In this document: in pieces, positions 1 through 64,000 of the stretch
Position numbering within the stretch: the first letter of the stretch is position 1
How the letters are laid out: each line of letters opens with the position of its first letter
DNA from: Rhizobiales bacterium 62-17
GTDB lineage: Bacteria > Pseudomonadota > Alphaproteobacteria > Rhizobiales > Beijerinckiaceae
Assembly: GCA_001898965.1 (NCBI GenBank)
Contig: MKVW01000009.1
Location: forward strand, 1,148,964 to 1,212,963
Direction: 5' to 3'
Length of the DNA: 64,000 nucleotides
Program-made: the position numbers and the translations under genes
Notes under the pieces: model-generated
Told to the model about the DNA's origin: nothing
Seen by the model: the letters and a program-made list of their open reading frames with translations, nothing else
The model's database searches: none

Positions 1-110
1 TAGACTGACGGGATAGGGCTTTTCCCCAGCTTCGCGCGATCGTCTCATTCTTGCCGCTTGAGCGCGCCATAGTGACGGGTCGCACAAGGGTGTCGCGATT
101 GGAGTGAGCC

Positions 111-551
111 ATGCACGCATCCTCTCTCTGCTTCGTCATTGTCACGGGCTTGGCTACCATCTCGGCCGGAGTTTCGCCGGCTCTGGCGCAGTCGCTCGAG
201 ACCGATACGCAGAACGGCCGCTATACGATGACGCCGGCGCCCGATGGCTTCCTGCGTCTCGATACGCGCACGGGCATCGTTTCGCGCTGCACCTTGAAGG
301 GCGATGGCGTGCAATGCCGTGCCGGTGCCGACGAGCGCGGTGCGCTTAACGAGGAGATCGACCGGCTGACCCGCGACAATGCGGACTTGCGCCGCAAGCT
401 CGCCGAGGCAACCGACCAGGCCCCCTCGGCGCGGTTGCGCAATGCCTTGCCGACCGAAACCGAGATGAACAGTGCCCTCGACGTGATGGAGAAATTCATG
501 CGCCGGATGATGCGCGTGTTCCGCGAGGAGCCGGCAGGCGACAGGATTTAG
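111..551 (+). CDS. Small secreted coiled-coil protein, function unknown
   Basis: Predicts 146 residues. The first 27 are a clear Sec signal peptide ending at an Ala-Leu-Ala-Gln type site, so the mature protein should be periplasmic. A short Cys-containing segment (Cys at about 64 and 70) is followed by a charged heptad-like helix around residues 80-105 (EEIDRLTRDNADLRRKLAEA), probably a coiled coil. The C-terminal third is helical and Met/Arg-rich. The ATG is preceded at normal distance by GGAGTGAG. I do not recognise the family. It faces the same way as the next gene, 124 bases downstream, but need not be cotranscribed. Real coding is supported by the signal peptide and ribosome site; the function is open. 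Confidence 0.75.
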   Translation: MHASSLCFVIVTGLATISAGVSPALAQSLETDTQNGRYTMTPAPDGFLRLDTRTGIVSRCTLKGDGVQCRAGADERGALNEEIDRLTRDNADLRRKLAEATDQAPSARLRNALPTETEMNSALDVMEKFMRRMMRVFREEPAGDRI

Positions 552-675
552 GTGCTCGAAGTTGCGTGGTCTCGTCCGGTGTTAACTGTGGCCGTGGGTC
601 GGCTGGAAACTTGGCCTTTGTTGCCGCATAATGGCCCGCGTCGGCGCCTCCTGCCGTCATCCGAGAGGGTAGACC

Positions 676-1062
676 ATGACCGATCGCCTTGATCCGCCGA
701 AATCCCAATCCCAGGGTTCGACCGGCTGGGGCGGCGCAAGCTGGTCCGGCTCGCGCCAAGAGGGCACTGGCGGGGTGACAGACGCGACCCCCAGCAACAC
801 GCTGGAACAGTTCATCGGCGGCTCGCCTGCCGCCGTGGCGGTGCGCCTGCTGGTGGTCTCGCTCATTGTCGGCGCGCTGCTGATGTGGCTCGACATCAGG
901 CCGATAGACGTTTTCTACGGCTTGCAGCGCTTCCTCACCCGGCTATGGAACCTTGGTTTCGATGCGGTGCGCGAAGTCATCACCTATGTGATCGCCGGTG
1001 CCGCCATCGTCATTCCGGTCTGGATCGTGCTGCGCCTGCTGAACGCCGGCAAGAAGCGCTAA
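676..1062 (+). CDS. Small two-helix membrane protein (DUF6460-like)
   Basis: Predicts 128 residues. A polar Gly/Ser-rich head of about 45 residues is followed by a conserved-looking stretch with FIGGSPAAVAVRL and two hydrophobic segments at roughly residues 55-75 and 100-121. The C terminus is positively charged. This layout matches small inner-membrane proteins of Hyphomicrobiales annotated as DUF6460; that assignment is from memory of the family pattern, not a search. No catalytic motif is visible. It stands alone, with 124 bases before it and about 218 bases after it. The function is unknown. Confidence 0.75.
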   Translation: MTDRLDPPKSQSQGSTGWGGASWSGSRQEGTGGVTDATPSNTLEQFIGGSPAAVAVRLLVVSLIVGALLMWLDIRPIDVFYGLQRFLTRLWNLGFDAVREVITYVIAGAAIVIPVWIVLRLLNAGKKR

Positions 1063-1280
1063 GCGACACGCTGAACAATTTCGCTCAGACGCCGTCTTCC
1101 TCGCATGCGGGGAGGGCGGCGATCGCTTGTGCCCACACGCCGCTGATGAGGGGCCGTATCCCAAGTGTTGGCAGAAGCGCCGATCCGTGCTTCTACCTGT
1201 TGCTGAAGCTGATGCTTTCTGTGCAATGAACTGAAGCGAACGGGCGCTTGCGGCGCCAATGTCTAGGGAGATGAACAAAG

Positions 1281-2396
1281 ATGAGCGAAGCTCGCGCGCC
1301 CTTCCGCGCCGATCATGTTGGCAGCCTGCTACGTCCCGCCGAACTGCGCGCCGCGCGCGAACTGGCGATCGTCGGCCAGCGCACCTATGAGAGCCTGCGC
1401 GATCTTGAGGACGAGAACATCCGCAAGGCGGTGAAGCTGCAGGAGGAGGCTGGCCTCCATGCGATTACCGACGGCGAATTCCGCCGCACCTCGTTTCATT
1501 TCGACTTCCTTGGCAAGCTCGATGGCGTCGAAGCCAAGATCGCCGACCGGCCACAAGACCCCAATGCGCCGAAAGTGTTTCGACCGCCGCAGCTCGCCAT
1601 CACCGGCAAGGTGCGCCATGCCAAGCCGATCGAGCTTGAAGGATTCAAATTCCTGAAATCGGCGACCAAGCGCACGCCGAAGATCACCATGCCCTCGCCG
1701 ACCATGTGCCTGCGCGGTGGCCGTGCCGCGATCAGCCAGGAGGCCTATCCCGATCTCGATCTTTATCTCGAAGACGTGGCCAAGGCCTATGGCGCCGAAC
1801 TCAAGCAGCTCGCTGATGCCGGCTGCACCTATGTGCAGTTCGACGACACCAATTTCGCTTATCTCTGCGATGAAGGTATGCGCGCCGACATGAAGGCCAA
1901 GGGCGACGAGCCGGCCGATGTGCTCAACCGCTATATCAAGCTGTTCAACATGGTGCTGGCGCAGAAGCCCGCGGGCATGACCTTCTGCACCCATATCTGC
2001 CGTGGCAATTTCCAGTCCGCCTGGGCGGCATCAGGCGGCTACGAGCCGGTGGCCGATAAGCTGTTCGGCGAACTCAACGTCGATGGTTACTTCTTGGAAT
2101 ATGACAGCGAACGGGCCGGCGGTTTCGAGCCGCTGCGCTTCGTGCCGAAGGACGGGAAGAAGCGTGTCGTGCTTGGCCTGATCTCCTCGAAGGTCGCCGA
2201 CATGGAAGCGACCGATGTCATCGCCAAGCGCATCGACGAAGCGGCGAAATTCATGCCCTTCGATCAGCTCTGCGTCTCGCCGCAATGCGGCTTTGCGTCG
2301 AGCTTCCGTGGCAATGCCTTGGGCGAGGACGTCGAGCGCCGCAAGCTCGAACAGGTGGTGGCCGTCGCCGAGAAAGCCTGGGGCACGGCGCACTGA
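1281..2396 (+). CDS. Cobalamin-independent methionine synthase-like (MetE C-terminal domain) methyltransferase
   Basis: 371 residues, the size of stand-alone MetE C-terminal-domain proteins (YxjG/YxjH type) and half the size of full MetE. The TIM-barrel start RADHVGSLLRP is at residues 9-19 and TDGEFRR follows near 63-69. The expected zinc site is visible: H238 and C240 in FCTHICRGN and C336 in SPQCGFAS. Family members bind homocysteine or a related thiol through zinc and transfer methyl groups. The protein lacks the N-terminal MetE half that binds polyglutamyl-folate, so the methyl donor is uncertain. GGGAG upstream of the ATG supports the start. It stands alone and ends at a shared terminator. 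A role in methionine supply or in methyl transfer during catabolism are both possible. Confidence 0.85.
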   Translation: MSEARAPFRADHVGSLLRPAELRAARELAIVGQRTYESLRDLEDENIRKAVKLQEEAGLHAITDGEFRRTSFHFDFLGKLDGVEAKIADRPQDPNAPKVFRPPQLAITGKVRHAKPIELEGFKFLKSATKRTPKITMPSPTMCLRGGRAAISQEAYPDLDLYLEDVAKAYGAELKQLADAGCTYVQFDDTNFAYLCDEGMRADMKAKGDEPADVLNRYIKLFNMVLAQKPAGMTFCTHICRGNFQSAWAASGGYEPVADKLFGELNVDGYFLEYDSERAGGFEPLRFVPKDGKKRVVLGLISSKVADMEATDVIAKRIDEAAKFMPFDQLCVSPQCGFASSFRGNALGEDVERRKLEQVVAVAEKAWGTAH

Positions 2397-2433
2397 TCAT
2401 CCAAGTAACACGGCAAGTAAAATGACAAGCAAA

Positions 2434-2458
2434 AATGGCCGGGCATCGCCCGGCCATT
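2434..2458. terminator. Bidirectional intrinsic terminator
   Basis: A perfect 11-bp stem (AATGGCCGGGC with its complement, loop ATC) lies between two convergent genes. On the minus strand the stem is followed by five T, so it is a strong terminator for the amidohydrolase. It probably also stops the methyltransferase message. Confidence 0.85.
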
Positions 2459-2480
2459 GTCGTTCAGTCCGTCGTCCCGA

Positions 2481-3578
2481 TCAGCTCTTGAGCGCCGGGA
2501 TCAGCTTTTCCGCATTGCCGTATTCGATGGCGGTCATATCCGCGTCGCTCAAGCCATTGCCGCGCAGATTGGCGAGATTGTACTCCGACGTCACATAAGG
2601 GAAGTCGGAGCCGTACATCACTTGCGAGGTCGGCACGAGTTTCAGCAGTCCGGCGATGGCCGGCCCCGAGGCGGCATTCGCCGTTTCGTAATACAGTTTG
2701 CGGAATTCGTTGAGCACACCGTCGGGTGCGATTTCCTTGAGGTTCTTTAGCGGCCGGCTCTGATAGTCGACGCGATGCGACAGATAGGGCAGGGCGCCGC
2801 CGCTGTGCGAGAATATCCAGCGGATGTCGCGGAACTTCGCCAGCGCGCCGTTGAACAAAAGGCTCAGGATGGCGCGGCCGGAATCGTAAGGATATTCGAT
2901 CCACGAATCCTGCACGCCGCTGACGAGATTGCCGCAGCAGAACGGCGCCAGCGGATGGAAATAGACGATCGCCTTGCGCCGGTTCAATTCCTCGAAGACA
3001 GGCGTAAAGGCTGGATCACCTGGCCATTTATCGCCGAAGCTTGTCGACATCTCGATGCCGTCGGCTTTCAACGTGTCGAAGGCATAGGCGATCTCTTGCA
3101 ACGAGCCATCGACGTCCTTGCACGAGACATAGGCGAACAGGCCATGGCGGCCCTTGTTGTCCTGCACCAGTTTGGCCGCATATTCGTTGCAGGTGCGGAT
3201 GATCGGCCGCAGCTCGTCCGTCGTCATGCGGAACCAGCCGACCGGCACCGAGGCGAGCGACAATACGCTCTTCTCGATATTGTTCTTGTCCATCTCCTCG
3301 ATCATGCGCTGCGGCGACCAATCGCGCACGAACGGCGGCAACGGTCCTTCGCGTGCCGAGGATTGTTTGAAGACATCGGGGAAATAGTGGTGATGTACGT
3401 CGATGACGCGCCGCTTGGTGGCGGGAGTCGTCTGGGCAAAGCTCGATGTGGGAAGCGCCGTGGCGGCGCCCGCCGCCGCGAAACTCGCCAGGAAACCACG
3501 ACGCGAGACGCCGCAACAGGGACCAGTGCATAGAACAGAATCGTCGGCGCCGACGGCGCTTGCGCTGAATTTCGACAT
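2481..3578 (-). CDS. Tat-exported amidohydrolase family 2 protein (ACMSD/decarboxylase-like)
   Basis: 365 residues from the ATG at 3578, which has a GGAGG ribosome site; an in-frame start 22 codons upstream is less likely because it would bury the signal. Residues 1-50 form a twin-arginine signal (SRRGFL at 25-30) with an odd Cys cluster just before it (CTGPCC at 17-22). The catalytic domain begins with the metal motif DVHHH near residue 60 and has later His and Asp ligands in HSGGALP and YGSDFP. This is the amidohydrolase-2 family, which contains aminocarboxymuconate-semialdehyde and gamma-resorcylate decarboxylases. Export suggests a periplasmic hydrolase or decarboxylase on an unknown, possibly aromatic, substrate. 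It is divergent from the solute-binding protein at 3770. Confidence 0.8.
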   Translation of the reverse strand: MSKFSASAVGADDSVLCTGPCCGVSRRGFLASFAAAGAATALPTSSFAQTTPATKRRVIDVHHHYFPDVFKQSSAREGPLPPFVRDWSPQRMIEEMDKNNIEKSVLSLASVPVGWFRMTTDELRPIIRTCNEYAAKLVQDNKGRHGLFAYVSCKDVDGSLQEIAYAFDTLKADGIEMSTSFGDKWPGDPAFTPVFEELNRRKAIVYFHPLAPFCCGNLVSGVQDSWIEYPYDSGRAILSLLFNGALAKFRDIRWIFSHSGGALPYLSHRVDYQSRPLKNLKEIAPDGVLNEFRKLYYETANAASGPAIAGLLKLVPTSQVMYGSDFPYVTSEYNLANLRGNGLSDADMTAIEYGNAEKLIPALKS

Positions 3579-3710
3579 GCAGTCCTCCCTTGGGATGTCT
3601 TGCACCCCGCGGTGAAATCTAGGGCTGCCTTGCCATACTGGCAATTGTCATTTCGCAATGCCTGTCGACACGTGGTGGCTTCATCCTCTAAAACGAGGGC
3701 GGGACGACTG

Positions 3711-3736
3711 CAAAAATTTGCGACAAAAATTTGCGA
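3711..3736. repeat. Perfect 13-bp tandem duplication
   Basis: The unit CAAAAATTTGCGA occurs twice head to tail in the divergent intergenic region, 34 bases before the ATG of the solute-binding protein. It may lie in its promoter or leader. No function can be assigned from sequence. Confidence 0.8.
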
Positions 3737-3769
3737 CGGCGGAAAAAGATCGTCGCTGGGGAGGAACGA

Positions 3770-4804
3770 ATGATTCAACGGCTTGGACTGCCGCTTATGG
3801 CTGTTTGGCTCGCGGTTTCGGCTTTGCCGGCACAGGCGCAGAGCAAGGTTAAAGTCGGCAACGTCAACACGGTCAGCGACATTTCCATCTATATCGCGGA
3901 CAAGAAAGGCTATTTCAAAGCCGAGGGGCTCGACATCGAATTCGTCGGCTTCTCCTCGGCAGCCCGGATGATCGCGCCCCTAGGCACGGGGGAACTCGAC
4001 GTCGGCGGCGGCACCGTTTCGGCCGGGCTCTACAATGCCTTCTCGCGCAAGATCGGCATTGCCATCGTGGCTGATAAAGGCTCGAGCAAGCCCAGCTATA
4101 ACTTCTCGCAGTTGATGGTGCGCAAGGATCTCGTCGACAGCGGTCGCTACAAGACCTTCGCCGATCTCAAGGGCCTGAAACTGGCCACCGTTGCCAAGGG
4201 CACCGGCAATGCGGCGACGCTCAACTTCGCGCTGAAACTTGGCGGCATCGCGTTCAAGGACGCCGATGTGGTGGAGCTGGGTTTCCCGCAGCATTATCCC
4301 GCCTATGCCAACAAGGTGATCGACGCCAGCATCACCAATGAGCCGACGCTGACCCTGATCGAGCGCGCAGGCCTCGCCGTGCGCGTCGACAAGAACGAGC
4401 AGGTCTATCCCGATCATCAGACGGCCGTGCTGCTCTATGCCGACAAATTCCGCAAGGAGCGGGCGGCCGACGCGCTGAAATTCATGCGCGCCTATATTCG
4501 CGGCGCCCGCGACTACAACGATTCCTTGAAAGGCGGCCGCATCGCCGGCAAGGGCGCCGAAGACGTCATCGCCACCCTCGTGCAATATACCGAGGTCAAG
4601 GACGCCAATCTGCATCGGGATACGACGCCCAGCGCGTGCGATCCCGATGGCAATGTCAATATCGCCAGCCTCGATGACGATCTTGCCTTCTTCAAGACCG
4701 AAGGTCTGATCCAGGACAAGAGCATCAGGGCCGCCGATGTGATCGATATGAGTTTCGTCAAGCAAGTGCAGGCGGAACTCGGTCCCTATAAGAAGCCTGA
4801 TTGA
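3770..4804 (+). CDS. ABC transporter solute-binding protein (NMT1/THI5-SsuA type)
   Basis: 344 residues from the ATG preceded by GGGGAGGAACG; a start 13 codons upstream would add a charged stretch before the signal peptide and is rejected. The Sec signal ends near AQAQ (about residues 21-24). The mature protein begins KVKVGNVNTVSDISIYIADKKGYF-like, typical of type II binding proteins of the NMT1/SsuA group, which deliver small organic compounds (sulfonates, pyrimidines, aromatic acids) to ABC permeases. No permease or ATPase gene is adjacent, so it is an orphan here. An FAD monooxygenase follows 19 bases downstream on the same strand, suggesting joint uptake and hydroxylation of an aromatic substrate (inference). 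Confidence 0.85.
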   Translation: MIQRLGLPLMAVWLAVSALPAQAQSKVKVGNVNTVSDISIYIADKKGYFKAEGLDIEFVGFSSAARMIAPLGTGELDVGGGTVSAGLYNAFSRKIGIAIVADKGSSKPSYNFSQLMVRKDLVDSGRYKTFADLKGLKLATVAKGTGNAATLNFALKLGGIAFKDADVVELGFPQHYPAYANKVIDASITNEPTLTLIERAGLAVRVDKNEQVYPDHQTAVLLYADKFRKERAADALKFMRAYIRGARDYNDSLKGGRIAGKGAEDVIATLVQYTEVKDANLHRDTTPSACDPDGNVNIASLDDDLAFFKTEGLIQDKSIRAADVIDMSFVKQVQAELGPYKKPD

Positions 4805-4823
4805 GGAAACGACGGAGGCAAAC

Positions 4824-6053
4824 ATGCATATCGCGATTGCGGGCGGCGGCATCGCCGGTCTGTGTCTGGCGCTGAACCTGAAGAACCGCGGCATCGATTG
4901 CACGGTTTACGAGCGCGTGCCCGATGTGAAGGAATTGGGCGTCGGCATCACTTTGCTGCCCCACGCCATGCGCGAATTCGCGGCGCTTGGTGTGGCCGAC
5001 GAACTGCAGAACCAGGGCATCACCAATATCGATAGCTGTTTCTTCAACCGTTTCGGCCAACTCATCTACAAGGAGCCGCGCGGCAAGTTCGCCGGCTATC
5101 CGCAGCCGGAAGTCGGCATTCATCGCGGCAAGCTGCATCTCACTCTGTTCAAGGCAGCCAAGGAGCGTCTGGGTGCCGACAAGGTGATCACTGACTGGTC
5201 CTGCGCCGGTTTCGAACAGGACGAAAAGGGCGTCACCGTCCATTTCAAGACATTCGGTGGCGAGGCGCGTCCATCGATCCGCGCCGATGCGCTGATTGCG
5301 TGCGACGGCATCAATTCGGTGATCCGCAAACAGCTCTATCCCGACGACAAGGTTGCCTTTGGCGGCATCAACACCTGGCGCGGCGTCACCAAGCACAAGC
5401 CGATCCTGTCCGGGCGCAGCTATATGCGGGTGGGTTCGATCAAGACCGGCAAGATGGTAATCTATCCGATCATCGATAATGTCGACGGGCAGGGCAATCA
5501 GCTCATCAATTGGATGGCCGAGATCGAACAGCCGGAAATCGGTAAGAAGAACGACTGGAACCAGTCCGGCAATCTCGACGATTTCAAACATATCTACAAG
5601 GATTGGCGCTTCGACTGGCTCGATGTCGCCGACATGATCGAGAAGTCGGAGATGATTCTCGAATATCCGATGGTCGATAAGGATCCGGTCGATCGCTGGA
5701 CGTTCGGTCGTGTCACCCTGGTGGGCGACGCGGCCCATCCGATGTATCCGCGTGGTTCGAATGGCTCGGCCCAGGCGGCGATCGATGCGCGCACGCTAGC
5801 CGATTGCTTGCAGCGCGAGAGCGACGTGCCCTCGGCGTTGATCGCCTATGATACGGCCCGCGTCGCGGTCGCCAATAAAGTGGTGCTGACCAACCGCTCC
5901 AATCCGCCCGATTTCATCAACATCAAGGTCGAGGAATTGGTCGGCGACAAGCCGTTCGACAATCTCGACAAATACATCACCCAGGACGAGCTGCGTGCGC
6001 TCTCCGACAATTATAAGAAAATCGCCGGTTTCGCGGCGCCGCAGCCGGTCTAG
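4824..6053 (+). CDS. FAD-dependent aromatic monooxygenase (UbiH/PHBH group)
   Basis: 409 residues, the usual length of class A flavin monooxygenases. The FAD Rossmann motif GGGIAGLCLAL is at residues 7-17, the DG motif appears as IACDGINSVIR, and the second FAD motif GDAAHPM starts near residue 301. Enzymes of this class hydroxylate phenolic or benzoate-type rings using NAD(P)H and oxygen. It follows the solute-binding gene by 19 bases with a GGAGG ribosome site, so the two are likely cotranscribed. The PRGSNGSAQAAID sequence after GDAAHP is typical of 6-hydroxynicotinate/salicylate/3-hydroxybenzoate hydroxylase relatives; the actual substrate cannot be read from sequence. It may supply the ring-cleavage enzyme at 10108-10998. 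Confidence 0.88.
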   Translation: MHIAIAGGGIAGLCLALNLKNRGIDCTVYERVPDVKELGVGITLLPHAMREFAALGVADELQNQGITNIDSCFFNRFGQLIYKEPRGKFAGYPQPEVGIHRGKLHLTLFKAAKERLGADKVITDWSCAGFEQDEKGVTVHFKTFGGEARPSIRADALIACDGINSVIRKQLYPDDKVAFGGINTWRGVTKHKPILSGRSYMRVGSIKTGKMVIYPIIDNVDGQGNQLINWMAEIEQPEIGKKNDWNQSGNLDDFKHIYKDWRFDWLDVADMIEKSEMILEYPMVDKDPVDRWTFGRVTLVGDAAHPMYPRGSNGSAQAAIDARTLADCLQRESDVPSALIAYDTARVAVANKVVLTNRSNPPDFINIKVEELVGDKPFDNLDKYITQDELRALSDNYKKIAGFAAPQPV

Positions 6054-6101
6054 TCGAAAAACCTTCGGTGTTATCAAGTCAGGTGAAGAGGCCGCAGCCT
6101 G

Positions 6102-6476
6102 CTAGCGCGCCAAGAGTTCGTAGACAGCGCTGCCGGTGGCGTTGACCACGTCGCCGACCGTGCCGCCGCGCATCTGTATGGAACTGTTGGCATTGACGGA
6201 GACGAGCCGGCATTCGCTTTTGTAGACTTCGCTCAGGATGGCGCATTCGGCGGCCGTGCTCTGATAGAGGCGCTTGCGTGCGTTCTCGATCAGCAGCATT
6301 TGCGCATCGGTGGCCGTATTGGCCGGGATCGGTGTCGTGATCTGAATGGTGACGCTCACCCGCGTTCCCAAGGCGCGTGGATTGACCGGCATCGGCGGCG
6401 AAATCATCTGCGCTGAACTGGCGGTTGCGAGCAAAGCCGCAAGAGCGACGACACTGATCAAGGGGATAATGCGCAT
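6102..6476 (-). CDS. Small secreted protein, function unknown
   Basis: 124 residues. The start at 6476 is chosen because it places a standard Sec signal (MRIIPLISVVALAALLATAS) at the N terminus; the reading frame continues 14 codons upstream. The mature part is about 100 residues with two Cys (in AAECAIL and KSECRLV) that could form a disulfide, and an Asn/Ser/Val-rich end. I do not recognise the family. It is convergent with the monooxygenase and divergent from the TTT operon, so it is its own transcript. Confidence 0.7.
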   Translation of the reverse strand: MRIIPLISVVALAALLATASSAQMISPPMPVNPRALGTRVSVTIQITTPIPANTATDAQMLLIENARKRLYQSTAAECAILSEVYKSECRLVSVNANSSIQMRGGTVGDVVNATGSAVYELLAR

Positions 6477-6705
6477 GTCTTCCTCACTGGGCCGGATGGC
6501 GAGCGGCCACGGCATCAATAATCGTTAAAGCACGACAAGAGATTGAATCTTTTATCGTCTTCTTACACGCTCGCGAAACGATCGCTTTACGAACATGACG
6601 ATCGCAAGACGTTCGTACTACGCTCTCTTGGCTTGCCCCTGCGGTTGCCTTGGGCCACATTGCCGTGGGATGAGGCCACTGACGAATAGGGGAGGATGCC
6701 GTTCC

Positions 6706-7677
6706 ATGCTGACCAGACGCGAACTTTTGGCGACCACGGTTGTTGCTGGAGCGGTGCAAGGCCTCGGGCTTTCGTTTGCCCAGGCGCAGACGCTCGACAT
6801 GCTTAAAATGTTCGTGCCGGCGGCGCCAGGCGGGGGCTGGGACCAGACGGCGCGGTCCCTCGAAGCGGCGCTTCGGGCAACCAAGGCGGTTAATGGTGTC
6901 CAGATCACCAATGTGCCGGGCGCCGGTGGCGCGGTCGGCATGCCGCAATTCCTCAATCAGTGGAAGGGCCAGGGCAATGCCCTGATGGTCGCCGGCATGG
7001 TCATGGTCGGCGCGCTGATCGCCAACAAGAGCCCGTTCAGCCTGACCCAGGTGACGCCGATCGCCCGCCTGACCGGCGAGTTCCTGGCGCTCTGCGTGCC
7101 GGCCGGTTCCGCCTTCAAGTCGGCCAAGGATTTTGCCGATGCCTTGAAGGCCGACCCGACCAAGGTTCCGGTCGCTGGCGGCTCGGCCGGTGGTTCCGAT
7201 CACATTCTGCTTGGCATGATCGCCAAGGCGGTGGGGGCCCAGCCGGCCAAGGTCTCTTATGTGGCCTTTTCGGGCGGCGGTCCGGCGACAGCCGCCTTGC
7301 TCGGCAGCCAGGTGGCCGCTGGCATTTCCGGCTATGGCGAATTCGGCGAGCAGATCAAGGCGGGCAAGCTGCGCGTTCTGGCGATTTCGGCCGACAAGCG
7401 GGTCGACGGGATCGATGCACCGACCTTGAAGGAACAGGGCATCGACGTCGAACTGTTCAATTGGCGCGGCGTTTTCGCCCCTCCCGGCGTCAACGACGCG
7501 CAGCGCACCGCGATGATCGCCGTCATCGAAAAGCTCGCCGCGTCGAAGGAATGGGCCGAGACCTGCAAGCGGCAGGACTGGACGCAGATCACCTTGACCG
7601 GCGCCGATTACGGCAAGTTCATCACCGAAGAGACCGCCCGCATCGGCGGCATTCTCAAGGAACTCGGCCTTGCCTGA
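6706..7677 (+). CDS. TTT-family (Bug/TctC) periplasmic solute-binding protein
   Basis: 323 residues from the ATG after GGGGAGGATGCC. A signal with twin arginines (TRRELLATTVV) precedes an AQAQ cleavage site near residue 30. The mature start carries the Bug-family pattern of Pro-Ala-Ala-Pro-Gly-Gly-Gly-Trp-Asp, then NVPGAGGAVG near residue 70. Bug proteins bind carboxylates (tricarboxylates, C4 acids, aromatic acids) and hand them to TctA/TctB. The gene overlaps the TctB gene by 8 bases, forming a compact SBP-TctB-TctA operon. The RR motif is less canonical than in the amidohydrolases, so either Sec or Tat export is possible. Confidence 0.9.
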   Translation: MLTRRELLATTVVAGAVQGLGLSFAQAQTLDMLKMFVPAAPGGGWDQTARSLEAALRATKAVNGVQITNVPGAGGAVGMPQFLNQWKGQGNALMVAGMVMVGALIANKSPFSLTQVTPIARLTGEFLALCVPAGSAFKSAKDFADALKADPTKVPVAGGSAGGSDHILLGMIAKAVGAQPAKVSYVAFSGGGPATAALLGSQVAAGISGYGEFGEQIKAGKLRVLAISADKRVDGIDAPTLKEQGIDVELFNWRGVFAPPGVNDAQRTAMIAVIEKLAASKEWAETCKRQDWTQITLTGADYGKFITEETARIGGILKELGLA

Positions 7678-8206
7678 TCCGACCGGCGATCCCGTGGTGG
7701 CGCCGCGCGGCGGCTTCGCCGTCGGTGAATTGTGCATTGCGCTGGGCGCCATCATCCTGGCCGCGGTCATGGTGTGGCAGGTGTTTGAGATTCCGGTCTC
7801 GCCGCTCTATGCCCAGGTTGGTCCCACCGTCATGCCGTTCTTCGCGGCGCTCGGTCTGGGCGCGCTCGGTGTTCTGCTGCTGCTCTCCGCCGTGCGCGGC
7901 GGCTGGCAGCCGGAGGAAGAGCGCGAAGCCCGGCCCGATTGGCAGGCGCTGGCCTGGATCATCGCTGGCCTCGTGCTCAACGTGGCGTTGATCGGCCCGC
8001 TCGGCTTCACCATTGCATCCGTCATTCTCTATGTCTGCGTGGCCAGAGGCTTTGGTTCGCGCAATCCGTTGCGCGATGCCGGTATTGGCCTCGCCTTTGC
8101 GCTGATCGCCTATTTCGGTTTCGCCAAGACGCTTGGCATCAACATCGGGGCCGGTCTGCTCGAGAACTGGCTGGAAAGCATAGTCTTCGGCGTGGTGCCG
8201 TCATGA
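7670..8206 (+). CDS. tctB: TTT small permease subunit TctB
   Basis: 178 residues with four hydrophobic segments (about 20-40, 50-70, 95-125, 135-155), typical of the TctB/DUF1468 family, the small membrane subunit of tripartite tricarboxylate transporters. The start is TTG at 7670, supported by AAGGA eight bases upstream and by overlap with the previous stop; a GTG eight codons later is the alternative. It ends in an ATGA overlap with TctA, indicating translational coupling. Confidence 0.88.
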
Positions 8207-9720
8207 ACGCCTTCGATCAATTGCTGCACGGCTTCGCCGTCGCGCTGACGCCGGTCAATCTGATGTGGTGCCTCGTCGGCACGACGCTCGGCACCGCCAT
8301 CGGCGTTCTGCCGGGTCTTGGTCCGGCGCTGACGATAGCGCTCTTGCTGCCGATCACCTTCAAGGTCGATCCGGCGGCCGCCTTCATTCTCTTCGCCGGC
8401 ATTTATTACGGCGCCATGTATGGCGGTTCGACCACGTCAATCCTGCTCAACACGCCGGGCGAAAGCGCCACGATCGTCACTGCCCTCGAAGGCAACAAGA
8501 TGGCGCGCAATGGCCGTGCTGGCGCGGCGCTGGCGACCTCGGCCATCGGCTCTTTCGTGGCCGGCACCATCGGCACGTTGGGCATCACCTTCCTGGCGCC
8601 TGTCGTCGTCGATTGGGCGTTGCGCTTCGGCCCGGCCGATTATTTCGCGCTGATGATCCTTGCGTTCGTCACCGTCTCGGCGGTTCTGGGCTCGTCGGCG
8701 ACGCGCGGTCTGGCGACCTTGTTCCTCGGCATTTTCTTGGGGCTGATCGGCGTTGACCTGCAGACGGGCCAAGCACGCTTCACCTTCGGCGTTCCCGAAC
8801 TGCTCGATGGCATCAATGTTATCATCGTCGCGGTCGGTCTCTTCGCCGTCGGCGAGACGCTCTATGTCGCCTCGCGCTATCGCAGCGGTGTCGACGAAAT
8901 CATCCCGCTCAAGGGCTCGCTCTGGATGACCCGCGAGGAATGGGGCCGCTCCTGGAAGCCGTGGCTGCGCGGCACGGCGCTCGGTTTTCCCATAGGTGCC
9001 ATGCCGGCGGGCGGTGCCGAAATTCCGACCTTCCTCAGCTATTACGTCGAAAAGAAACTTTCCCGGAAGCCGGAGGAATTCGGCCATGGCGCGATCGAGG
9101 GCGTAGCGGGCCCTGAGGCTGCCAACAATGCCTCGGCCGCCGGCGTTCTCGTGCCGATGCTGACGCTAGGCCTGCCGACGTCGGCCACGGCAGCGATCAT
9201 GCTGTCGGCCTTTCAAAGCTACGGCATCAATCCGGGGCCGCTGCTGTTTGAATCCCAGGCGACCTTGGTGTGGGGGCTCATCGCCTCGCTGTTCATCGGC
9301 AACGTCATGCTGCTGGTGCTGAACCTGCCGATGATCGCCATCTGGGTGAAGATGCTGCGCATCCCCGCGCCGCAGCTCTATGCCGGCATTCTCGTCTTCG
9401 CCACCATCGGCACCTATGGCATCACCCAGTCGCCGGTCGATCTCATCCTACTCTATGTGATTGGTGGTCTCGGCTATCTGATGCGGCGCTACGATTTCCC
9501 CACCGCGCCGGTCATCATCGGCATGATCCTGGGGCCCTTGGCTGAGCAAAATTTCCGTCAGGCTATGACTATTTCGGCTGGCGACTGGACGGTGTTCTTC
9601 ACCCGGCCGATCTCGGCGACGATCCTGGTCCTGGCGCTTTTGGCTCTGGCCGGCCCGAGACTCTTCGGCCTCTGGCAGACGATGCGATTGAAAAATCAGG
9701 CCTTGGCCGGTGATTCCTGA
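8203..9720 (+). CDS. tctA: TTT large permease subunit TctA
   Basis: 505 residues. The ATG overlaps the TctB stop by four bases; the longer open frame upstream of 8203 is only a shadow over tctB. The N terminus has the hallmark TctA pattern [13 protein letters not shown] and then [14 protein letters not shown], followed by the repeated half with [11 protein letters not shown] and [10 protein letters not shown]. About 11-12 membrane segments are visible. TctA forms the sodium- or proton-coupled channel of the TTT system. With TctB and the binding protein upstream it makes a complete importer. Substrate unknown; aromatic or carboxylic acid is likely from neighbouring ring-cleavage genes. Confidence 0.92.
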
Positions 9721-9724
9721 GAGT

Positions 9725-9752
9725 CGATCGCGTTTCGATGAAAATGCGATCG
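9725..9752. repeat. Imperfect palindrome after tctA (family with 11019 and 36775)
   Basis: Arms CGATCGC and GCGATCG enclose a core GTTTCGATGAAAAT, five bases after the tctA stop. The core layout (CGTTTC, short loop, GAAA) is shared with palindromes at 11019-11046 and 36775-36803. It could act as a terminator hairpin, but no T-run follows. It is better described as a small dispersed palindromic element. Confidence 0.6.
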
Positions 9753-9941
9753 TGGCCCACGCGTTGTGGTGCGGCGCCTTCGTAAGACGAGATTAATTTT
9801 CCTCCACTTTTAGTTATGCACTCAGCTCATACGTAAGCGCATATCTGCACTGTATTGTTGGGTGTGGCGCATGGCCGCAGCCTGGGCTAAACCAATCCAG
9901 TCCAAACGGACGCATGATTCCATGGGACGGAGGATCCGGCC

Positions 9942-10028
9942 ATGCCCCATGCAGCGGATGTGGGCCTCAAGGCCACTGCAATTTTTGCCGGCCTGGCTAT
10001 CTTGGCCATCGGCCTTTTGATCGGTTGA
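9942..10028 (+). CDS. Putative 28-aa single-helix membrane peptide
   Basis: A 28-codon frame starting ATG after GGACGGAGG with good spacing. It encodes a polar 9-residue head and a uniform hydrophobic helix, KATAIFAGLAILAIGLLIG, ending in TGA. An intrinsic terminator (10065-10087) follows 36 bases later, so this stretch looks like a complete small transcription unit in an otherwise empty 390-base gap. The composition (all small and aliphatic residues, one Phe) is what membrane microproteins look like. I know of no family for it; ribosome profiling or conservation would be needed to prove translation. Confidence 0.5.
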   Translation: MPHAADVGLKATAIFAGLAILAIGLLIG

Positions 10029-10064
10029 TCGTTCGGCTTGCCGCTCTGTGAGCGCAGGCGCTCG

Positions 10065-10087
10065 AAGCGCGCGCGTGATGCGCGCTT
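10065..10087 (+). terminator. Intrinsic terminator after the 28-aa frame
   Basis: The stem AAGCGCGC / GCGCGCTT with a 7-base loop is followed by ATTTATTT on the plus strand. A smaller palindrome GAGCGCAGGCGCTC lies at 10050-10063. It fits termination of the small plus-strand unit starting near 9942; the opposite gene ends at 10108. Confidence 0.65.
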
Positions 10088-10107
10088 ATTTATTTGATCG
10101 GCGGTCT

Positions 10108-10998
10108 CTACTTGATGGGTGGTCTCGGCAGTTTCGATTCACCCGGCTCAATCGTGAAATTGAAATCGAGCGAATACCAGGGCGTCGGCACATCATTGGC
10201 CGGCGGCGGCCCGTCATGGCGCACGTAATCGCCGACGAGCGCCCGCGTCACGCCGAACTGCGGATCCTTGTCGAGTAGCGGATCGTCGTGGACGTAGACT
10301 TGCGAGATCAGCGTTTTGAATCCCGGCTTGACGATCATCACATGCAGATGCGCCGGCCGATAATGCTGGCGTTTTTGCGCCCGCAGAAGATCGCCGACGA
10401 CGCCTTCGACGGGTAGCGGATAGCCGGCGGGCTTGACCGAGCGGAACCAGAAATGGCCGTTCTTGTCGGTCTTGAACATGCCGCGCAGATTCCACTCGGC
10501 CTGTTCGGGATCTTGCTGCTCATAGAGGCCGACAGGCGAGGAGTGCCAGATGTCGGCATCGGCATCGGCGATCGGATTGCCCTGCGGGTCTTTGACATAG
10601 CCGTTGACGAACATGGTCGGGCCGGGCGTTTCGCTGCGCAGCAGCGTGCCGCCATTGTCAACCCGCGGCGCGTTCAGGCGCCAGAACGGGCCGAGCAGAT
10701 TGGCCGTGGTTTCGGTCGTGCCGTTGTTGCCATTGTTGAGCAGGCAGACGAGCGGCGAGACGCCAAGCGATCCAGCCATCACGGACGCTTCGTTGTGCGT
10801 GTCGCTTGATTGCTGGCCAATGGAATTGATGATCGCGAGCGCGGCCTGGAATTCCGGCTCTGTGAGTTTCACGTCGCGAACGAAACCATGCAGATGCTTG
10901 ACCAGCGAGACCATGATCTCGCGCAGACGCGGGTCGGGCGTCTTTTCCATCACCGCCAGAGCGGTTTCCGTCAGATGTTGATGATCGCGGATAATCAT
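10108..10998 (-). CDS. Intradiol ring-cleavage dioxygenase (hydroxyquinol 1,2-dioxygenase type)
   Basis: 296 residues from the ATG preceded by GGGAGGAACGGC. The N-terminal ~100 residues form the helical dimerisation domain of catechol/hydroxyquinol dioxygenases, with NNGNNGTTETT before the beta-sandwich. The non-haem Fe(III) ligands are recognisable: Tyr in SSPVGLYEQQ, Tyr in PAGYPLPVEG, and two His in YRPAHLH. The family cleaves hydroxyquinol, catechol or chlorocatechol between the hydroxyls to muconates or maleylacetate. Length and N-terminal sequence favour the hydroxyquinol branch (inference). It stands alone on the minus strand, downstream of a large palindromic promoter region, between two TTT transporter operons. 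A monooxygenase and a dienelactone hydrolase occur within 5 kb, but no maleylacetate reductase is in the window. Confidence 0.88.
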   Translation of the reverse strand: MIIRDHQHLTETALAVMEKTPDPRLREIMVSLVKHLHGFVRDVKLTEPEFQAALAIINSIGQQSSDTHNEASVMAGSLGVSPLVCLLNNGNNGTTETTANLLGPFWRLNAPRVDNGGTLLRSETPGPTMFVNGYVKDPQGNPIADADADIWHSSPVGLYEQQDPEQAEWNLRGMFKTDKNGHFWFRSVKPAGYPLPVEGVVGDLLRAQKRQHYRPAHLHVMIVKPGFKTLISQVYVHDDPLLDKDPQFGVTRALVGDYVRHDGPPPANDVPTPWYSLDFNFTIEPGESKLPRPPIK

Positions 10999-11018
10999 GC
11001 CGTTCCTCCCGCTCGAGC

Positions 11019-11046
11019 AAATCACGTTTCGATAGAAACGTGATTT
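11019..11046. repeat. Perfect 12-bp-arm palindrome upstream of the dioxygenase
   Basis: Arms AAATCACGTTTC and GAAACGTGATTT around a GATA centre, 20 bases upstream of the dioxygenase start codon. It could be an operator for its regulator, or one copy of a dispersed palindrome: the aligned elements at 9725 and 36775 share the CGTTTC...GAAA core. Confidence 0.7.
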
Positions 11047-11066
11047 TGCCTAGATTCTCTTATTTG

Positions 11067-11144
11067 GACGCGTCTTCATGGCGCTCGACTAAGTCGAGCT
11101 GTGAAACGCTATAGAGCTTTCATCAAATGCAATGAAGACGCGTC
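11067..11144. repeat. Composite inverted-repeat element
   Basis: A perfect 13-bp inverted repeat, GACGCGTCTTCAT at 11067-11079 and ATGAAGACGCGTC at 11132-11144, encloses an 8-bp-arm palindrome GCTCGACTAAGTCGAGC at 11083-11099. The flanks (CTAGATTCT before, AGAGATT after) also roughly mirror each other. It resembles degenerate copies of a palindromic intergenic element common in Hyphomicrobiales; the better copy in this window is at 36705-36768. Confidence 0.6.
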
Positions 11145-11194
11145 GAAATCAGAGATTGGAACGGTTTTAAGCGCGCCGTTCGCGCCAAGTCGAT

Positions 11195-11221
11195 AAAAAA
11201 CGGCGGGCAAGCCCGCCGTTT
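11195..11221 (-). terminator. Intrinsic terminator of the second Bug gene
   Basis: A perfect stem AAACGGCGGGC / GCCCGCCGTTT with a 2-base loop, followed on the minus strand by further T residues. It lies 38 bases beyond the stop of the solute-binding protein. Confidence 0.85.
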
Positions 11222-11259
11222 ATGACGCCAGTCAAATTGGCGCACGTTATTTTTAAGGG

Positions 11260-12234
11260 TTACTTCTTCTCGTTGGCCATGGCGGCCTTCAGAATCGGCG
11301 TCCAGCGCGCCACTTCGTCCTCGACTAGCTTTTGCAGCGCTGCCGGCGTGCGGCCCGCCTTGTCGGGGATCACACCACCGAGTTCGGCCAGGCGCTTCTT
11401 GGTGTTGGCGTCGTCGAGCGCCTTGTCCAAAGCGTCGGAGAGCTTGGCGACGACCGCCGGCGGCGTGCCCTTCGGCGCGAAGATCGCATTCCAGGCGCTG
11501 ACCTGATAGTCGAGGCCGAGCTCCTTGGTGGTCGGCACGTCAGGCAAAGCGGGCGAGCGTTCCGGCAGCGCGATCGCGAAAGCCTTGATGTTGCCGCCCT
11601 GGATCTGCGAGACGACGTTGACGATCTGGTCGGTCATGTAATCGACCTGGCCGGAGACCATGTCGTTGAGCGCCGGACCCGTGCCCGTATACGGGATCAT
11701 CGTCGGCTTCGTGCCGATGGTCGAGTTGAACAGAATGCCGGTGGAGTGCGACACCGAGCCGACGCCGGCGAAGGCATTGTTGGCCTTGTCGCCCGCCTTC
11801 TTCGCCCAATCGATGAATTCCTTGAGATCCTTCGAGGGATGGGTCTTGCGCGCGACGATCAGGATCGGCGTGCCGGCGGCCAGGCCGACCGGCGCGAAAT
11901 CGGTGGCCGGATTGTATTTCAGATTGGGGTAGAGCGCGGGCGCCGCCCCATGAGTGCCCATATGGCCCATGACGATCGTATAGCCGTCCGGTGCCGCAGC
12001 GGCGGCGCGGGTGACACCCGTCGTACCGCCGGCGCCGGCGACGTTTTCAACGATGATCTGTTGGCCGAGCACGCGCGACATGTGTTCGCTGACGATGCGG
12101 GCGATGATGTCGGTGGGGCCGCCGGCGGCGAACGGCACGATCATCGTAATCGGCTTGGTCGGATAGTCCTGTGCCAGCGCCGGCGACGCGGCGACGCCCA
12201 GCAGGGCGGCAAGTCCGATGAGATAGCGTTTCAT
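11260..12234 (-). CDS. TTT-family (Bug/TctC) periplasmic solute-binding protein
   Basis: 324 residues with a Sec signal peptide ending at ALAQ (about residue 22). The mature protein starts with the canonical Bug sequence YPTKPITMIVPFAAGGPTD and has NVAGAGGTTG near residue 65 and PDGYTIVMGHMG after it, all diagnostic of the family. It is the last gene of a TctB-TctA-SBP operon read on the minus strand, 117 bases after TctA. The hairpin at 12293-12319 in that gap may set the ratio of binding protein to permease or mark a separate transcript. The ATG has an upstream GGGAGACACC ribosome site. Confidence 0.92.
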   Translation of the reverse strand: MKRYLIGLAALLGVAASPALAQDYPTKPITMIVPFAAGGPTDIIARIVSEHMSRVLGQQIIVENVAGAGGTTGVTRAAAAAPDGYTIVMGHMGTHGAAPALYPNLKYNPATDFAPVGLAAGTPILIVARKTHPSKDLKEFIDWAKKAGDKANNAFAGVGSVSHSTGILFNSTIGTKPTMIPYTGTGPALNDMVSGQVDYMTDQIVNVVSQIQGGNIKAFAIALPERSPALPDVPTTKELGLDYQVSAWNAIFAPKGTPPAVVAKLSDALDKALDDANTKKRLAELGGVIPDKAGRTPAALQKLVEDEVARWTPILKAAMANEKK

Positions 12235-12292
12235 GGTGTCTCCCTTCGCCCGGCAAAGTGCTTGCGGGCTCTAAACACGGGTTAAAAACTAA

Positions 12293-12319
12293 GCCCCTTC
12301 CGGCAGGACCGGAAGGGGC
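12293..12319 (-). terminator. Internal hairpin between tctA and the binding-protein gene
   Basis: A perfect 11-bp GC-rich stem GCCCCTTCCGG / CCGGAAGGGGC with a 5-base loop, then TTAGTTTTT on the minus strand. It sits inside the operon, so it is either a partial terminator or the true end of the tctBA message. Confidence 0.7.
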
Positions 12320-12351
12320 AAAATATCGCGATACGTCCAAAGTTGAACGGA

Positions 12352-13851
12352 TTATTCCGTAAAGACTTCTTCGCGTCGCTTACTGAACGATGGCAACAAC
12401 GCCAAGCACAGCATGGCCACGGCCACGATGAGCAGGCCCGCCGACACGGGGCGCTCAATGAAGGTCGTGAAGCTGCCGCGCGACAGGATGAGCGCCTGGC
12501 GCAGCTTTTCTTCCATCAGCTTGCCGAGCACGAAGCCCAGCAGCATCGGCGCCGGCTCGAAGCCGAACTTGAGCAGGATGTACCCGCACATGCCGAAGAA
12601 GGCCGCGAACATCACGTCTTCCGCCGAGTTGTTGATGGAATAGATGCCGATGCAGCAGAAGATGCCGATCGCCGGGAACATCAGGCGATAAGGCACTTTC
12701 AACAGCTTCACCCACATGCCGACCATCGGCAGGTTGATGATGACGAGCATCAGGTTGCCGATCCACATCGAGGCGATCATGCCCCAGAACAGGTCGGGGT
12801 TCTTGGTCATGACCTGCGGGCCGGGGATGATGCCGTGGATGGTCATCGCGCCCACCATCAGCGCCATCACCGCGTTCGGCGGAATGCCGAGCGTCAGCAG
12901 CGGAATGAAGGCGGTCTGCGCACCGGCGTTGTTAGCCGATTCCGGACCAGCGACGCCTTCGATGGCACCCTTGCCGAAGCGGCTCGGATCCTTGGCGAGC
13001 TTCTTCTCGACCGTATAGGACGCGAACGGGCCAAGCACCGCGCCATTGCCCGGCAGAATGCCGAGAATGCCGCCGATGAAGGTTCCGCGCAGCACGGGCG
13101 CGATCGACTGCTTGATGTCATCCCAACCGGGCAACAGACGGCCGATCTTGCCGCGCACGACGTCGCGCGCTTCCGGATTTTCGAGGTTTCTGACGATTTC
13201 GGCGAAACCGAAGATACCCATGGCGAGCGGGGTGAAGTCGATGCCGTCAGACAGCGACTGGATGCCCATCGTCATGCGCTCTTGGCCCGTCTCAAGGTCG
13301 GTGCCGACGGTAGCCAGCAGCAGGCCGAGCAACACCATCAAGATCGCCTTGAAGATCGAACCGCGGGCGAGAACCGTGGAGAACACCAGGCCCATCACCA
13401 TCAGCGAGAAATATTCGGCGGGACCGAACAATTGCGCCAGACGGGTCAGCGGTTGGCCGAGCGCCGCGATGAAGATGGTCGCGACGCAACCGGCGAAGAA
13501 CGAGCCGATGGCGGCGATGCCGAGCGCGATACCGGCGCGGCCTTGCTTGGCCATCTGGTGGCCGTCGAGTGTTGTCACGACGGCGGTGGCTTCACCGGGG
13601 ATGTTGACGAGAATGGCCGTGGTCGAACCGCCATACTGCGCGCCGTAGTAAATGCCTGCGAGCATGATGAGCGCGCCGACGGGCTCGAGGCCGAAGGTGA
13701 TCGGCAGCAGCATGGCGATCGTGGCGACGGGGCCAACGCCCGGCAACACGCCCACCAGCGTACCCACCATACAGCCGATGAAGCACAGGCCGATGTTCTT
13801 CAGCGTAAACGCAACACCAAAGCCCAGTGCGAGGTGGCTAAAGAGATCCAT
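12352..13851 (-). CDS. tctA: TTT large permease subunit TctA (second system)
   Basis: 499 residues from the ATG after GGGGGGAAT; the open frame extends upstream into the tctB-tctA junction but gains only polar sequence. It has the TctA signatures GVLPGVGPVATIA and YYGAQYGGSTTAIL near residues 25-75, NNAGAQTAFIPLL in the second half, and about 11 membrane segments. TctA is the transport channel of tripartite tricarboxylate transporters. It follows TctB by 11 bases. The sequence is clearly related to, but not a recent copy of, the TctA at 8203: wording of the conserved motifs differs and gene order of the two operons differs. Confidence 0.92.
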   Translation of the reverse strand: MDLFSHLALGFGVAFTLKNIGLCFIGCMVGTLVGVLPGVGPVATIAMLLPITFGLEPVGALIMLAGIYYGAQYGGSTTAILVNIPGEATAVVTTLDGHQMAKQGRAGIALGIAAIGSFFAGCVATIFIAALGQPLTRLAQLFGPAEYFSLMVMGLVFSTVLARGSIFKAILMVLLGLLLATVGTDLETGQERMTMGIQSLSDGIDFTPLAMGIFGFAEIVRNLENPEARDVVRGKIGRLLPGWDDIKQSIAPVLRGTFIGGILGILPGNGAVLGPFASYTVEKKLAKDPSRFGKGAIEGVAGPESANNAGAQTAFIPLLTLGIPPNAVMALMVGAMTIHGIIPGPQVMTKNPDLFWGMIASMWIGNLMLVIINLPMVGMWVKLLKVPYRLMFPAIGIFCCIGIYSINNSAEDVMFAAFFGMCGYILLKFGFEPAPMLLGFVLGKLMEEKLRQALILSRGSFTTFIERPVSAGLLIVAVAMLCLALLPSFSKRREEVFTE

Positions 13852-13862
13852 ATTCCCCCCGC

Positions 13863-14357
13863 TCACATAAATTGAAAGATCGGGATCGGAAGTCCCAGAA
13901 GATATTTGAACAGAAGGATGCAAGCGGCCGTCATGCACACCGCGAAGATCACTGCTTCCTTGAGGCGGAATTCACTGGTCGCCAGCGATGCAAAGACCAT
14001 CGATACAGGTCCAGCGACAGCGAGACCCGCGGTGCGGATCAGCAGGCCGAACAACACGATGCCGCCAAGCACGAAGAAAGGCCCGCGCAGATGCCACTTC
14101 TCTTGCAGCAGGCTGCCCTTGCGCAGCCCGTTCAGGGCCAGGATCAGACCACCGACGCCGACCATCGCGGCAATCGTCATCGGCAACATGCCGGGGCCCA
14201 TGGCGCGCAGCGATCCGAGCGGAAGCGGCCATGCCTTCCACGCGAAAAATACGGCTATGAGAAAGAGAAAGATGCCGCCGCATAAGTCTTGCGGGACGTT
14301 ATACGTATTGCCGGACGTGCCTCCCGGCGCGTTCGTTGTATTACCTGTATCAGACAT
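13863..14357 (-). CDS. tctB: TTT small permease subunit TctB (second system)
   Basis: 164 residues from the ATG with upstream AGGGGAAACA. A polar, Thr/Asn/Gly-rich head of about 25 residues precedes four hydrophobic segments, as in the TctB/DUF1468 family. It is the first gene of the TctB-TctA-SBP operon. The preceding gap to 14521 contains a terminator for the upstream dienelactone-hydrolase-like gene, so the transporter has its own promoter in roughly 14358-14465. Confidence 0.85.
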   Translation of the reverse strand: MSDTGNTTNAPGGTSGNTYNVPQDLCGGIFLFLIAVFFAWKAWPLPLGSLRAMGPGMLPMTIAAMVGVGGLILALNGLRKGSLLQEKWHLRGPFFVLGGIVLFGLLIRTAGLAVAGPVSMVFASLATSEFRLKEAVIFAVCMTAACILLFKYLLGLPIPIFQFM

Positions 14358-14465
14358 TGTTGTTTCCCCTGAGCGCCCGCCGGACCCCCTCAGCCAGACG
14401 GGAGACGCCTCCGCAATCATACGGACTGCGGTTACCTAGGCCAACGTTAAACGTCACGCAAATGT

Positions 14466-14494
14466 AAAAAATGTGCAGCCTGTAAGGGCTGCAC
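14466..14494 (-). terminator. Intrinsic terminator of the dienelactone hydrolase gene
   Basis: The stem GTGCAGCC / GGCTGCAC with a 6-base loop is followed by six T on the minus strand, 26 bases after the stop codon at 14521. Confidence 0.8.
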
Positions 14495-14520
14495 GTTTTG
14501 CGATGTCGTCGCGTTGGCCG

Positions 14521-15192
14521 CTAAGCTAGGTTCTTCGCGAAGAACTCCAGCGTACGAGAACGAGCGAGATCCGCCCCTTCCTTCTGATAGCTGGCCCGTT
14601 CGTCACAGTTGAAACCGTGACCGGCGCCCGGATAGACGTAAACCGGAACATCGGGGAGCGCAGCCTTAACCTTATCCACGTCGGTCAATGGAATACCGTG
14701 GTCGTTTTCGCCGAAGTGCATGATGATCGGCGCAGTCGGCTTCATGTCGAGCATCTGGGCGATGCCACCGCCATAATAGGCCGAACCGGCGGCGACGCCT
14801 GGCAGCTTGCAAACCGCGGCGAACACCAGCGTGCCACCCCAGCAATAGCCCACGATCCCAACCTTGCCGGCGCTCTTGACGTGATCAATCGCCGCTTCGA
14901 TGTCGAGCAGGGTCTTGGGCAGTTCGGTCTTGGCGCGGATGGCCATGCCGGTCTTGGGATCATCGCCCGTATAGCCGAGTTCGACATCGGGCTCGACGCG
15001 GTCATAAAGCGCTGGCGCGATCGCCAGATAGCCTTGCTCCGCATAGAGGTCCGCCGTCTTGCGGATATGCTGGTTGGCCCCAAAAATTTCCTGCAGCACG
15101 ATCACGGCGCCCTTGGCGGTGCCGGCCGGCTTGGCGACGTAAGCGCCGATTTTCTGCCCGTCCTTACAGGTCAGCGTGACACGTTCTCCCAT
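14521..15192 (-). CDS. Dienelactone hydrolase family protein
   Basis: 223 residues, normal family length. The alpha/beta-hydrolase fold shows the dienelactone-hydrolase features: Glu in LQEIFG near residue 35, nucleophilic Cys in GYCWGG near residue 117, Asp in GENDHGIP and His in GAGHGF. These enzymes open the lactone formed after ring cleavage of chlorinated or hydroxylated aromatics to maleylacetate, though many members have other ester substrates. Its place next to a TTT importer and 4 kb from an intradiol dioxygenase supports a role in aromatic breakdown (inference). It has its own terminator. Confidence 0.88.
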   Translation of the reverse strand: MGERVTLTCKDGQKIGAYVAKPAGTAKGAVIVLQEIFGANQHIRKTADLYAEQGYLAIAPALYDRVEPDVELGYTGDDPKTGMAIRAKTELPKTLLDIEAAIDHVKSAGKVGIVGYCWGGTLVFAAVCKLPGVAAGSAYYGGGIAQMLDMKPTAPIIMHFGENDHGIPLTDVDKVKAALPDVPVYVYPGAGHGFNCDERASYQKEGADLARSRTLEFFAKNLA

Positions 15193-15359
15193 AGTATCCT
15201 CTTGTTAGTGAGTGACTGAAAACGATGCGCCGCGTCGCCCCCGCTGAAGGCGTGCCGCCACCAAAAAAGTGGGAAGACGGGGCGCATATAAAGAACATCC
15301 GAACCGGTAAGGCTAGGCCTGAATCCGAAAAAAATGCCTGTTAACCCATCAAAATCGGC

Positions 15360-16892
15360 TCAATCGGCCATGGCATGGACCATGCCGGGGCCGCCAAGGC
15401 GTGCGGGCCGGCGCATCAGGATCAGCATCAATGCCGGGGGAATTACAACCAGGGCGAGCAACAGAAAGTCCTGGGCATAGGCGATCTGCATGGCCTGGCG
15501 GGTCACTTCGCCGTTGAGAGCCGCCCGGCCGCGCCCGGTGGCACTGTTCCACAAGAGGTAAGCCCCGCCGGTCTGGATCATCCGGTTGAACGGCGTCAGG
15601 GTCTCGGCGATGCGGGCATGGGCGATCTGGGTGGCGTTCGACAGCACGAATGTGGTGACGGAAATGCCCACCGCGCTGCCGACATTGCGCACCAGGCTGA
15701 AAAAGGCCGTGCCGTCCGTGCGATACTGCGGCGGCATGGTCGCGAAGGCCAGAACCTGCAGCGGCACGAAGATCATGCCCAGCGCGAAGCCCTGCACCAT
15801 GGTCACCCAGACGATGGTGAAACGGTCGATGTCGGGGGTCCAGGTCGCCATCTGCATCAGGCCGAAGCCGAGCGTGGTAAAGCCGAACAGCATCACCAGG
15901 CGCGGGTCGAACCGGTCGGCGAGGCGCCCGGCGAGCATCATCGCCGCCATGGTGCCTAGGCCGCGAGGCGCGAGCAGCAGGCCCGCTTCCCACACCGAAT
16001 AGCCGCCTAAGGTCTGCAAATAGGTGCCCAGCAGCACCACGCTGGCGACCAGAATGGCGCCGATGCACAGCATCATCACCAGGCCGACGGAGAAATTCGT
16101 GTTGGCGAACAGGCCAAGCGGAATGAGCGGCTTCTCAGCCAAACAAATATGCACGACGAAGAGATAGAGCCCGAGGCCGGCGATCACTGTCTCGGCGACG
16201 ATCTCCAGCGAGGCGAACCATTCGTTCTGCGCGCCACGGTCGAGCATCAGTTGCAGCGCGCCGAGGCCCGCCGCCAGCACGACGAAGCCGGTCCAGTCGA
16301 AGCGCAGCGAGCGATTGGCGGCGGGGGCCTTCAGGAAGGTCCAGATGCCGAAGACCGCGGCAATGCCGACCGGCACGTTGATGAAGAACACATAACGCCA
16401 GTCGTACATGTCGGTGAGCCAGCCACCGAGGGTGGGGCCGATGATCGGCCCGACCATGACGCCCATGCCCCACATGGCCATGGCCGATCCGCGCTCTTCG
16501 GGCGGATAGAGATCCATCATGATCGACTGGGACAGCGGCACGATCGCCGCGCCCGTCATGCCCTGAATGACACGATAGAGCACGATCTGCTCAAGCGACT
16601 GCGCCAATCCGCAGAGCGCCGAAGCGACGGTGAAGCCGGCAAGGCAGAAGACGAAGAAATTCTTGCGGCCGAAGCGGGTCGACAGCCAGCCGACCGGCGC
16701 GGTCATGACGGCGGTGGCGACAATATAAGAGGTGAGAACCCAGGTGATCTGATCGGCGGTCGCCGAGAGCGAGCCCTGCATATGGGGCAGCGCCACATTG
16801 GCGATGGTCGAATCCAGCGTCTGCATCAAGGTCGCGGCGATCGTCGACATGACGACGATGCCGCGATGAGGGACGGGCGACGCGCCGGCCAT
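15360..16892 (-). CDS. emrB: DHA2-family multidrug efflux permease (EmrB type)
   Basis: 510 residues with about 14 membrane segments. The MFS DHA2 motifs are visible: LDSTIANVALP in the first helix (residues about 26-36), RFGRK between helices 2 and 3, and the motif-C stretch GVMVGPIIGPTLGGWLTD near residue 155. EmrB-type proton antiporters expel hydrophobic drugs through EmrA and an outer-membrane channel. The gene starts four bases after the EmrA stop, so it is the last gene of the MarR-EmrA-EmrB operon. No outer-membrane TolC gene is adjacent; a shared one elsewhere is probable. Confidence 0.93.
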   Translation of the reverse strand: MAGASPVPHRGIVVMSTIAATLMQTLDSTIANVALPHMQGSLSATADQITWVLTSYIVATAVMTAPVGWLSTRFGRKNFFVFCLAGFTVASALCGLAQSLEQIVLYRVIQGMTGAAIVPLSQSIMMDLYPPEERGSAMAMWGMGVMVGPIIGPTLGGWLTDMYDWRYVFFINVPVGIAAVFGIWTFLKAPAANRSLRFDWTGFVVLAAGLGALQLMLDRGAQNEWFASLEIVAETVIAGLGLYLFVVHICLAEKPLIPLGLFANTNFSVGLVMMLCIGAILVASVVLLGTYLQTLGGYSVWEAGLLLAPRGLGTMAAMMLAGRLADRFDPRLVMLFGFTTLGFGLMQMATWTPDIDRFTIVWVTMVQGFALGMIFVPLQVLAFATMPPQYRTDGTAFFSLVRNVGSAVGISVTTFVLSNATQIAHARIAETLTPFNRMIQTGGAYLLWNSATGRGRAALNGEVTRQAMQIAYAQDFLLLALVVIPPALMLILMRRPARLGGPGMVHAMAD

Positions 16893-16895
16893 GGA

Positions 16896-18164
16896 TCAGC
16901 GTTTCTCGGCGCGAGTCTCGGGGCTTGCCGTGCGGCTGCCGAGGCCGACCAAGTGCCACATATCGGAAATGCTGCGCGTGTGCTCGGTATCGATGTCGAC
17001 CACGACGCTCATGCCCGAGCGCAGCGGCGGATCATCCGGCGAGCGGTCGATGGCGATACGCACCGGCAAGCGCTGCACGATCTTGACCCAGTTGCCGCCG
17101 GCATTCTGCGCCGGCAGGATCGAGAATTCCGCACCCGTTGCCGGATAGATCGTGTCGACATGGCCGCTCCATTCATGGCGCGGATAGGCATCGACGGTGA
17201 AGGAAACATGGTTGCCGGGCCTGACATAGGTCAGATCGGTTTCCTTGATATTGGCGTCGATCCACACGCGCTCTTCCGAGACGAGGCCGACAGCGCCCGT
17301 ATTGGTCAAAGCCGCCGTCTGCGACACGAGATAGGTGCCCACCTGCAATTGCTCGACGGCGGTGACGATGCCGTTGAACGGCGCGCGCACCACGGCGCGA
17401 TCGAACATGCGCTGCGCTTCGTCGGTCTGCGCCTGCGCCTGCATGACCTGCGGATTGTTGGCGATCGGCGTGTCGAGATTGCCGCCGAGGCGCACGAGGG
17501 CCACCGCCGCTTGCTGTTTCAAGGAAGCAAGCTTGCTCTCCTCGGCCGCCAGCGTGTAGCGCGTCTGATCGAGCTGGGCGCGCGTGCCGAAATTGCTGCG
17601 CGCCAAGGTCTGCGCGCGCTCGAAGGCGGAGCGGGCGAGATCGACCAGCGCCGCCTCTGTGGCGATGTCTTCCTGGATGCGCTTGTAGTCTTGCCGCAAC
17701 GCTTCGACATTGAGCTTGGTCTGCGCCAGTTGCGCGCGCGCCTGTTCCAAGGCGTTGCGGAACTGCCGATCGTCGAGGCGGAACAAAACGTCTCCGGCCT
17801 TGACGCGCTGGCCCTGCTTCACGTCGATCGAAGCAACGATGCCCGATACGTCGGTCGACACCATCAGCTTCGCGCCGCGCACGTAAGCGTCATCGGTGGA
17901 GACGTAACGGCCGCCGCGCAGCCACATGACACCCGAGACGATAAGGACGGCGGCGATGCCGCCGAGCATCAGGATGCCGCGCAGGCGCTTGCGGCCGGGA
18001 CGCGCGGTGTTGGCCGCGAGGCTGTCGCGCACCGCATCCGCCGCGCGCTCGTCGGGCGCATTGCGGCCGGACGCATCGGCGCGTGGTGCGTCGCTGTCCT
18101 CGCGTGCTTCGCGCAGTTCGACGACCACGGCGGAAGCATTGGAATTGTCACGGGTGGACGTCAT
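16896..18164 (-). CDS. emrA: HlyD-family membrane fusion protein (EmrA type)
   Basis: 422 residues. A cytoplasmic, acidic and Ala-rich head of about 70 residues precedes one transmembrane segment (about 73-93), then YVSTDDAYVRG, the classic EmrA start of the beta-barrel. A lipoyl half-motif, a coiled-coil hairpin (long Gln/Ala/Arg-rich helices, about 140-230) and a second lipoyl half VRAPFNGIVTAVE follow. The protein bridges the EmrB pump to the outer membrane. It begins six bases after the regulator stop. The N-terminal head is longer than in E. coli EmrA. Confidence 0.92.
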   Translation of the reverse strand: MTSTRDNSNASAVVVELREAREDSDAPRADASGRNAPDERAADAVRDSLAANTARPGRKRLRGILMLGGIAAVLIVSGVMWLRGGRYVSTDDAYVRGAKLMVSTDVSGIVASIDVKQGQRVKAGDVLFRLDDRQFRNALEQARAQLAQTKLNVEALRQDYKRIQEDIATEAALVDLARSAFERAQTLARSNFGTRAQLDQTRYTLAAEESKLASLKQQAAVALVRLGGNLDTPIANNPQVMQAQAQTDEAQRMFDRAVVRAPFNGIVTAVEQLQVGTYLVSQTAALTNTGAVGLVSEERVWIDANIKETDLTYVRPGNHVSFTVDAYPRHEWSGHVDTIYPATGAEFSILPAQNAGGNWVKIVQRLPVRIAIDRSPDDPPLRSGMSVVVDIDTEHTRSISDMWHLVGLGSRTASPETRAEKR

Positions 18165-18169
18165 GTAGG

Positions 18170-18631
18170 CTATCCGAATTTATGAAAGAGGGCGGAGTCA
18201 TCGACGATCTGCGCTTTGAGCTTGGTGAGCGATTGGCGCAACTGCGTCCACGCTTCGGGCCCAAGAATCTGCGCGCATTGCGCGTTGAGGTTGGCGCGAT
18301 AGGCCTGGATCTTGTCGAGAGTCGGCTTGGCCTCGTCGGCGAGATGCAGGCGATGAATGCGCCGATCCTTGGGATCGTTGCGCCGCTCGATCATACCACG
18401 GGCTTCCAGCCGATCGACCAGCCGACCGACCGTGATCGGCTCGACTTCCACCAGGCTGGCGAGTTCGTTCTGCGACAGGCCGGGCCGCATCTCCACCCAG
18501 AGCAGGATGACCCACTGGGCGCGGGTCATGCCCATCGAACGCGCGGCTTGATCGGCACGCGTGCGCATCAGCCGGCCAACGTCGTATAAAAGGAAAAGCG
18601 GCTCGTTTTCGGGGTTTTTCTCGGGACTCAT
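18170..18631 (-). CDS. MarR-family transcriptional regulator of the efflux operon
   Basis: 153 residues from the ATG at 18631; the frame stays open far upstream but crosses the likely operator and is not conserved-looking there. The winged helix shows GLSQNELASLVEVEPITVGRL-like recognition helix residues, then the wing RRNDPKDRRIHRL, which is the MarR wing signature with the DxRxxxL pattern. MarR dimers usually repress their own operon and release on binding phenolic or drug ligands. It is the first gene of the regulator-EmrA-EmrB operon, and a palindrome lies just upstream, consistent with autoregulation. Confidence 0.9.
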   Translation of the reverse strand: MSPEKNPENEPLFLLYDVGRLMRTRADQAARSMGMTRAQWVILLWVEMRPGLSQNELASLVEVEPITVGRLVDRLEARGMIERRNDPKDRRIHRLHLADEAKPTLDKIQAYRANLNAQCAQILGPEAWTQLRQSLTKLKAQIVDDSALFHKFG

Positions 18632-18656
18632 GACGCCGTTCGTAACAGGCGAGATA

Positions 18657-18670
18657 ATAACTCGCGTTAT
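18657..18670. promoter_or_regulatory. Candidate MarR operator
   Basis: Inverted repeat ATAAC-TCGC-GTTAT, with an overlapping GATAA/TTATC pair at 18653-18671, lies 26 bases upstream of the MarR start codon and about 80 bases from the divergent glucokinase start. Size and place fit a MarR-type site; binding is untested. Confidence 0.45.
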
Positions 18671-18752
18671 CGTATAGCTGGTAAATGGCTGCAGTGCCAT
18701 GCGCCAATTTCCAGGTGGCGCAACCATATGTGAGGGGAGATAATTGATATTG

Positions 18753-19748
18753 ATGAAGATTTTCCCATTTCCGCTGCTGCTCTGCGATGTTGGAGGCACA
18801 AACATGCGTTTCTCGCATGTCGACGTTCCAGGCGGCGTGCTGCGGCGCCTGGCGACTTTACCGACGCACGAGTGGGACGATCTCAGCGAAGCCGCCGCGC
18901 ATGTGTTGGGCGAGGCCGGGCTTGTCGCCCGGTCGCTGATCGTCTGCGCCGCCGGGCCGATGGCCGGTCGGCGGCTGCAACTCACCAACGCGGCCTGGGC
19001 GATCGATGGTCCGGCGATCGCCACCCGCCTCGGGCTCGATCAAGGGCTACTGCTCAACGATTTCGAAGCGCAGGCGCTGTCCCTGCCGATCGTCGGCCCC
19101 GCCGATGCCCGGCGCATCGGCGGTCCGGAGACGGGGACCGGCACGCGTATCGTGCTCGGACCCGGCACCGGCATGGGCATGGCGGCCCTGGCGCAGACGC
19201 CCACAGGTCTGCTCGTGTTGCCCAGCGAGGCCGGGCATATCGATTTCGGCCCGGCTTCCGAGGAAGAAGCACGGATCTGGAGCCATCTCGACAGGGCGCT
19301 GGGTCGCATATCGGCTGAATGGCTGCTGTCTGGCCCGGGCCTCGAGCGCCTGCACACGGCCCGTCTGGCAGCGGCGGGCCTAGCCCCCGAGCCTTTGACA
19401 GCGGCGGTGCTTGGGGCGGCGGCTCGCGCCGCGCCGCAAGGGCCGGAAGCAGCGACCTTGCGGCATTTCTGGCAATTGGTGGCGCGCTATGCAGGCGACC
19501 TTGCTCTGGTGTTGATGGCGCGCGGCGGCGTGACGCTGGCCGGCGGCGTTCTGCCGAAATTGGTCGATTTTCTCGACGAAGCGGCTTTCCGCGCCGCTTT
19601 CGAGGCCAAGGCGCCACTGCAACATGTCATGCGCGCCATTCCCGTGCGACTGTTGACCGAGGAGACGATCGTCGTGCGTGGCATGGCGCGCGTGGCCGCT
19701 GCACCTCAGGATTATGTGATCGATTATCCGGCGCGCTGCTGGGTTTGA
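18753..19748 (+). CDS. glk: Glucokinase
   Basis: 331 residues from the ATG at 18753. TTG codons at 18744 and 18750 are closer to GAGGGGAGA and could be the real start. The ATP-binding motif DVGGTNMR is at about residues 12-19, then NDFEAQA, GPGTGMGMA and EAGHIDF, and a C-terminal GGV segment. This is the bacterial Glk family (ROK-distinct) that phosphorylates glucose to glucose-6-phosphate in the cytosol. It is divergent from the MarR operon and stands alone. The sequence is somewhat diverged toward the C terminus but catalytic motifs are intact. Confidence 0.88.
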   Translation: MKIFPFPLLLCDVGGTNMRFSHVDVPGGVLRRLATLPTHEWDDLSEAAAHVLGEAGLVARSLIVCAAGPMAGRRLQLTNAAWAIDGPAIATRLGLDQGLLLNDFEAQALSLPIVGPADARRIGGPETGTGTRIVLGPGTGMGMAALAQTPTGLLVLPSEAGHIDFGPASEEEARIWSHLDRALGRISAEWLLSGPGLERLHTARLAAAGLAPEPLTAAVLGAAARAAPQGPEAATLRHFWQLVARYAGDLALVLMARGGVTLAGGVLPKLVDFLDEAAFRAAFEAKAPLQHVMRAIPVRLLTEETIVVRGMARVAAAPQDYVIDYPARCWV

Positions 19749-19757
19749 TCCGGCGCA

Positions 19758-19783
19758 TCAAAACAACACGTCAAAACAACACG
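19758..19783. repeat. Perfect 13-bp tandem duplication
   Basis: The unit TCAAAACAACACG occurs twice head to tail, ten bases after the glucokinase stop. Like the duplication at 3711 it has a 13-base unit and is intergenic. No function is evident. Confidence 0.8.
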
Positions 19784-19882
19784 TCTTGGCTGGCCGGTGG
19801 CGGAGTGATACCCGTGTCGGCCCTTCGTTCCGCCGGCCTCCCATGCAACCCCGCCCATTTCGCTCGCCTTCCGTGATCCCTC

Positions 19883-20674
19883 ATGTTTGAGGTCGAGATC
19901 TCTACGCTCGTCGTCTTGACGTTGACGGCCATGGTCGCGGCCTGTCTCGATGCCATTGCCGGCGGTGGCGGGCTGATCACGCTGCCCGCTTTGCTTCTCG
20001 CCGGGCTCGATCCGGTCACGGCGATCGCCACCAACAAGCTGCAGGGTTCGGTCGGCACGCTGTCGGCGGTCGCGGCCTTCGCCAAGCGCGGCCTGATCGA
20101 ATGGCGGCGCGCCCTGCCGATCGGCGCCGCGGCATTGTGTGCCTCGCTGCTCGGGGCGCAATCGGTCAATCTCATTCCGCCGCATGTTCTATCGGCGGTC
20201 ATCCCCTTTGTGCTCGTCGCCGTGGCCGCCTATTTCATTTTGTCGCCGCAGCTCACCGATCACGGCGCGCATCATCGCTTGTCGCCGCTGCTCTTCAATC
20301 TGACGATCATTCCGCTCATCGGCTTTTACGACGGCATCTTTGGGCCGGGGGCGGGCTCGCTCTATATGGCGGCGATCGTCGGTCTGCTTGGCTTTGGCGC
20401 GGTGCGCGCCACGGCGCTGACCAAAGTGGCGAATGGCGCCAGCAATGTCGGCGGCCTCATCGTCTTTCTGGCGATGGGCGCCGTTCACCTGCCGATTGGA
20501 TTGTGCATGGCCGCTGGTGCGTTGATTGGCGCGCAGATCGGTTCGGCGCTGGCTGTCACCTTCGGCAAGAAGATCATCAAGCCGCTTGTGGTGATCATCG
20601 CGCTGATCATGGCCGCGAAGCTATTTTCCGCCGCCGACAATCCCGTGCGCGTTTTTATATCACGAATGTTCTGA
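19883..20674 (+). CDS. TauE/SafE (TSUP) family membrane transporter
   Basis: 263 residues with 7-8 hydrophobic segments. The first half carries DAIAGGGGLITLPALLLAG, the TSUP signature, and the second half repeats it as GFYDGIFGPGAGSLYMAA. Family members export sulfite, sulfoacetate or other organosulfonates. It is the only gene on its strand here; its TGA stop abuts the TCA (reverse TGA) stop of ptsN with no base between. Substrate unknown. A sulfite dehydrogenase exists 14 kb away, but a functional link is only speculative. Confidence 0.88.
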   Translation: MFEVEISTLVVLTLTAMVAACLDAIAGGGGLITLPALLLAGLDPVTAIATNKLQGSVGTLSAVAAFAKRGLIEWRRALPIGAAALCASLLGAQSVNLIPPHVLSAVIPFVLVAVAAYFILSPQLTDHGAHHRLSPLLFNLTIIPLIGFYDGIFGPGAGSLYMAAIVGLLGFGAVRATALTKVANGASNVGGLIVFLAMGAVHLPIGLCMAAGALIGAQIGSALAVTFGKKIIKPLVVIIALIMAAKLFSAADNPVRVFISRMF

Positions 20675-21139
20675 TCAAGCCGCGAATGGCTTGGCATCCT
20701 GGGTCATCAACAGATAGAGCCCGTCGATGTCCTTGGTGGCGCGCAGTTTCCCGGTGATCTCGGGATCGCGCAGCAGGCGCGCAACGCGCGACAGGGCCTT
20801 CAGATGATCGGCGCCCGCGCCTTCCGGCGCGAGCAGCATGAAGAGCAGATCGACGGGCACGCCATCCGGTGAATCATAATCCACCGGCTTCTCCAAACGC
20901 GCGAAAACACCCACGATACGATTGAGCTTGGCGAACTTGCCGTGGGGAATGGCGACGCCATTGCCCGCGCCGGTGGAGCCGACGCGCTCGCGCTGCGTGA
21001 TCGTGTAGAGAATTTCGCGCTCCGGCAGCCCGCTATTGAGGGCTGCCGTCGCGCACATTTCCTGCAGGACCTGCTTTTTGCTCGACGCTTTCAGCGCGGG
21101 CAGAATCGAGGCCGCGCTGATTAGATCGCTTATGCGCAT
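20675..21139 (-). CDS. ptsN: Nitrogen-PTS phosphoacceptor EIIA-Ntr
   Basis: 154 residues from the ATG at 21139 (start MRISDLI, as usual in the family); the frame is open further upstream but without conserved sequence. The phosphorylated His is in GVAIPHGKF near residue 66. EIIA-Ntr receives phosphate from PtsP/NPr and controls potassium transport, sigma-54 functions and carbon/nitrogen balance through its unphosphorylated form. It is the last gene of the rpoN-hpf-ptsN block, the standard order in Proteobacteria. Confidence 0.95.
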   Translation of the reverse strand: MRISDLISAASILPALKASSKKQVLQEMCATAALNSGLPEREILYTITQRERVGSTGAGNGVAIPHGKFAKLNRIVGVFARLEKPVDYDSPDGVPVDLLFMLLAPEGAGADHLKALSRVARLLRDPEITGKLRATKDIDGLYLLMTQDAKPFAA

Positions 21140-21182
21140 GATGGAATGTCCGAACTGGCTCGACGTGCGATGTTGTTGCGCT

Positions 21183-21770
21183 TCAGTTGCTCTTGGCCGC
21201 ACCGGCAGGATCGATCCAGCCGATGTTTCCGTCGCGACGCCTGTACACGATGTTGACGCGATCACTGCCAGCATTGCGGAACACCATCACTGGTGCGCCG
21301 GTAATATCGAGATCCATCACCGCCTCGGAAACCGAAATCGTCTGCAAGGCTTCGGTCTTTTCCGCAACGATGATCGGATGGAACTCCGCATCGTCATCAT
21401 TATCGTCTGCTGGCGCTTCGAGGATGTAGCGTGCCATCGTTTCGAAGTCGCCGTTGCCGTCCACCCCATTGGGGCCGTGGCGGTCCTTGAGGCGACGCTT
21501 GTAGCGCCGCAACCGCTTTTCAAGCCGCTCCGCCGCTTGATCGAAACATAAATAAGCTTCGTGCGCGCGACCTTCCGAATGCAGGGTCGTGCCGGAGGAA
21601 AGATGCAGCGTGCAATCCGCCTTAAAGCCTGTGCCTTCGTGATCGAGGATCACGTGGCCCGCGACGGAACCGTTGAAGTACTTATCTACGGCTGCGTTGA
21701 CGCGCTCAAGCACGTGCTGACGCAGGGCTTCGCCGATGTCGAAGTTCTTGCCGGAAACACGTAGATCCAT
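21183..21770 (-). CDS. hpf: Long-form ribosome hibernation-promoting factor
   Basis: 195 residues from MDLRVSGKNF, the usual start. The N-terminal S30AE domain (about 1-105) binds the 30S A/P sites; an Asp/Asn-rich linker (about 125-140) leads to a C-terminal S30AE_C domain (about 140-190) with RYILEAP earlier and NIVYRRRDGNIGWIDP at the end. The long form dimerises ribosomes to 100S in starvation. The gap to ptsN is 43 bases, so the two are likely cotranscribed. A weak sigma-54-like site sits about 50 bases upstream. Confidence 0.93.
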   Translation of the reverse strand: MDLRVSGKNFDIGEALRQHVLERVNAAVDKYFNGSVAGHVILDHEGTGFKADCTLHLSSGTTLHSEGRAHEAYLCFDQAAERLEKRLRRYKRRLKDRHGPNGVDGNGDFETMARYILEAPADDNDDDAEFHPIIVAEKTEALQTISVSEAVMDLDITGAPVMVFRNAGSDRVNIVYRRRDGNIGWIDPAGAAKSN

Positions 21771-21819
21771 TCGTCGCCCACTCCTCATTGCATCAACATA
21801 ATGTCGATGCATTGGCTGT

Positions 21820-21836
21820 TGCATCAGCTTGGCCAA
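21820..21836 (-). promoter_or_regulatory. Possible sigma-54 promoter of hpf
   Basis: On the minus strand TTGGCCAAGCTGATGCA has the GG and GC dinucleotides exactly ten bases apart, as required for a -24/-12 promoter, but the rest matches the consensus weakly. It lies about 50 bases upstream of the hpf ATG, in the hpf/rpoN gap. Confidence 0.25.
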
Positions 21837-22032
21837 AAATGCTTGGCCTCATTGCGCAACACCCCGTTGCGTCCGAACACCCTTTCCGAAGCGGCGCTGC
21901 ATAGGCGACCGGGAGCGCAGATGCAAGTGCCGCCGGTTGGGCTGGCGGGACCCTCTTGCCGGGAAGGTTTGAAGGAACCCCCACGACACCCTGATTATAG
22001 CATGAAATTCAACGGAATGGCTGCGGGGACTT

Positions 22033-23640
22033 TTAAGAATTTTTGCGGGCGGCGGCGAGTTTTTCCCTACGTCTTTCGACGGAGGAAGCGATCCGCAGGC
22101 TTTCCCTGTATTTGGCCACCGTGCGTCGCGCGATCTCCACATTTTGCTGTTTTAAGCGCAAAACGATGGCGTCGTCGGACAGAACGGAATTGGCATCCTC
22201 TTGATCGATCATCTGTTTGATGCGGTGCCGCACGGCTTCCGCCGAATGCGCTTCGCCGCCCGAGTGCGATGCGATAGCTGCCGTGAAGAAATATTTGAAT
22301 TCAAATAAACCACGTGGTGTCGACATATATTTGTTGGATGTGACACGCGACACCGTGGATTCGTGCATGCCGATGACGTCGGCGACCATCTTCAAGTTCA
22401 GCGGTCGCAGATGTTCGACGCCCTTGGCGAAGAAGGCGTCCTGCTGGCGGACGATTTCGCTGGCCACTTTCAAAATGGTCCGCGCACGCTGCTCCAGGCT
22501 GCGCGTCAGCCAATTGGCGCTCTGCAAACATTCAGCAATGTAGGTTTTGTCGGCGGGCTTGGCGGCACCATTGCCGCCGACGCGCGCCGCATAGGTCTGG
22601 TTGACGAGAACGCGCGGCAAGCCTTCCGCATTGAGTTCCACAAGCCAACTGCCGTCCGATGCCGGGCGTACGGTGACGTCTGGAATGACCGGCTGCATCG
22701 GCGCACCGCCGAAAGCGCGACCGGGTTTCGGATCGAGCCGGCGAATTTCATTGAGCATATCGGTCAAATCTTCATCATCGACCCCGCACAATTTGCGCAA
22801 CTGCGCAAAATCGCGCCGCGCCAAAAGCGGCAGATGCGCAAGGAGCGTCTGCATGGCGGGATCGAAGCGATCCTTCTCGCGCAACTGGATCGCCAGGCAT
22901 TCGGAAAGATCACGCGCGCCGATGCCGCTGGGCTCGAAAGTATGAATGACGCGCAAAACCTTTTCGACTCGCTCGATCGCGGTGCCGAGGCGGTCGGCGA
23001 CATCGGCGACGGGTTCCCTGAGATAACCCGCTTCATCGATCGCATCGATCAAGGCATGGCCGATGAGCCGATCCATCGGATCGGTGACGGCGAGCGCCAA
23101 CTGCTGTTCGAGATGTTCGGAAAGGGAGAGCTGGCTGGCGACATAGGCTTCGAGATTGGGGCTTTCGCCGTCGCCTGAGGCCGAGCCTTGCGTGCCTGTC
23201 CAGGATGTTGCTGAGAGCGACGGATCTTCGCTCGCGGCGGAAACCTGCGGTGCGGCCATGTCGGCGTCGTAGGTGTTGGAGATTTCAGTGCCGAGATCGT
23301 GTTCGAGCGTATCGGCCGACGTGGCAAGATTTTCACTGGCCCAATCGGGCGCATGATCGTCATCGCCAGAGGAATAGTCGGAGCCGTAATCGCCGCCCTC
23401 ATCCGATGCGCCGTCGAAATCGTCGCTGGACGAGCCGCTGTCGGAAGCCGCTTCGCCGCTATTCGGCGCCTCTGGAGCTTCATCGGCCCGCTCCAGCAGG
23501 GGATTGCGTTCGAGTTCCTGTTCGACGAAGGCCGACAGTTCAAAACTCGACAATTGCAGCAACTTGATCGCCTGCAGAAGCTGCGGCGTCATCACCAGGG
23601 ACTGCCCCTGACGCATGACGAGGCGAGTTGAAAGCGCCAT
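22033..23640 (-). CDS. rpoN: RNA polymerase sigma-54 factor
   Basis: 535 residues from MALSTRL; a GTG four codons earlier is in frame but less typical. Region I is the Gln/Leu-rich activator-contact helix SLVMTPQLLQAIKLLQL at about 15-31. Region II is a long acidic Asp/Ser/Glu spacer (about 55-150), as usual in alphaproteobacteria. The core-binding and helix-turn-helix regions follow, and the RpoN box ARRTVAKYRE near the C terminus reads the -24 element. RpoN directs nitrogen, C4-dicarboxylate and other activator-dependent promoters. It sits between lptB and hpf in the conserved order. Confidence 0.97.
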   Translation of the reverse strand: MALSTRLVMRQGQSLVMTPQLLQAIKLLQLSSFELSAFVEQELERNPLLERADEAPEAPNSGEAASDSGSSSDDFDGASDEGGDYGSDYSSGDDDHAPDWASENLATSADTLEHDLGTEISNTYDADMAAPQVSAASEDPSLSATSWTGTQGSASGDGESPNLEAYVASQLSLSEHLEQQLALAVTDPMDRLIGHALIDAIDEAGYLREPVADVADRLGTAIERVEKVLRVIHTFEPSGIGARDLSECLAIQLREKDRFDPAMQTLLAHLPLLARRDFAQLRKLCGVDDEDLTDMLNEIRRLDPKPGRAFGGAPMQPVIPDVTVRPASDGSWLVELNAEGLPRVLVNQTYAARVGGNGAAKPADKTYIAECLQSANWLTRSLEQRARTILKVASEIVRQQDAFFAKGVEHLRPLNLKMVADVIGMHESTVSRVTSNKYMSTPRGLFEFKYFFTAAIASHSGGEAHSAEAVRHRIKQMIDQEDANSVLSDDAIVLRLKQQNVEIARRTVAKYRESLRIASSVERRREKLAAARKNS

Positions 23641-23835
23641 TACTCGATCCACGCTTGATCATGGCCGCACACCAGTTCGGCCCGTTTCTTGCTTCCTTAT
23701 AGCATAAGGAATCCTGTCAGGGGGAACTCGCGCGGATTTTATCGAGCGAAACCGGCCGGCGGTTAAGGGCTGGTGAAACCGATCGCCCTGGATCGGCCAG
23801 AAGCAGCGATGGTCCAGCCTACATCGCTGATTTAG

Positions 23836-23853
23836 TTGTCATATTCATGACAA
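23836..23853. promoter_or_regulatory. Perfect 7-bp-arm palindrome between lptB and rpoN
   Basis: TTGTCAT-ATTC-ATGACAA lies 22 bases after the lptB stop and about 195 bases upstream of rpoN. It has no T-run, so it is a weak terminator at best. Size and symmetry would suit a dimeric regulator. No protein can be assigned. Confidence 0.4.
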
Positions 23854-23875
23854 GAGGAAAGCCGGGCGCCGGCCC

Positions 23876-24784
23876 TTACATGCGGAAATCCTGGCCCAGA
23901 TAATAGCGGCGCACGTCCGGGTCGGCGACGATGGCCTCGGGCGACCCCTCCGTCAGCACATGGCCGCTGTGGATAATATAGGCACGGTCGATCAGCCCCA
24001 GGGTCTCGCGGACATTGTGATCGGTGATCAAGACGCCGATGCCGCGCTGGGTCAAATGGCGCACCAAGGCCTGAATATCGCCGACGGCGATCGGATCGAT
24101 ACCGGCGAAAGGCTCGTCGAGCAGCATGAAGGTCGGCTGGCCGGCCAGGGCGCGGGCGATTTCGCAGCGCCGCCGCTCGCCGCCCGACAGAGCGATGGAG
24201 GGCGATTTACGCAGCCGCTTGATGTCGAATTCCTCAAGCAGGGCGTCGAGTTCCGCCTCCTGCTCGTCGCGGTCCTTGATCGTTACCTGGAGCACGGCGC
24301 GGATATTGTCCTCGACCGATAAACCCCGGAAAATCGATGCTTCCTGAGGCAGATAGCCAATGCCGAGGCGGGCGCGCTGATACATCGGCAAGCCGGTGAC
24401 GTCATGGCCGTCGAGTTCGATCGAACCTTTGTCGGCCTTTACCAGGCCGGTGATCATGTAGAACACCGTGGTCTTACCGGCGCCGTTGGGGCCAAGCAGG
24501 CCGACGGATTCGCCGCGCCGTACGTTCAAGCTGACATTGGCGACGACCTGACGGCCTTTATAGCTTTTGCCTAAATTATAGGCGCCCAGCGAGCCGTCGC
24601 CGAGATGGGCGACCTCGCGCTGCGGCAGGTCCCGACTGGCCAGCGCATCGAGGGCCGGGGCCGGCTCATCGTCGGTGTCGACCTTTTCGATCAGGCCAGC
24701 CTGTTCGGCCTGTTCACGCATGCGATCGCTCAGCCCGCGCCCAAGGCGAGCGGCCGGTCGGAAAAGGTGAGAGAAAAACGTCAT
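23876..24784 (-). CDS. lptB: LPS-transport ATPase LptB
   Basis: 302 residues, about 60 more than E. coli LptB because of a charged N-terminal head (residues 1-65) before the ABC core. Core motifs: Walker A GPNGAGKTT near 100, Q-loop GYLPQEASIF, signature LSGGERRR, Walker B FMLLDEPFAGID and switch His in TDHNVRE. LptB drives LPS extraction from the inner membrane with LptF/LptG. It is downstream of lptA with a 71-base gap and upstream of rpoN, the standard synteny. The head is seen in other alphaproteobacterial LptB proteins as far as I recall; its role is unknown. Confidence 0.95.
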   Translation of the reverse strand: MTFFSHLFRPAARLGRGLSDRMREQAEQAGLIEKVDTDDEPAPALDALASRDLPQREVAHLGDGSLGAYNLGKSYKGRQVVANVSLNVRRGESVGLLGPNGAGKTTVFYMITGLVKADKGSIELDGHDVTGLPMYQRARLGIGYLPQEASIFRGLSVEDNIRAVLQVTIKDRDEQEAELDALLEEFDIKRLRKSPSIALSGGERRRCEIARALAGQPTFMLLDEPFAGIDPIAVGDIQALVRHLTQRGIGVLITDHNVRETLGLIDRAYIIHSGHVLTEGSPEAIVADPDVRRYYLGQDFRM

Positions 24785-24855
24785 GGGGAAGCGCGATCAG
24801 TGATGGGCCGCAGGGCTTTAAATGATTCCGCGAAAAAAGCGAATCCGGGGAGGCG

Positions 24856-25443
24856 CTAGCGCGCCGGCTTGTTGGTGCTGCAATTGCCGCCGCCGGGCAC
24901 GAAGGTGCTGGAGACGCGGCCGGTGATCTGCGCGCGATTGTTGGTCAGATCGTAGATGAGGCGGGAATCCTTGTCGCCCTTCACCACGTTGCCGCATTCG
25001 CTGAGCGTCGGATTGCCGATCAGATAGACCTTGTTTTCGGCGCGTTCATAAATGCCGCGATCGCCGGTGCCGACCCGCTCCTTCTCGACGACGGTGACGG
25101 GGCCTGTGGCTTCGATGCGCTTGACCTGGTTGCCGGTCGCGCCGGCACCAGCACCACCACCGCTGCTCGCGGTGCTGCCTTCTCCGCTCGCCGGATCACG
25201 CTCGAAGATGACGGTGAGCGTGGACGCGCGCATGGTCGCTTCGCCCTGGCGCGCGACGACGCCGCCCGAATAGACCGCCTTCTGTTCCTTGTCGAAATAT
25301 TCGAGCTTGGCGGCATCGACATTCACCGGCGATTTGGAATTGCCGCCGGGCAGCACAGGGCCCGCGCGCTGGGCGAGAGCCGCATTCGCGATCAGTACGG
25401 CAAGCCCGAACCCAAGCCCGAATCCAATTGCTACGCGCTTCAT
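24856..25443 (-). CDS. lptA: Periplasmic LPS-bridge protein LptA
   Basis: 195 residues with a Sec signal ending ANAALAQ near residue 25. The OstA/LptA beta-jellyroll strands are recognisable by repeated patterns such as AAKLEYFDKEQKAVYSG and STLTVIFE. A Gly/Ala/Ser-rich insert sits at about 88-102, and the C-terminal end has three Cys. It forms the bridge carrying LPS between the membranes. Its ATG overlaps the lptC stop by four bases, indicating coupling. Confidence 0.92.
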   Translation of the reverse strand: MKRVAIGFGLGFGLAVLIANAALAQRAGPVLPGGNSKSPVNVDAAKLEYFDKEQKAVYSGGVVARQGEATMRASTLTVIFERDPASGEGSTASSGGGAGAGATGNQVKRIEATGPVTVVEKERVGTGDRGIYERAENKVYLIGNPTLSECGNVVKGDKDSRLIYDLTNNRAQITGRVSSTFVPGGGNCSTNKPAR

Positions 25444-26150
25444 CGTTCGCCTTTCACTTGATCGGCTTGCAGACCGAGGTCGGGCACGATCGTTGATTTC
25501 ACATTGCCGGAAAAGATCACCACCGAACCTTTATCCGCGATCTCGAGTTTGTCGGCGGAAACCGTATTGTTCTTCATGCGCACGGTGACAGGCTCGTCCG
25601 AGGTCATCGTGCTGTCCTTGAAGCGCACGTCAGCGCTGCGCAGAACGATATCATATCCCGACGAACTGGTGATGCGGATGCGCCCTTCGGCGGCATCGGA
25701 GGCGAGCGCCATCGTATCGGCGGCGCTGTCATAGACGCCGCGCGGCGCGCTGATGTTGACGTTGGTATCGTCGGCGGTGCGAATGCGCGCTTCGATTTCG
25801 TTCAGCTCGATGACCTTAGGCGTGCGTACGTCCTGCACGCCGGATTTGGCTCTGACTTCATAGGGCCGTCCATCCGGACGAAAGCCGCTGAGCTTGGGCA
25901 GTTCCATCGTCACCTTGGTGCCGTTGAGCGTCGCCTGGCCGATCGAGACGTTACCGGGCAGATCGCGGAACGGATTGAAGATCAGGGCGCCGAGGAAGGC
26001 GACGATGGCGATGCTGGAGCCGACGATGATCAGCCGCCGCAGCCGCCGCACCCGCCGCGAATGGCGGTCGGCCTTGACGAAGGCTTGCGCGCGGTCGACC
26101 TGCGGGCGAAGCAGCGTGCTGTCGTTCACCGGGATCAATGTGTCGGTCAT
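25440..26150 (-). CDS. lptC: LPS export complex subunit LptC
   Basis: 236 residues from the ATG at 26150; an upstream ATG at 26189 would add 13 residues. A basic cytoplasmic segment (RRVRRLRR, about 33-40) precedes one membrane helix (about 42-62), followed by an LptC jellyroll in the periplasm. Typical alphaproteobacterial LptC length. It recruits LptA to the LptBFG extractor. First gene of the lptC-lptA-lptB run; rnd-like gene lies upstream on the same strand with a 114-base gap. Confidence 0.9.
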   Translation of the reverse strand: MTDTLIPVNDSTLLRPQVDRAQAFVKADRHSRRVRRLRRLIIVGSSIAIVAFLGALIFNPFRDLPGNVSIGQATLNGTKVTMELPKLSGFRPDGRPYEVRAKSGVQDVRTPKVIELNEIEARIRTADDTNVNISAPRGVYDSAADTMALASDAAEGRIRITSSSGYDIVLRSADVRFKDSTMTSDEPVTVRMKNNTVSADKLEIADKGSVVIFSGNVKSTIVPDLGLQADQVKGER

Positions 26151-26264
26151 ACTGGTATGCGCGCCCCATTCGGCTCCTCGCCCCAACATTACCTTTGGCG
26201 GCCGCCAATGGCAAAGTTGAGGCTGAATGACGGCTCCTTTCGCCGCCCGCCGCTCTAAACTGCC

Positions 26265-26879
26265 CTATTCGTGCGAAAAGATGTCGCTGTCCGGCCAGCC
26301 CATCAGGTCGAGCTTGGCCCGGGAGGGGAGGAAGCCGAAACAATCGGCGGCGATCTCGCGGCGGCCTTCGCGCGCCAGCATGGCGTCGAGTTTGCGGCGC
26401 AATTCATGCAGATGCAGCACATCGGAGGCGGCATAGGCGAGCTGCGCCTCGGTCAATTTGTCGGCGCCCCAGTCGGAGGATTGCTGCTGTTTCGACAGAT
26501 CGACGCCGGTCAGCTCCCGCACCAGGTCCTTCAGGCCGTGCCGATCAGTATAGGTGCGCGCCAGTTTGGAGGCGATCTTGGTGCAATAGACCGGCGCCGG
26601 CATGACCCCGAAGGCATTGTAAAGCACGGCAATATCGAAACGGGCGAAGTGGAAGATCTTCGTCACGTTCGGGTCGGCGAAGAGCTTTTCGAGATTGGGC
26701 GCCCGGGTCTGGCCCTTTTCGATCTGCACCACGTCGGCCGTGCCGTCGCCGCGCGACAATTGCACCACACACAGCCGGTCGCGGTGGGGGTGCAGGCCGA
26801 GCGTCTCGGTATCGATCGCGACGGCGTCGCCGAAGCTGGTATTGGCGGGCAGGTCACCCTTGTGCAGGCGGATGGTCAT
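26265..26879 (-). CDS. RNase D-like 3'-5' exonuclease
   Basis: 204 residues, only the DEDDy exonuclease domain and no HRDC domains, so half the length of E. coli RNase D. Catalytic residues: DTET at residues 22-25, the second Asp in FHFARFDIAVL, and YAASDVLHL (Tyr plus final Asp). Short RNase-D-like proteins of this type precede lptC in many Hyphomicrobiales. It probably trims structured RNA 3' ends. The start codon matches the conserved N terminus MTIRLHKGDLP. Confidence 0.9.
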   Translation of the reverse strand: MTIRLHKGDLPANTSFGDAVAIDTETLGLHPHRDRLCVVQLSRGDGTADVVQIEKGQTRAPNLEKLFADPNVTKIFHFARFDIAVLYNAFGVMPAPVYCTKIASKLARTYTDRHGLKDLVRELTGVDLSKQQQSSDWGADKLTEAQLAYAASDVLHLHELRRKLDAMLAREGRREIAADCFGFLPSRAKLDLMGWPDSDIFSHE

Positions 26880-27004
26880 CGCTTGGGCTCATGTCACGCC
26901 GGCCCAGGGGTTCAAGTCGAGTTGACGTCGGGCCGGCCGGTCGCCGCTTATGGCGTCCGGATACGCCCGGCGTCAACTTGGGCGTTAACGATGAGGGTCC
27001 GCCC

Positions 27005-28429
27005 TCACTCGGCGCCGGTATTGCGGAAGCCGGCGACGCCGCGTTCGACCTCGGTGACGTGATGGGGCGCGAAATCCTGCGGCCCGGCCAGGCCGCAGCT
27101 ATGGGCGATGATCTCCACCTCCTCGATCATCCGCTTGGCGTAATTGGCAGCGCGCACTGCCTTGTCGGCTGGGTCGAGGCCGGAGATCAGCCGGGGTTCG
27201 GACGACGTCACGCCGGTCGGGCAGCGGCCGGAGCCGCATTTCATCGCCTGGATGCAGCCGATCGAGAACATGAAGCCGCGGGCGCTGACGACGAAATCGG
27301 CGCCGATGCACAGCGCCCAGGCGACCTTGTCGGGCGTCACCAGCTTGCCGGCGGCGAAAATGCGGATGCGGTCGCGCAGACCGTGCCGGTCGCGTGATTC
27401 CACTACCGCCGGCAAAGCCAGCGTGATCGGCATGCCGACATGTTCGATCAGCGCGGCGGGCGCCGCACCCGTGCCGCCTTCGCCGCCATCGACGTGGATA
27501 TAGTCGGGGCAGCCTTCAGGATGGCGCAGGCAATCCTCGAACCATTCGTCGAGCGCCATCGTATCGCCGACGACGAATTTCACGCCGACCGGCTTGCCCG
27601 TCACCTCGCGCACGCGCTGCACGAACAGGCCGAGTTCGCGCACATTGGCGATGTCGCGATGGCGGTTGGGGCTGATCGAATCCTCGCCGATCGGAATGCC
27701 GCGGATTTCGGAAATCTCCTTGGTCACCTTGATGCCGGGCAGGATGCCGCCTTTGCCGGGCTTGGCACCCTGCGCCAGTTTCACCTCGAACATGCGCACG
27801 GTGTCGTGTGCTGCGATGGCGCGCAGCCGATCGTCGGACAGATTGCCGGCGGCATCGCGCACGCCGTATTTGGCCGTGCCGATCTGCATGATCACGTCGC
27901 CGCCACCGATCAGGTGATAGGGCGACAGCCCACCTTCGCCGGTGGCAAGCCAGACGCCGGCCATTTGCGTGCCTTTCGAAAGCGCCGTCACCGCCGCCGG
28001 GCTCAAGGCGCCGAAACTCATGCCGCTGACGTTGAAAAAGCTTTTGGCGAAATAGGGTTTGGCGCAGGAACCCGGACCTTCGGCGATGCCGATCATCTTG
28101 CCGGGATAGGAGCGGCGGTCTTCTTCCAGCACCGGGAAAGCGGCGTTGCGAAAGGCAAAGCTTGGCGTCGCCGAACTGCCGAAACTGATCAGATTGGGCA
28201 CGCCCTTGGCGGAACGGTAGATCCAGGAGCGTTCGAGCCGGTTGAACGGCCGCTCGCTCCAATCCGGCAGATATTGATACTGCCGCATATATTCGCCCCA
28301 GGTTTCGGCGAAATAGCGGAAATGGCCGATGACCGGGAAATTGCGCAGGATGGCGTGATTGGTCTGTCTGATGTCATGAATGAAAACGCCCAAGACGAGG
28401 CAGGCGACGACGATCAGCAGAATGATCAT
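27005..28429 (-). CDS. FMN-binding glutamate-synthase-family protein
   Basis: 474 residues. One N-terminal membrane helix (about 1-18), then a glutamate-synthase alpha-subunit-like (GltS, FMN-binding) barrel: NVSGMSFGALSPAAV, GEGGLSPYH, KLAQGAKPGKGG, VDGGEGGTGAAP, and a [3Fe-4S] site spaced as CIQAMKCGSGRCP. It lacks the amidotransferase domain that makes ammonia from glutamine and any FAD/NADPH subunit. Membrane-anchored proteins of this kind are widespread in Proteobacteria but their reaction is not established; an electron-transfer or amine-metabolism role has been suggested. It stands alone. Confidence 0.88.
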   Translation of the reverse strand: MIILLIVVACLVLGVFIHDIRQTNHAILRNFPVIGHFRYFAETWGEYMRQYQYLPDWSERPFNRLERSWIYRSAKGVPNLISFGSSATPSFAFRNAAFPVLEEDRRSYPGKMIGIAEGPGSCAKPYFAKSFFNVSGMSFGALSPAAVTALSKGTQMAGVWLATGEGGLSPYHLIGGGDVIMQIGTAKYGVRDAAGNLSDDRLRAIAAHDTVRMFEVKLAQGAKPGKGGILPGIKVTKEISEIRGIPIGEDSISPNRHRDIANVRELGLFVQRVREVTGKPVGVKFVVGDTMALDEWFEDCLRHPEGCPDYIHVDGGEGGTGAAPAALIEHVGMPITLALPAVVESRDRHGLRDRIRIFAAGKLVTPDKVAWALCIGADFVVSARGFMFSIGCIQAMKCGSGRCPTGVTSSEPRLISGLDPADKAVRAANYAKRMIEEVEIIAHSCGLAGPQDFAPHHVTEVERGVAGFRNTGAE

Positions 28430-28652
28430 GGAGAGCTCCGGACGTTTCCTTAGCGTGCGCGCTGGGGAAGCGCGGCAAATGCAATGTCAGCACAGATAGT
28501 GTTGGGCTGACCACCAGCCAAATCAGCCGCGCGGGTTCTGCCCAAACATTGCGTCAATCTGGTGAAGGTCGAAGATGTTGCAAAGCAGCATTCTGGCGGC
28601 GCGCGCGGCACTTTACGAAATTGTGCACACATCCTAGATAAGTTTTCACAAA

Positions 28653-28668
28653 TCCGTCATGTGACGGA
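28653..28668. promoter_or_regulatory. Perfect palindrome upstream of the membrane sulfatase
   Basis: TCCGTCA-TG-TGACGGA lies 23 bases upstream of the ATG at 28692, where a promoter or leader would be expected. It is 16 bases with perfect symmetry, so it is a candidate operator. The rest of the 262-base gap shows nothing else distinct. Confidence 0.4.
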
Positions 28669-28691
28669 CAAAAGACACGCGTCCGTCCGCC

Positions 28692-30446
28692 ATGGTGCCA
28701 GTTCCCAGTACCGAGCGCGTCACCAGCTCTGATACCCGCAGCAACGGGGCATCGGCGCCACTCGGCTGGACTTTCATCATCGCCCTCGCGCTCGGCTGGT
28801 GTGCCTTCATCGCGGCGACCGAACCTGACCGCACGCTGTTCGCGCTCGTCGCGGCTTTCTTTATCGCCTTCGCTACGCTCGTCGCGGTGCTGACGCGTCG
28901 CCCGGGCTTCGCGCTCGTCGTCGCGATCTTTCTCTTCGTGCCGGTCTATGCGGCGTCGATCTTCAAGTTCGATATCACGGCGATGAACCTGCATGTCTAT
29001 GACGTGGTGTTCTATCTGTTCTCAACCGCGCAGATCGCCTTCTTCGCCCAGACCTTTCCAGTGCCGTCGCTGTTGTGCGCTATCGCGCTCGCGCTCGCGC
29101 TGGTGCTGCTCTATGCCAGCTATCGGCTGGAAACGCCGCGCCGCTTTCCCCTGTTGACGCGCCCGCTCGCCGGCCTCGTCGCCTGTGCGATGCTGTTTGC
29201 CAGCGGCTGGTCGCTGGCGGCGCGCAAGCCGACGTTCTTCGATGAAGGGCGCTACATCTTCTCCGCTTTCATCGGCTCGCTCGCCGATATGCCGGTGTTG
29301 CTGCAGGCCAAGGGCTTTTTCGAGATCAGCGCGCATGCCACGCTGTCGCCGACGAAATCTTCGGCGATCACCTGCGCGGCGGGCGCCAATGCGCCCGACA
29401 TCGTGCTGTTCCTCAATGAATCGGCGATGCCCGAAGGCGTCTATCCGCAATTGCGCTATCCGGCCGAACTGGCCTCGTTCTTCCGCTCCAGCGACGGCAA
29501 GACCCATCGCCTGCGCGTCGAAACCTTTGGTGGCGGCACCTGGCTGTCGGATTTCTCGGTGCTCACCGGCCTGCCGACCAATACGTTCGGCAATCTGCGC
29601 AATTTCGCCACGCAATTGATGACCGGCCGGCTGCGCCATGCCTTGCCGCAATATCTGAAGGCCTGCGGCTACGACACGTCGATCATTTATCCCTCGCTCG
29701 CGGGCTTCGCCGGTTCGGGCCGCTTCTACAAGGCTATTGGATTCGATCAGGTCATCGATCGGCAGGTGCATCACGCGCCGAGCGATCGTCAGCGCGACGA
29801 ATTCTATCTCGACCAGGTGATCAAGGTGCTGCAGGGGGCACGTGACGACGCCACCGGTGGCAAGGCGCGGCGCCCGCAGTTCATCGTCGCGTCGAGCATG
29901 GCCGCGCATTCGCCGTGGAATTTCCGCTACGCGCCGGAAATGCTGAAGCCCGGCGAAACGACGCGTTGGACCGGCGATGTCGAATTCGACGAATATCTTT
30001 GGCGCCTGGTGCTCGCCAAGCGTGATCGCGATGCCTTCCGCGCCAAGCTCGCGGCCCGTTTTCCGGGACAGCCCTTCCTGTTCGTGAATTACGGTGATCA
30101 CCAGCCAGCTTTGGCGCGCCTGCCGCTCTCCAATGCGGTCGAGATCGCGGACAAGGGCGTGGCCTGGCAGCTCGATCCGACCTCCAAGGCTTTCGAGACC
30201 TATTACGCCATCGACGGCTTGAATTTCTCGCCCAAGACGGCGCTGCCGAACGTGCCGGTTCTCGAAATCCCGCATCTCGCCGCTTTGACCGTGGCGGCCG
30301 CGGGCCTGCCCCTCGATCAGGTGTTGCAGCGGCGTCTGTGGCTGATCGACCGCTGCAACGGCCTCTATGTCAGTTGCGAGGACCGGGGTGCCGTCCTCGC
30401 CTACCAGCGCTTCTTGATCGATTCCGGCTGGATCGTTCAGCCCTGA
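28692..30446 (+). CDS. Membrane-anchored sulfatase-like phosphotransferase (LtaS/OpgB type)
   Basis: 584 residues. Five or six membrane segments fill residues 24-180; a periplasmic alkaline-phosphatase-superfamily domain follows. The metal and nucleophile residues fit this superfamily: E243 in FLNESA, T283 in GGGTWLSDF (nucleophile position), Asp/His in YGDHQP (about 467-472). Relatives are lipoteichoic acid synthase and the phosphoglycerol transferase OpgB/MdoB that decorates periplasmic glucans, or phosphoethanolamine transferases. In a Gram-negative, glucan or lipid decoration is the most likely job (inference). Its stop overlaps the stop of the convergent hydrolase by ten bases. Confidence 0.82.
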   Translation: MVPVPSTERVTSSDTRSNGASAPLGWTFIIALALGWCAFIAATEPDRTLFALVAAFFIAFATLVAVLTRRPGFALVVAIFLFVPVYAASIFKFDITAMNLHVYDVVFYLFSTAQIAFFAQTFPVPSLLCAIALALALVLLYASYRLETPRRFPLLTRPLAGLVACAMLFASGWSLAARKPTFFDEGRYIFSAFIGSLADMPVLLQAKGFFEISAHATLSPTKSSAITCAAGANAPDIVLFLNESAMPEGVYPQLRYPAELASFFRSSDGKTHRLRVETFGGGTWLSDFSVLTGLPTNTFGNLRNFATQLMTGRLRHALPQYLKACGYDTSIIYPSLAGFAGSGRFYKAIGFDQVIDRQVHHAPSDRQRDEFYLDQVIKVLQGARDDATGGKARRPQFIVASSMAAHSPWNFRYAPEMLKPGETTRWTGDVEFDEYLWRLVLAKRDRDAFRAKLAARFPGQPFLFVNYGDHQPALARLPLSNAVEIADKGVAWQLDPTSKAFETYYAIDGLNFSPKTALPNVPVLEIPHLAALTVAAAGLPLDQVLQRRLWLIDRCNGLYVSCEDRGAVLAYQRFLIDSGWIVQP

Positions 30447-31279
30447 ACCAAATTGGCATCCGCCAAGGCCCGTAGCTCACCCACGATCACATCGGGAACT
30501 TCCAGCGGGCTGAGATGGCGCGCATCCGGCACGATCGTCAGCGTCGAGCCGGCGATGCCCTGGTGCAGCACCTGCGCCATGGCAACCGGTGTTGCCAGAT
30601 CCTCGGCGCCGACCAGCACGCGGGTCGGCACACGGATTTTAGGCAGATGGGCGCGCAGATCGGCTGCGCCGAGCATCCGGCAGCTTGCCGCATAAGCCTC
30701 GAGATCGTTGCGCAGGAACACGTCGAGGCACTGATCGACCACATCCGCGTGATTGTCGCGGAAGTCATCGCCGAACCAGCGGATTTTCTGGAAGCCGACC
30801 AGCGCGGTCAGGCCATCGGACAAAGCCTTGTCGGCGCGTTCCGCCCATTGTTTCGGCGCATCGGCACCGTACCAGGCGGTCGTGTCGAAGAGGCCGAGCC
30901 CCTTTGTGCGCTGTGGATAAAGGCCGGCGAAGGCCAGGCTGATACAGCCGCCCATGGAGGCGCCAGCGAGAATGGCATCGGGCCATTTGAGATGATCGAG
31001 AAGGTCGGCGAGGTCACCGGCGAACTGCTCGACCGTATAGGCCTGCCGGGGCTTCGAGGACTGGCCGTGGCCGCGACAATCCCAGGTCAGGATGGCGGCC
31101 TCTTGGCCCAGCGCGGCGCTGAGCTGCGCGACGACCGGCGCCCAGAAATCGTGGTCGAGGGCCAGGGAATGGGTGAGGGCGAACCGAAGCAGCGCGCTGG
31201 GATTGCCGGTCACATTGTAGGCGAGGGTCTCGCCATCGCCGCTCCGGGCTTGCTGCAGTTTATCCGAGGGCTTGCTCAT
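30437..31279 (-). CDS. Alpha/beta hydrolase (3-oxoadipate enol-lactonase-like)
   Basis: 280 residues from MSKPSDK; the frame continues upstream but an ATG here places a normal hydrolase N terminus. The oxyanion/elbow motifs are TWDCRGHGQS and nucleophile Ser in LAGASMGGCIS (about residue 109), with Asp in VGAEDLATP and His in DARHLSPLE. The layout is that of PcaD-type enol-lactone hydrolases, but generic esterase or haloalkane-type activities cannot be excluded. It is convergent with the sulfatase-like gene and divergent from the phosphate genes. Confidence 0.85.
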   Translation of the reverse strand: MSKPSDKLQQARSGDGETLAYNVTGNPSALLRFALTHSLALDHDFWAPVVAQLSAALGQEAAILTWDCRGHGQSSKPRQAYTVEQFAGDLADLLDHLKWPDAILAGASMGGCISLAFAGLYPQRTKGLGLFDTTAWYGADAPKQWAERADKALSDGLTALVGFQKIRWFGDDFRDNHADVVDQCLDVFLRNDLEAYAASCRMLGAADLRAHLPKIRVPTRVLVGAEDLATPVAMAQVLHQGIAGSTLTIVPDARHLSPLEVPDVIVGELRALADANLVQG

Positions 31280-31459
31280 GGGGCGCCGTGATCCTCCGTT
31301 TGCGTTTTCGCCGCTGTCCTGACGTAAGGCGACCAAGATGTCCACCGCTGCCGGTTTCCTGATGCGCCGGCCCTTGGTAAAAGCCCGCCCCAGTGGCTGA
31401 TACAAAATCGTCATAAATGTCGATTCGGCCTTGGTTCAACGTTGTTTTCGGGGGCACGC

Positions 31460-32104
31460 ATGCTCGGCTGGTTTCAAGCTCTCATGCCGAAGGAGGAACG
31501 CTTCTTCGACTTTTTCGATCGGCATGCGCGGATCTCTGCCAGCGCCGCCGAGGCGCTGCGCGCCCTGCTGGAAGGCGGCGAGGCCGTCGCGGCCAACAGC
31601 GCGCGCGTCAACGATCTCGAGGATCAGGCCGACGAGGTTTCGCGCGAGGTGCTGCTGGCCGTGCGCCGCTCCTTCATCACGCCCTTCGACCGGGGCGATA
31701 TTCGCGAATTGATCACCTCGATGGACGATGCCATCGACCAGATGCGCCAGACCGTCAAAGCCATTTCACTGTTCGAAGTGACCACCTTCGAGCCGGAGAT
31801 GCGCCAGCTCGGCGATCTGATCGTTGATTCGGCGAAATTGACCATCGATGCGGTCAACCGCTTGCGCACCATGCGCCACGACGCCGCCAAGCTTGCCGCC
31901 ATCGCCTCGCGCATGACCCAGCTCGAAGAACAATCCGACGAGTTGCACGACATCGGCCTCAAGGGCCTGTTCAAGACCTACGGCAACGCCAGCCCCATGG
32001 CCTATATCGTCGGCAGCGAGATCTACAGCCATCTCGAGAAAGTGGTGGATCGATTCGAGGATGTGGCCGACCGCATCAACGGCATCGTCATCGAACATTT
32101 GTGA
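31460..32104 (+). CDS. DUF47/PhoU-like phosphate transport accessory protein
   Basis: 214 residues from the ATG, a few codons into the open frame. All-helical with two PhoU-like repeats: the first ends in ITSMDDAIDQM, and the second has MTQLEEQSDELHDIG and SEIYSHLEKVVDRFEDVADRI-type metal-binding patterns (E/D-xxx-D). DUF47 proteins (YkaA, Pit accessory protein) modulate the Pit permease. It precedes pit by six bases and is certainly cotranscribed. Confidence 0.92.
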   Translation: MLGWFQALMPKEERFFDFFDRHARISASAAEALRALLEGGEAVAANSARVNDLEDQADEVSREVLLAVRRSFITPFDRGDIRELITSMDDAIDQMRQTVKAISLFEVTTFEPEMRQLGDLIVDSAKLTIDAVNRLRTMRHDAAKLAAIASRMTQLEEQSDELHDIGLKGLFKTYGNASPMAYIVGSEIYSHLEKVVDRFEDVADRINGIVIEHL

Positions 32105-32110
32105 GGCAAC

Positions 32111-33115
32111 GTGGACGCCAGCCTCACTCTCTACCTGCTCGTCGCGCTCATCGCCGTGGCCTTGCTGTTCGATTTCCTGAACGGCCTGCACGATGCCGCA
32201 AATTCCATCGCTACCATCGTCTCGACGCGCGTGCTGCGCCCGCAATATGCGGTGTTCTGGGCGGCTTTCTTCAATTTCATCGCCTTCATCTTCTTCGGCC
32301 TGCATGTCGCCACCACGGTCGGCACTGGCATTATCACGCCCGAGATCGTCGATGATCGCGTGATCTTCGGGGCGCTGATGGGTGCCATTGTCTGGAATGT
32401 CGTCACCTGGCTCGGCGGCATTCCTTCCAGCAGTTCCCATGCGCTGATTGGTGGCCTTCTGGGGGCGGGTGTCGCCAAGGCCGGATTGAGCTCTGTCGTC
32501 TTCAGCGGCGTCACCAAAACCACCTTGGCGATCTTTTTATCGCCCCTGGTTGGCTTCATTCTTGCCCTTTTGCTTGTGCTTCTGGTGTCATGGATTTGTT
32601 ATCGATTGAGCCCATTTGCTGTCGATGGCGCCTTTAGAGGCTTGCAGTTTGTCTCCGCTTCGCTCTATTCCCTGGGCCACGGCGGCAATGATGCACAAAA
32701 AACAATGGGAATTATTGCCGTTCTGCTCTATTCGCATGGCCAGCTTGAAGGCGGCTTCCACGTTCCGTTCTGGGTTGTCCTCTCCTGTCAGGCCGCGATG
32801 GCGCTCGGAACCCTTTTTGGTGGCTGGCGAATCGTGCATACCATGGGTTCAAAGATTACACGCCTGTCGCCAATGCAGGGATTTTGCGCCGAAACGGGCG
32901 GCGCGATGACGCTCTTCATGGCAACGGGTTTGGGCATTCCGGTATCGACAACTCATACGATAACGGGGGCCATTGTAGGTGTTGGTGCCGCGAGGCGGGT
33001 GTCCGCCGTCAGATGGAATATCGCACGCGGCATTTTGGTGGCGTGGATTGTGACGATGCCGGCCGCGGCTTTGATCGGAGCGGCCTTCTACTGGATGTCA
33101 GGAGTTTTCGGCTGA
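32111..33115 (+). CDS. pit: Low-affinity inorganic phosphate transporter Pit
   Basis: 334 residues from a GTG start with upstream GAGGCAAC. About ten membrane segments. The two PHO4-family signature copies are visible: FLNGLHDAANSIATIVSTR near residues 22-40 and LGHGGNDAQKTMGII near residue 194; GGIPSSSSHALIG and GIPVSTTHTITG are the matching second motifs. It imports metal-phosphate with protons. Codon choice changes inside the gene: from about 32460 on, A/T-ending codons (AAA, GGA, ATT, TCA, ACA, AGA) become common, unlike the first third and unlike neighbours. Confidence 0.94.
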   Translation: MDASLTLYLLVALIAVALLFDFLNGLHDAANSIATIVSTRVLRPQYAVFWAAFFNFIAFIFFGLHVATTVGTGIITPEIVDDRVIFGALMGAIVWNVVTWLGGIPSSSSHALIGGLLGAGVAKAGLSSVVFSGVTKTTLAIFLSPLVGFILALLLVLLVSWICYRLSPFAVDGAFRGLQFVSASLYSLGHGGNDAQKTMGIIAVLLYSHGQLEGGFHVPFWVVLSCQAAMALGTLFGGWRIVHTMGSKITRLSPMQGFCAETGGAMTLFMATGLGIPVSTTHTITGAIVGVGAARRVSAVRWNIARGILVAWIVTMPAAALIGAAFYWMSGVFG

Positions 33116-33116
33116 A

Positions 33117-33581
33117 ATGGCAACGAGCACGGCAGTCAGAAGCACACAGAAGAACAGCGAACCGCATCTGCAGTTCGCCGCGCTGCCGTATCGTCTCGAT
33201 AACGGCCTCGAGGTCATGCTCGTCTCCTCGCTCGACTCCGGTCGCTGGATCATTCCCAAAGGCTGGCCGATGGACGGCCTGACCGGCTACGAGACGGCGG
33301 CGCGCGAGGCTTTCGAGGAAGCCGGCCTCATCGGCAACATCGCGGCCAAGTCGATCGGTCAATTTCATTATCAGAAACGCCGCAAGAATGGCGCCGTCTG
33401 GCTTTGCCGCGTCGAGGTCTTCCCGATGGAAGTCACCCAGCAGCGCAAGAAATGGCCGGAGAAGCACGACCGTACCACCAAGTGGTTCACCGTAGAACAG
33501 GCAGCTGAACTCGTGCGCGAGGAAGAGCTCGCCGAAGTCATGCGCCAGTTCGCGGCCACGCAACGCGTGCCGCAGGGCTAA
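33117..33581 (+). CDS. Nudix hydrolase (diphosphoinositol-polyphosphate type)
   Basis: 154 residues. The Nudix box GLTGYETAAREAFEEAGLIG (about 57-76) has the REAFEEAGL core (G-x5-E-x7-REUxEExGU). The WIIPKGW before it and FHYQKRRKNG after it match DIPP-type Nudix proteins that act on diphosphoinositol polyphosphates or dinucleoside polyphosphates. It starts one base after the pit stop, so it is in the phosphate operon. Substrate in bacteria is not settled. Confidence 0.88.
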   Translation: MATSTAVRSTQKNSEPHLQFAALPYRLDNGLEVMLVSSLDSGRWIIPKGWPMDGLTGYETAAREAFEEAGLIGNIAAKSIGQFHYQKRRKNGAVWLCRVEVFPMEVTQQRKKWPEKHDRTTKWFTVEQAAELVREEELAEVMRQFAATQRVPQG

Positions 33582-33589
33582 AACGCAAA

Positions 33590-33611
33590 GCCCGGCTTCG
33601 AGGAGCCGGGC
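33590..33611 (+). terminator. Hairpin after the Nudix gene
   Basis: A perfect 8-bp stem GCCCGGCT / AGCCGGGC with a 6-base loop, nine bases after the stop; the following CTCGGTTTGG has only a short T-run. It is probably the main terminator of the phosphate operon. Confidence 0.6.
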
Positions 33612-33655
33612 CTCGGTTTGGTCGCTGAGCCGCAGGAATCGTTCAGTCTGGTTGA

Positions 33656-33686
33656 AACCCGCGCCTTCGTGCTGAAAGCGCGGGTT
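33656..33686. terminator. Bidirectional hairpin between nudix and sorB
   Basis: A perfect 9-bp stem AACCCGCGC / GCGCGGGTT with a 13-base loop, followed by TTTTCT on the plus strand. It lies nine bases beyond the sorB stop and serves convergent transcripts. Confidence 0.65.
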
Positions 33687-33694
33687 TTCTCATG

Positions 33695-34030
33695 TCAGTA
33701 TGTCTGGCCGAGATAGTCGGCAATGGCTTTCGCGTCCTTCTCGTCGATCGGCGCCTTATAGACTTTGATCATCTTCTGCACCTCGGCGTCCCAGAAGGCA
33801 TGCCCCTTCTTGGAGGGCTGCGAGTTGATGTAGTCGAGGGAATGGCAAGCCACACAGTTGTTTTTGGCAGCCTCGAAGCCAGGTTCGGGGCCCGGCTTGA
33901 GAACAGCCGTTTCGTCCGGCAGTTGATAGGTCTTGGGAGCGGCGGATGCGGTTCCGAAACTTGCAAGTCCGACATTTGCAAGCGCGAGAACAAGCGCGAC
34001 ACCGAGCCTGCGGGAATGGCGAGTGATCAT
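33695..34030 (-). CDS. Monohaem c-type cytochrome subunit of sulfite dehydrogenase (SorB type)
   Basis: 111 residues from the ATG after GGAGGGATATCATC. Sec signal of about 30 residues, then a single haem motif CVACH near residue 60 and probable axial Met in EVQKMIKV. Size, haem count and place directly after the molybdopterin subunit (14-base gap) match SorB, which takes electrons from SorA and passes them to the respiratory chain. It is the last gene of the operon. Confidence 0.85.
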   Translation of the reverse strand: MITRHSRRLGVALVLALANVGLASFGTASAAPKTYQLPDETAVLKPGPEPGFEAAKNNCVACHSLDYINSQPSKKGHAFWDAEVQKMIKVYKAPIDEKDAKAIADYLGQTY

Positions 34031-34044
34031 GATGATATCCCTCC

Positions 34045-35262
34045 TCACGCGGCCGTGACGCGCGTCGTCTCGACGACGTTGCGCATGTAGCCGGATGGAT
34101 TCCAGAGCGGCTGCATCGGTTGCGACTTGCCTTTGGTATTGGTGGCCTTGACCATCAGCTTCTGCTCGCCGGCAGCGACGGCGACATCCGCTTTCCATTC
34201 GCGGAAAGAATATTTGCCGAGATTCTTGCCGAGGCGGGCCTTGACCCATGATTGGCCGCCGTTGCCGGAAACCTGAACTTCGGCAATACCGTCGCCACCG
34301 TCGAAAGCGATGCCGCGCAGCGCGAGTTTACCGGTCTTGACCTTCGCTCCATCCGGCACGTTGGTGATGAACGAACGCACATTGAAGCGGTTGATCGGAA
34401 TCGTCGCGATGGGCGCTTTTCCGGGCTCGACGCAGGCACACTCATTGTCGGGGATTCGATAAGCGGTCTTCATCCAGAAACTGTCGAGTTCCTTGTCGAG
34501 CACCGTGATCTCGTTCAGATGCTTGACCCAATAGGTGCCGTAATAGCCTGGCACGATCAGGCGCAGCGGATAGCCGTTGAGCCAGGGCAGATCCGTCCCG
34601 TTCATGGAATAGGCGAGCATGACTTCGCCGTCGCGGGCATGATCGAGCGTGAGCGCCTTGGTGAAATCAGGCGTATCGGGAGAGGCCGGCCCGTCGAGCC
34701 CCGCGAATGCGACTTGCACCGCGCCCGCTTCGACCCCGGCCCGTTCGAGCACGGCCTTCAGGGGCACGCCGCGCCAGCGCGCATTGCCCATGGCGCCGTT
34801 GCCGAGTTGGCCGCCGGCGACGCGCGGCTCGACGAAGCCTCGGCTATTGCCGGAACATTGATTGACCGCAACGACCTCGATCGCCGGGAATGTGTTTCGC
34901 AATTCGCGTAGCGAGAGCGAAAGCGGCTTGGACACCTTGCCCTTCACCTCGAGGCGGAACAGGTCTGGATCGATTTTCAGCGGAATATCGGCGAGATGAT
35001 AGCGAACGAAGAAAGCATCGTTGGGGGTGATGACGCTCTCGTCGAAGACCGAAAACGGCGTCTCCAACTGCGGCGGGCGGGCTGTCTGTTGGATGAGAAG
35101 ACGCTTACCTGGCACTTTGACGAGTTGGCGTTCACCGTTGTCGAAGGGCAATTTGATGGATTCGGCGGCTAAGGCCGAGAGCCGCGAACCACCGATCGCC
35201 ATCGCTCCCAGGCCCAATGCAGCGCTGCCGGCAGATGTCAGCATCTGTCGTCTGTTCAACAT
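34045..35262 (-). CDS. Periplasmic molybdopterin sulfite:cytochrome c oxidoreductase (SorA type)
   Basis: 405 residues from the ATG after GGGAGAAAGACC. A twin-arginine signal (NRRQMLTSAGSAALGLG) fits export of a folded molybdoenzyme. The SUOX-fold Moco domain has the molybdenum-ligand Cys in VNQCSGNSRG, followed by a C-terminal dimerisation (Mo-co_dimer) domain with GGDGIAEVQVS. SorAB oxidises sulfite to sulfate in the periplasm. It precedes the SorB cytochrome by 14 bases. An ECF-sigma gene and its anti-sigma gene lie immediately upstream on the same strand, which, together with known sulfite-responsive ECF control of sor genes in Sinorhizobium, suggests the same circuit here. Confidence 0.88.
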   Translation of the reverse strand: MLNRRQMLTSAGSAALGLGAMAIGGSRLSALAAESIKLPFDNGERQLVKVPGKRLLIQQTARPPQLETPFSVFDESVITPNDAFFVRYHLADIPLKIDPDLFRLEVKGKVSKPLSLSLRELRNTFPAIEVVAVNQCSGNSRGFVEPRVAGGQLGNGAMGNARWRGVPLKAVLERAGVEAGAVQVAFAGLDGPASPDTPDFTKALTLDHARDGEVMLAYSMNGTDLPWLNGYPLRLIVPGYYGTYWVKHLNEITVLDKELDSFWMKTAYRIPDNECACVEPGKAPIATIPINRFNVRSFITNVPDGAKVKTGKLALRGIAFDGGDGIAEVQVSGNGGQSWVKARLGKNLGKYSFREWKADVAVAAGEQKLMVKATNTKGKSQPMQPLWNPSGYMRNVVETTRVTAA

Positions 35263-35294
35263 GGTCTTTCTCCCGAGGACATATTCCTCGGTAG

Positions 35295-35323
35295 TGAGAC
35301 GCACGAGAGCCTAGATTTATTCC
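35295..35323 (-). promoter_or_regulatory. Possible ECF-type promoter of sorAB
   Basis: On the minus strand GGAATAAA (35323-35316) and CGTCTCA (35301-35295) resemble the -35/-10 elements of ECF sigma promoters (GGAAT-N-GTC), about 35 bases upstream of the sorA ATG. Sequence resemblance only. Confidence 0.35.
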
Positions 35324-35369
35324 ATCATGGCGTTTCAAAGCTCGGCGGCATCGCCGAGGAAAATGCGGC

Positions 35370-36170
35370 TCAGGCGTCGCAAGCCTGTCCGATATTCGGA
35401 ACGTCCCTGAGGGCTGCGAGCTGCTCCTCGGTCGGCATCTGCTTTTGATGCGTCAACTTGGCAATGAGGTCGGCGAAGCGGTCGAGGCGGGCCGGGTCCA
35501 TGCCCCGGCTGAGCAGCGCATAATCGGCGTCCGGCGTGCTCCAGGCGCGTATGCGCAATCCATCGCGGTCGGCCGGCGATGGCGTCTCGCCCCAGTGCCG
35601 CGAATGGGGCGCCACCCACAGCCCGAGCCGACAGCCGTGCTGTCCGCGATAGCCGGCGAGCAACCCGCCCTCGCGCGACGTCGGGTCGAGCGACAGATAG
35701 CTGAGTTCCAACGCCGAGGCGCGCAGATCGGGAAGACGTCCGATTTGCGCTGAGGGGAGATCGACCTGGATGCGTTGGCCGGGCGCTCCCGCTGGCTGCC
35801 CTGCTATCCAATGACGATGGGCTGCGATCGCCGCGGCGAGTTCGCCGCCCGTCGTTGGCGCCGGATTGAAGAAACGCACGGCAATGAAGCCGATGCAGGA
35901 CACAAGAACCAGAGCGGCTGCCATGGACAAGACCCATTTCGGACGGCGCTGGCGCGGCAATATCAATGCGGGGGGCGGCACCTCGGGGTGTTGGAGCTGC
36001 GTCGTGGCATGGAGATGCGACAGCGTTGCCAAGCGTTCGGCCAGCCGGGGATCACGCGCGATCGCCGCAGCCACCTCGGCCGCTTCGCTCGGGGCAAGCT
36101 CGCCGTCGAAATAGGCGTTCAACGTGTCCCAGGAAATTTCGCCGTTCGAAACTGAATTGTTATCGCGCAT
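35370..36170 (-). CDS. Membrane anti-sigma factor
   Basis: 266 residues. An N-terminal anti-sigma helix bundle (ISWDTLNAYFDGELAPSEA and following) lacks the HxxxCxxC zinc motif of ZAS proteins. One transmembrane helix lies at about 80-98, then a periplasmic domain of about 165 residues with Cys and His. Its start overlaps the sigma gene by 11 bases, the usual sigma/anti-sigma arrangement. It should hold the ECF sigma at the membrane until a periplasmic signal, perhaps sulfite, releases it (inference). Confidence 0.85.
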   Translation of the reverse strand: MRDNNSVSNGEISWDTLNAYFDGELAPSEAAEVAAAIARDPRLAERLATLSHLHATTQLQHPEVPPPALILPRQRRPKWVLSMAAALVLVSCIGFIAVRFFNPAPTTGGELAAAIAAHRHWIAGQPAGAPGQRIQVDLPSAQIGRLPDLRASALELSYLSLDPTSREGGLLAGYRGQHGCRLGLWVAPHSRHWGETPSPADRDGLRIRAWSTPDADYALLSRGMDPARLDRFADLIAKLTHQKQMPTEEQLAALRDVPNIGQACDA

Positions 36171-36732
36171 GTCGGCGCCTCGTTTCGAGGGGCCGCAGGT
36201 TCTCGTGTTCGATGACGGCCAGCAGCGCCTGCCTTGCCCGACTGATGCGGCTCATGATCGTTCCCTGCGGCACACCCAGGATGGAGGCGACCTCTCCATA
36301 GCGGAAGCCGGCCAGATCGACCAATTCAATGATCTCGCGATGGGCGGGTGCGATCTGCTTCAACGCTTGTCGGACAGTGATCTCTGCGATGATACCGTCG
36401 GCATAGCGATGATCGAAGCCGATACCCTCCAAAGCCAAACCTCCTTCCTCTTCCTCATCGAGGTGATGGTTTCGCCGATAGTTATCGATCCAGGCGTTGC
36501 GAACGATTTTAAACAACCACGCGCGCACCGTCTCCGGACGTGGCTGTGCGCTCAACTTCCCGAGAGCTTTGAGGGCGCAGGACTGAAGCAGGTCCGCGGC
36601 TGCGTCGGGATTGTCGGTCAGGCGGAGCGCGTAGGAAAAAAGACTTTTCCAATTGTCACGCAACGCGGCTTCTATGATGTCTCTCAGACCAGCACCTTTG
36701 GTCCCTAGAGCGCTTTCAAGCGAAGCGGGCAC
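36160..36732 (-). CDS. ECF-family RNA polymerase sigma factor
   Basis: 190 residues from the GTG at 36732. Region 2 (SLFSYALRLTDNPDAAADLLQ, AWLFKIVRNAWIDNYRR) and region 4 (GFRYGEVASILGVPQGTIMSR) are intact. There is no ATG in the first 150 residues: the candidate starts are GTG 36732, CTG 36687 and TTG 36663, and none has a clear ribosome site. The first nine codons from 36732 lie inside a palindromic repeat, so the true start may be downstream and the promoter may have been replaced. It likely drives sorAB and itself. The reading frame overlaps its anti-sigma by 11 bases. Confidence 0.85.
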   Translation of the reverse strand: MPASLESALGTKGAGLRDIIEAALRDNWKSLFSYALRLTDNPDAAADLLQSCALKALGKLSAQPRPETVRAWLFKIVRNAWIDNYRRNHHLDEEEEGGLALEGIGFDHRYADGIIAEITVRQALKQIAPAHREIIELVDLAGFRYGEVASILGVPQGTIMSRISRARQALLAVIEHENLRPLETRRRHAR

Positions 36733-36768
36733 CGGTTCGCATGAATAAAACGCGTCAAAACAAGAGCC
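36705..36768. repeat. Dispersed palindromic intergenic element overlapping the sigma gene start
   Basis: The stretch begins CTAGAGCGCTTTCAAGCGAAG, contains CACCGGTTCGC and ends CGCGTCAAAACAAGAGCC. From memory this is a near-consensus copy of a short element scattered in intergenic regions of many Hyphomicrobiales. It covers the apparent GTG start of the ECF sigma gene. A degenerate relative is at 11040-11160. Copy number in the genome was not tested. Confidence 0.6.
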
Positions 36769-36774
36769 TTAAGC

Positions 36775-36803
36775 CCTTCACCGTTTCAAGGAAGCGGTGA
36801 AGG
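36775..36803. repeat. Palindrome adjoining the dispersed element
   Basis: Arms CCTTCACCGTTTC and GAAGCGGTGAAGG, 13 bases each with one mismatch, around AAG. The CGTTTC...GAA core is shared with palindromes at 9725 and 11019. It lies between the carrier-protein ligase stop and the sigma gene and could terminate the ligase transcript, although no T-run follows. Confidence 0.6.
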
Positions 36804-36861
36804 ACAAAGGACATCACGACCGGATGAGATCGTCAACTCAGCCGGCGGACAAGGCTGTCTC

Positions 36862-37812
36862 TCACTTGGGCCACAGCACCTGACGCACCGCCTGTGGCCA
36901 CTGCGCCGTATCGGTGCCGTGATGCTTGAACAGCGCCAGTGCCACCCGCTCCATGCCGAAACCGACGCAGGCCGTATGCGCCACGTCGCCGTTGCTGGTG
37001 GGAATGTTCCACAGCGAGCCGAAATGATCCTGGTGATAGTTGAACGACAGGCAGGCCGTCGGCTTTTCCTCGCTCGTCACCGGGATGAGCAATTCGAACT
37101 TGAGGCCGGTGTCGCGCTGGTTGTTGGCGAGCATACGGCCGGCGCGGCCGAAGAACGGATCATTGGCCAGATCGACTTTCAGCGGCACGCCGAGCGAGCC
37201 CATCATCGCCTGGCCGCGTTCGAGCCAGGTTTCGCGGAAGGCTTGAACCTGTTCGGGCGACCCGATGCGGACATATTCGCGCATCCGGAACATCTGCATC
37301 CGCGCCGGGTCTTTCGAGGGTTCGTGCCGGAAGCAGTAGGACTGTAGATCGTAGAGCCGGCCGTCGACCGGCAACGGGCCGCGCTTGGCGACCGTCGGAT
37401 AAAGTGGATAGCAGGCGGCTGGCGTCAGCACGATGTCGGTCGCGGTCTGCTGGCCGGTCCAATCCTGGCCGGCTTCAAGTTCGGCGAGCAAGGTGCAGTG
37501 GTCGGCTTCACCGCCCATGAAACTGTGCACCGTGCCGGCAAGCTGCGGGAAGCTCTTCATATAGCCGCTCTTCTCGAACAGCGGCCTGGAGATGCCCGGC
37601 GGGAAATGGATCGGCGTGGCGCGATCTTGCGCGCCATAGCGCGTGATCAGCCGGTCGAAAGCCTGAATGACATCTTCGAAGACGTCGGAACGGCCGTAGA
37701 GACCGTCGACGCCGGTGTCGAGGAGAATGCCCTTGTCGAACAATTCGTCGAGATAGGCTTCCTGCGCCGAAACCGGCGAAGTGGACGCGGGGGCAGACGC
37801 GGCAACGCTCAT
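36862..37812 (-). CDS. Amino acid:[carrier protein] ligase (seryl-tRNA-synthetase-like)
   Basis: 316 residues from MSVAAS. Class II synthetase motif 2 is [20 protein letters not shown] and motif 3 is [11 protein letters not shown]. The zinc site of atypical SerRS is present: C134 (TPAACYP), Glu in RMREYV near 179, Cys in HTACVGFG near 282. No tRNA-binding domain exists. The family, characterised in Bradyrhizobium (bll0957 type), activates glycine or alanine with ATP and loads it on a carrier-protein phosphopantetheine, not on tRNA. The carrier gene directly upstream, 22 bases away, is the expected partner. What becomes of the carrier-bound amino acid is unknown. Which amino acid this copy prefers cannot be read. 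Confidence 0.92.
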
Positions 37813-37834
37813 CACTACGGCTCCAGTTGTTCGT

Positions 37835-38080
37835 TCAGGCGGCGGTCTGTGTCAGTTCGGCGATGGCGCTTTGGATCGCCTTGATGCTCGCGAAGGTGCG
37901 GCGGTTGAGCATCTGCTCGGGAAATTCGATGTCGAAGGCGTCTTCCAACGCCAGCATCAATTGCACCGAGGCAAAGGAGGTCAGGCCTGCTTCATGCAGG
38001 TCGGCATCGTCGGACAAGGTCGCGGCCTTCACCGGCAGTTTGGCGGTTTGGTCGAGAATGTCGCGAATTTTATCGTTCAT
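37835..38080 (-). CDS. Dedicated acyl/aminoacyl carrier protein
   Basis: 81 residues, a typical acyl-carrier-protein length. Helix II start [16 protein letters not shown] carries the phosphopantetheine Ser in a LTS context instead of the usual DSL motif, as in carriers that pair with amino acid:[carrier protein] ligases. The gene precedes the ligase by 22 bases on the same strand, so both are one operon. It should accept an amino acid on its pantetheine thiol. The housekeeping fatty-acid ACP would be elsewhere. Confidence 0.9.
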
Positions 38081-38202
38081 GTGTCCAGTCCCCTAGTTAG
38101 GACAGGGTTTACCGGAGCCTCCGCTCTTAAAGGGTGAATGCGCCGGGGCCTTTACGGATCGCGGTTTATAGCTGGTTAAGCGGCTCTCGGGAATTCGACG
38201 GG

Positions 38203-38682
38203 TCAATAGCAGACGAAGCCGCCGCCAGCCGCCGGAGCCGCATTATTCATGGATTCAAGGGTGGTCCGGATATCGGTGACCAGACGTCGCAGGTCCTTAG
38301 GCTCGAGCGGTGCGGCGTCGATCTGGCTCAGCCAGGTGCCGAAATCGTTGGGATGCGGGTCCGCCAGCCGGCCGGCGATGAAGGATACCAGGGCGTCTCG
38401 GCCATCCTGCCGGTAGCGGTGCTGCAAAAATTCCAGAATGTCCTGTTCCACCGCCGCTGGGTCGAGGGGCACATGGAACCCGCCGGCGCAGGTGCAGCCG
38501 GCGATATGCGGGGCGAAAATCATCGCGCCCTTCCACAATTCCGCTAACGCCCGGCCGATGGTTGGCTCTTGCACCTGTGTCTCCCGATCGACCTCTAAAT
38601 CGGCTCTTTTGCCCGGTGTCGCAAGCCCAGGGCCAGTCTCGACGCCGGTGTTCGTGGCAAAGCTCTTATTCTGGGCTTGCAT
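38203..38682 (-). CDS. Unrecognised 159-aa protein of the carrier-ligase locus
   Basis: 159 residues on the same strand, 122 bases upstream of the carrier protein gene. Visible features: a polar N-terminal 35 residues, GCTC (C63 and C65) in APHIAGCTCAGGFHVPLD, a helical middle, and a terminal Gly-Gly-Gly-Phe-Val-Cys-Tyr tail. There is no signal peptide or membrane segment. I do not recognise the family. The clustered Cys could bind metal or take part in thiol chemistry, and the exposed C-terminal tail ending in Cys-Tyr is unusual. Its neighbours suggest a role with the aminoacylated carrier (inference). Confidence 0.7.
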   Translation of the reverse strand: MQAQNKSFATNTGVETGPGLATPGKRADLEVDRETQVQEPTIGRALAELWKGAMIFAPHIAGCTCAGGFHVPLDPAAVEQDILEFLQHRYRQDGRDALVSFIAGRLADPHPNDFGTWLSQIDAAPLEPKDLRRLVTDIRTTLESMNNAAPAAGGGFVCY

Positions 38683-38745
38683 TTCGCCGCGTCGCCGGGC
38701 AGTCGTGACCTAAATCCGCTGCCATTGCCAGGGCAGGGGCAAAAA

Positions 38746-40887
38746 ATGGAGGAAACGGCACAGCCCGCTGCTGCCGGCGTTGCAATGAACAAACCCGAGA
38801 AACTGCCCAACCGCCGCTTGCGGCTCGCCGCCGACATTGGCGGCACCTTCACCGATGTGGCCGCTTTCGATGAACGCACATCCCGTCTGTTGCTCGGCAA
38901 GACCTTGTCGACCCCCCGCCATCTGGTCGAGGGCATATCGGAAGGGGCTGGCAAATCCGGTGCTCGCTTCGCCGATGCCTCGATCTTCCTGCACGGTTCG
39001 ACCGTCGCCATCAACACCATGCTGGAGCGCAATGGCGCCAAGGCGGCTTTGATCACGACGGCGGGCTTCCGCGATGTCTATGAGATCGGCCGCATCAACC
39101 GGCCCGACGCCTATAATCTCTACTTCCGCAAACATGACCCTTTGGTGCCGCGTTCGCGCCGGTTCGAGGTGAACGAACGTCTCACCGCCGAGGGCGATGT
39201 CCATCAGCCGCTCGATGAAGCGAGCGTTCACGCCGTCTGCGATCGCCTGATCGAGATCGGCGTCGATGCGGTCGGCATCATGCTTTTGCACTCCTACCGC
39301 AATCCGACGCATGAAATCCGCGTCCGCGAGATCGTGCGCGAGCGTCTGCCGCAGGCTTTCGTCTCCGCCTCCCATGAACTGTCGCAGGAATATCGCGAGT
39401 TCGAACGCTGCTCGACCGTGCTGGCCAATGCCTATGTCGGCCCGCGCGTGCGCGATTACATTCAGGAAATCGACGGCCATCTGAAACAGGCCGATTTCGA
39501 CGGTTCCTTCCTGCTCGTGCAGTCGACGGGCGGTCTTTATGAATCGGCGCAGGCGCAGCAGCAGTGCATCCGCATGCTGGAATCAGGCCCCGCCGCCGGT
39601 GTCGTCGGCACCCAAGCGCTCTGCCACGCCATGGGGCTTGGCGAGGCCATCGCCTTCGACATGGGCGGCACCACCGCCAAGGCCGGCGTCATCTATGACG
39701 GCCATGCGCTGACGACGAGCCTTGCTCTGGTCGGCGGTTATGAGCGCGCCCTGCCGGTGCAGATGGCGATGATCGATATTTTCGAGGTCGGTACGGGCGG
39801 CGGCAGCATCGCCTGGCTCGACGAGGGCGGCGCTTTGCATGTCGGCCCGCGCAGCGCCGGCGCCGAGCCGGGCCCGGCCTGTTACGGCCGTGGCGGCGAA
39901 CAGCCGACTGTCACCGACGCCAATCTGATCCTTGGCCGCCTCGGCGCCGACCGTTTCCTCGGCGGCGAGATGAAGCTTGATGTCGCCGCCGCCCGCCAGG
40001 CCATTCAGGACAAGATCGCCGGCCCCCTCGGCCTCACTGTGATCGAAGCGGCCGCCGGCATTCTGCGCATCGCTGCCACCACCATGTCGCTTGCGGTGAA
40101 GACGGTGACGACCGAGCGCGGCCTCGATGCAGCCTCTTTCCCGCTCGTCGCATACGGCGGCGCCGGTCCTTTGCATGCGGTGGCAATCGCCCGTGAGATC
40201 GGCATGGAGCGGGTGATCGTACCGCGCGCGCCGGGCCATTTCTGCGCCTTCGGCATGCTGCATTCCGATCTGCGCTACGATTATGTGCGCACATGGCCGG
40301 CGCGGCTGGCGCAATTGTCCTTCGCCGATCTCGAACGCATCTACGGCGAATTGATCACCGAGGGCGAAGAAGCCCTGGCGCGCAGCGGCGCCAGCAATGC
40401 CAAGATGAAAGTCGTGCGTGCCGTCGACATGCGTTACGTCGGCCAGGAACATGCGGTGACGATCGAGTTGCCGGAAAAGGTGCTGCGCAAGCAGGACCGT
40501 GCCGCCATCAAACAGCTCTTCGATGCCGAACATCTGCTGCGCTACGGCACCAATGCGCCGACTGAGGCGGCGGAACTCGTCAGCCTGCGGGCGACAATCA
40601 GCGGCGTCATGCGCAAGCCGAAGATGGAGAAGATCGCGCGCGGAACGGCCAAACCGCCGGCGGCGGCGCTGCGCGGCACGCGCTCCGTCACCTTCGGCCC
40701 AAGTGCGTCTGGTCATGGCGCGGCGAAGAAAACCACGGTCTATGCGCGCGACGCGCTGAAGGCCGGCAATCGCATCGCTGGCCCGGCGCTCATCGAGGAA
40801 CATGCCTCGACCACGGTCGTCTTTCCCTCTGACAAATTGGAAGTCGATCAGTTCGGTAATCTGGTTGTTGAAATCGGGAGGGCGTGA
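38746..40887 (+). CDS. hyuA: N-methylhydantoinase A / 5-oxoprolinase subunit HyuA
   Basis: 713 residues from ATG after CAGGGGC; an ATG 13 codons later is possible. The ASKHA-like ATP-binding domain begins DIGGTFTDV near residue 30 and has FDMGGTTAKAG and GTGGGSIAW further on; C-terminal hydantoinase domain follows. HyuA and HyuB form ATP-dependent hydantoinases, oxoprolinases or acetone/acetophenone-carboxylase-like enzymes. The HyuB gene overlaps the stop codon. Substrate cannot be read. It is divergent from the 159-aa gene at 38682, with 63 bases between. Confidence 0.9.
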   Translation: MEETAQPAAAGVAMNKPEKLPNRRLRLAADIGGTFTDVAAFDERTSRLLLGKTLSTPRHLVEGISEGAGKSGARFADASIFLHGSTVAINTMLERNGAKAALITTAGFRDVYEIGRINRPDAYNLYFRKHDPLVPRSRRFEVNERLTAEGDVHQPLDEASVHAVCDRLIEIGVDAVGIMLLHSYRNPTHEIRVREIVRERLPQAFVSASHELSQEYREFERCSTVLANAYVGPRVRDYIQEIDGHLKQADFDGSFLLVQSTGGLYESAQAQQQCIRMLESGPAAGVVGTQALCHAMGLGEAIAFDMGGTTAKAGVIYDGHALTTSLALVGGYERALPVQMAMIDIFEVGTGGGSIAWLDEGGALHVGPRSAGAEPGPACYGRGGEQPTVTDANLILGRLGADRFLGGEMKLDVAAARQAIQDKIAGPLGLTVIEAAAGILRIAATTMSLAVKTVTTERGLDAASFPLVAYGGAGPLHAVAIAREIGMERVIVPRAPGHFCAFGMLHSDLRYDYVRTWPARLAQLSFADLERIYGELITEGEEALARSGASNAKMKVVRAVDMRYVGQEHAVTIELPEKVLRKQDRAAIKQLFDAEHLLRYGTNAPTEAAELVSLRATISGVMRKPKMEKIARGTAKPPAAALRGTRSVTFGPSASGHGAAKKTTVYARDALKAGNRIAGPALIEEHASTTVVFPSDKLEVDQFGNLVVEIGRA

Positions 40888-42800
40888 TGGCCAAGCAAGT
40901 GAAAAAGGCCCAACGCCGGCCAGCCAAGAAGACGGCAATCAAGAAGGCAGTAATCAAGAAGGCGGCAGCGAAGAAGCGCGTCGCGCGGAAAGTCGCGGGC
41001 GCCGCAAAACAGGCCGAGAAACAGGCCAAGAAACAAGCCAAGAGCCAGCCGAAACGGCGCTTCGCCAAGAGTGATCCGATTTTGACCGAGATCATTCGCA
41101 ATGGCGTGCTGGCGGTGACCGAAGAGATGAAATCCAATCTCATGCGCACCGCCTATAATATGATCATCTACGAGGCGCTGGATTTCACCGTCGGCCTCTA
41201 CACGCCCGAAGGCGATACGATCTCGATCGGCCTCGGCCTGCCGATGTTCATTCGCGGCATGGCTGAAACCGTGCGCGCCAAACTGCGCCATTTCGGCAAG
41301 GATGGGTTGCAGGAAGGCGATATCCTCGTCACCAACGATGCCTATCTCACCGGCAGCCATCTCAACCATTTCACCTTCAGCCTGCCGATCTTCTTCGAGG
41401 GTGAATTGTGTGGCTTTGCCTGCTGCATGGCCCATTGGCCCGATGTCGGCGGCACGCTGGGCGGTGTTACCACGGATATCTATTCCGAAGGCATTCAGAT
41501 TCCGATCGTCAAATATCAACGTGCCGGTGTGGTCAATCAGGATCTCGTCGATATCATTCGCATGAACGTGCGTCTGCCCGATCGCGCGATGGGTGATCTC
41601 CGAGCGCAGATCACCGCCGTGAAGACCGGCGAACGCCGTTTCAAGGAATTGCTGGCGCGCTATGGCCGCGCGGAAACCCTCGCCGCTATCAGCAACATCA
41701 TGGCCCAGTCGGAACGCTCCGCCCGTGCCCGCACGCGCGAGATTCCTGATGGCGTCTACGAAGCCACGTCCTACATGGACGATGACGGCGTCGATATCGG
41801 CAAGCGCGTGCCGATCAAGGTCAAGGTCACCGTCAAGGGCGATGCGATGACCATCGATCTCACGGAAGTCAGCGCGCAGGTGCGCGGCTTCTACAATTCC
41901 GGCGAGACGACGGGCGTCGCCTGCGCCCAGGTTGCCTATAAATGCCTGACCTCGCCGACTGACTATCCCATCAACGAAGGCAGTTTCCGCACGCTCAATG
42001 TCGCGCTGACCAAGGGCACGATCATCAGCGCGGTGAAACCGGCGCCGATGCGCTGGTGGATGACCTTCCCGATGACCATCGTCGACACGATCTTCAAGGC
42101 GCTGGCGCCGGCCGTGCCCGATCGGGTTATCGCCGGCCATCACGCCGACCTGCTCAGCACCAACCTGCACGGCATTCATCCGCGCACGGGCGGCTTCTTC
42201 ATGGGCGGCTTCGGTCCGCTTGGCGGCGGCTGGGGCGCCAAGATGACGGAAGACGGCATGAGCGCCACGGTCTGTCTCAACGATGGCGATACGCACAACA
42301 GTCCTGTTGAGTCCGTGGAAGCTAAATTCCCCTTCCTGATCGAGGAATTGTCGCTGCGCAGCGGCTCGGGTGGCGCCGGCAAGTTCCGCGGCGGCCTCGG
42401 CATTGCCCGCAAGGTCTCGGCCCGCGTGCCTCTCACCCTCAATGCTCAGGTGGAACGCATGCATTGCGCGCCCTGGGGGCTTGAAGGCGGCCACGACGGC
42501 TTCGGCAATGAAGTGACGGTCTATGACGCCGATGGCGAAAAACGCGATGTGGCGAATGCCAAGGTGTTTCTGCGCCGTTTACAGCCCGGCGAGGGCTTCT
42601 ATTCTCGCTCTGGCGGCGGCGGTGGCTTCGGCTCGCCGCTGGCGCGTGATCCCAATCGCGTCGCGTACGATGTTGCCGAGGAATATGTGAGTGCGGAGGA
42701 GGCACGCGAGGTCTACGGCGTCGTCCTCGATGCCGAGGGAAGGGTCGATCTGGCGGAGACGCAGAAGCTCCGCGCAACCATGGGGGAAAAGCAAGCATGA
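40887..42800 (+). CDS. hyuB: N-methylhydantoinase B / oxoprolinase subunit HyuB with Lys-rich head
   Basis: 637 residues from the ATG that overlaps the hyuA stop (TGATG), with GGGAGG before it; a GTG one codon earlier is also in frame. Residues 1-62 are a Lys/Ala/Gln/Arg-rich, low-complexity head with repeats such as AIKKAVIKKAAAKKR, resembling histone H1 tails. The conserved HyuB domain starts at SDPILTEIIRNGV and shows NDAYLTGSHLNH and GGFGPLGGGWGAKM. The head is absent from most HyuB proteins as I know them, so it is a lineage extension of unknown role. It overlaps the downstream binding-protein gene by four bases. Confidence 0.9.
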   Translation: MAKQVKKAQRRPAKKTAIKKAVIKKAAAKKRVARKVAGAAKQAEKQAKKQAKSQPKRRFAKSDPILTEIIRNGVLAVTEEMKSNLMRTAYNMIIYEALDFTVGLYTPEGDTISIGLGLPMFIRGMAETVRAKLRHFGKDGLQEGDILVTNDAYLTGSHLNHFTFSLPIFFEGELCGFACCMAHWPDVGGTLGGVTTDIYSEGIQIPIVKYQRAGVVNQDLVDIIRMNVRLPDRAMGDLRAQITAVKTGERRFKELLARYGRAETLAAISNIMAQSERSARARTREIPDGVYEATSYMDDDGVDIGKRVPIKVKVTVKGDAMTIDLTEVSAQVRGFYNSGETTGVACAQVAYKCLTSPTDYPINEGSFRTLNVALTKGTIISAVKPAPMRWWMTFPMTIVDTIFKALAPAVPDRVIAGHHADLLSTNLHGIHPRTGGFFMGGFGPLGGGWGAKMTEDGMSATVCLNDGDTHNSPVESVEAKFPFLIEELSLRSGSGGAGKFRGGLGIARKVSARVPLTLNAQVERMHCAPWGLEGGHDGFGNEVTVYDADGEKRDVANAKVFLRRLQPGEGFYSRSGGGGGFGSPLARDPNRVAYDVAEEYVSAEEAREVYGVVLDAEGRVDLAETQKLRATMGEKQA

Positions 42801-43810
42801 GAACACTGGCACTGGCCTTCACCGCCATCCTGGCGACCTCGGCCGCTTCGGCGCAGCAGAGCGTCGAGGATTTCTATCGCAGCAAGCCGATCTCCTTCAT
42901 CATCGGCACGGGCGAGGGGGGCGGTTACGACTTCTCGTCGCGCCTCGCCGCGCAATATCTCGGCAAGTTCCTGCCCGGCAATCCGACGGTCATTCCGCGC
43001 AACATGCCGGGCGCCGGCAGTATTGCGGCCGCCGAATATGTCTATTCGGTCGCGCCGAAGGACGGCACCACATTGGCGATGTTCCAGCCGACGTTCATCC
43101 TGGAAAAGCTGAACGATCCCAACCGCAAATATGTGTCGCAGGATTTCACCTATATCGGCCGCATGGATTCAGCGACCCTGGTCGGCCTCGTCTGGCATAC
43201 GTCGCCGGCACAGACGATCGAAGAGGCCAAGAAGACCGAGGTCATTCTCTCGGCCAATGCGGCGGCGGGCACGTCGGCGACCATTCCCTGGGCGCTCAAC
43301 CGGATGATCGGCACCAAGTTCAAGGTCATCCTGGGTTACAATTCCAGCGCCGCCATGGGCCTGGCGGTCGAGCGCGGCGAAGCCTTCGGCAATGGCAGCA
43401 CGAGCTGGGATTACCTGCTCACCAAGCCGGACTGGTTCGAAGGCAACAAGATGAAGATCTTGTATGTCATCGCGCTGGAGCGTTTTGCCAAACTGCCCGA
43501 CGTGCCGACCGTGTTGGAACTGACCAACGATCAGCGCAACAAGAATGCGCTCAAACTGATCGCCTCGACCTCCTCGGTCGGCCGCGCCATCGTCGCGCCG
43601 CCGCAGAACGAGCCGACGCGCACGGCGGCGCTGCGCCAGGCCTATGCGGCGATGATGAAGGATGCGACCTTCCAGGCCGATGCGGACAAGCGCAAGCTCG
43701 GCGTCGATCCGCTCGATGGCAAGACCTTGCAAGGCCTCGTCGCCGACGTTGCGACGCAGCCACAGGACATTGTCGATCTTTTGAAGGAAATGACGTTGCC
43801 GCCAAACTAG
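42797..43810 (+). CDS. Orphan Bug/TctC-type solute-binding protein of the hydantoinase operon
   Basis: 337 residues with a Sec signal ending SAASAQQ (about residue 20). Bug-like features are ISFIIGTGEGGGYD, NPTVIPRNMPGAGS and DGTTLAMFQP in the first 100 residues. No TctA or TctB is next to it, so it must use a permease elsewhere in the genome. The start overlaps HyuB by four bases, so enzyme and binding protein are co-translated. This suggests the substrate of the hydantoinase is imported, probably a cyclic amide or a carboxylate (inference). Confidence 0.88.
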   Translation: MRTLALAFTAILATSAASAQQSVEDFYRSKPISFIIGTGEGGGYDFSSRLAAQYLGKFLPGNPTVIPRNMPGAGSIAAAEYVYSVAPKDGTTLAMFQPTFILEKLNDPNRKYVSQDFTYIGRMDSATLVGLVWHTSPAQTIEEAKKTEVILSANAAAGTSATIPWALNRMIGTKFKVILGYNSSAAMGLAVERGEAFGNGSTSWDYLLTKPDWFEGNKMKILYVIALERFAKLPDVPTVLELTNDQRNKNALKLIASTSSVGRAIVAPPQNEPTRTAALRQAYAAMMKDATFQADADKRKLGVDPLDGKTLQGLVADVATQPQDIVDLLKEMTLPPN

Positions 43811-44613
43811 CCGTGTTTCAGGGCGCCGGCGGGGATCAGGTGATGATCGGCCAGAAAGCTTATCATCGCCGCATCGAACGCCGGCGGGTCCTCGATACAG
43901 CAGGCATGTCCGGTATTGGCCAGCACCACATGCCGGGCATTGGCGATGCGAGACGCGGTGAGCCGGCCGGCTTCGAGCGATTCATCGTGTTCGCCATTGA
44001 TGACCAGCGTCGGCGCTTTCACATCGCCGAGGCGCGAGGTCATGTCGAAATTGCCGCGCGTGCGAAAAATCTGCGCGATGCATTTTGACGACAGATGAGC
44101 CGAGTTCTCGACGAAAAGATCGAGCAGCCATTTGCCGTGCGGTGTGTCGGCAAAGCCGGGCGCCACATAGCCGCGCATCAAGGTCATCATATGGGCGCCG
44201 GGATCTTGCGGATCGAAACCGGCGACAATAGCTTCGGGATCTCTGGGGCCGCTGCTGGAGCCGCCGACGAGCACGATCGCTTTGGTGCGCTCGGGATGAT
44301 CGAGCGCGGTCAAGAGCGCGATACCGGAACCGACGCTGACGCCGGCGAAAATCGCTTCCCCGATACCCTGGTCGTGGCAGACGCCGAGCACGTCGTCCAT
44401 CATGTCGCGCAAATTGAACGGCGTTTCCGGTTTGTCGGAGAGCCCATAGCCACGCAGGTCAATGGCGATGACGCGGAAGAACGGCGAGAAGCGGGCGATC
44501 TGATAGAGCCACAGGCGCCGATCGAAGGGATTGGCATGAATGAGCACGAGAGGCGCGCCCTCGCCATGAACCTCGTAATGGATTTTCAGGCCGTTTCTGG
44601 TCGAATAGGGCAT
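43807..44613 (-). CDS. Alpha/beta hydrolase
   Basis: 268 residues. Fold markers: HANPFDRRLW, DLRGYGLSD, nucleophile Ser in FAGVSVGSGIAL (about 95), Asp in NGEHDES and His in NTGHACCIE near the end. Three Cys-containing patches are present but no metal motif. The stop codon overlaps that of the binding-protein gene by four bases (CTAG reads as TAG on both strands). The class includes enol-lactonases, esterases and dehalogenases; no substrate is evident. Confidence 0.85.
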   Translation of the reverse strand: MPYSTRNGLKIHYEVHGEGAPLVLIHANPFDRRLWLYQIARFSPFFRVIAIDLRGYGLSDKPETPFNLRDMMDDVLGVCHDQGIGEAIFAGVSVGSGIALLTALDHPERTKAIVLVGGSSSGPRDPEAIVAGFDPQDPGAHMMTLMRGYVAPGFADTPHGKWLLDLFVENSAHLSSKCIAQIFRTRGNFDMTSRLGDVKAPTLVINGEHDESLEAGRLTASRIANARHVVLANTGHACCIEDPPAFDAAMISFLADHHLIPAGALKHG

Positions 44614-44683
44614 GACATGCGCCCGCGGTTCCGTTGCGAAGCTGATTTGAAGCAGGTTAGCAGGTCACGGCGCGAGAAACAAA

Positions 44684-44710
44684 AAAGCCGGCGGGGGAAC
44701 CGCCGGCTTT
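44684..44710 (-). terminator. Intrinsic terminator of mmsA
   Basis: A perfect 11-bp stem AAAGCCGGCGG / CCGCCGGCTTT with a 5-base loop; on the minus strand six T follow. It lies 20 bases after the stop of the dehydrogenase gene. Confidence 0.9.
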
Positions 44711-44729
44711 TGCAATAAGCTGTTGGAAC

Positions 44730-46226
44730 TCAGTTCATCGTCGGGATGACGAAGCTGGCGCCGTCCTTGACGCCGCTCGGCCAGCGCGAGGTCACCGTCT
44801 TGGTCTTGGTGTAGAAGCGGATCGAATCCGGACCATGCTGGTTGAGGTCGCCGAAGCCCGAACGCTTCCAGCCGCCGAACGTATAGTAGGCGATCGGCAC
44901 CGGGATCGGCACGTTGACGCCGATCATGCCGACCTGCACGCGCGAAGCGAAATCGCGCGCCGCGTCGCCGTCGCGGGTGAAGATGGCGACGCCGTTGCCA
45001 TATTCGTGATCGTTGCACAGGCGCAGCGCATCCTCATAGGCATTGGCGCGGACCACCGACAGCACCGGCCCGAAAATCTCTTCCTTGTAGATGCGCATGT
45101 CCGGCGTCACCTCGTCGAACAGACAGCCGCCGAGATAGAAGCCGTTTTCATAGCCCTGCATCTTGAAGCCGCGGCCGTCGACCAGGAGCTTGGCGCCTTC
45201 CTTCACGCCGATATCGACATAGGATTTCACCTTGTCGAGATGGGCGCGGCTGACGAGCGGGCCGTAGTCGGCGGCGACGTCGGTGGAGGGGCCGACCTTC
45301 AAGGATTCGACGCGCGGGATGAGACGTTTCACCAATTCGTCGGCCGTGCCCTTGCCGACCGGCACGGCAACCGAAACCGCCATGCAGCGCTCGCCGGCCG
45401 AGCCATAGCCCGCGCCGATCAGTGCATCGACCGCCTGGTCCATGTCGGCATCGGGCATGATGACCATGTGGTTCTTGGCGCCGCCGAAGCATTGCACGCG
45501 CTTGCCCGAGGCTGCGGCGCGCGCATAGACATATTCGGCGATGGCGGTGGAGCCGACGAAGCCGACGGCCTTGATGTCGGGATCGTCGAGCAGGCAGTCG
45601 ACGGCTTCCTTGTCGCCGTTGATGACATTGAGAATGCCCGGCGGCAGACCGGCTTCGATCATCAGTTCGGCAAGGCGCAGCGGCACACCGATGTCGCGTT
45701 CCGACGGCTTGAGCACGAAGGCATTGCCGCAGGCGATGGCCGGTGCGAATTTCCACATCGGGATCATCGCCGGGAAGTTGAACGGCGTGATGCCGGCGAC
45801 CACGCCGAGCGGCTGGCGGATCGAATAGATGTCGATGTTGGGGCCGGCGCCTTCGGTGAATTCACCCTTCATCAGATGCGGCACGCCGATGGCGAATTCG
45901 GCCACTTCGAGGCCGCGCTGAATGTCGCCCTTGGCATCGGGAATGGTCTTGCCGTGTTCGCGCGCCAAGAGTTCGGCGAGAGAGTCCATGTCGCGATTGA
46001 GAAGATCGACGAATTTCATCATCACGCGGGCGCGGCGCTGCGGATTGGTCGCGGCCCATTTCGGTTGCGCGGCGAGGGCGTTTTCGATGGCGGCGCGGAC
46101 TTCCGCTTTCGAGGCCAGGGGCACTTTGGAAATGGTCTCGCCGGTCATCGGCTCAAAGGCTTCGGTGAACCGCCCGGACGTCCCCTTGACGTGTTGGCCA
46201 CCGATGAAATGTGTCAGTTCGCGCAT
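44730..46226 (-). CDS. mmsA: CoA-acylating methylmalonate-semialdehyde dehydrogenase
   Basis: 498 residues, the size of MmsA/IolA. NAD-binding and catalytic features: PFNFPAMIPMW early, FVGSTAIAEYV, CFGGAKNHMVIMPDAD, and catalytic Cys in GSAGERCMAVSVAV near residue 285. The sequence FGGAKNH is diagnostic of this aldehyde dehydrogenase branch, which turns malonate or methylmalonate semialdehyde plus CoA into acetyl- or propionyl-CoA and CO2 in valine, myo-inositol or beta-alanine breakdown. It has its own terminator, and nothing of the valine or inositol pathways lies nearby. Confidence 0.94.
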   Translation of the reverse strand: MRELTHFIGGQHVKGTSGRFTEAFEPMTGETISKVPLASKAEVRAAIENALAAQPKWAATNPQRRARVMMKFVDLLNRDMDSLAELLAREHGKTIPDAKGDIQRGLEVAEFAIGVPHLMKGEFTEGAGPNIDIYSIRQPLGVVAGITPFNFPAMIPMWKFAPAIACGNAFVLKPSERDIGVPLRLAELMIEAGLPPGILNVINGDKEAVDCLLDDPDIKAVGFVGSTAIAEYVYARAAASGKRVQCFGGAKNHMVIMPDADMDQAVDALIGAGYGSAGERCMAVSVAVPVGKGTADELVKRLIPRVESLKVGPSTDVAADYGPLVSRAHLDKVKSYVDIGVKEGAKLLVDGRGFKMQGYENGFYLGGCLFDEVTPDMRIYKEEIFGPVLSVVRANAYEDALRLCNDHEYGNGVAIFTRDGDAARDFASRVQVGMIGVNVPIPVPIAYYTFGGWKRSGFGDLNQHGPDSIRFYTKTKTVTSRWPSGVKDGASFVIPTMN

Positions 46227-46300
46227 GATGGTTTTCCTTCCGCTGGCCGTCTTCTAGCGCGGAGGAATTGTTAAGGGGAAGGGATAAATCAGTGCATCTC

Positions 46301-46316
46301 GCCTTATAAATAAGGC
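46301..46316. terminator. Short hairpin after the family-21 glycosyltransferase
   Basis: GCCTTAT-AA-ATAAGGC, perfect symmetry, starts three bases beyond the stop of the glycosyltransferase gene. AT-rich and without a T-run, so only a weak terminator. Confidence 0.35.
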
Positions 46317-46318
46317 AG

Positions 46319-47548
46319 TCAGGAGCGCCGGAAGCTCTTCAGGGAGACGCGCGCGAGCCGTGCGCTACCGGCCGAAAGCACGGTAGCGATGATCTGCGGG
46401 CGTTGCAGCACGCGGCGCTTTGGCGCAGCCGCCAGATCGACCTTGTTGCCGTTCCAGGTCACCGAGCGGCCGAAGAAGGCGCAGAAATAGAGCGCCGGCA
46501 ACAGGATATCGCGCAGCAGCATGGCCGGCAGCAGGGCCGCCGATCGCGGCCAGCCGGCAATGCGCGTGAGGAGCCATTCGGGAATGTACCAGACCGCCAG
46601 AAACACGACCGTGGCAGCCAGGAGATTGATCCCGGCGCCATGGGCCGCGACCAGAGCCGCCGCCAGCGGCGGCAGCACGCCGCTGAAGATTTCCGGCGCG
46701 AAGAGCACGGGGAAGCTGGCACGCCGCAGCCGCGCCCAGCGCAGATGGCGGCCCCACACCTGCGCCAGGGAGCGGCGGCCGAGCAATTGCGGATAGGGCG
46801 GTCCGGCGACGGCGATGCCCCGTGCCTTGCCGCGCATCATCTTGGTGGCGGCGGCATCTTCCGCCGGTTCGCTGGCGAGGGATTCGAGGCCGCCGCGTTC
46901 GAGATCGGCGCGTCGGAACATCAGTGATTTGCCCTGGGCGAAACCGGAGCCGAGCGTGTCGACCGCATATTGGATGCGCGCCTGATAGCTGTTGAGCATG
47001 GCGCATTCGAGCAGCGACCAGAACCCCTCCGGCCGATCGCCGAAAGCCGGCGCCGTCACCATGCCGGCATCCGCGCGCCAGGCGCCGGTCAGGCGGTGCA
47101 GATAATCGGGCGCGACGAGCAGATTGCTGTCGACGAAAACGATGATGTCGAAGCGGGCATTGCGGAAGCCCTTCGCCATGTTGTTGAGCTTCGGATTGGG
47201 GCCGAGGCGCTCCATGCCGAAGAGCAGGCGGGCGGGGACATGCGGATGCCGGTCGATGGCGGTTTGCGCCAGCGGCACGATGGGATCTTGCGCATCGGCG
47301 ACGCAGAAAATCAGCTCGTAGTCGGGCCAGTCGATCTGGAAGGACGCTTCGATCGTTTCCTGCGAATAGGGCTCAAGGCCGCAGAGCGGGCGGACGATGG
47401 TAATGCCCTTCAAATTGTTTTTGGACTTGCTTGTCGTGCCTACGGGCGCGCCTTTCCGGCACCGGACCATGGCGATCGCCGCGCTGGCGACCTGGATGGT
47501 GAGAAGCGAGGCGGCGAGTGCTGCGGCGGATTGCGCGAGAATCGACAT
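46319..47548 (-). CDS. Family-21 glycosyltransferase (ceramide glucosyltransferase-like)
   Basis: 409 residues. An N-terminal membrane helix (about 5-28), GT-A catalytic domain and two or three C-terminal membrane helices. The D1-D2-D3-(Q/R)xxRW set of glucosylceramide synthases is visible: FCVADAQD, FVDSNLL, EPAEDAAATK and RHLRWARL. Bacterial relatives glycosylate ceramide, diacylglycerol or hopanoids (HpnI). No hopanoid gene is next to it, so a glycolipid role in the envelope is the safe reading. It is divergent from the LpxH-like gene. Confidence 0.87.
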   Translation of the reverse strand: MSILAQSAAALAASLLTIQVASAAIAMVRCRKGAPVGTTSKSKNNLKGITIVRPLCGLEPYSQETIEASFQIDWPDYELIFCVADAQDPIVPLAQTAIDRHPHVPARLLFGMERLGPNPKLNNMAKGFRNARFDIIVFVDSNLLVAPDYLHRLTGAWRADAGMVTAPAFGDRPEGFWSLLECAMLNSYQARIQYAVDTLGSGFAQGKSLMFRRADLERGGLESLASEPAEDAAATKMMRGKARGIAVAGPPYPQLLGRRSLAQVWGRHLRWARLRRASFPVLFAPEIFSGVLPPLAAALVAAHGAGINLLAATVVFLAVWYIPEWLLTRIAGWPRSAALLPAMLLRDILLPALYFCAFFGRSVTWNGNKVDLAAAPKRRVLQRPQIIATVLSAGSARLARVSLKSFRRS

Positions 47549-47683
47549 TGCAACTGCTGGGTAACCCGTCCGATTGACGGAAGTATGACGCGGCCTGTCA
47601 CGAAAGTGAGATACAAATCACGCATGCCGCTTTCGTCAGCCATGCATGAATCGTCTGACTATCGAATGGGCGAGACCGAAGCG

Positions 47684-48481
47684 ATGTCCGAAACCAGACA
47701 TGTCCGAACCCTCTTCCTCTCGGATGTTCATCTGGGAACACGTGGCTGCCAGGCGGCGGTCCTCCTCGATTTCCTCAAGGTCTACGAGGCCGATACGATC
47801 TATCTGGTCGGCGACATCGTCGACGGCTGGCGCCTGCGCCAGAGCTGGTACTGGCCGCAGAGCCACAACGACGTGGTGCAGAAGTTGCTGCGCAAGGTCC
47901 GCAAGGGCACCCGCGTCATCTACATTCCGGGCAATCACGACGAGTTCTTCCGCGACTATGTTGGCTCCAATTTCGGCGGCATAGAAGTGGAGGAGGAAGC
48001 CATTCACCGCTGCGCCGATGGCCGCTCGATGTTCATCCTGCACGGCGACAAGTTCGACACGGTGGTACGCAACGTGCGCTGGCTCGCGCTGCTGGGCGAC
48101 TGGGCTTACGACTTCGCCATCTGGCTCAACGGCCATATCGCCCGCGTGCGGCGCCACTTCGGACTGCCTTACTGGTCCTTCTCGCAATGGAGCAAGGACA
48201 AGGTCAAACGCGCTGTCAGCTTCATCAGCGCCTTCGAACAGGCCGTGGTGACGGACGCGCGCCGGCATGGCGTCGACATGGTTCTGTGCGGCCACATCCA
48301 TAAGCCGACGATGCGCACCATCGACGGCGTGCTCTATATCAACACCGGCGATTGGGTGGAATCCTGCTCGGCCGTCGTCGAGAACGCGGATGGTCGCCTG
48401 GAGCTGATCCACTGGCATCAGGTGGCAGATGCCTTCGCGCCGGTTTCGGTGAAAGAGCTGAGCGGTGAATTGGTCGCCTAA
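47684..48481 (+). CDS. LpxH-like UDP-2,3-diacylglucosamine diphosphatase family metallophosphoesterase
   Basis: 265 residues from MSETRHV; ATGs at 47642 and 47666 are in frame, and none has a strong ribosome site. Metal-binding motifs are complete: LFLSDVHLG (about 10-18), VGDIVDGW, IPGNHDEF, FILHGDKFD and VLCGHIHKP. LpxH hydrolyses UDP-2,3-diacylglucosamine in lipid A synthesis, but alphaproteobacteria usually have LpxI, so members like this may act on other phosphate esters. Neighbouring glycosyltransferases support an envelope-lipid role. Confidence 0.88.
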   Translation: MSETRHVRTLFLSDVHLGTRGCQAAVLLDFLKVYEADTIYLVGDIVDGWRLRQSWYWPQSHNDVVQKLLRKVRKGTRVIYIPGNHDEFFRDYVGSNFGGIEVEEEAIHRCADGRSMFILHGDKFDTVVRNVRWLALLGDWAYDFAIWLNGHIARVRRHFGLPYWSFSQWSKDKVKRAVSFISAFEQAVVTDARRHGVDMVLCGHIHKPTMRTIDGVLYINTGDWVESCSAVVENADGRLELIHWHQVADAFAPVSVKELSGELVA

Positions 48482-48486
48482 CACCC

Positions 48487-48622
48487 GTCATTGCGAGAAG
48501 CGCAGCGACGAAGCCCATCCAGGGCGCGTGGTAAAATGTTAAGAAATGCCTGTGGTGCAGGCATTTACGTGCCTCAAATTGTACATCTCGGCCCTGGATT
48601 GCTTCGCTGCGCTCGCAATGAC
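48487..48622. repeat. Large terminal-inverted-repeat element (GTCATTGCGAG type)
   Basis: Left arm GTCATTGCGAG...ATCCAGGGC (48487-48525 region) and right arm GGCCCTGGATTGCTTCG...CTCGCAATGAC (48590-48622) are inverted, about 30 bases each with mismatches. The centre holds another perfect hairpin, AAATGCCTG-TGGTG-CAGGCATTT (48544-48566). In one frame the right arm encodes a CHCERSEAIQ-like peptide, which I recall from spurious ORFs across bacterial genomes. It fits a short nonautonomous palindromic element between two convergent genes. Confidence 0.8.
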
Positions 48623-48628
48623 AGCGCT

Positions 48629-49741
48629 TTAACCCCAAGGCAGGCTGGTCGCCGCCTTGGCGTTTTCCACGATCGAGAGAAAGCTGCGCGCGCTGCGCTC
48701 CAAACTGTGCGATGCGCCGACCTTGCGACACAATACCTTGTCGATGCGCAGTGCTGAAAGCGCAGCCTGGCGTAGATCCGTGCCGATCACGCCGCAGGCC
48801 TCGCCATCGAAAATGGCGCGTGCGCCATCTGAAGGATAGCAAGCGACCGGCAGCCCGGCCGCTAAGGCTTCCGCCATGACGAGACCGAACGTGTCGGTGC
48901 GGCTGGGAAAGACGAAGACATCGGCGGCGCGATAGACGGCGCCAAGATCGGCGCTCGACAGCGCACCGAGAAAACGCACCTGCGGATATTTCTGTTGCAG
49001 CATCGCGCGCGCGGGGCCGTCGCCGGCGACGATCTTGGTGCCGGGCAGATCGAGTTCGAGAAAGGCTTCGATATTCTTCTCCACCGCCAGCCGGCCGGCG
49101 AAGAGAAACCACGGCCGCGGCAGATCGAGCTGCGCCATCGGGCCTTCGGCGAAGACTTTGGTATCGACGCCGCGTTTCCAATGCACCATGCGGGCGAAGC
49201 CGTGGCCGCGCAATTCGCCAGCGAGTGCCTGCGTCGCCGCCATGGTCGCGGCCGCGCCATTGTGAAACCAGCGCAGCGCCGCATAGCTCCAACGCTCGGG
49301 GATCGGCCAGCGCGCCGCGATATATTCGGGATAGCGCGTGTGGAAACAGGTGGTGAAGGGAATGCGGCGGCGGTGGCAATAGAGCCGCGCCAACAGGCCG
49401 ATCGGCCCCTCGGTGGCGATATGGACGATATGGGGGGCGATGGCGGCGATGCGATGGGGCACGCTGCGCGGCGGCGGCAGAGCCAGCCGGATGGCCGGAT
49501 AGGAGGGCATCGGTATCGTGCGATAGCCCTGGGGTGTCAGCAGATGCAGGTCGACACCCAGGTCCGGCAGCGCCCGCGACAGCCATTCATAGGTGCGCGA
49601 AACGCCGTTGATCTGCGGCGTCCAGGCGTCGGTCACCAAAAGCAGGCGGAGCGGATCGGGTTGATCGGCGGCCCGCACCTGGGGCCGTGCCTGTCGCTTG
49701 CGCGCCGCCGGCCGGCCGGCATCGACGAAAGAAAGCGCCAT
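48629..49741 (-). CDS. Family-4 glycosyltransferase (SqdX/diacylglycerol glycosyltransferase-like)
   Basis: 370 residues. The N terminus LLLVTDAWTPQINGVSRTYE (about 33-52) is characteristic of SqdX/DGDG-type enzymes and MgtA-like glycosyltransferases. EGPIGLLARLYC and FTTCFHTRYPEYI follow; the GT-B C-terminal E-x7-E motif is in SRTDTFGLVMAEALAAG. Agrobacterium relatives transfer sugars to diacylglycerol under phosphate limitation. No phosphate box was found upstream. It ends beside the inverted-repeat element. Confidence 0.88.
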   Translation of the reverse strand: MALSFVDAGRPAARKRQARPQVRAADQPDPLRLLLVTDAWTPQINGVSRTYEWLSRALPDLGVDLHLLTPQGYRTIPMPSYPAIRLALPPPRSVPHRIAAIAPHIVHIATEGPIGLLARLYCHRRRIPFTTCFHTRYPEYIAARWPIPERWSYAALRWFHNGAAATMAATQALAGELRGHGFARMVHWKRGVDTKVFAEGPMAQLDLPRPWFLFAGRLAVEKNIEAFLELDLPGTKIVAGDGPARAMLQQKYPQVRFLGALSSADLGAVYRAADVFVFPSRTDTFGLVMAEALAAGLPVACYPSDGARAIFDGEACGVIGTDLRQAALSALRIDKVLCRKVGASHSLERSARSFLSIVENAKAATSLPWG

Positions 49742-49819
49742 CCGCAGTTCTCCGCCCGGACTTTCCGAGGATCACTGCGGTCCCAAGAACATATTCGCAC
49801 TGCGGTTATGTGACAGTGC

Positions 49820-50824
49820 CTATCGGAAAGAGGGCGTTTCGCCGTCGTACCAGGCACGCAGCAGATGGTGGGCGATGGCGATCGGATTGGGCGCCTCGAA
49901 ACCGTCGGGATGGCTGTGCTTCAGCATTAAATCGACGTCCTGCCGGGTGAACCAGCGGCAATCCTCCAGCTCGGTCTGGTCCACCACGATGTCGCGGTTC
50001 AGCGCCTGCGCCACGCAGCCGATCATCAGCGAGGAAGGGAAAGGCCAGGGCTGCGAGGCGACATAGGCGACGCTGCCGATTCGGATGCCCGATTCCTCCA
50101 GGATCTCCCGGCGCACCGCATCCTCGATCGTCTCGCCCGGCTCGAGAAAGCCGGCGAGCGCCGAATACATGCCCTTGCCGAAGCGGCCTGAGCGGCCGAG
50201 CAGGCAGTCGTCGCCGTCAACGGCGAGCATGATCACCACCGGGTCGGTGCGGGGAAAATGCTGCGCGCCGCATTTCGGGCATTCGCGCCGCCAGCCGGCA
50301 CCGACGACATTCGAGGGCGCGCCGCAATTGCTGCAGAAGCGATGCCGCGCATGCCAGAACAGCACGCTCTTGGCCTGGCCGAGAAAGCCGATCTGGACGA
50401 TGGGCAGCAGGCCTTCGGTGGTGACCGAACGCAGGTCGCGCACCATCAGATCGGGCCGACCGGGGATGATCTGCCGGCGGGTGTCGATCAACCCGCTCGG
50501 GCTCACCGTCTCCTCGACGGCGATGGCGCTGTCGTCGATCATCAAGGCGAAAATCGCCCGTTCGTCGTCCTTCCCGAGCAGGACGGTTTCCCGCGCCTGG
50601 CCGATCGCCAGCGCCTCCGCCCGGGTGTGCAGCGGATCGAGCTGGCCGTCGGCGATTTTCAGCACCGGCCGATCGCGGCCGATGACGACGAAACGGCTGT
50701 TGGGATCGTCGAAAAACCGGTCGAACAGGCCCGGTTCGTCGCGGCGTTCGGACATCCTGTCGATGGGATTGAAGGCAAAGCCGGTGGCGGCGGACAGTTC
50801 CCCGGCGGGTGCGTGCTTTAGCAT
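49820..50824 (-). CDS. nudC: NADH pyrophosphatase / NAD-cap hydrolase
   Basis: 334 residues from MLKHAPAG; a GTG five codons upstream is also possible. An N-terminal NUDIX-like domain is followed by a zinc ribbon (CSNCGAP and CPKCG), and a Nudix box GFLEPGETIEDAVRREILEE. The SQPWPFPSS motif after the Nudix box is the NudC signature for NADH and for removing NAD caps from RNA. It faces away from ffs-dnaX. Confidence 0.95.
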   Translation of the reverse strand: MLKHAPAGELSAATGFAFNPIDRMSERRDEPGLFDRFFDDPNSRFVVIGRDRPVLKIADGQLDPLHTRAEALAIGQARETVLLGKDDERAIFALMIDDSAIAVEETVSPSGLIDTRRQIIPGRPDLMVRDLRSVTTEGLLPIVQIGFLGQAKSVLFWHARHRFCSNCGAPSNVVGAGWRRECPKCGAQHFPRTDPVVIMLAVDGDDCLLGRSGRFGKGMYSALAGFLEPGETIEDAVRREILEESGIRIGSVAYVASQPWPFPSSLMIGCVAQALNRDIVVDQTELEDCRWFTRQDVDLMLKHSHPDGFEAPNPIAIAHHLLRAWYDGETPSFR

Positions 50825-50989
50825 TCGAAAAAGGCTCACGATTCTTTCACGGCAGTTTCGCCCGCCGCTCTGGCGGCGGCAATCGAAACTTGGCCGGTCG
50901 GTTTTGGCTGAATCGGCGGCGTGACGACGCAACCTTGGATTCCTGAGCCTGGCGGCTTGCGAAACCCGGTCCGCCCTGCCAAATAAGGG

Positions 50990-51087
50990 CCGGGAGGTTG
51001 GCGGTGGACGTTCCACTCGCCAACCGGGTCAGGTCCGGAAGGAAGCAGCCCTAACGAGATCGGGCGGGTCTCTGTCCAGCCTCCCAC
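50990..51087 (+). ncRNA. ffs: Signal recognition particle RNA (small, 4.5S type)
   Basis: Terminal pairing GGGAGG near 50994 with CCTCCC at 51080-51085 closes a long hairpin. The apical SRP core is intact: GGTCAGGTCCGGAAGGAAG then CAGCC, with the GGAA tetraloop (51036-51050 region). Length, about 98 bases, fits the bacterial small SRP RNA that binds Ffh. It lies just upstream of dnaX, its usual place in alphaproteobacteria. Ends are estimated from the stem. Confidence 0.93.
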
Positions 51088-51176
51088 TAGCAATAAAATC
51101 CGGCCGTTTTGGCGGGGCAAGGCTCCGAAATTCGGCCTGTTCCGCCCGCCAGATGGCGGGCCGGGTAGCGAGGCTC

Positions 51177-53057
51177 ATGAACGACGGGCGCGACGAACAG
51201 ACATCGGGAGCGTCCACGGACGAACCGGGGCTCGGGCTTGATCTTGGCCTTGATCTCGGCACGCCACCTCAGACCGCGGGTTCCACGGGCGCCTATCGCG
51301 TCCTGGCCCGCAAATACCGGCCCTCGAGCTTTGACGATCTGATCGGCCAGGAGGCGATGGTCCGCACCCTGACCAATGCCTTCAAGCTCAACCGCATTCA
51401 TCAGGCCTATCTGCTGACCGGCGTGCGCGGTGTCGGCAAGACGACCACGGCGCGCATTCTGGCGCGGGCCTTCAATTACGAACTGCCGGCCAAGGACGGC
51501 CATCCCGCCATCGATCGCCCGTCGATCGACATGCCGGAGCTGGGCGTCCACTGCCAGGCGATCATCGAATCGCGCCACGTCGACGTGATCGAAATGGACG
51601 CCGCCTCCCACACCGGCGTCGACGACGTGCGCGAGATCATCGAAGGCGCCCGCTATCGCCCGGTGATGGCGCGCTACAAGGTCTATATCATCGACGAAGT
51701 GCACATGCTGTCGAAGTCCGCCTTCAACGCCCTGTTGAAGACGCTCGAAGAGCCGCCGGAGCATGTGAAATTCCTGTTCGCCACGACCGAAAGCGAGAAA
51801 GTGCCGGTGACGGTGCGCTCGCGCTGCCAGCGCTTCGATCTGCGCCGCGTCGAATCCGACGTGCTGATCGGCCATCTCGGCAAGCTCTGTTCCAGCGAGA
51901 AGGTCGACATCGACGAGCGGGCGCTGTCGCTCATCGCGCGCGCCGCCGAGGGCTCGGTGCGCGATTCCCTGTCGCTGCTCGATCAGGCGATTGCGCACGC
52001 CGCCGACGGCCAGGCCGTCACCGCCGAGAGCATCCGCGCCATGCTCGGCACTGGCGATCGCAGCCGCATCCTCGACCTGTTCCAGGCGGTGATGAAGGGC
52101 GATATCGCCATTGCTCTCGAAGGGCTGAAGGAACTCTACGACCAGGGCGCCGACCCGGCCCTGGTACTGACGGATCTGGCCGAATTCATCCATTTCGTCA
52201 CGCGGCTGAAGCTCGCGCCCGATTCACGGCTCGATGCCTCGATCAGCCAGGACGAGCGCACGCGTGGCCGCGACTTCGCCGATACGCTCAGCATCGGCGT
52301 GCTCACCCGCGCCTGGCAGATCATTTCCAAGGGCATTCTCGACGTGAAGTCGTCGCCCAGGCCTTTGGCGGCCGCCGACATGGTTTTGGTGCGCCTCGCC
52401 TATGCGACCGACCTGCCGAGCCCGGAAGACGTGCTGCGGCGATTGACCGAGAGTCCGGGTGACGGTCCGGCGCCGGCGCGCGTCATGGCCGGCAACGGCA
52501 ATGGCGGTGGTGCCGTCGCGGTCGCTGGCGGCGCGCGCCCCGTGCTGGCCACATCGGCGCCGGCCCCGCGGGCGCAGGTTCAGGCCAGTACCGCGCCGCG
52601 CGTACAACTGGCGCGCTTCGAGGACGTGGTGGCCTTGGCGCAGGTCAATCGCGACATTCAGCTCAAGATCGCTCTGGAGCGCGACGTGCGCCTGGTGCGT
52701 TTCGAACAGGGCTCGATCGAATTCGCCTTGGCGCCGGGCGCCTCGGCGCAGCTCGCCGTCACCTTGTCGCGCAAGCTGCAGGACTGGACCGGCCAGCGCT
52801 GGATGGCGGTGGTGGTCAAGGACGAAGGCGCGCCGAGCATCGTCGAGCAGCGCGAAGCGCGGCGGCAGGATATTCTGGTGGGCGTGCGCGCCGATCCGTT
52901 GGTGCGCAGCGTTTTGGAACGTTTCCCCGGCGCCGAGATTGTCGGGGTGAAGTCGGTCGACGATGCGCTGCCGGCGCCCGAGCCGATGCTGCCGGCCGGG
53001 CCGAGCGATGACGAAATAGGCTATGCCGACGACAGCTACACCGAAGACGATCTTTAA
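51177..53057 (+). CDS. dnaX: DNA polymerase III tau/gamma subunit
   Basis: 626 residues from ATG 51177; an ATG eight codons earlier at 51153 is in frame. AAA+ clamp-loader motifs: VLARKYRP near 42, Walker A GVRGVGKTT, Walker B DEVHML, sensor-1 and SRCQRFDLRR arginine finger. Only one Cys (GVHC) of the usual four zinc-finger Cys remains, as in other alphaproteobacteria. The C-terminal third is Pro/Ala/Gly-rich, then the tau domain that binds polymerase. No A-rich frameshift site for gamma was seen. YbaB and RecR follow. Confidence 0.94.
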   Translation: MNDGRDEQTSGASTDEPGLGLDLGLDLGTPPQTAGSTGAYRVLARKYRPSSFDDLIGQEAMVRTLTNAFKLNRIHQAYLLTGVRGVGKTTTARILARAFNYELPAKDGHPAIDRPSIDMPELGVHCQAIIESRHVDVIEMDAASHTGVDDVREIIEGARYRPVMARYKVYIIDEVHMLSKSAFNALLKTLEEPPEHVKFLFATTESEKVPVTVRSRCQRFDLRRVESDVLIGHLGKLCSSEKVDIDERALSLIARAAEGSVRDSLSLLDQAIAHAADGQAVTAESIRAMLGTGDRSRILDLFQAVMKGDIAIALEGLKELYDQGADPALVLTDLAEFIHFVTRLKLAPDSRLDASISQDERTRGRDFADTLSIGVLTRAWQIISKGILDVKSSPRPLAAADMVLVRLAYATDLPSPEDVLRRLTESPGDGPAPARVMAGNGNGGGAVAVAGGARPVLATSAPAPRAQVQASTAPRVQLARFEDVVALAQVNRDIQLKIALERDVRLVRFEQGSIEFALAPGASAQLAVTLSRKLQDWTGQRWMAVVVKDEGAPSIVEQREARRQDILVGVRADPLVRSVLERFPGAEIVGVKSVDDALPAPEPMLPAGPSDDEIGYADDSYTEDDL

Positions 53058-53072
53058 AGGATAGGCCAAGCC

Positions 53073-53396
53073 ATGAAAGACATCATGGGACTGATGAAAC
53101 AGGCGCAGGAGATGCAGACCCGCATGCAGGACATGCAGGCCGAACTCGAGCGCACCGAAGTCGAGGGCCAGTCGGGCGGCGGCCTGGTGAAGGTCACTCT
53201 CACCGCCAAGGGCGCCATGAAGGGCATTTCCGTCGATGCCTCTTTGCTGAAGGCCGACGAGAAGGAAATCGTCGAGGATTTGATCCTCGCCGCCCATGAG
53301 GATGCGCGCAAGAAAGCCGAGCGCACCATGGAAGAAAAGATGAAGTCGATCACGGCCGGACTGCCGCTGCCGCCCGGTATGAAACTGCCGTTCTGA
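53073..53396 (+). CDS. ybaB: Nucleoid-associated protein YbaB/EbfC
   Basis: 107 residues, family-typical. Met/Gln-rich helix [19 protein letters not shown] (about 9-27), central beta hairpin with [11 protein letters not shown], and a C-terminal helix with [13 protein letters not shown]. YbaB dimers bind DNA without strong specificity. It lies 15 bases after dnaX and two before recR, in the conserved dnaX-ybaB-recR operon. Confidence 0.95.
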
Positions 53397-53398
53397 CC

Positions 53399-54004
53399 AT
53401 GGCCGAACGGGTCGCAGGGCCGGAGATCGAGCGGCTGATTCAGTTGCTGGCGCGTCTGCCGGGCCTCGGTCCGCGTTCGGCGCGCCGCGCCGCGCTGCAT
53501 CTCATCCGCAAGCGCGAGGAATTACTGGGGCCGCTGGCCGATGCCATGCAGGTCGCCCAGCAGCGCGTGCGGACCTGTTCGTCCTGCGGCAATGTCGACA
53601 CGATCGATCCCTGCACCATATGCGCCGATCCGCGTCGCGATCAAACGACCATCGTCGTCGTCGAAACCGTTGCCGATCTGTGGGCGCTGGAGCGCTCGGG
53701 CGCCGTGCGTTCGCGCTATCACGTGTTGGGTGGCACCCTGTCGCCGCTCGATGGCGTCGGGCCCGACGATCTCAACATCGGCATGCTGGTCGAGCGCGTC
53801 GCCACTGGCGGCGTCAGCGAGGTGATCCTGGCGGTCAATGCCACGGTCGATGGCCAGACGACGGCCCATTACATCACCGATGTGCTTTCCCACACCAACG
53901 TCAAGCTGACCCGCCTCGCCCATGGCGTGCCCGTTGGCGGTGAGCTCGATTACCTCGACGAAGGCACGCTTTCGGCCGCCATTCGTCAGCGCACAAGCTT
54001 TTAA
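53399..54004 (+). CDS. recR: Recombination mediator RecR
   Basis: 201 residues. Helix-hairpin-helix [15 protein letters not shown] (about 18-32), zinc finger [16 protein letters not shown] (about 58-73) and Toprim domain [16 protein letters not shown] (about 80-95) with later DGQTTAHYI are all intact. RecR works with RecO/RecF in RecA loading at gaps. Ends ahead of a hairpin terminator. Confidence 0.97.
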
Positions 54005-54023
54005 GCGCCTAATGCAAAGTAAT

Positions 54024-54051
54024 GCCCCGCTGCCATATGAGGAAGCGGGGC
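54024..54051. terminator. Hairpin between convergent recR and amidohydrolase genes
   Basis: A perfect 8-bp stem GCCCCGCT / AGCGGGGC with a 12-base loop, 19 bases after recR and 18 bases beyond the amidohydrolase stop. No clear T-run on either side. Confidence 0.5.
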
Positions 54052-54069
54052 GACGCCAGGCCGATATGG

Positions 54070-55533
54070 TCAGGCCAGCGTGTTCTTGTAGATGCGCCCG
54101 TCCTTCATGATCAGTTTCAGGTTCTTTTCCGGATCGGCGAGGAGCTTGATATCGGCCATGGGATCGCCGTCGACGAGCAGAACGTCAGCATAAGCGCCGG
54201 CTTCGATGACACCGATCTTGCTCGGATAGGGATTGCGAGGTCCCGACATAGCCAGAAGATTGGCGTTGCCGCCCGTCGCCATCAGCAGGATTTCGTCGTT
54301 GGAGTACCAGCGTGACATCGTGGTTAGGATCGCGCCCTGGTTCTGGGTCATCCTTGGGTCGAAGAGAATGTCGGTACCCCACGCGGTCTTGAGCTTATAC
54401 TTCTTCGCCAAGCCGTAAGCCGTGTCGGTGCCCGCGAACATGGTCATCTGCTTGGCGCGATTGGCCGAGCCTTCCGGATAGGGATTGGCATATTCATTAT
54501 TGATGAAGGCCTGGGACGAAAACCAGATATCCTTGTCGGCCATGATCTTCGCCGTCTCTTCATCCATGAGCTGACCATGGTCGATACAGCGGACACCGCC
54601 TCTGATGGCGGTCTGGATGGCACGCGGCGTATAGGCATGCACCGTGACATAGGTGCCCCAGTTCTCGGCCGCATCGACAGCCGCGCGGAATTCGGCCTCC
54701 GTATATTGGCTGACATCGATCGGGTCGAAGCTTGAGGCCACGCCACCGCCGGCGGCGAGTTTGATCTGGCTGGCGCCCAGCATCAATTGTTCGCGCACGC
54801 GCTTCAAGACGGCATCGACGCCATCGGCGATCATGCCGCCGCCGACCGCTTCGCCCCGGCTGAGTGGCCCGTTGGGCTGCGCCGGTACTTCATAAGGAAA
54901 GCGGAAATCGCCATGGCCGCTCGTCTGCGAAATCATCGCGCCGGACGGCCATATACGCGGGCCGGACGTTACTCCGCTATCGATGGCGCGTTTAAGGCTG
55001 AAGGACGGGCCCGCCAGATCGCGGATGCTGGTGAAGCCACGCAACAAGGTTTTGCGCGCTTCTTCCGATGCGACCAGCGTGATGTAGCCGACATCCGCGG
55101 TCAGCAGATCCATCATCGGAACAGGGGCCATCATCGAATGCCAATGGGCATCGATCAGCCCCGGCATCAACGTGCGGCCGCCGCCATCGATGGCCTGAAT
55201 GCCTTGGGCCAACGGTGTATTGCCGGGTTCGATCGCCTTGATCTTGTTGCCTTCGATGAGAATGCGCGAACCAGTGATGAGTTTGTTCGACTTGCCGTCG
55301 AAGATTCGAACGTTGGTGATCGCGATCGGCGTGGCCGGAGCATCGGGGATCGCCGCGGCGGCGCCTTTCGGCCAGAAAGCGGCAGCGCCAATGGCGGCGG
55401 CTCCGCCGAGAAAGGCGCGGCGGGAGAATTTGGCGTCGAGCTGGGCGTTCAGCCGTGCGAAGGCCGGGCTGTGGCAGATGCAGCGGCCGAACGGATCAGT
55501 CTCTGTCGAATTCACGTCGGAACATTCAAACAT
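54070..55533 (-). CDS. Tat-exported imidazolonepropionase-like amidohydrolase
   Basis: 487 residues from ATG 55533; a GTG six codons upstream is in frame. Unusual head: four Cys in the first 28 residues (MFEC, RCICHS), then the twin-Arg motif FSRRAFLGG (about 42-50) and an Ala-rich h-region. The metallo-amidohydrolase domain shows GLIDAHWHS, then Lys in QIKLAAGG, His in TVHAYTP, DHGQLM and the final Asp in AWGTDILFD. It belongs to the broad Xaa-Pro-dipeptidase/imidazolonepropionase-like group with periplasmic location. Substrate unknown. Confidence 0.85.
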   Translation of the reverse strand: MFECSDVNSTETDPFGRCICHSPAFARLNAQLDAKFSRRAFLGGAAAIGAAAFWPKGAAAAIPDAPATPIAITNVRIFDGKSNKLITGSRILIEGNKIKAIEPGNTPLAQGIQAIDGGGRTLMPGLIDAHWHSMMAPVPMMDLLTADVGYITLVASEEARKTLLRGFTSIRDLAGPSFSLKRAIDSGVTSGPRIWPSGAMISQTSGHGDFRFPYEVPAQPNGPLSRGEAVGGGMIADGVDAVLKRVREQLMLGASQIKLAAGGGVASSFDPIDVSQYTEAEFRAAVDAAENWGTYVTVHAYTPRAIQTAIRGGVRCIDHGQLMDEETAKIMADKDIWFSSQAFINNEYANPYPEGSANRAKQMTMFAGTDTAYGLAKKYKLKTAWGTDILFDPRMTQNQGAILTTMSRWYSNDEILLMATGGNANLLAMSGPRNPYPSKIGVIEAGAYADVLLVDGDPMADIKLLADPEKNLKLIMKDGRIYKNTLA

Positions 55534-55647
55534 CGCGACCCCCAAGATCACCGTTGGAATGGGCGAACATTAGGGAGGTTTATGTTAATATTCTAACGTC
55601 GCAGATGACGCATTTTAGTTCACGTGCGAACCCTATGGGAGGCGCCG

Positions 55648-56003
55648 ATGCGTGCGGATCGAATTGTCCTGAGCGTCCTGAGTGCCTTTGCGCTGGCCAC
55701 GATCACCGTGCCGGTTGGCACGGCACCAGCCGAAGCCCAAATCCAGAAACATCAACGTGCCCAGCGTCACGCGGCACCGCGTAAGCCCTCAGCACGCCGG
55801 CATCATGTACCGCGCCAGCGCTGGGCAGCGCCGCCCTATCGAGCGGCCCCTGGCGGCTATGCGCCCGTGCCGCGCGGCGGCCCGTCAATGGTGCGCCGTT
55901 TGGCTACAGCGGCTGCTATGGCAGCCGCGTGCAGGTTTACGTGCCGGGCCGCGGGCTTGTCTGGCGCCCGCAGGTGGATTGTCCCTATCAGGACTTTCCG
56001 TGA
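55648..56003 (+). pseudogene. Frameshifted small secreted protein gene
   Basis: From ATG 55648 (GGGAGG ribosome site) a signal peptide (MRADRIVLSVLSAFALATI) and an Arg/His/Pro-rich body run to about Pro at 55882. In the next frame, from GTC 55884, a coding-like ending reads VNGAPFGYSGCYGSRVQVY and then VPGRGLVWRPQVDCPYQDFP and stops at 56001-56003, five bases before the next gene. One missing base near 55882-55883 would join the two parts to a ~119-residue protein. Without it the first frame runs antisense through the next gene. This is either a real frameshift or a sequencing error. Confidence 0.65.
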
Positions 56004-56007
56004 TCGC

Positions 56008-57882
56008 TCAGCGCTTGGCGATCAGCACCGCATCCGAGGGTGTGGCGCTGTAGAGATCGTCGACCAAGGCGCGGCGCATATCAAGTACCGAGCGCTGGTT
56101 GATCGAGCCCTTGTCGGTCATCTCACCCTTGTCCATTGATGGCGGCGTATCGAGCAAGATCAGCCGTTCGATGCAGGTGGAGCTGCCGGTGCTGCGCTTG
56201 CGCATCGCATCGAGAATGTCCTGCATGCGGGCCCGCACTGCCGGATGTTTCACCACGTCCGCCGGCGCGGCATCGGCGCAGTCCGGCGCGCACAGGGTCT
56301 TCAGCGCCGCGATGTCGGGGAAGGCGAGAACGCCGATGTAATCCTCGTTGAGGCCGGCGATCACCGCGTCCTGCACATAGGGCGCGAAATTGTCGATCAC
56401 GGCGCCGCGCATATTGCCGACACTGACCCAGGTGCCGGTCGACAGTTTGAAATCCTCGGCGATGCGGCCGTCGAAGAGAAAGCCCTTCGTCACATCGCCT
56501 TCGCTGACGAATTTTAGCGCGTCGCCGATCTTGTAGAAGCCTTCCTCGTCATAGGCCTTGGCGGTCAGTTCGGGCTGGCGCCAATAGCCTGGCGTCATCG
56601 AGGGCCCGCGAAAGCGCGCTTCCAGTTTGCCGCCCACGGGGGCGAGCTTGAGTTCGACGCCACGGGCCGGCAGGCCGATCTTACCGGCGCCGGCCATCGT
56701 CAGATCGGCACCCATGGCGAAAGGCGCGGTTTCCGTCGAACCGAGGCCCGAGAGAATGGCAATGCGCTCGCCGCAGGTTTCGACGGCGATCTCGTCGAGC
56801 GTTTCCCACAAATGGTGGGCCATGCCGGCGCCGGCGTACCAGAGCATGCGCAGGCGGCTGTAGAAATTCTCGCGCAACTGCGCATCCGCCTTGAAGAACG
56901 GCACCAGAGCGTCGAACCCTTTCGGAACGTTGAAATACCAGGTCGGCGCGACATCCTTGAGATTGCGCACGGTGGCGGCGATGCCGCCCGGGGTCGGGCG
57001 GCCGTCGTCGATATAGAGCGTGCCGCCGTTGTTGAGGATGACGTTGAAATTGTTGTTGCCGCCGGCGGTGTGGTTCCACGGCGACCAGTCGAGCACGATC
57101 GGCGGCTCGTCGCGCATGAACGCATAATGCCAGGTCGCCATCTCGATGTTCGAGCACAGCATCAGCTGCGTATTGATGACGCCCTTGGGCACGCCGGTCG
57201 AGCCGGAGGTGAACAGGATTTTGGCGATGGTCTGCGGCTCGACGGCGGCATGGGCCGCGTCCACCGCCGGGGAAACCGGCGTCGCCAGCAGATCGTCAAA
57301 CAGCGTGCAGGGTCGGCCCTCGATCTTGCCGGTACGTACGATCAATTCGACATCGGGCGTGACGACAGCGGCGATGGCATCGGCGAAGGCGTTTCCATCG
57401 CTGGCGTAGACGAGGCCCGGCGTCAGCAGATTGTAAATATGGCGCAGCTTCTTGTAGTCGCGCGAGATCAGCGAATAGGCCGTCGAGACCGGCGAATAGG
57501 GAATGCCGGCATAAAGTGCGGCAAGCCCGAACAAGGCGTGTTCGATCTCATTGCCTGACAGAATGAGCAGCGGCCGCTCCGGTGACACCGGGCGTTGCAG
57601 TAGGGCACTCGCCAGCGCGCGCACCTTGGCCAGCGTCTCGCCGTAAGTGACGCTACGCCAGTCGCCGGTCGTGGGATCGCGTTCGGCGAGATAGATGCGA
57701 TCGGGCGCGACACGCGCCCAATGTTCGAGCCGCTCCGTCAGCTTGCGCGGATAGGCGCCCAGCGGATGGATGTTGCGCACGATGAAGCTGCCGTCGGCGC
57801 GCTTCTCCATCACCGCATCGACGGCGCCGAGTTGCGGATCGCGCACCGGGGCGGTCTTCTGCAAGGTCGTCTCCATGGTCAT
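56008..57882 (-). CDS. Feruloyl-CoA synthetase-like acyl-CoA ligase
   Basis: 624 residues from the ATG that overlaps the LivM stop; an ATG two codons later has better spacing from AGGA. ANL-superfamily motifs: ILFTSGSTGVPKGVI (A3), GLGSTETAP (A5), and conserved Lys near the C-terminal end in DKGSINQR. The SWGWNHTAGG-like segment DWSPWNHTAGGNNN is typical of feruloyl-CoA synthases, which activate hydroxycinnamates (ferulate, caffeate, p-coumarate). It is the last gene of the Liv-type ABC operon, so import and CoA activation of an aromatic acid are coupled. Confidence 0.87.
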   Translation of the reverse strand: MTMETTLQKTAPVRDPQLGAVDAVMEKRADGSFIVRNIHPLGAYPRKLTERLEHWARVAPDRIYLAERDPTTGDWRSVTYGETLAKVRALASALLQRPVSPERPLLILSGNEIEHALFGLAALYAGIPYSPVSTAYSLISRDYKKLRHIYNLLTPGLVYASDGNAFADAIAAVVTPDVELIVRTGKIEGRPCTLFDDLLATPVSPAVDAAHAAVEPQTIAKILFTSGSTGVPKGVINTQLMLCSNIEMATWHYAFMRDEPPIVLDWSPWNHTAGGNNNFNVILNNGGTLYIDDGRPTPGGIAATVRNLKDVAPTWYFNVPKGFDALVPFFKADAQLRENFYSRLRMLWYAGAGMAHHLWETLDEIAVETCGERIAILSGLGSTETAPFAMGADLTMAGAGKIGLPARGVELKLAPVGGKLEARFRGPSMTPGYWRQPELTAKAYDEEGFYKIGDALKFVSEGDVTKGFLFDGRIAEDFKLSTGTWVSVGNMRGAVIDNFAPYVQDAVIAGLNEDYIGVLAFPDIAALKTLCAPDCADAAPADVVKHPAVRARMQDILDAMRKRSTGSSTCIERLILLDTPPSMDKGEMTDKGSINQRSVLDMRRALVDDLYSATPSDAVLIAKR

Positions 57883-58877
57883 TTTCCTGAACGCCGGTCG
57901 AGCCAGTGCTGGATTTCTCCCACAATGCCGCGCCGGAACAGGAGAATGCAAATGATGAAAATGGCGCCGATAATAGCGGTGATCGGCGGCAGCCGGAACA
58001 GGCCGAAGACGGCGAAATCGGCTGGCAGGCTGGACAGATGGTCCTCGATCGCTTGCACGACGCCGGCACCAACCACCGGGCCGAGCAGGGTGCCGAGGCC
58101 ACCGAGCAAAGTCATCAGGATGACGCTGCCCGACGTCGCCCAATGCACGTCGGTGAGTGCCGCGATCTTGAGCGCGATCGCCTTGGTCGAGCCGGCGAGA
58201 CCGGCGAAGGTCGCCGACAGGACGAAGGCCATCAGTTTGTAGCGGTTGACCTCATAGCCCAGCGAAATGGCGCGGGGCTCGTTATCGCGAATGGCGCGCA
58301 GCAACTGCCCGAAGGTCGAATTGGTCATGCGGTGCATGGCGATGAAGCCGAACAGGAAGATCGCCGCCGTCGTATAATAAAGCACCATGATGTTATCGAG
58401 GTCGAAGAGCCCCAACACCTTGCCGCGCGGAATGGCGCTCAAACCGTCTTCCGCATGGGTGAACGGCAATTGCCAGGCCAGGAAGTAGATGAGCTGCGCC
58501 AGCGCCAAGGTGATCATGGCGAACTGCAGGCCGGAGCGGCGCACCGACACATAGCCGAAGAGGAAGCCGAGGACGGCGGCGGACGCCGTGCCGCACAGAA
58601 TGGCCAGTTCGAACGGCAGGCCCCATTCCTTCGCCGCATGACCGGCAACATAGCCGGCAGCACCGAAGAAAGCCGCGTGGCCGAAGGACAGGAGCCCGCA
58701 CGAGCCGAGCAGCAGATTGAAGGCACAGGCGAACAAGGCGAAGCACAACAGCTTCACCAGGAACACCGGGTAGAATAGAAACGGCGCCGCCAGCAGGGCG
58801 ATGAGGCCGAGGCCATACCAGATCAGCGTGTGGTTCGACGTTGTCGGCTTGGTAACGGTATCAGGCAGGTGCGTCAT
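57879..58877 (-). CDS. livM: Branched-chain amino acid-type ABC permease LivM
   Basis: 332 residues, about ten membrane segments. LivM signatures include GLLSFGHAAFFGAAGYVAGH (about 64-83) and the C-terminal EAA-like region NRYKLMAFVLSATFAGLAG. It forms the membrane channel with LivH. It starts two bases after the LivH stop and overlaps the CoA ligase by four bases. The actual substrate is probably an aromatic acid because of the ligase. Confidence 0.93.
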   Translation of the reverse strand: MTHLPDTVTKPTTSNHTLIWYGLGLIALLAAPFLFYPVFLVKLLCFALFACAFNLLLGSCGLLSFGHAAFFGAAGYVAGHAAKEWGLPFELAILCGTASAAVLGFLFGYVSVRRSGLQFAMITLALAQLIYFLAWQLPFTHAEDGLSAIPRGKVLGLFDLDNIMVLYYTTAAIFLFGFIAMHRMTNSTFGQLLRAIRDNEPRAISLGYEVNRYKLMAFVLSATFAGLAGSTKAIALKIAALTDVHWATSGSVILMTLLGGLGTLLGPVVGAGVVQAIEDHLSSLPADFAVFGLFRLPPITAIIGAIFIICILLFRRGIVGEIQHWLDRRSGK

Positions 58878-58879
58878 GA

Positions 58880-59749
58880 TCAGCGCTCCCGGCCGAAAAG
58901 GCCCGCCGGCCGCACCAGCAGCACGATGAGCATGATAACGAAAATGACCATATTGGAACCTTGTGGATAGACCACTTTGGTCAGTCCTTCGAGCAGGCCG
59001 AGCATCAGGCTGGTGACGATTGCGCCCATGATCGAACCCATGCCGCCGACGACGACCACGGCAAAGACCGTGATGATCAGTTCAGCCCCCATCAAGGGAC
59101 TGACCGGATAGATGGGTGCGGCGAGCACGCCGGCCGCGCCAGCCAGCGCCACGCCGATGCCAAAGCCGATGGTCATCAGCGCCGGCACGTTGACGCCGAA
59201 GGCGCGGGTGAGTGTCGGATTCTCCGTGGCGGCGCGCAGGGTACGGCCGATCGAGGTCTTTTCGATCGCATACCAGGTGACCAGACACAGGACGAGGGAG
59301 GCCAGCACTACCCAGCCGCGATATTTCGGCAGGAACATGAAGCCGAGATTATAGCCGCCCGTCAAAGCAGAGGGCACCGTATAGGGCCGGCCGGCGGTGG
59401 CGAAGAAATGAACGAACATGCCCTGGATGAACATCATGATGCCGAAGGTCAGCAGCAATCCGTACATGTGATCGAGATTGTAGATCTTCTTGAGCAGCGT
59501 TTTCTCGATCGCCGCGCCGATCAGGCCGACGATGATGGGCACCAGGAGCAGCGACCAGAAATAGCCGATCCCGGCATAGTTCAGGAGCATCCAAGTGACG
59601 AAACCGCCGAGCATATAGAAGGCGCCCTGGGCGATGTTGACGATGCCGAGGAGGCCGAAAATGATCGCCAGCCCCAAACTCAGCATCGCGTAGAACGAGC
59701 CGTTGATCAGCCCGACCAGTAGTTGTCCGAAAAGTGCCTGCATCGACAC
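58880..59749 (-). CDS. livH: Branched-chain amino acid-type ABC permease LivH
   Basis: 289 residues with eight membrane segments. LivH patterns: GLINGSFYAMLSLGLAIIFG (about 13-32), GIVNIAQGAFYMLGGF after it, and GGMGSIMGAIVTSLMLG near the C terminus. It pairs with LivM. The gap to LivF is 12 bases. No unusual feature. Confidence 0.94.
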   Translation of the reverse strand: MSMQALFGQLLVGLINGSFYAMLSLGLAIIFGLLGIVNIAQGAFYMLGGFVTWMLLNYAGIGYFWSLLLVPIIVGLIGAAIEKTLLKKIYNLDHMYGLLLTFGIMMFIQGMFVHFFATAGRPYTVPSALTGGYNLGFMFLPKYRGWVVLASLVLCLVTWYAIEKTSIGRTLRAATENPTLTRAFGVNVPALMTIGFGIGVALAGAAGVLAAPIYPVSPLMGAELIITVFAVVVVGGMGSIMGAIVTSLMLGLLEGLTKVVYPQGSNMVIFVIMLIVLLVRPAGLFGRER

Positions 59750-59761
59750 GGGCGTCTGCTC

Positions 59762-60469
59762 CTAGATGCCGAGATAGGATTTGATGGAATCCATGCGCGC
59801 CTGCACCTGCGCGCGATCGATCACATCGACGATTTGACCGTGTTCCATCACATAATGACGGTCGGCGAGGCGCGAGGCGAAGCGGAAATTCTGCTCCACC
59901 AGAATGAGCGTCATGCCCTGCCGTTTCATCAGTTCGATTGTGGCGCCGATCTGCTGCACGATGACAGGCGCGAGACCCTCGGTCGGCTCGTCGAGTAGTA
60001 GGAATTTCGCGCCCGTGCGCAACACGCGGGCGATGGCCAGCATCTGCTGTTCGCCGCCCGACAGGCGCGTGCCGGGGCTGCGCCGCCGCTCGTAAAGATT
60101 GGGGAACAGTTTGTAGATGTCGTCGAGGCTCATGCCACCGGCCGCGACACGCGGCGGCAACATGAGGTTTTCGGTGACATCGAGCGTCGCATAGATGCCG
60201 CGCTCTTCCGGCACGTAGCCGATGCCGAGCCGGGCGATGCGCTCGGGCGGTAGAGCGATGGTCTCCTGTCCGCGCACGACGATCGAGCCGCCGCGCTTGG
60301 TGAGAATGCCCATGATGGCACGCAGCAAAGTGGTCTTGCCGGCGCCGTTGCGGCCGATGATGGTGACGACTTCGCCCTCGTTCACATGCATGGAGACGCC
60401 ATGCAGAATGTGCGAATCGCCATAGTGGCCGGTAACGTTGTCGACCGTCAGAACGCGTTGATCACTCAT
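59762..60469 (-). CDS. livF: ABC ATPase LivF
   Basis: 235 residues from MSDQRV; the frame continues upstream into livG. Walker A GRNGAGKTT, signature RLSGGEQQM, Walker B FLLLDEPTEGLAP and switch His-position in LVEQNFRF are all present. LivF is one of two ATPases of Liv-type importers. Its start overlaps LivG by eight bases. Confidence 0.94.
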   Translation of the reverse strand: MSDQRVLTVDNVTGHYGDSHILHGVSMHVNEGEVVTIIGRNGAGKTTLLRAIMGILTKRGGSIVVRGQETIALPPERIARLGIGYVPEERGIYATLDVTENLMLPPRVAAGGMSLDDIYKLFPNLYERRRSPGTRLSGGEQQMLAIARVLRTGAKFLLLDEPTEGLAPVIVQQIGATIELMKRQGMTLILVEQNFRFASRLADRHYVMEHGQIVDVIDRAQVQARMDSIKSYLGI

Positions 60470-61226
60470 GCTCGCTGCCCACATAGGCTTCAATGACGGC
60501 GGGATCCTTCGACACGACGTCATAGGAGCCTTCGGCTAGCCGTTCGCCGCGCGCCAGTACCGTGATGCGGTCGGAGAGATCGGCGACGATGGAAAGATTG
60601 TGCTCGACCATCAGAACGGTGCGCTCGCGCGCCACGTTCTTGATCAAAGCGGCGATGCGATCGACATCCTCGTGGCCCATGCCGGCCGTCGGTTCGTCGA
60701 GCATCAACAGTTCCGGCTCCAGCGCCAGTGTGGTGGCGATTTCCAGGGCGCGGCGACGGCCATAGGGCAGTTCGGACGCCCGCACATGGGCATAGCTTTC
60801 GATGCCGACGTCATGCAGCAGCGCCAGCGCCCGCTCGTCGAGATCATGCAGCACGTCGGCCGATTTCCAGAAGGCAAAACCGTCGGAGCGGAAGCGCTGC
60901 AGGGCAACGCGCACGTTTTCCAGCGCCGTCAGGCTGGCGAAGACCGCCGAGATCTGGAACGAGCGCACCATCCCTAAGCGCGCCACTTCGCTCGGGCTGC
61001 GCTTGGTAATATCGATGCCCTTGAAGGAAATGCGTCCGCTGGTCGGCGGCAGCGTCTTGGTCACGAGGTTGAAGATCGTCGTCTTACCGGCGCCATTGGG
61101 GCCGATCAGCGCATGGATGGAGCCACGGCGAACGTCGAGAGAGAAATCACGCACGGCATAGAAGCCGAAGAACGATTTCGACACGTTTTCCAACCGCAAA
61201 ATCGGTTCGTCACTGGGTGCTGACAT
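60462..61226 (-). CDS. livG: ABC ATPase LivG
   Basis: 254 residues. Walker A GPNGAGKTT near 38, signature-type LPYGRRRALEIATTLA, Walker B LLMLDEPTAGMG and LMVEHNLS. LivG differs from LivF by its longer central insert, as seen here. The binding-protein gene lies 66 bases upstream, separated by a strong hairpin that may reduce expression of the membrane genes compared with the binding protein. Confidence 0.94.
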   Translation of the reverse strand: MSAPSDEPILRLENVSKSFFGFYAVRDFSLDVRRGSIHALIGPNGAGKTTIFNLVTKTLPPTSGRISFKGIDITKRSPSEVARLGMVRSFQISAVFASLTALENVRVALQRFRSDGFAFWKSADVLHDLDERALALLHDVGIESYAHVRASELPYGRRRALEIATTLALEPELLMLDEPTAGMGHEDVDRIAALIKNVARERTVLMVEHNLSIVADLSDRITVLARGERLAEGSYDVVSKDPAVIEAYVGSEHE

Positions 61227-61249
61227 GGATTCGATCTGATGAATGGGCA

Positions 61250-61283
61250 GCGGCCCGCGATGCTTCGTGGCATCGCGGGCCGC
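61250..61283 (-). terminator. Strong hairpin between binding protein and livG
   Basis: A perfect 14-bp stem GCGGCCCGCGATGC / GCATCGCGGGCCGC with a 6-base loop, lying in the 66-base gap inside the operon. No T-run follows on the minus strand. Such hairpins often stabilise the upstream message, leaving fewer transcripts for permease genes. Confidence 0.7.
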
Positions 61284-61292
61284 GCTCCAGCC

Positions 61293-62507
61293 TTAGTTCT
61301 TGGCGAGGGCCGGGCAGGCGTTGTCGGAGAGCGGGCGGAACACGTCCTCGCCCTTCATCTCCTTGATCACCTTCAGCATGTCCCACTCGCTCTTCGACTC
61401 CTGCGGCGATTTCACCTGCACGAGATAGACGTCGTGGACCATGCGGCCATCGGCACGCAGCACGCCATTGTTGGTGAAGGCGTCCTTCACCGGCGTTGCC
61501 CGCATCTTGGCGATGACCGTCTTCGGATCGGTCGAATTGGTCGCCTGAACCGCTTTCAGATAGTTGAGAACCGCCGAATAGGTACCGACCTGGAAGGGGC
61601 CGGGCGCGGTCTTGCGGCGCTCGATGAATTTCTTCATGAACGCCTGCGCCTCAGGGTTTATTTCCGGATACCAGGTGGTGGCGAACATGCTGCCCTGCGC
61701 CACTTCCAGGCTGGCGCTCTTCAGCGCCGGCAGCGCATCGAGGCCGAGCGCGGCGACCTTCATGCCGCCGGCGAGAAGGCCGAACTCGCGCACCGCCTTC
61801 ATCGAATTGATGCCGTCGTCGCCGCCATTGTTGAGCGCCACCACGTCGGCTTTCGAAGCCTGCGCCTGCAGCACGAAGGAGGAGAAGTCGGTGGTGCCGA
61901 GCGGCGCGCGCACCGAGCCGACGACCGTGGCGCCAGCCGGCTTGATGGCGGCGGTGACGCCTTGTTCCAGCGCGATGCCGAAGGCGTAATCGGCGGTGAT
62001 GAAGAACCATTTGTTGCCGAGCTGCGGCACTGCTTGGCCGATCGTCCGGCCAATTTGATAGGTGTCATAGACCCAATGCACCGAATTGTCGGGCGCGCAG
62101 GCCTTGCCGGTGAAGTCGGCCGAGCCGGCGCTCGTCAGCATCACCATTTTGTTCTTCGCCTTGGCGGCGTCGAGCACGGCGAAGCCGACGGCGGAGTTCA
62201 CCAGATCGGTGACCATGTCGACCTTGTCGACATCGAACCAGCGATTGGCGATCGACACGCCGACATCAGGCTTGTTCTGATGGTCGCCGGCGAGAACCGA
62301 AATAGTCGCGTCGCCGATCTTGCCGCCGAATTCCTCGACGGCCATGCGTGCCGCTTCGACCGAGCCGTGGCCGGAGTTTTGTTCGTAACCGCCGGACAGG
62401 TCCGTTAGGACGCCGATCTTGACAGTTTTATTGGCGATCTGCGCCTGCGCGCAAACGGTCGCCAGCATCAATGCCGCTATGGAAACGGCCCCTCCCAAAA
62501 TGCGCAT
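61293..62507 (-). CDS. Liv-type ABC solute-binding protein
   Basis: 404 residues from ATG after GGGAGGTTTTC. Sec signal to about AQAQ near residue 23; mature protein has the periplasmic type-I fold: KIGVLTDLSGGYEQNSG and WFFITADYAFG. This is the LivK/HAAT family; the subgroup with ferulate or hydroxycinnamate ligands, judging by the CoA ligase in the same operon, is plausible but not shown. The promoter at 62545-62574 looks like a good sigma-70 site. Confidence 0.9.
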   Translation of the reverse strand: MRILGGAVSIAALMLATVCAQAQIANKTVKIGVLTDLSGGYEQNSGHGSVEAARMAVEEFGGKIGDATISVLAGDHQNKPDVGVSIANRWFDVDKVDMVTDLVNSAVGFAVLDAAKAKNKMVMLTSAGSADFTGKACAPDNSVHWVYDTYQIGRTIGQAVPQLGNKWFFITADYAFGIALEQGVTAAIKPAGATVVGSVRAPLGTTDFSSFVLQAQASKADVVALNNGGDDGINSMKAVREFGLLAGGMKVAALGLDALPALKSASLEVAQGSMFATTWYPEINPEAQAFMKKFIERRKTAPGPFQVGTYSAVLNYLKAVQATNSTDPKTVIAKMRATPVKDAFTNNGVLRADGRMVHDVYLVQVKSPQESKSEWDMLKVIKEMKGEDVFRPLSDNACPALAKN

Positions 62508-62544
62508 GAAAACCTCCCTTCGCATCACCCTCTGCGAATGGCGC

Positions 62545-62574
62545 AAGATAGGAAGTTCATACCTTGAATGTCAA
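62545..62574 (-). promoter_or_regulatory. Sigma-70-like promoter of the Liv operon
   Basis: On the minus strand TTGACA (62574-62569) and TATCTT (62550-62545) are 18 bases apart, about 40 bases upstream of the binding-protein ATG. A near-palindrome TTCATACCTTGAA lies between them, so a repressor could overlap. Confidence 0.55.
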
Positions 62575-62589
62575 CAACCCTGATATTGT

Positions 62590-63567
62590 CTAGTAACAGC
62601 CGGCGACCCGGGCACGCATGGCCAGGAGCGGCGTGACAACGTCAAGCGCCGGCGTGGCAATACCGGCCTGGCGGGCGAGGTCCTGGAGGACGAGATACGT
62701 ACTCTCGATCTCCATCCGTCTGCCACGTTCAAGATCCTGTAGCATGGAGGGCTTGTGCGGTGAAGCGACTGGATTGGCCCGCACCTGTTCGGCGTTGAAT
62801 TTGGTGTCGGTGATGCCATGGGCGCGGGCGATCCGGTCGGCTTCCGATTGAACGGCGAGCATCACGGCCTGGGTTTCCGGGTTGCCATGGATTTGGCCGA
62901 TCGTCGCGCCCGTCAGCGCGCACAGCCCAAAGACGCCGCTGACGCTGATGAATTTCTCCCACATGGGCACGCGTACGTCGTCGGCGATCTCCACCGTCAG
63001 GTCGGTGATGTTCATCGCTTCGACCAGCGCCCGCGAGCGCGCGGCATTCTGCGGCAGGGCCGGGCCTATGGCGACGCGGCCGCCGGCGCGGCTGGCGCGG
63101 ATCACGCCGGGCTCGCGGATTTCGCCGCCCGACCAGACGACGACGCCCAGCGCCCGCTCGGCACCGATTTTCTTGTGCAGCACGCCGTTGGGATCGAGAC
63201 GGCTGACATCGATCTTGGCGCCATGGGGCTGGAAGCCGTCGCCGTAGAACCAGAACACGCCATTGACCGAAAAGCCGACCATGGTCTGCGGCCCAAGCAG
63301 CGGCGCAATGTGCTCGGCCACGTCGTCGAGGGCCGGTGTCTTGGTGGTGATGATGACCAGATCCTGCGGGCCGAAATCGGCGGGCTTGTCGGAAACCGGC
63401 AGTTGATAGGTAGCACTCCCCGACGGATTGACGAGCGTGAGGCCCTTGTCGCGCAGCGCTTCGAGCTGCGGGCCACGCGCGATGGCACAGACCTCGTGTC
63501 CGGCCTTGATCAGCGAACCCGCCAGCAATCCGCCGATGACACCGGCGCCGTAAATGCAAACTTTCAT
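62590..63567 (-). CDS. Ketopantoate reductase family (PanE/ApbA-like) oxidoreductase
   Basis: 325 residues. NADP-binding Rossmann start CIYGAGVIGGLLAGSLIKAG (about 3-22), middle with EKFISVSGVFGLCALTGATIG, and C-terminal helical domain with SMLQDLERGRRMEIE, all typical of PanE. The Lys of the catalytic pair is in WEKFISV. It could make pantoate, but many bacteria have several ApbA-family enzymes of unknown substrate, and its neighbours are catabolic. It is on the same strand as the Liv operon, 82 bases upstream. Confidence 0.85.
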   Translation of the reverse strand: MKVCIYGAGVIGGLLAGSLIKAGHEVCAIARGPQLEALRDKGLTLVNPSGSATYQLPVSDKPADFGPQDLVIITTKTPALDDVAEHIAPLLGPQTMVGFSVNGVFWFYGDGFQPHGAKIDVSRLDPNGVLHKKIGAERALGVVVWSGGEIREPGVIRASRAGGRVAIGPALPQNAARSRALVEAMNITDLTVEIADDVRVPMWEKFISVSGVFGLCALTGATIGQIHGNPETQAVMLAVQSEADRIARAHGITDTKFNAEQVRANPVASPHKPSMLQDLERGRRMEIESTYLVLQDLARQAGIATPALDVVTPLLAMRARVAGCY

Positions 63568-63650
63568 ATCAATGTCCTGCCCAATGTCTCGCGGACGTTT
63601 CCGGTGTCCCTGTTGGTTTTCTTCTAACCACGTGACGATGCCGTGGCTAC

Positions 63651-64000
63651 TTAAGTCGTTTGCAATTTCAGCAAACGTTTGGCATTGCCCGACATCACTT
63701 TCGCGAGATCGTCCTTGGAAAGACCGAGGCCTTCGACGGCCTTGATCGTCTCGTTGATCGGCCCCAGCGGCGCATCGGTCGAAAACACCACGTGGTCGGC
63801 GCCGAAGAATTTGAGCCCGCTGTGCAGGCCGGTCTGCGCGCCAAACATTGCCGTGTCGCCATAGAAATTATGAAAATACTCCAGGTGCGGCCGCTTCAGC
63901 GAGGACAGGACCTTCGAATAATCCTCGTCCGCCGTGCGGCTGCCGAGCACTTCAAGCCCAGGCCCGATGCGACCATCGTAAGTCGGGATCATGCCGCCGC
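63651..64000 (-). CDS. Amidohydrolase family 2 protein, C-terminal part (cut by window edge)
   Basis: Only the C-terminal part of about 116 residues is in the window; the frame is open through 64000, so the gene starts outside. FFGADHVVFSTDAPLGP carries the family-conserved final Asp of metal binding. FHNFYGDTAMFG and AKRLLKL agree with an ACMSD-like amidohydrolase. It is a relative of the amidohydrolase at 2481 by fold. It ends 84 bases before the ketopantoate-reductase-like gene on the same strand. Confidence 0.8.
   Translation of the reverse strand, partial: GGMIPTYDGRIGPGLEVLGSRTADEDYSKVLSSLKRPHLEYFHNFYGDTAMFGAQTGLHSGLKFFGADHVVFSTDAPLGPINETIKAVEGLGLSKDDLAKVMSGNAKRLLKLQTT

Follow-up and report, generated by a model that had tools for sequence, protein, structure and literature searches.

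The ECF sigma factor gene in the window, a stretch of 64,000 nucleotides from Rhizobiales bacterium 62-17, probably starts at a CTG codon (36687, minus strand) behind its own Shine-Dalgarno sequence, with a dispersed palindromic repeat lying wholly in its leader, and probably encodes the sigma factor of a sulfite-responsive sorAB system. Comparison of orthologous sequences further makes it likely that the weak start codon, CTG or, in part of Bosea, TTG, is an old and maintained feature of this sigma factor subfamily. The best reading of the region therefore appears to be an ordinary repeat next to a weak start codon (CTG/TTG) that is conserved in a sulfite-response sigma factor. The features around the start are as follows.

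36160..36687, minus strand: ECF sigma factor gene, 175 amino acids if started at CTG, with Sigma70_r2 and Sigma70_r4_2 domains
36685..36687, minus strand: CTG, proposed start codon of the sigma factor gene; the aligned column is NTG in 27/32 distinct orthologues
36693..36699, minus strand: AAAGGTG, resembling a Shine-Dalgarno sequence, 5 nt upstream of the CTG and not part of the repeat; predicted duplex of -7.9 kcal/mol
36730..36732, minus strand: GTG within the repeat and earliest canonical start in the open reading frame, judged not to be the start; no Shine-Dalgarno sequence, next codons unconserved
36705..36806: dispersed palindromic repeat in the 5' leader, with a core at about 36705-36768 and a second palindrome at about 36776-36806
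36807..36846, minus strand: block conserved with the relative G022, directly upstream of the repeat; local score of 17.5, above 300/300 shuffles; contains TTGACG

Candidate start codons of the sigma factor gene

The open reading frame of the sigma factor on the minus strand extends over 36160-36732 (190 amino acids) when opened at its first ATG, GTG or TTG, the GTG at 36732. This GTG and the first nine codons (36706-36732) lie inside the palindromic repeat, as the first-pass annotation of the region had stated, and the frame indeed holds no methionine codon until 'TIMSR' near the C-terminus. The overlap of repeat and gene is probably only apparent, however, with the repeat forming a noncoding part of the leader: its near edge is 17 nt from CTG 36687 and 5 nt from the Shine-Dalgarno sequence, upstream of both.

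The annotation had named three options, namely a start and promoter acquired from the repeat, CTG 36687 and TTG 36663, and had seen no good ribosome site before any of them. The latter was mistaken, since AAAGGTG precedes CTG 36687. The predicted duplex with the 16S tail amounts to -7.9 kcal/mol for this codon, compared to -0.8 for GTG 36732 and -2.7 for TTG 36663, and the nearest relatives (G022, L109 and L110) have GAGGTG-5-CTG at the same place, a Shine-Dalgarno sequence one base longer than that of this genome. Among the three options, CTG 36687 is thus favoured, and both GTG 36732 and TTG 36663 were rejected on account of their missing Shine-Dalgarno sequences and of the conservation pattern.

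We consider it unlikely that the repeat supplied a new start at GTG 36732, which would lengthen the protein by 15 residues, with nine of these encoded in the repeat. This GTG is the only ATG, GTG or TTG upstream in the sigma frame and would be chosen by any gene caller limited to these codons, but the 15 codons between it and the CTG have no conserved counterpart in any orthologue, the older Shine-Dalgarno sequence and CTG are still in place, and only 3 of the 21 repeat copies have CAC, i.e. GTG on the sigma strand, at the corresponding site (alignment judged by eye). The annotation had held that orthologues sharing the nine codons would speak against an insertion; no orthologue shares them. 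Gene callers preferring ATG, GTG or TTG would misplace the N-terminus of this subfamily and, in the present case, place it in a dispersed repeat.

Conservation of the start column among orthologues

The alignment with related sigma factor genes that had been proposed as a check shows homology beginning at the column of CTG 36687. It was built from 24 distinct orthologues of about 50% identity or more, representing 35 loci before removal of near-copies, and a later search added 8 further distinct orthologues to give a total of 32. The start column is NTG in 27 of them (CTG 18, TTG 7, ATG 1, GTG 1). In the first set, the count was 22/24 (CTG 15, TTG 5, ATG 1, GTG 1), the two exceptions being L052, with a GTG at the following codon, and L090, with an ATG three codons upstream; in the later set, it was five of eight (CTG 3, TTG 2), and all three exceptions have GTG or ATG within five codons (L115, GTG at the next codon; L137 and L122, ATG three and five codons up, respectively). 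The Ancylobacter orthologue L040 has ATG where the sigma factor gene of the window has CTG. Left out of these sets were the 19 more distant of 43 distinct loci and the 16 more distant of 24 new distinct loci, in which 9/19 and 9/16, respectively, were NTG at the column and none CTG; the matches G871 and G876 of the genus Bosea are without a locus and stand outside the counts. On a tree of the 32 sigma factor proteins, the start label needs seven changes, including CTG nested in a TTG clade.

From the column on, conserved residues are L (20/24), R (19/24) and E (24/24), and before it no residue is common to more than 9 of the 24 orthologues. All 20 leucine codons at the start column are CTG or TTG, compared to 50/72 at three other conserved leucine columns (Fisher p = 0.0026; the orthologue rows are related, so that this and the p-value given below overstate independence and are optimistic). 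The tests of Shine-Dalgarno sequences, promoters, codon phase and anti-sigma factors were done on the first 24 orthologues or on pairs from them. In 15/24 orthologues, the start column is preceded, at a spacing of 3-11 nt, by a Shine-Dalgarno match of 5 nt or more; at 46 other columns, the mean was 1.07 and the maximum 4/24, with the columns adjoining the start column sharing its peak. In close pairs, substitutions by codon phase were distributed 18/4/65 downstream of the column and 17/13/14 upstream of it (p = 1.8e-6). Because of this third-position bias downstream and even spread upstream, the downstream sequence is taken as coding and the upstream sequence as not codon-like; several pairs, including this genome and G022, also differ by single-base gaps upstream of the column. 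The marks of a gene with a CTG start, i.e. a start column conserved as NTG, a Shine-Dalgarno sequence and non-coding sequence upstream, were all found, and these results suggest that ribosomes use CTG 36687.

It could be argued that the CTG and TTG codons are internal leucine codons and that the true start lies upstream and varies by lineage. Canonical upstream starts occur in many loci, e.g. in L032 and L033, where an ATG lying six codons upstream is still a candidate, and CTG is the commonest leucine codon in these genes (48%). We nevertheless regard this as quite improbable: the sequence upstream of the column is without codon pattern, the Shine-Dalgarno peak falls at the start column, and ATG or GTG also occur at the column, including in the distant homologues with their NTG codons and no CTG. 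Moreover, 4 of the 24 loci (L035, L041, L055 and L056) have CTG at the column and no in-frame ATG, GTG or TTG back to the previous stop, and their next canonical start downstream, 20-46 codons in, would cut the conserved region. A start at TTG 36663, although canonical and a TTG in G022 too, is scarcely credible, since it has no Shine-Dalgarno sequence and would leave out the conserved segment that holds the invariant Glu.

In L039 (2960-3010), from a Bosea-type metagenome-assembled genome, leuA ends just before an ATG of the sigma factor gene and the usual leader and Shine-Dalgarno sequence are gone, so the gene may be read with leuA. The CTG at the column of L039 is incidental, with no Shine-Dalgarno sequence and an ATG three codons on; this locus is included in the 22/24, which becomes 21/23 without it. 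An ATG three codons past the column occurs in L109 and L110 as well. Two Bradyrhizobium plasmids (L090 2989 and L091 3010) are near-identical around the sigma start, yet the start is annotated at an ATG three codons before the column in one and at a GTG four codons after it in the other, which shows how unstably this N-terminus is annotated.

The palindromic repeat in the leader

A count of the genomic copies of the element, as called for in the first-pass annotation, gave 21 matches to 36705-36806 in the same genome at E<=1e-3, itself counted, which exceeds chance. The best other copy is 85% identical over 95 bp. Six other copies align from near 36705 past 36785, and the remaining ones share mainly the core. 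The palindrome at 36705-36768 recognised earlier is thus real, but the long copies extend as far as about 36806 and the whole element measures about 100 bp. Both of its halves fold into hairpins. Within the genus, 17 of the 51 genomes contain matches; a plasmid search returned four Bradyrhizobium records only and none from Sinorhizobium, and an Rfam search gave no match. In being a short mosaic palindrome with many copies and a long form of about 100 bp, the repeat resembles the RIMEs of Sinorhizobium and the Br-REP elements of Bradyrhizobium, as far as described in parts of PMC2573895 and PMC5082802, although its consensus differs from those printed for Br-REP1 and Br-REP2 in PMC5082802.

Upstream of the sigma factor gene, the repeat was looked for in three near orthologues (G022, L109 and L110) and is absent from all of them. 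In G022, the block 36807-36846 and the Shine-Dalgarno stretch are both conserved (0/300 shuffles as high for each) and the sequence between them is unrelated to that of the window. Since the flanks are conserved and the intervening sequence is not, the repeat seems to have arrived there or to have replaced a spacer. The proposal that an element was inserted at the 5' end is supported as regards its arrival, be it by insertion or by replacement; the 5' spacers differ, the junction is not clean, and no clean empty site turned up. The possibility that the spacer of G022 is a decayed copy of the repeat was rejected, because the score of element against spacer was like that of shuffles (159/300 as high).

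The block 36807-36846 is a possible promoter of the sigma operon. A scan for the sigma-70 consensus returned no promoter, so the TTGACG-containing block fails it, and one terminator-like site compared to 0.7 expected. The repeat itself would be neutral or a minor modulator of the sigma factor gene, and the case advises caution before an overlap of repeat and gene is read as a newly gained start. The minus strand also holds, directly upstream at 36862-38080, the genes of an amino acid--[acyl-carrier-protein] ligase and its carrier protein.

The sulfite-response locus and its regulation

Downstream of the sigma factor gene, the following features were assigned.

35370..36170, minus strand: anti-sigma factor gene, whose ATG overlaps the sigma stop codon
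35298..35323, minus strand: promoter motif GGAAT-N17-CGTC before sorA, consensus from PMC6527743
34045..35262, minus strand: sorA, catalytic subunit of sulfite dehydrogenase (NF052245 SorA, 8.1e-208)
33695..34249, minus strand: open reading frame containing sorB, c-type cytochrome subunit (NF052246 SorB, 8.7e-37, residues 103-184)

SorA and SorB pass the curated NCBIfam cut-offs, and the true sorB start lies inside its open reading frame; the anti-sigma factor has weak NCBIfam anti-sigma matches only, under the curated cut-off. The order on the minus strand, sigma factor, anti-sigma factor, sorA and sorB, is annotated identically on the two Bradyrhizobium plasmids. Sulfite-responsive pairs linked to SorAB are described, in parts of PMC6527743 and PMC3511301, for SigE of Starkeya novella and RpoE4 of Sinorhizobium meliloti, and PMC6527743, in the portion used here, gives ECF group 26 for the system. 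The window shares with these systems the order of sigma factor, anti-sigma factor and sulfite dehydrogenase as well as the -35 GGAAT and -10 CGTC elements before sorA, and the ECF sigma factor gene is therefore part of a known kind of sulfite-response (sorAB sulfite-oxidation) locus. Its distribution is patchy, with the sigma factor gene present in 2 of 51 genomes of the genus (E<=1e-30).

A GGAAT/CGT[CT] motif was found downstream of the sigma factor gene in 24/24 orthologous loci, and the 300 nt before that gene were free of a GGAAT/CGTC motif in all 24. We therefore rejected sulfite autoregulation of the sigma factor; the absence of the motif from these 300 nt agrees with what a part of PMC6527743 reports for S. 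novella sigE. By analogy to the relatives, in which these steps are known, the overlapping anti-sigma factor would hold the sigma factor, and sulfite would release it for transcription of sorAB from GGAAT-N17-CGTC.

In most of the orthologous loci, the anti-sigma factor gene overlaps the sigma stop codon or lies directly against it. Its start covaries with that of the sigma factor gene, being mostly ATG with CTG and GTG with TTG, a pattern that follows phylogeny (Bosea versus the rest) and is thus confounded and suggestive only. As far as parts of the following sources report, CTG does serve as a start in an alphaproteobacterium, if seldom (0.7% of mapped Caulobacter coding sequences; PMC4117421), CUG complexes of E. 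coli are less stable and initiate poorly (PMC11497404), and weaker start codons of the anti-sigma factor RsbW raise SigB activity in Listeria (PMC13068326). Since CTG is a poor start and the start of the anti-sigma factor is presumably stronger, a poor CTG or TTG start would keep the sigma factor below its anti-sigma factor. It is conceivable, though we advance this only tentatively, that the weak start has been selected as a translational brake that always keeps the anti-sigma factor in excess, switching among NTG codons and staying weak, and that the repeat hairpin may tune it further in this genome. If so, start-codon strength would be a conserved means of setting the sigma:anti-sigma ratio. 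A CTG start in an alphaproteobacterium is common to this gene and the rare Caulobacter cases, as given in part of PMC4117421; unlike in the latter, CTG or TTG appears to have been kept at a single position in a regulator subfamily spanning several genera. Start codons are not discussed in PMC6527743 as far as a term search of its main text showed, and a literature search of partial coverage for conserved CTG starts or CTG starts of sigma factors did not find this case, from which we claim no absence from print.

The sorA open reading frame opens at GTG 35304 (minus strand); the promoter motif and the ATG at 35262 (MLNRRQ...), which carries the Shine-Dalgarno sequence gggag, favour the later start. 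A crude control on sorA starts was decisive in under half of the 24 loci, its motif window being too narrow, and was kept out of the evidence. One genome, G1071, has two copies of the sigma factor locus (C1 259362, L136, and C1 2963673, L150), which around the start differ little or not at all.
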